Of a stretch of 8,550 nucleotides of DNA, positions 1-8,550 are shown piece by piece; the first letter of the stretch is position 1; each line of letters opens with the position of its first letter. The notes beneath the pieces were generated by a model that saw nothing but the letters and a program-made list of their open reading frames with translations, did not search any database and had not been told where the DNA came from. The DNA comes from an uncultured Lachnospiraceae bacterium (GTDB taxonomy: Bacteria > Bacillota_A > Clostridia > Lachnospirales > Lachnospiraceae): the NCBI GenBank assembly GCA_947177885.1, contig CAMWWF010000109.1:1-8550 (forward strand), given 5' to 3'. Position numbers and translations under genes: made by a program.

Positions 1-40
1 CAACCGATACCAGACCGGCATAACTGCCGTGTAAATTTCG

Positions 41-77
41 GTCGCCGGCTTCTGCCTTATTGCCGGACTGCTTTTTT
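41..77 (+). terminator. Possible rightward terminator of a gene beyond the left edge
   Basis: An imperfect stem (GTC plus CGGC at 41-49, pairing with GCCG plus GAC at 62-68, with a two-base bulge) is followed three bases later by six T residues at 72-77. It would end a plus-strand transcript entering from the left, converging on the peptidase-like gene. The loop is long (12 bases) and the stem is bulged, so this is a weak call. Confidence 0.3.
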
Positions 78-92
78 CCATATAATAATATG

Positions 93-761
93 TCAGCACT
101 TGATCTCCAGATAGCCGAGAAGCTTGCTCATATCGTACTCCTCCAGCACGCCCAGATTGGAATCATAGTACTTTCCGTCGAAATGAATGAGGTAATGGCT
201 GAAACGTCCCATTCTCTCCATCATGACGCAGCACTTGGGCAGTACGGCATCGCGTCCTTCGGTGTATACGATGATATCATTATGGTCGATTCCGTAGTAA
301 TTCAATGCGGAAATAATGCGTCCCATGGTCGCCTGCCACTCACGGCAGTCCATAACGCTCATGACCTCCGCAATGGTAACTCCCGCCAGCATGGCCACGC
401 ATGCCTGTCCGCAAAGTCCGTCCTCAGGCTGGATGATAACCTCCATACTGTCAATCTTACGGATAGGCTTTTCAAAGCTGAAAGGACTGTTCTGATCCAT
501 GCGGATCAGGGACCCGTTTACATGGAGCAGGATCTTGTGGGTAACACCCATCTCTACATTGACCGCATCCTCATCCGTAATATGGATCTCATAATTTCCC
601 TTCTCCTTGGGATGCAGCTCACAGTCGATGATCTTGTTATCCAGAACCACATCGCCCTGGATCACGTCTCTCTGCTTACATACCTCCCACACATTGAAAG
701 GAATCTGGATCGTATAGCCCTTCTCCTGCTTCTCAACCTTAGATTCGAAAAAATACCTCAT
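93..761 (-). CDS. DUF1905-like domain fused to a C39-like cysteine peptidase domain
   Basis: A predicted cytosolic protein of 222 residues with no signal peptide or membrane segment. Residues about 2-85 look like a DUF1905-type beta domain: a GYTIQIP strand, a V.G.V segment, then KGNYEIHI. Residues about 105-215 read as a papain-fold, C39-like domain: Gln111 as oxyanion residue, then DGLCGQAC with Cys117 as likely nucleophile, His189 in FSHYLIHFDG and Asp200 in YYDSN as the rest of the triad. The start at 761 was chosen because GGAGG lies 9 bases upstream; an ATG at 767 is only 3 bases from it. The gene has its own promoter and does not appear to be in an operon with the AraC gene. The peptidase assignment rests on triad spacing; substrate and role are unknown. 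It could also be a catalytically inactive C39-fold binding domain. Confidence 0.68.
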   Translation of the reverse strand: MRYFFESKVEKQEKGYTIQIPFNVWEVCKQRDVIQGDVVLDNKIIDCELHPKEKGNYEIHITDEDAVNVEMGVTHKILLHVNGSLIRMDQNSPFSFEKPIRKIDSMEVIIQPEDGLCGQACVAMLAGVTIAEVMSVMDCREWQATMGRIISALNYYGIDHNDIIVYTEGRDAVLPKCCVMMERMGRFSHYLIHFDGKYYDSNLGVLEEYDMSKLLGYLEIKC

Positions 762-770
762 AATCATATA

Positions 771-775
771 CCTCC
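771..775 (-). promoter_or_regulatory. Ribosome binding site deciding the peptidase-like start
   Basis: GGAGG on the minus strand lies 3 bases before an ATG at 767 and 9 bases before an in-frame ATG at 761. The second spacing is normal and the first is too tight, so the downstream start is preferred. Confidence 0.7.
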
Positions 776-810
776 ATTCCGGTTTTTCCGGTCAATACTT
801 ATACAGCTCT

Positions 811-838
811 ATTGTATCAGATTCTGACCTGCTTGCAA
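811..838 (-). promoter_or_regulatory. Sigma-A promoter with extended -10 for the peptidase-like gene
   Basis: On the minus strand a TTGCAA -35 (838-833) is followed after 16 bases by TACAAT (816-811), preceded by TGA (819-817), which makes an extended -10. Transcription should begin near 804, giving a leader of about 40 bases. A second TTGCAA lies just upstream at 847-852. Confidence 0.65.
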
Positions 839-928
839 ACAGTTTTTTGCAACGGTCCGGGGGCCATGCGGATCCCGCTCTGCCGTTCGCAGCACCGTTT
901 CCGTGTCACCGGCATGATGCTTCATACT

Positions 929-1774
929 TCACCTGACCCGGGAAGGCGAAATTCCGAAACGTTTCTTGAACAATTTGCTGAAATGATAAGCATCGTCATA
1001 CCCCACCATGGCGGCCACCTCCTGAATACTTCCCTCATAGCCGCTCTCCAGCAGCTCCCTGGCCTTCTCCAGGCGGATATTGATCAGATGTCTGATAGGA
1101 GTATCTCCTGTTTCACTCTTAAATATTTTGGATATATAAAAGGGACTGAGATACATATTTTCAGCAATCTGGTCCAGGGAAATCTTCTCATTATAGTGAT
1201 CCTCAAAATAATTCAGCATCTGCTCCACCACGTATTTGCGGTTCACCGACTCAAAGGCGCAGCCCTGAGACTTCTCCATCGGCTCACACTGCTCCCTGAT
1301 GACCAGCAGCAAAAGCTGGATCATATACGCCTTCAGCATAAAATATTTTCCCTGTCTGCAGACCGCCTTCTCCGCCTCCATGGAGGAGCAGATCTTGAAC
1401 AGCCTCTGCCTCAGCTCTCCGGTGGTGTGGAGCACATACCCGCCCTCCGGCACCGGCAGGAAATTGGCGGGAAGTCCCCGCAGCTGCAGATCGGCATAAC
1501 CCACGAAAAATTCCGTGGTGGGAATCTCGCTCTCCGGACAGAACAGTGCCTGATGCCGGACTCCCGGATTCAGGATCAGCAGGTCGCCCTCCTGTATCGT
1601 ATAAATCCTGTCTTCAATGCGATATTTGCCTGTTCCCGAGAGCACAAAGGCAAGCTCCCCGTGATCATGACTCCGATAACTGTCTTCCGCACGATTCCTT
1701 ATGCCTTTCCATGTAAAGAGAAAAGTGGGATTAAAATCTTCCATAATAAACTGAGTATCTTTTTGTAACTCCAT
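929..1774 (-). CDS. AraC family transcriptional regulator with N-terminal cupin domain
   Basis: A cytosolic DNA-binding regulator of 281 residues from the chosen start, the usual AraC length. Residues about 20-90 form a cupin-type sensing domain with His36, His38, Glu40 and His74 in the typical H.H.E and GVRHQ arrangement, followed by a helical linker. The C-terminal AraC/XylS domain has two helix-turn-helix units, about residues 198-223 (ISLDQIAE, FYISKIFK) and 249-274 (IQEVAAMVGYDDAYHFSKLFKKRFG). Starts are ambiguous: ATG at 1816 lies only about 2-3 bases from the predicted transcription start, ATG at 1786 abuts GGAGG, and ATG at 1774 has GGAGG 12 bases upstream, so 1774 is preferred. It is divergent from the ABC exporter pair and is their likely regulator; this is inferred from position only. 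The ligand is unknown. Confidence 0.92.
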   Translation of the reverse strand: MELQKDTQFIMEDFNPTFLFTWKGIRNRAEDSYRSHDHGELAFVLSGTGKYRIEDRIYTIQEGDLLILNPGVRHQALFCPESEIPTTEFFVGYADLQLRGLPANFLPVPEGGYVLHTTGELRQRLFKICSSMEAEKAVCRQGKYFMLKAYMIQLLLLVIREQCEPMEKSQGCAFESVNRKYVVEQMLNYFEDHYNEKISLDQIAENMYLSPFYISKIFKSETGDTPIRHLINIRLEKARELLESGYEGSIQEVAAMVGYDDAYHFSKLFKKRFGISPSRVR

Positions 1775-1825
1775 ACAGGGGTACATCCTCCGTTTCTCTC
1801 TGACCTTCTCTCTCATCCCTATTGT

Positions 1826-1854
1826 ATTGTATCCTTTTTATACGGAAAAGTAAA
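1826..1854 (-). promoter_or_regulatory. Promoter of the AraC regulator gene
   Basis: On the minus strand TTTACT (1854-1849) and TACAAT (1831-1826) are separated by exactly 17 bases. A second overlapping TACAAT follows at 1826-1821. Transcription should start near 1818-1820, directly in front of the ATG at 1816, which argues for translation from a later ATG. Confidence 0.6.
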
Positions 1855-1950
1855 ACAAATTCAGAATCTTTTTTCCGCATTAGCATAACTTATGTTATTA
1901 TTGTCCTGGTCAAAATCATACATCAAAGGTGCAAGATACTCCATTTCCTT

Positions 1951-1970
1951 TTGTACTTAAAAAAGTACAA
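1951..1970. repeat. Perfect 8-bp palindrome, candidate operator
   Basis: The arms TTGTACTT and AAGTACAA flank a four-base AAAA centre. No T-tract follows on either strand beyond the arms, so it reads better as a protein-binding dyad than as a terminator. A possible -10 (TACAAT, 1966-1971) overlaps its right arm. Confidence 0.6.
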
Positions 1971-1974
1971 TAAT

Positions 1975-2005
1975 CCTTGCACAGTCCAAACGGGACCGTG
2001 CAGGG
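1975..2005 (+). promoter_or_regulatory. Long imperfect stem-loop in the exporter upstream region
   Basis: CCTTGCAC and GTCC on the left pair with GGAC and GTGCAGGG on the right. This gives 12 pairs, including one G-T wobble, with one A/C mismatch and a five-base AAACG loop. A GGGAGG sequence (2003-2008) overlaps the foot of the stem, but no start codon follows at a usable distance. It could be a leader RNA structure or a DNA dyad; no T-tract follows, so it is not a classical terminator. Confidence 0.55.
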
Positions 2006-2019
2006 AGGATAAATCGAAA

Positions 2020-2089
2020 ATCGGAGATTTTCAATTGCAGGAATCAGAGATTTTTTGATTGCAAAGATCAAAGATTTTAGATTGCAAAA
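2020..2089 (+). repeat. Three tandem 23-24 bp imperfect direct repeats
   Basis: The units are 2020-2042, 2043-2066 and 2067-2089, with the shared pattern ATCRRAGATTTT, two variable bases, ATTGCA and a short purine tail. Each unit can also form a small hairpin centred on a three-base loop. The first is the best, GAAAATC/GATTTTC at 2016-2032 with loop GGA. The array ends on top of a candidate -35, which fits activator sites for the divergent AraC protein. Confidence 0.8.
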
Positions 2090-2112
2090 TTTGTGTCTGC
2101 ATACTGTATACA
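2083..2112 (+). promoter_or_regulatory. Candidate weak promoter of the ABC exporter genes
   Basis: TTGCAA (2083-2088) and TATACA (2107-2112) are 18 bases apart; each matches four of six consensus bases. A poor -10 and non-ideal spacing with upstream tandem repeats would suit an activator-dependent promoter. Alternatives with better -10 hexamers but poor -35 hexamers are TATTAT at 1896-1901 and TACAAT at 1966-1971. Confidence 0.3.
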
Positions 2113-2173
2113 CCGAAGGCTCACGATTCTCGTGGCGGGGATCTGCAGACTACGGAAAGGTTAGGTTTATCAT

Positions 2174-3940
2174 ATGAAACCGCTAAAATGGTTCTACTCG
2201 TTTCTGAAAAAGTACAGGGCACGGCTCTGTCTGGGGCTGTTCCTGACCACCTGTATCGCCGGGTTGTCCATTGTCAACCCCTACCTGTCCGGCATCATTG
2301 TGGATGACGTGGTGCTGGCAGGCGATCACGGCCTGCTGCCCGGGCTTATCGCCTGTCTGCTGGGAGTAACACTCTTCACCGGCATCCTGCGTTTTGCCTA
2401 CCAGGTAACCTTCGAAACCGCGTCCCAGGGCCTGCTCTACGATATGCGCGGCAAGGTATACCGCAAGCTTCTGGAGGAAGACTTCGCCTTCTATAACCGG
2501 AAGAGGACCGGCGATCTGATGAGCCGGCAGACCGGCGATATGGATGCCATCCGGCATTTTGTAGCAGCTGTTATTTATACTGTCTATCAGAATATCCTGC
2601 TTTTCTTCTTCGCGCTGTTGATGGTATTCACCGTCAATACAAAGCTGGCTCTGTGCATGCTGGTGGTGCTTCCCTTTACGGCAGTCGCCACTTATAAACA
2701 GTCCAAAGAGGTCAGGCCCGCCTTTCAGAGGAACCGTGAGTGCTTCTCCTCCCTCAACGCCTTCGTGCAGGAGAATATCAGCGGCAACCGGGTGGTCAAG
2801 GCCTTTGCCAAAGAAGACTATGAGATTGAAAAATTTGAAAAGGAAAACGATAAATTTATGAATTCCCAGATCCGGGGCTCCAGGGTGTGGATGAAATACG
2901 TTCCCATCTTCGAGATCCTCTCTTACTCGCTCACCATCATCCTCATGCTCTACGGCGGATACATGGTGATCCGGGGTGAGATCACCATGGGCGACCTGGT
3001 CAAGGTAAACGGCTATCTGTGGATGCTGAACACCCCTCTGCGTATGGCGGGCTGGTGGGTCAACGACATCCAGAATTTCATTACCTCCGTGGAAAAAATA
3101 TATGCCACATACAGTGAGGAACCCAGGGTCAGGACGCCCCGCACCGGCGGGATCAACGCCAGGATCCATGGGGATGTGGAATTCAGGGACGTATCCTACC
3201 GCACCGATGACGAAGATATTATCCGGAATATCAATTTTAAGGTAAAGGCGGGACAACGTGTAGGCATCATAGGCTCCACCGGCTCCGGAAAATCCACCCT
3301 GATGAACCTGCTCTGCCGCTTCTATGACACCACCTCGGGGGAGATTCTGGTGGACGGACAGGACGTGCGCCGCCACGACCTGTACAACCTCCGCGACAAC
3401 ATCGGCATGGCGATGCAGGATGTCTTCCTCTTCTCCGATACCATTGAAGGAAACATCGCCTACGGCAGGCCGGACTGCAGCTTTGAGGAGGTGAAGCATG
3501 CCGCCGTCATGGCAGACGCCAATCACTTTATCAGCGCGCTGCCCGAGGGCTACGACACCATCGTGGGAGAAAGGGGCGTAGGTCTCTCCGGAGGCCAGAA
3601 ACAGCGGATCTCCCTGGCACGCGCCCTGTTGAAGGATCCCGCCATCCTGATCCTGGACGACACCACCTCCGCCGTGGACATGGAGACGGAAAGCTATATC
3701 CAGACACAGCTGAAAAAGATCCAGAAAAGCTGCACCGTATTTATCATCGCCTACCGCATTTCTTCCATAAAAGATGCGGACCTGATCCTGGTCATGGACG
3801 GCGGACGCATCATTGAACAGGGAACCCATCAGGAACTGATAGCAAAAGGCGGTTATTATGCCAGGGCATTCCACAATCAATACGGTGAGATTCCGTATCA
3901 ATTACTGGAAGAAAAGAAGAGAGCGCGGAAGACCGGCTAG
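2174..3940 (+). CDS. Heterodimeric ABC exporter, subunit with degenerate ATPase site
   Basis: A half-transporter of 588 residues, normal for a type IV ABC exporter with one six-helix membrane domain (residues about 12-300) and one nucleotide-binding domain (about 333-570). Visible motifs: A-loop Tyr342, Walker A GSTGSGKST at 367-375, Q-loop Gln415, intact signature LSGGQ at 471-475, Walker B ILILDD at 491-496. Asp496 sits where the catalytic Glu should be, and Tyr527 (IIAYR) replaces the switch His, so its own Walker site should hydrolyse ATP poorly. This is the pattern of the BmrC/TM287 side of heterodimeric exporters. The partner is the next gene, 139 bases downstream. The start has only a weak AGG 8 bases upstream. 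Substrate cannot be read from sequence; a drug, lipid or peptide is possible. Confidence 0.96.
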   Translation: MKPLKWFYSFLKKYRARLCLGLFLTTCIAGLSIVNPYLSGIIVDDVVLAGDHGLLPGLIACLLGVTLFTGILRFAYQVTFETASQGLLYDMRGKVYRKLLEEDFAFYNRKRTGDLMSRQTGDMDAIRHFVAAVIYTVYQNILLFFFALLMVFTVNTKLALCMLVVLPFTAVATYKQSKEVRPAFQRNRECFSSLNAFVQENISGNRVVKAFAKEDYEIEKFEKENDKFMNSQIRGSRVWMKYVPIFEILSYSLTIILMLYGGYMVIRGEITMGDLVKVNGYLWMLNTPLRMAGWWVNDIQNFITSVEKIYATYSEEPRVRTPRTGGINARIHGDVEFRDVSYRTDDEDIIRNINFKVKAGQRVGIIGSTGSGKSTLMNLLCRFYDTTSGEILVDGQDVRRHDLYNLRDNIGMAMQDVFLFSDTIEGNIAYGRPDCSFEEVKHAAVMADANHFISALPEGYDTIVGERGVGLSGGQKQRISLARALLKDPAILILDDTTSAVDMETESYIQTQLKKIQKSCTVFIIAYRISSIKDADLILVMDGGRIIEQGTHQELIAKGGYYARAFHNQYGEIPYQLLEEKKRARKTG

Positions 3941-4065
3941 TGTGAACAATAACCCTTTAAATAAAACAGCATGTGCCCGAACAGGCAATGTGCCGCCATG
4001 CACGGAAACAATTACCGGCATGCATTTGATCATGTACATAAAATCGCCTTGTACGGCAATGAAAC

Positions 4066-4070
4066 AGGAG
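4066..4070 (+). promoter_or_regulatory. Ribosome binding site deciding the second exporter start
   Basis: AGGAG lies 9 bases before the ATG at 4080. The frame stays open back to 3858 inside the preceding gene, but no upstream ATG has such a site and the extra residues do not resemble transporter sequence. Confidence 0.8.
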
Positions 4071-4079
4071 AAAACAAAA

Positions 4080-5870
4080 ATGGCACGAAACAGATATGAT
4101 GTGGACGAAGTATTGGAAGACAGTTTTGACTATGGCCAGTTAAAACGCCTCGCCGGCTATATCTCCCCTTATAAGAAAAAAATGGCGGGTGTTATTGTCC
4201 TGATGCTCTCCTCCTCCGCCCTGACTATGATGATCCCCATCTTTTTTCAGCGGATCATGGATATTTATATCCCTTCAAAAGACATGCATAAGATCCTTCT
4301 TGTCAGTGTACTGACTTTTCTGATCGCCTGCTACTCCGCGGTCAGCCTGCGGATCAAGATCAGAACCATGAGCATCGTGGGCCAGAGCATTATCCACTCC
4401 ATCCGCAGCGACATCTTTGCCCACCTGCAGGAGCTGCCCTTTTCCTATTATGACGACAGACCTCACGGGAAGATCCAGGTGCGTGTGGTAAATTACGTCA
4501 ACAGCCTGAGTGACTTATTGAGCAACGGTATCATCAACACCGTCACTGATCTGTGCAATCTGTTCTTTATCATCATTTTCATGCTGATCTGTGATCCCGG
4601 GCTGACCCTTGTATGTCTCTGCGGCCTTCCCCTCCTGGCGGTCGTGATCGTCTTTATCAAGAGAAGACAGAGACGGGCATGGCAGGTCCAGTCCAACAAG
4701 CAGAGCAATCTGAACGCTTACATAGCCGAGAGCATCAACGGCATACGCGTCACACAGTCCTTTGTCCGCGAGAAGGAAAACAACGGCATCTTCAACCGTC
4801 TCAGCGGCAATTACCGTAAAGCATGGATGCACGCCGTCATGCTGAACTTTACCATGGGCCCCAGCGTGGATATCATTTCCGCCATCACCACCGCCTTTGT
4901 CTATGTGCTGGGAATCCACCGGATCCTGGCTCCTGACGCCACGCTGACGGTAGGTGTGCTGATTGCCTTTACCGCCTATATCGGCCGTTTCTGGGCTCCC
5001 ATCAACACACTGGCAGGCTTTTATAATTCCCTGCTCACCGCCATCTCCTATCTGGAGCGCATTTTTGAGACCATCGACGAGCCCGTGGACGTGAAGGACG
5101 CGGAAAATGCCGTGGAGATGCCTCCCATCAAAGGAGAAGTCGAGTTTAAAGATGTATGCTTCAGCTATGAGGAAGGGCACCGTATTCTGGATCACATTAA
5201 CTTTACGGCAAAGCAGGGAGAGACCTACGCCTTCGTAGGTCCCACCGGCGCCGGCAAGTCCACCATCGTCAATCTGATCAGCCGCTTCTACAATGTAGAT
5301 TCCGGTCAGGTGCTGATCGACGGCACGGACATCTCCGGTGTCACCATCCGCTCCCTGCGGAGCCGGATGGGTGTCATGATGCAGGACAGCTTTATATTCT
5401 CCGGCACGATCATGGATAACATACGTTACGGAAACAGAGCTGCCACCGACGAGCAGGTCATCGCCGCTGCCAAAACAGTCTGCGCCCACGATTTCATCAG
5501 CCAAATGGAAAACGGCTATTACACAGAGGTCAACGAGCGCGGAAGCCGCCTCTCCGCAGGGCAGAGACAGCTGATTTCCTTTGCCAGGGCGCTGCTGGCG
5601 GATCCCGCCATCCTGATCCTGGACGAGGCCACCTCCAGCATCGATACGGAGACGGAAATCCTGCTGCAGAAGGGCCTGAATGAGCTGCTGAAGGGACGGA
5701 CCTCCTTCATCATCGCCCACCGCCTCTCCACCATCCAGAATGCGGATCGCATTATGTACATCGACAAGGGAGGCATCCTGGAGAGCGGCACTCATGAGGA
5801 ACTGCTGGCGCAGAAAGGCGCTTACTATGAACTGTACATGAGCCAGTTTGATTTTCTGAGCGGAACATAA
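4080..5870 (+). CDS. Heterodimeric ABC exporter, subunit with intact catalytic residues
   Basis: A half-transporter of 596 residues with a six-helix membrane domain (residues about 28-325) and a nucleotide-binding domain (about 353-585). Motifs: Walker A GPTGAGKST at 387-395, Q-loop Gln435, Walker B ILILDE at 511-516 with catalytic Glu516, and switch His547 (IIAHR). Its signature is LSAGQ at 491-495, with Ala for the second-position Gly of LSGGQ. That signature faces the degenerate Walker site of the upstream subunit, so the defects fall in one composite site, while Glu516/His547 pair with the intact LSGGQ of the partner. A charged, helical N-terminal stretch (VDEVLEDSFDYGQLKRL) precedes helix 1, as usual for this side of the pair. 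It is likely co-transcribed with the upstream gene. No convincing terminator follows. Confidence 0.96.
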   Translation: MARNRYDVDEVLEDSFDYGQLKRLAGYISPYKKKMAGVIVLMLSSSALTMMIPIFFQRIMDIYIPSKDMHKILLVSVLTFLIACYSAVSLRIKIRTMSIVGQSIIHSIRSDIFAHLQELPFSYYDDRPHGKIQVRVVNYVNSLSDLLSNGIINTVTDLCNLFFIIIFMLICDPGLTLVCLCGLPLLAVVIVFIKRRQRRAWQVQSNKQSNLNAYIAESINGIRVTQSFVREKENNGIFNRLSGNYRKAWMHAVMLNFTMGPSVDIISAITTAFVYVLGIHRILAPDATLTVGVLIAFTAYIGRFWAPINTLAGFYNSLLTAISYLERIFETIDEPVDVKDAENAVEMPPIKGEVEFKDVCFSYEEGHRILDHINFTAKQGETYAFVGPTGAGKSTIVNLISRFYNVDSGQVLIDGTDISGVTIRSLRSRMGVMMQDSFIFSGTIMDNIRYGNRAATDEQVIAAAKTVCAHDFISQMENGYYTEVNERGSRLSAGQRQLISFARALLADPAILILDEATSSIDTETEILLQKGLNELLKGRTSFIIAHRLSTIQNADRIMYIDKGGILESGTHEELLAQKGAYYELYMSQFDFLSGT

Positions 5871-6054
5871 GGCCCCTGCGACAGGCAAAGTCCCGTTGAC
5901 AGACGGGCATGCCTCCTGCGGTGCGGAAAATGAAATGTGTCTTTCAGACACCCTGGCAGGTCCACTGGAACATCTGCCCCGCAAAGTCCGTCAGGATCCG
6001 GAGATGCACCATGCACTCATTCGGAACTCCGCCTCATGGCCCGCGAAAATAATC

Positions 6055-6076
6055 CGGGCGGCAGGATTGCCGCCCG
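6055..6076 (-). terminator. Terminator of the MotA-like/LuxR regulator gene
   Basis: A perfect 9-bp GC-rich stem (CGGGCGGCA with TGCCGCCCG) closes a four-base loop. On the minus strand it is followed by GATTATTTT, a moderate T-tract. It begins about 30 bases beyond the stop codon at 6106. On the plus strand the following bases are A-rich, so it would serve the convergent ABC operon poorly. Confidence 0.7.
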
Positions 6077-6105
6077 CAAAAAATAAGCCACACATAAATT
6101 CATCC

Positions 6106-6846
6106 TCACAGGATCCGTATCCTCTTCGTCAGCTCTTCCCGGTCCGCCATTCCAGTCTTCTCCAGGATATGGGTAATATGCTTTTTCACTGTGGTGTCAG
6201 AAATATAGAGCATCTTACCGATCTCCCTGTTGGTCATATCACAGCTTACCAGCCGGGCGACCTCGGCTTCCCGGTCCGTCAATCCCATCGCCCTCAGCTT
6301 AAAATAGATCGTCTGGGCTTCCTCCACGGAAATCTCCGCCTCCGGTTCCTCCATATAAGAAGCCAGCATATTTTCCAGCTTTGCGATAAATATCGTCAAC
6401 AGCACAGCTATTGTGGATGCATACACTATGCTTAATATGGTAACCGCAAAGGCCGGACCGAACATAATGTCAACACCCCAGTCCACATGATACAGTAAGT
6501 CCGTCACACAGATGAATATCTCGAACACTGCTTCCATAAATATCAGTGTCCTGGTATATTTCACGGCGTTACACGCCCTTTGCAGTTTGGTTCTGGAACA
6601 GTCATTCTTATCCGAGAACGCCAGCTGGAGTCCGTTCAGAAAATCTTTTCCCACCCCGCTCAGCCATAATACAATGATGGTAAAAAGCACCATGCTCCCC
6701 AGCGTCGGCAGATCCACATACTGTTGATAACCGGATACTCCCGCCGTAGAAATGATATTGAACCAGATAAACAAACAGAATGCAATCAACATCCCTGCCA
6801 GTTTCAAATTTTCTTTCTTCTTAAATCCCATCCATACACGTTTCAT
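6106..6846 (-). CDS. Membrane-anchored LuxR-type regulator with MotA-like membrane domain
   Basis: A 246-residue protein with four predicted membrane helices (about 16-35, 47-65, 101-119, 129-155) and a C-terminal LuxR/GerE helix-turn-helix (about 189-244: LTDREAEVARLV, TNREIGKMLYIS, TTVKKHITHIL). The membrane part reads like flagellar stator MotA: YVDLPTL before helix 2, then KDFLNGLQLAF, and GPAFAV...Y...A with KLE at the end of helix 4, matching the GPA.AV and IA.KLE positions of MotA. The loop between helices 2 and 3 is about 35 residues, much shorter than in MotA, and helix 3 lacks a proline, so proton conduction is doubtful. No Asp-phosphoacceptor receiver domain is present. ATG at 6846 was chosen for GGAGG 7 bases upstream; a GTG at 6852 is too close. 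It likely senses a membrane state and binds DNA while tethered; targets are unknown. Confidence 0.85.
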   Translation of the reverse strand: MKRVWMGFKKKENLKLAGMLIAFCLFIWFNIISTAGVSGYQQYVDLPTLGSMVLFTIIVLWLSGVGKDFLNGLQLAFSDKNDCSRTKLQRACNAVKYTRTLIFMEAVFEIFICVTDLLYHVDWGVDIMFGPAFAVTILSIVYASTIAVLLTIFIAKLENMLASYMEEPEAEISVEEAQTIYFKLRAMGLTDREAEVARLVSCDMTNREIGKMLYISDTTVKKHITHILEKTGMADREELTKRIRIL

Positions 6847-6853
6847 CCACACT

Positions 6854-6858
6854 CCTCC
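6854..6858 (-). promoter_or_regulatory. Ribosome binding site of the MotA-like/LuxR gene
   Basis: GGAGG on the minus strand lies 7 bases before ATG 6846 and only 1 base before GTG 6852, so the ATG is the start. Confidence 0.8.
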
Positions 6859-6890
6859 ATTCCAATCCTGTCCAATCCCGCATCAGCCCT

Positions 6891-6978
6891 ATGTTACCAT
6901 CGGCCGGCGGAACAACTTCTGTCCAAAGTTCATGACTATACCCCAATGCGCATTTCGGGAATAACATCATGGTAATAT
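6891..6978. repeat. Widely spaced inverted repeat upstream of the LuxR-type gene
   Basis: ATGTTACCAT (6891-6900) and ATGGTAATAT (6969-6978) are inverted copies matching at nine of ten positions, 68 bases apart. Between them on the minus strand is a candidate -10, TATAGT (6940-6935), with no good -35. They could be paired operator sites; chance is not excluded. Confidence 0.35.
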
Positions 6979-7010
6979 GAGAACACCTTTTATTTCAATA
7001 CTTTCCCGCC

Positions 7011-7041
7011 AAAAAGGAGGTAGTATTTTTATACTACCTCC
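7011..7041 (-). terminator. Intrinsic terminator of mgtE
   Basis: A perfect 11-bp stem (GGAGGTAGTAT with its complement, 7016-7041) closes a four-base loop. On the minus strand it runs straight into five T residues (7015-7011). It lies about 65 bases beyond the mgtE stop and separates mgtE from the LuxR-type gene. On the plus strand GAATTTT follows, so weak bidirectional action is possible. Confidence 0.9.
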
Positions 7042-7108
7042 GAATTTTAAGGTATTTCCCCTGAAATGCATTAAAATGCTTTCCCGGGAGCCGGCTCTGA
7101 AAAATGAC

Positions 7109-8458
7109 TCATATCCCAAGGATAACAGTCGCTACTCTGAAATATACGATCAATGACAACGCATCCACGATAGTAGTGATAAAGGGACTTGCCATAACCG
7201 CCGGGTCAAACCCCAGTTTCTTCGCACCGATCGGCAGGAGACATCCCACCAGCATAGCCAGCAGCACCGCGGCCACCAGCGTCAGACACACCACCGCCGC
7301 GACGCTGATACCAACCCTGTCAAAAAGCATCAGCTTGGCGAAATTTGCCGCTGCCAGCGTCACCCCGCATAGAGTTGCCACCCTCACTTCCTTCCACACC
7401 ACCCGGAAAGCATCCCGATACTCGATCTCTCCCAGCGAAAGTCCGCGGATCACTGTCACACTCGCCTGTCCGCCGGCATTTCCCCCGGTATCCATCAACA
7501 TGGGAATAAACGCGATCAACGCCGCATAAACGCTCAGCGCCTCCTCAAAAGAGGTGATAATGGCTCCTGTAAAGGCAGCGGAAACCATGAGAAGCAACAG
7601 CCACGGGATCCTCTTCTTAAAGGTCTCGATCACGGTAGTTCTCATATAAGGCTTGTCACTGGGTACGATAGCCGCCATCTTCTCCATATCTTCCGTGGTC
7701 TCTTCCTCAATGATATCCACGATATCATCCACAGTGATGATCCCCACCAGACGATTCTCATTGTCCACCACCGGCATGGCCGTGAAATCATATTTTTTGA
7801 ACTGTCCGGCGGCCTCCTCCTGGTCAGTCAGGGTATGGATCGAGATGACATTTTCATGCATGATATCACCGATGATCTCGTCCCCGTCACTGAGCAGCAG
7901 ATAGCGCAGCGCCACTGTCCCTACCAGCTTTCTCTGCTCATCCAGCACATAACAGATATTAATGGTCTCACTGTCCAGCCCCACTCTGCGGATTTTGGCG
8001 ATAGCCTCATCCACAGTGAGGGTCTCTTTCAGGTCCACATACTCCACCGTCATAATACTGCCCGCCGAATCCTCAGGATAACGGAGCAGATGATTAATAG
8101 CCCTTCTGGTCTCCGGACTGGCGATCGCGAGAATGCCCTTCACCACATTGGCCGGCATCTCCTCCAGCATGTCCACCACATCATCCGCCATCAGATTGTC
8201 TATGATGCCCGCCGCTTCCTTATCCGACAGGGAATTCAGGATATACTGCTGGTCGTCAATGTCCAGATAAGAAAAGACATCCGCCGCCATATCCTTTGGC
8301 AGAATGCGGAATGTCTTCAGAGTGGAAACATCATCCATCTCCTCCAATAACGACGCCACATCCGCATGGTTCAGTTCGGAAAGGTACTGTCGCAGCTTTG
8401 TATACTGCTTTGTGTCAAGGAGTTCCAGCAATTCGTCCAATTCTCTTAATCGTTCCAT
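7109..8458 (-). CDS. mgtE: Magnesium transporter MgtE
   Basis: A Mg2+ channel/transporter of 449 residues, the normal family length, acting as a homodimer in the cytoplasmic membrane. Residues about 5-125 form the helical MgtE N domain, about 131-190 and 195-253 two CBS domains that gate the channel by binding Mg2+, and about 285-449 five membrane helices. The family signature is PMLMDTGGNAGGQ at 319-331; the last helix carries VDALSLIVYF with Asp432, at the position expected for the pore Mg2+-binding Asp. The ATG at 8458 was chosen because AGGAG lies 7 bases upstream; a TTG at 8479 is the only earlier start and has no such site. No M-box is visible in the 92 bases upstream, but the window ends there. 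Palindromic repeats in the leader may affect expression. Confidence 0.97.
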   Translation of the reverse strand: MERLRELDELLELLDTKQYTKLRQYLSELNHADVASLLEEMDDVSTLKTFRILPKDMAADVFSYLDIDDQQYILNSLSDKEAAGIIDNLMADDVVDMLEEMPANVVKGILAIASPETRRAINHLLRYPEDSAGSIMTVEYVDLKETLTVDEAIAKIRRVGLDSETINICYVLDEQRKLVGTVALRYLLLSDGDEIIGDIMHENVISIHTLTDQEEAAGQFKKYDFTAMPVVDNENRLVGIITVDDIVDIIEEETTEDMEKMAAIVPSDKPYMRTTVIETFKKRIPWLLLLMVSAAFTGAIITSFEEALSVYAALIAFIPMLMDTGGNAGGQASVTVIRGLSLGEIEYRDAFRVVWKEVRVATLCGVTLAAANFAKLMLFDRVGISVAAVVCLTLVAAVLLAMLVGCLLPIGAKKLGFDPAVMASPFITTIVDALSLIVYFRVATVILGI

Positions 8459-8465
8459 AGTACCT

Positions 8466-8470
8466 CTCCT
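8466..8470 (-). promoter_or_regulatory. mgtE: Ribosome binding site of mgtE
   Basis: AGGAG within AAAGGAGAGG on the minus strand lies 7 bases before the ATG at 8458 and fixes that start over the TTG at 8479. Confidence 0.85.
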
Positions 8471-8477
8471 TTCTTTC

Positions 8478-8523
8478 AATTGCCACTTGTGGCAATTTTG
8501 CCGCTTGTGGCAATTTTTGCCGC
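8478..8523 (-). repeat. Tandem palindromic repeats in the mgtE leader
   Basis: Two 18-base units (8480-8497 and 8498-8515) differ at one base and are followed by a seven-base start of a third (8517-8523). The first unit with its flanks is a perfect dyad: AATTGCCAC (8478-8486), centre TT, GTGGCAATT (8489-8497). The second has a seven-pair stem with one G-T pair. GGCAA and TTGCC segments can also pair between units. The array lies directly upstream of the ribosome binding site. Confidence 0.8.
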
Positions 8524-8550
8524 ATCCACGCCTGTTTTTCCACCGTTTCA

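Follow-up and report, generated by a model that had tools for sequence, protein, structure and literature searches.

A putative membrane-anchored LuxR-type transcription regulator with a MotA-derived, non-motor module in Lachnospiraceae

One gene on the reverse strand of the window (the whole 8,550-nucleotide stretch of Lachnospiraceae DNA analysed here, probably from a gut bacterium) very probably encodes a LuxR-type transcription regulator that is anchored in the membrane by a MotA-derived part without motor function; this estimate pertains to the protein and excludes the signal. A sequence-only reading of the gene had proposed a MotA-like membrane half fused to a C-terminal LuxR helix-turn-helix (HTH), and family profiles, the fold and a GerE match confirm this arrangement. 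The features of the gene and its flanks are as follows.

6106..6846, (-): MotA-derived membrane LuxR regulator gene from the ORF list, 246 aa, ATG at 6846, stop codon at 6106-6108
6343..6822, (-): MotA-fold membrane module, residues 9-168
6742..6804, (-): transmembrane helix 1 from the topology, residues 15-35 (model helix 11-35)
6658..6711, (-): transmembrane helix 2, residues 46-63 (model helix 46-63)
6559..6657, (-): short cytoplasmic loop, residues 64-96, 33 aa, K/R-rich (model helix 66-77)
6493..6558, (-): transmembrane helix 3, residues 97-118, without the MotA proline (model helix 85-119, unbroken)
6385..6453, (-): transmembrane helix 4, residues 132-154, without the MotA TT pair (model helix 129-166)
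6286..6342, (-): acidic linker, residues 169-187 (acidic C segment; low-confidence model segment 167-171)
6127..6285, (-): LuxR/GerE HTH, residues 188-240 (Pfam GerE, E 5.9e-12; structure matches)
6969..6998, (-): promoter-like site TTGAAA-18-TACCAT, within a stretch that 6 of the 7 relatives in alignment A6 retain
7016..7041, (-): terminator-like hairpin following mgtE, which lies upstream
6055..6076, (-): terminator-like hairpin downstream of the regulator gene

The assignment of the C-terminal domain to the LuxR/GerE HTH is well supported, with putative DNA binding: GerE scores 45.5 bits against a Pfam cut-off of 23.5, and the structure matches are the domains of NarL, LiaR and DosR. A search of 5.8 billion proteins yielded 152 homologues at E <= 1e-3; among the 120 matches listed, the Pfam column shows GerE in 119 and no membrane family. 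Most of the family loci L001-L032 that have a named record come from Lachnospiraceae or Acetatifactor, L016 being from the cultured Acetatifactor muris DSM 23669; some organism labels are doubtful, given that L036 (Muribaculaceae) is nearly the same as L038 (Blautia) and that L025 is labelled Thermoflexaceae. From the charge distribution (mean K+R per segment in the rows of alignment A2: N-tail 5.2, loop1 0.67, loop2 6.7, loop3 0.41), the topology is predicted to be N-in/C-in. Both ends being predicted inside, the LuxR domain would lie in the cytoplasm and not outside the cell, and the N-terminal Xre domain of some relatives would be cytoplasmic too under the same topology. By this prediction, a DNA-binding domain and membrane helices are combined in one chain with a cytoplasmic HTH, as in transmembrane transcription regulators (TTRs). 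Judging from substitution rates between the window and L001, both halves are maintained, with dN/dS below 1 in each and lower in the HTH (dN 0.079, dS 0.824) than in the module (dN 0.184, dS 0.817).

The MotA ancestry of the module is well supported. The module in the window has the four-helix transmembrane fold of MotA and, with family profiles, homology to MotA is detectable in sequence; over residues 1-160, profile and fold similarity are both significant, in agreement with the sequence-only reading. Four-helix membrane bundles could resemble each other by chance, but family profiles select MotA and PomA first among 177,635 PDB sequences, nine control families reach a prob of at most 0.9 in the family-profile comparison, stators head the structure-match list, and two relatives exceed the Pfam cut-off, all of which makes a chance resemblance extremely improbable. 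At the level of single proteins, GerE is matched, but the Pfam scan gave no PF01618 (MotA_ExbB) match for the window protein alone, and NCBIfam gave a weak MotP match (residues 9-49, E 0.004). Two relatives pass the curated PF01618 cut-off: L112, a separate module, with 30.4 bits, and L118, an Xre fusion, with 44.3 bits; one scan had 2 of 9 modules above the cut-off, another 0 of 7 relatives. MotP or PomA matched below the cut-off in all eight relatives scanned (best E 4.4e-9 to 0.084). Of MotA, TolQ and ExbB, named earlier as the proteins whose likeness should be sought, MotA is matched; ExbB and TolQ have no row among the PDB profile matches, an absence from a list that does not amount to exclusion, and one Xre-fused relative matches TolQ at E 0.017 versus PomA at E 4.4e-9. 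In some members (L008, L087), the helix 3-4 hairpin is close to that of the flagellar MotA of the same genome.

The loss of motor parts in the window module is likewise well supported. The loop between helices 2 and 3 spans 33-35 aa in the regulator family versus 93-94 aa in the 17 MotAs of alignment A4; the helix-3 proline is present in 5 of 104 family rows versus 17 of 17 MotA rows, and the helix-4 TT pair in none of the 104 versus all 17. The short inter-helix loop and the missing proline, both pointed out from the sequence, thus hold across the family. The proline and the TT pair are part of the MotA ion path; some Xre-fused relatives retain more MotA residues of this type than the window family does. 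The torque-generating interface, with at least four helices, is not found in the window model, which has one short loop helix. According to a MotAB homologue survey, this interface is diagnostic of flagellar stators, and its partial deletion abolishes Escherichia coli motility (PMC12505986). With the loop, the proline and the TT pair lost and the interface diagnostic of stators, the MotA-derived window module is not a motor subunit. As stated earlier, the window contains no gene for MotB, the adjacent B subunit. It is very unlikely that the module has kept its ion conduction, paired with a B subunit that escaped detection, and that the HTH is a by-product: a B gene is typically adjacent to MotA-family A subunits (PMC12505986), which would fit such a pair, but inspection by eye showed no MotB-like gene next to the module loci read, the proline is rare and the TT pair missing in the family, and dN/dS is lower in the HTH than in the module.

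The fusion in the window is one among several arrangements in which this module occurs:

Architecture 1, LuxR-fused: the window and L001-L028
Architecture 2, split: a module ORF of 147-237 aa followed by a LuxR gene on the same strand, with a gap of -97 to +46 bases, in 16 loci (L030, L031, L032, L036, L038, L110-L115, L130-L134)
Architecture 3, Xre-fused: 11 loci and 5 more
Architecture 4, module alone: L125, L127, L128

Among the split loci, the LuxR partner is only 79-85 aa long in L114 and L130-L132, and in L130-L132 the reading frames of the module and LuxR genes overlap, close to a fusion; the remaining partners are longer and have hydrophobic N-terminal parts. For the Xre-fused type, a listing of 16 rows with a precomputed Pfam column shows MotA_ExbB together with Xre-type HTH domains in 10. 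Immediately downstream of 16 of the 19 separate module genes read lies a LuxR gene on the same strand. The LuxR-fused loci and five of the 16 split loci were found with HTH patterns, so that their linkage is no evidence by itself, and the unbiased count is 11 of 14 modules with a LuxR neighbour. A sample of 200 genomes was drawn from the family to which G004 belongs, the genome that carries L006 and is labelled Lachnospiraceae. Among the listed matches of profiles A3 and A7 in this sample, there are 26 module loci in 25 genomes (1 LuxR-fused, 6 split, 16 Xre-fused and 3 alone), 23 of them HTH-linked. The first-pass profile A3 included no HTH residues; the second profile included modules from Xre fusions and therefore favours these. 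The other listed matches are mostly flagellar MotAs, often aligned only along helices 3-4. In a draw of 291 genomes from the whole class, 7 had full-module matches, 5 of them new. The repeated pairing of the module with DNA-binding domains is thus well supported and, both as a fusion and as an adjacent gene, speaks for regulation. The earlier view of a sensor rather than a motor gains from this frequent linkage, from the lost loop, proline and TT pair, and from the absent MotB, while sensing itself, along with the oligomeric state, the signal and the targets of the regulator, is what we infer.

Several further arrangements were encountered. L011 (637-1458 and 1627-2412) and L014 contain two LuxR-fused regulators of this family in tandem, and the homologues P0017 and P0045, which share one value for the length of their longest contig, may form a tandem pair, one without an HTH. 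A weak module-profile match over helices 3-4 (G165:C237:13528-13728, E 7.3e-6) lies within an 829-aa reading frame that, by size, is not a MotA and could be another fusion.

Nearly all of the module genomes checked encode FliG. FliG was found in 110 of the 200 genomes of the family sample and in 46 of 47 module genomes (24 of 25 in the sample and 22 of 22 others); in the exception, G037, neither FliG nor MotA was found. With the seed genome left out, 23 of 24 module genomes in the sample have FliG (p 3.8e-6, a value that ignores shared ancestry, as do all co-occurrence p-values given here; many of the genomes are draft assemblies). A PF01618 match above the cut-off is present in all 18 genomes first searched (best E 1e-33 to 1e-28), and many of these matches are, by eye, beside a motB-like gene. 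Some modules adjoin an orphan MotA gene, that is, one without a motB neighbour: 12 bases downstream of the LuxR-fused L025, 96 bases upstream of the split modules L036 and L038, overlapping the split module L113, and about 170 bases downstream of the Xre-fused L139/L143. A full-length MotA of the orphan type (54-60% identity, >300 bits; next match 251) is found in only 3 of the 200 sample genomes, G019, G065 and G082. All three are among the 25 module genomes (p 0.0018, ignoring shared ancestry), and in G082 the orphan MotA is on a different contig from the module. The genome of L030 has a further orphan MotA (L085) that is not adjacent to the module. In 42 of the 47 genomes checked for FliG, no MotA was seen beside the module, so a MotA partner is no obligate neighbour.

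By eye, a sigma-factor-like gene is located near the module gene L125 in G037, and Na/phosphate-cotransporter-like genes close to the orphan MotA L085 and to the Xre-fused module L126. L102 (G010:C33) encodes a small MotA/ExbB-family protein (1288-1797) followed by a one-helix partner-like gene (1794-2441), possibly a non-flagellar A/B pair.

The search for neighbours of homologues suggested earlier revealed LuxR genes, orphan MotA and ABC exporters beside modules in relatives. ABC exporter genes adjoin the module gene in L001, L002 and L004 (ATPase, permease), in L012, L018 and L023 (two permeases first) and in L112, L121 and L124, and lie upstream of the L032 module gene; the ABC neighbour in L013 is assigned by cluster only. 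These genes were identified by clustering and by eye; a sequence-pattern scan missed known cases. In the window, mgtE lies on one side of the regulator gene and a convergent ABC pair on the other, and the conservation of these flanks looks like plain synteny. The hairpin between mgtE and the regulator gene suggests that the latter is probably its own transcription unit, and it looks monocistronic, with its own promoter. The 7 relatives aligned over the promoter-like stretch include the window itself, and L003 lacks the stretch; three promoter-like sites occur in the region versus 1.8 expected in shuffles, so the site alone is weak evidence.

Elsewhere in the window, a pair of MsbA-like ABC exporters is encoded at 2174-3940 and 3858-5870 (+); the second ORF, as listed, overlaps the first, and its true start is probably further in (relatives start at MARNRYDVDEVLEDSFDY). 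A 224-aa protein encoded at 93-767 (-) shows a sub-threshold N-terminal match to DUF1905 (E 3.4e-4) and an unassigned C-terminal part with a GLCGQACVAMLAG stretch reminiscent, on inspection by eye, of a cysteine-peptidase-like motif; six of the compared loci encode a relative (cluster 8).

MotA subunits work as rings, which suggests that the module, too, would assemble. Profile, fold and charge evidence supports the view that the input half of the regulator is a stripped-down MotA subunit, with four transmembrane helices, both ends cytoplasmic and the rotor-driving loop removed. It would assemble with copies of itself, packed like MotA subunits in a stator ring. Where a full-length MotA-family subunit is present, it might join the assembly; such a partner is a plausible, if tentative, element of the scheme. 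The assembly would hold several DNA-binding domains at the inner face of the membrane, and a change in it, through partner binding or the membrane or ion-motive state, would switch DNA binding, the targets probably being the regulator's own promoter and, in relatives, the adjacent ABC exporter genes.

As for the signal, the main rival is that the module senses envelope stress or antimicrobials and induces a neighbouring ABC exporter, in the manner of BcrR and without any functional link to flagella. Several lineages have ABC exporter genes next to the module gene, and BcrR, a transmembrane regulator of the one-component type, has its gene immediately upstream of bcrAB (PMC3968067). However, the window and many other loci read have no exporter neighbour of that kind, the membrane part of BcrR scores -0.9 bits against the module HMM with an hhalign prob of 1.1 (a single BcrR sequence against A7), and the flagellar co-occurrence and orphan MotA neighbours would stay unexplained. 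We consider this possibility somewhat doubtful; it can coexist with the assembly mechanism. Alternatively, the regulator might read the flagellar stator itself, the module inserting into or competing for MotA/MotB assemblies such that transcription follows stator assembly or load. The near-universal presence of FliG in module genomes, the orphan MotA beside LuxR-fused, split and Xre-fused modules alike, and the likeness of some helix 3-4 hairpins to the flagellar MotA of the same genome (L008, L087) all fit, and DegS-DegU of Bacillus subtilis is activated when flagellar rotation is inhibited (PMC3963450). Nevertheless, no flagellar operon among the loci read contains a module gene, the window clade lost the proline and the TT pair of the ion path, and G037 has the module with neither FliG nor MotA found, so that stator reading seems unlikely. 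Similarly speculative is the broader scenario that flagellated Lachnospiraceae turned a stator subunit into LuxR and Xre membrane transcription factors that read MotA-family assemblies or ion-motive force and signal straight to promoters. If true, a motor fold would act on gene expression directly, with no kinase in between.

One-component regulators bound to the membrane form an established class (PMC10269533), and a MotA-derived input module in such regulators was not found in the open-access literature, including the parts covered of PMC12505986, PMC9389320 and PMC10269533; the main text of the 2025 MotAB homologue survey (PMC12505986) contains no mention of helix-turn-helix, transcription or LuxR. 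With the present family, HTH regulators join the domain contexts in which MotA-family proteins occur, and a concrete case is at hand of a rotary-motor subunit as the input of a transcription factor, in three forms (LuxR-fused, LuxR-split and Xre-fused). By what means membrane regulators that lack extracellular domains sense anything is an open question, stated for BcrR (PMC3968067), and it becomes testable here, with the input fold known and a candidate partner, the orphan MotA, next door in some genomes.

The window protein resembles the TTRs in uniting a DNA-binding domain and membrane helices in one polypeptide, but MotA and LuxR are absent as terms from the main text of PMC10269533, and no motor-derived input module was seen in the parts of it covered. 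Like some relatives of the window protein, BcrR, the bacitracin sensor of Enterococcus, is a one-component transmembrane regulator beside an ABC exporter (PMC3968067), but its HTH is of the Xre type and its membrane part does not match the module. The NarL/LuxR response regulators (DegU, LiaR, NarL, DosR) share the C-terminal HTH fold and have a receiver domain where the window protein has the membrane module. ExbB/TolQ and ZorA belong to the wider MotA superfamily (PMC12505986), ExbB/TolQ differing in their absence from the module's PDB profile matches. With MotA/PomA (the FIT class of PMC12505986), the window protein shares the four-helix fold, a helix 3 unbroken in the model, the predicted N-in/C-in topology and profile homology, but it lacks the torque loop, the helix-3 proline, the helix-4 TT pair and an adjacent B subunit, and carries a LuxR HTH.
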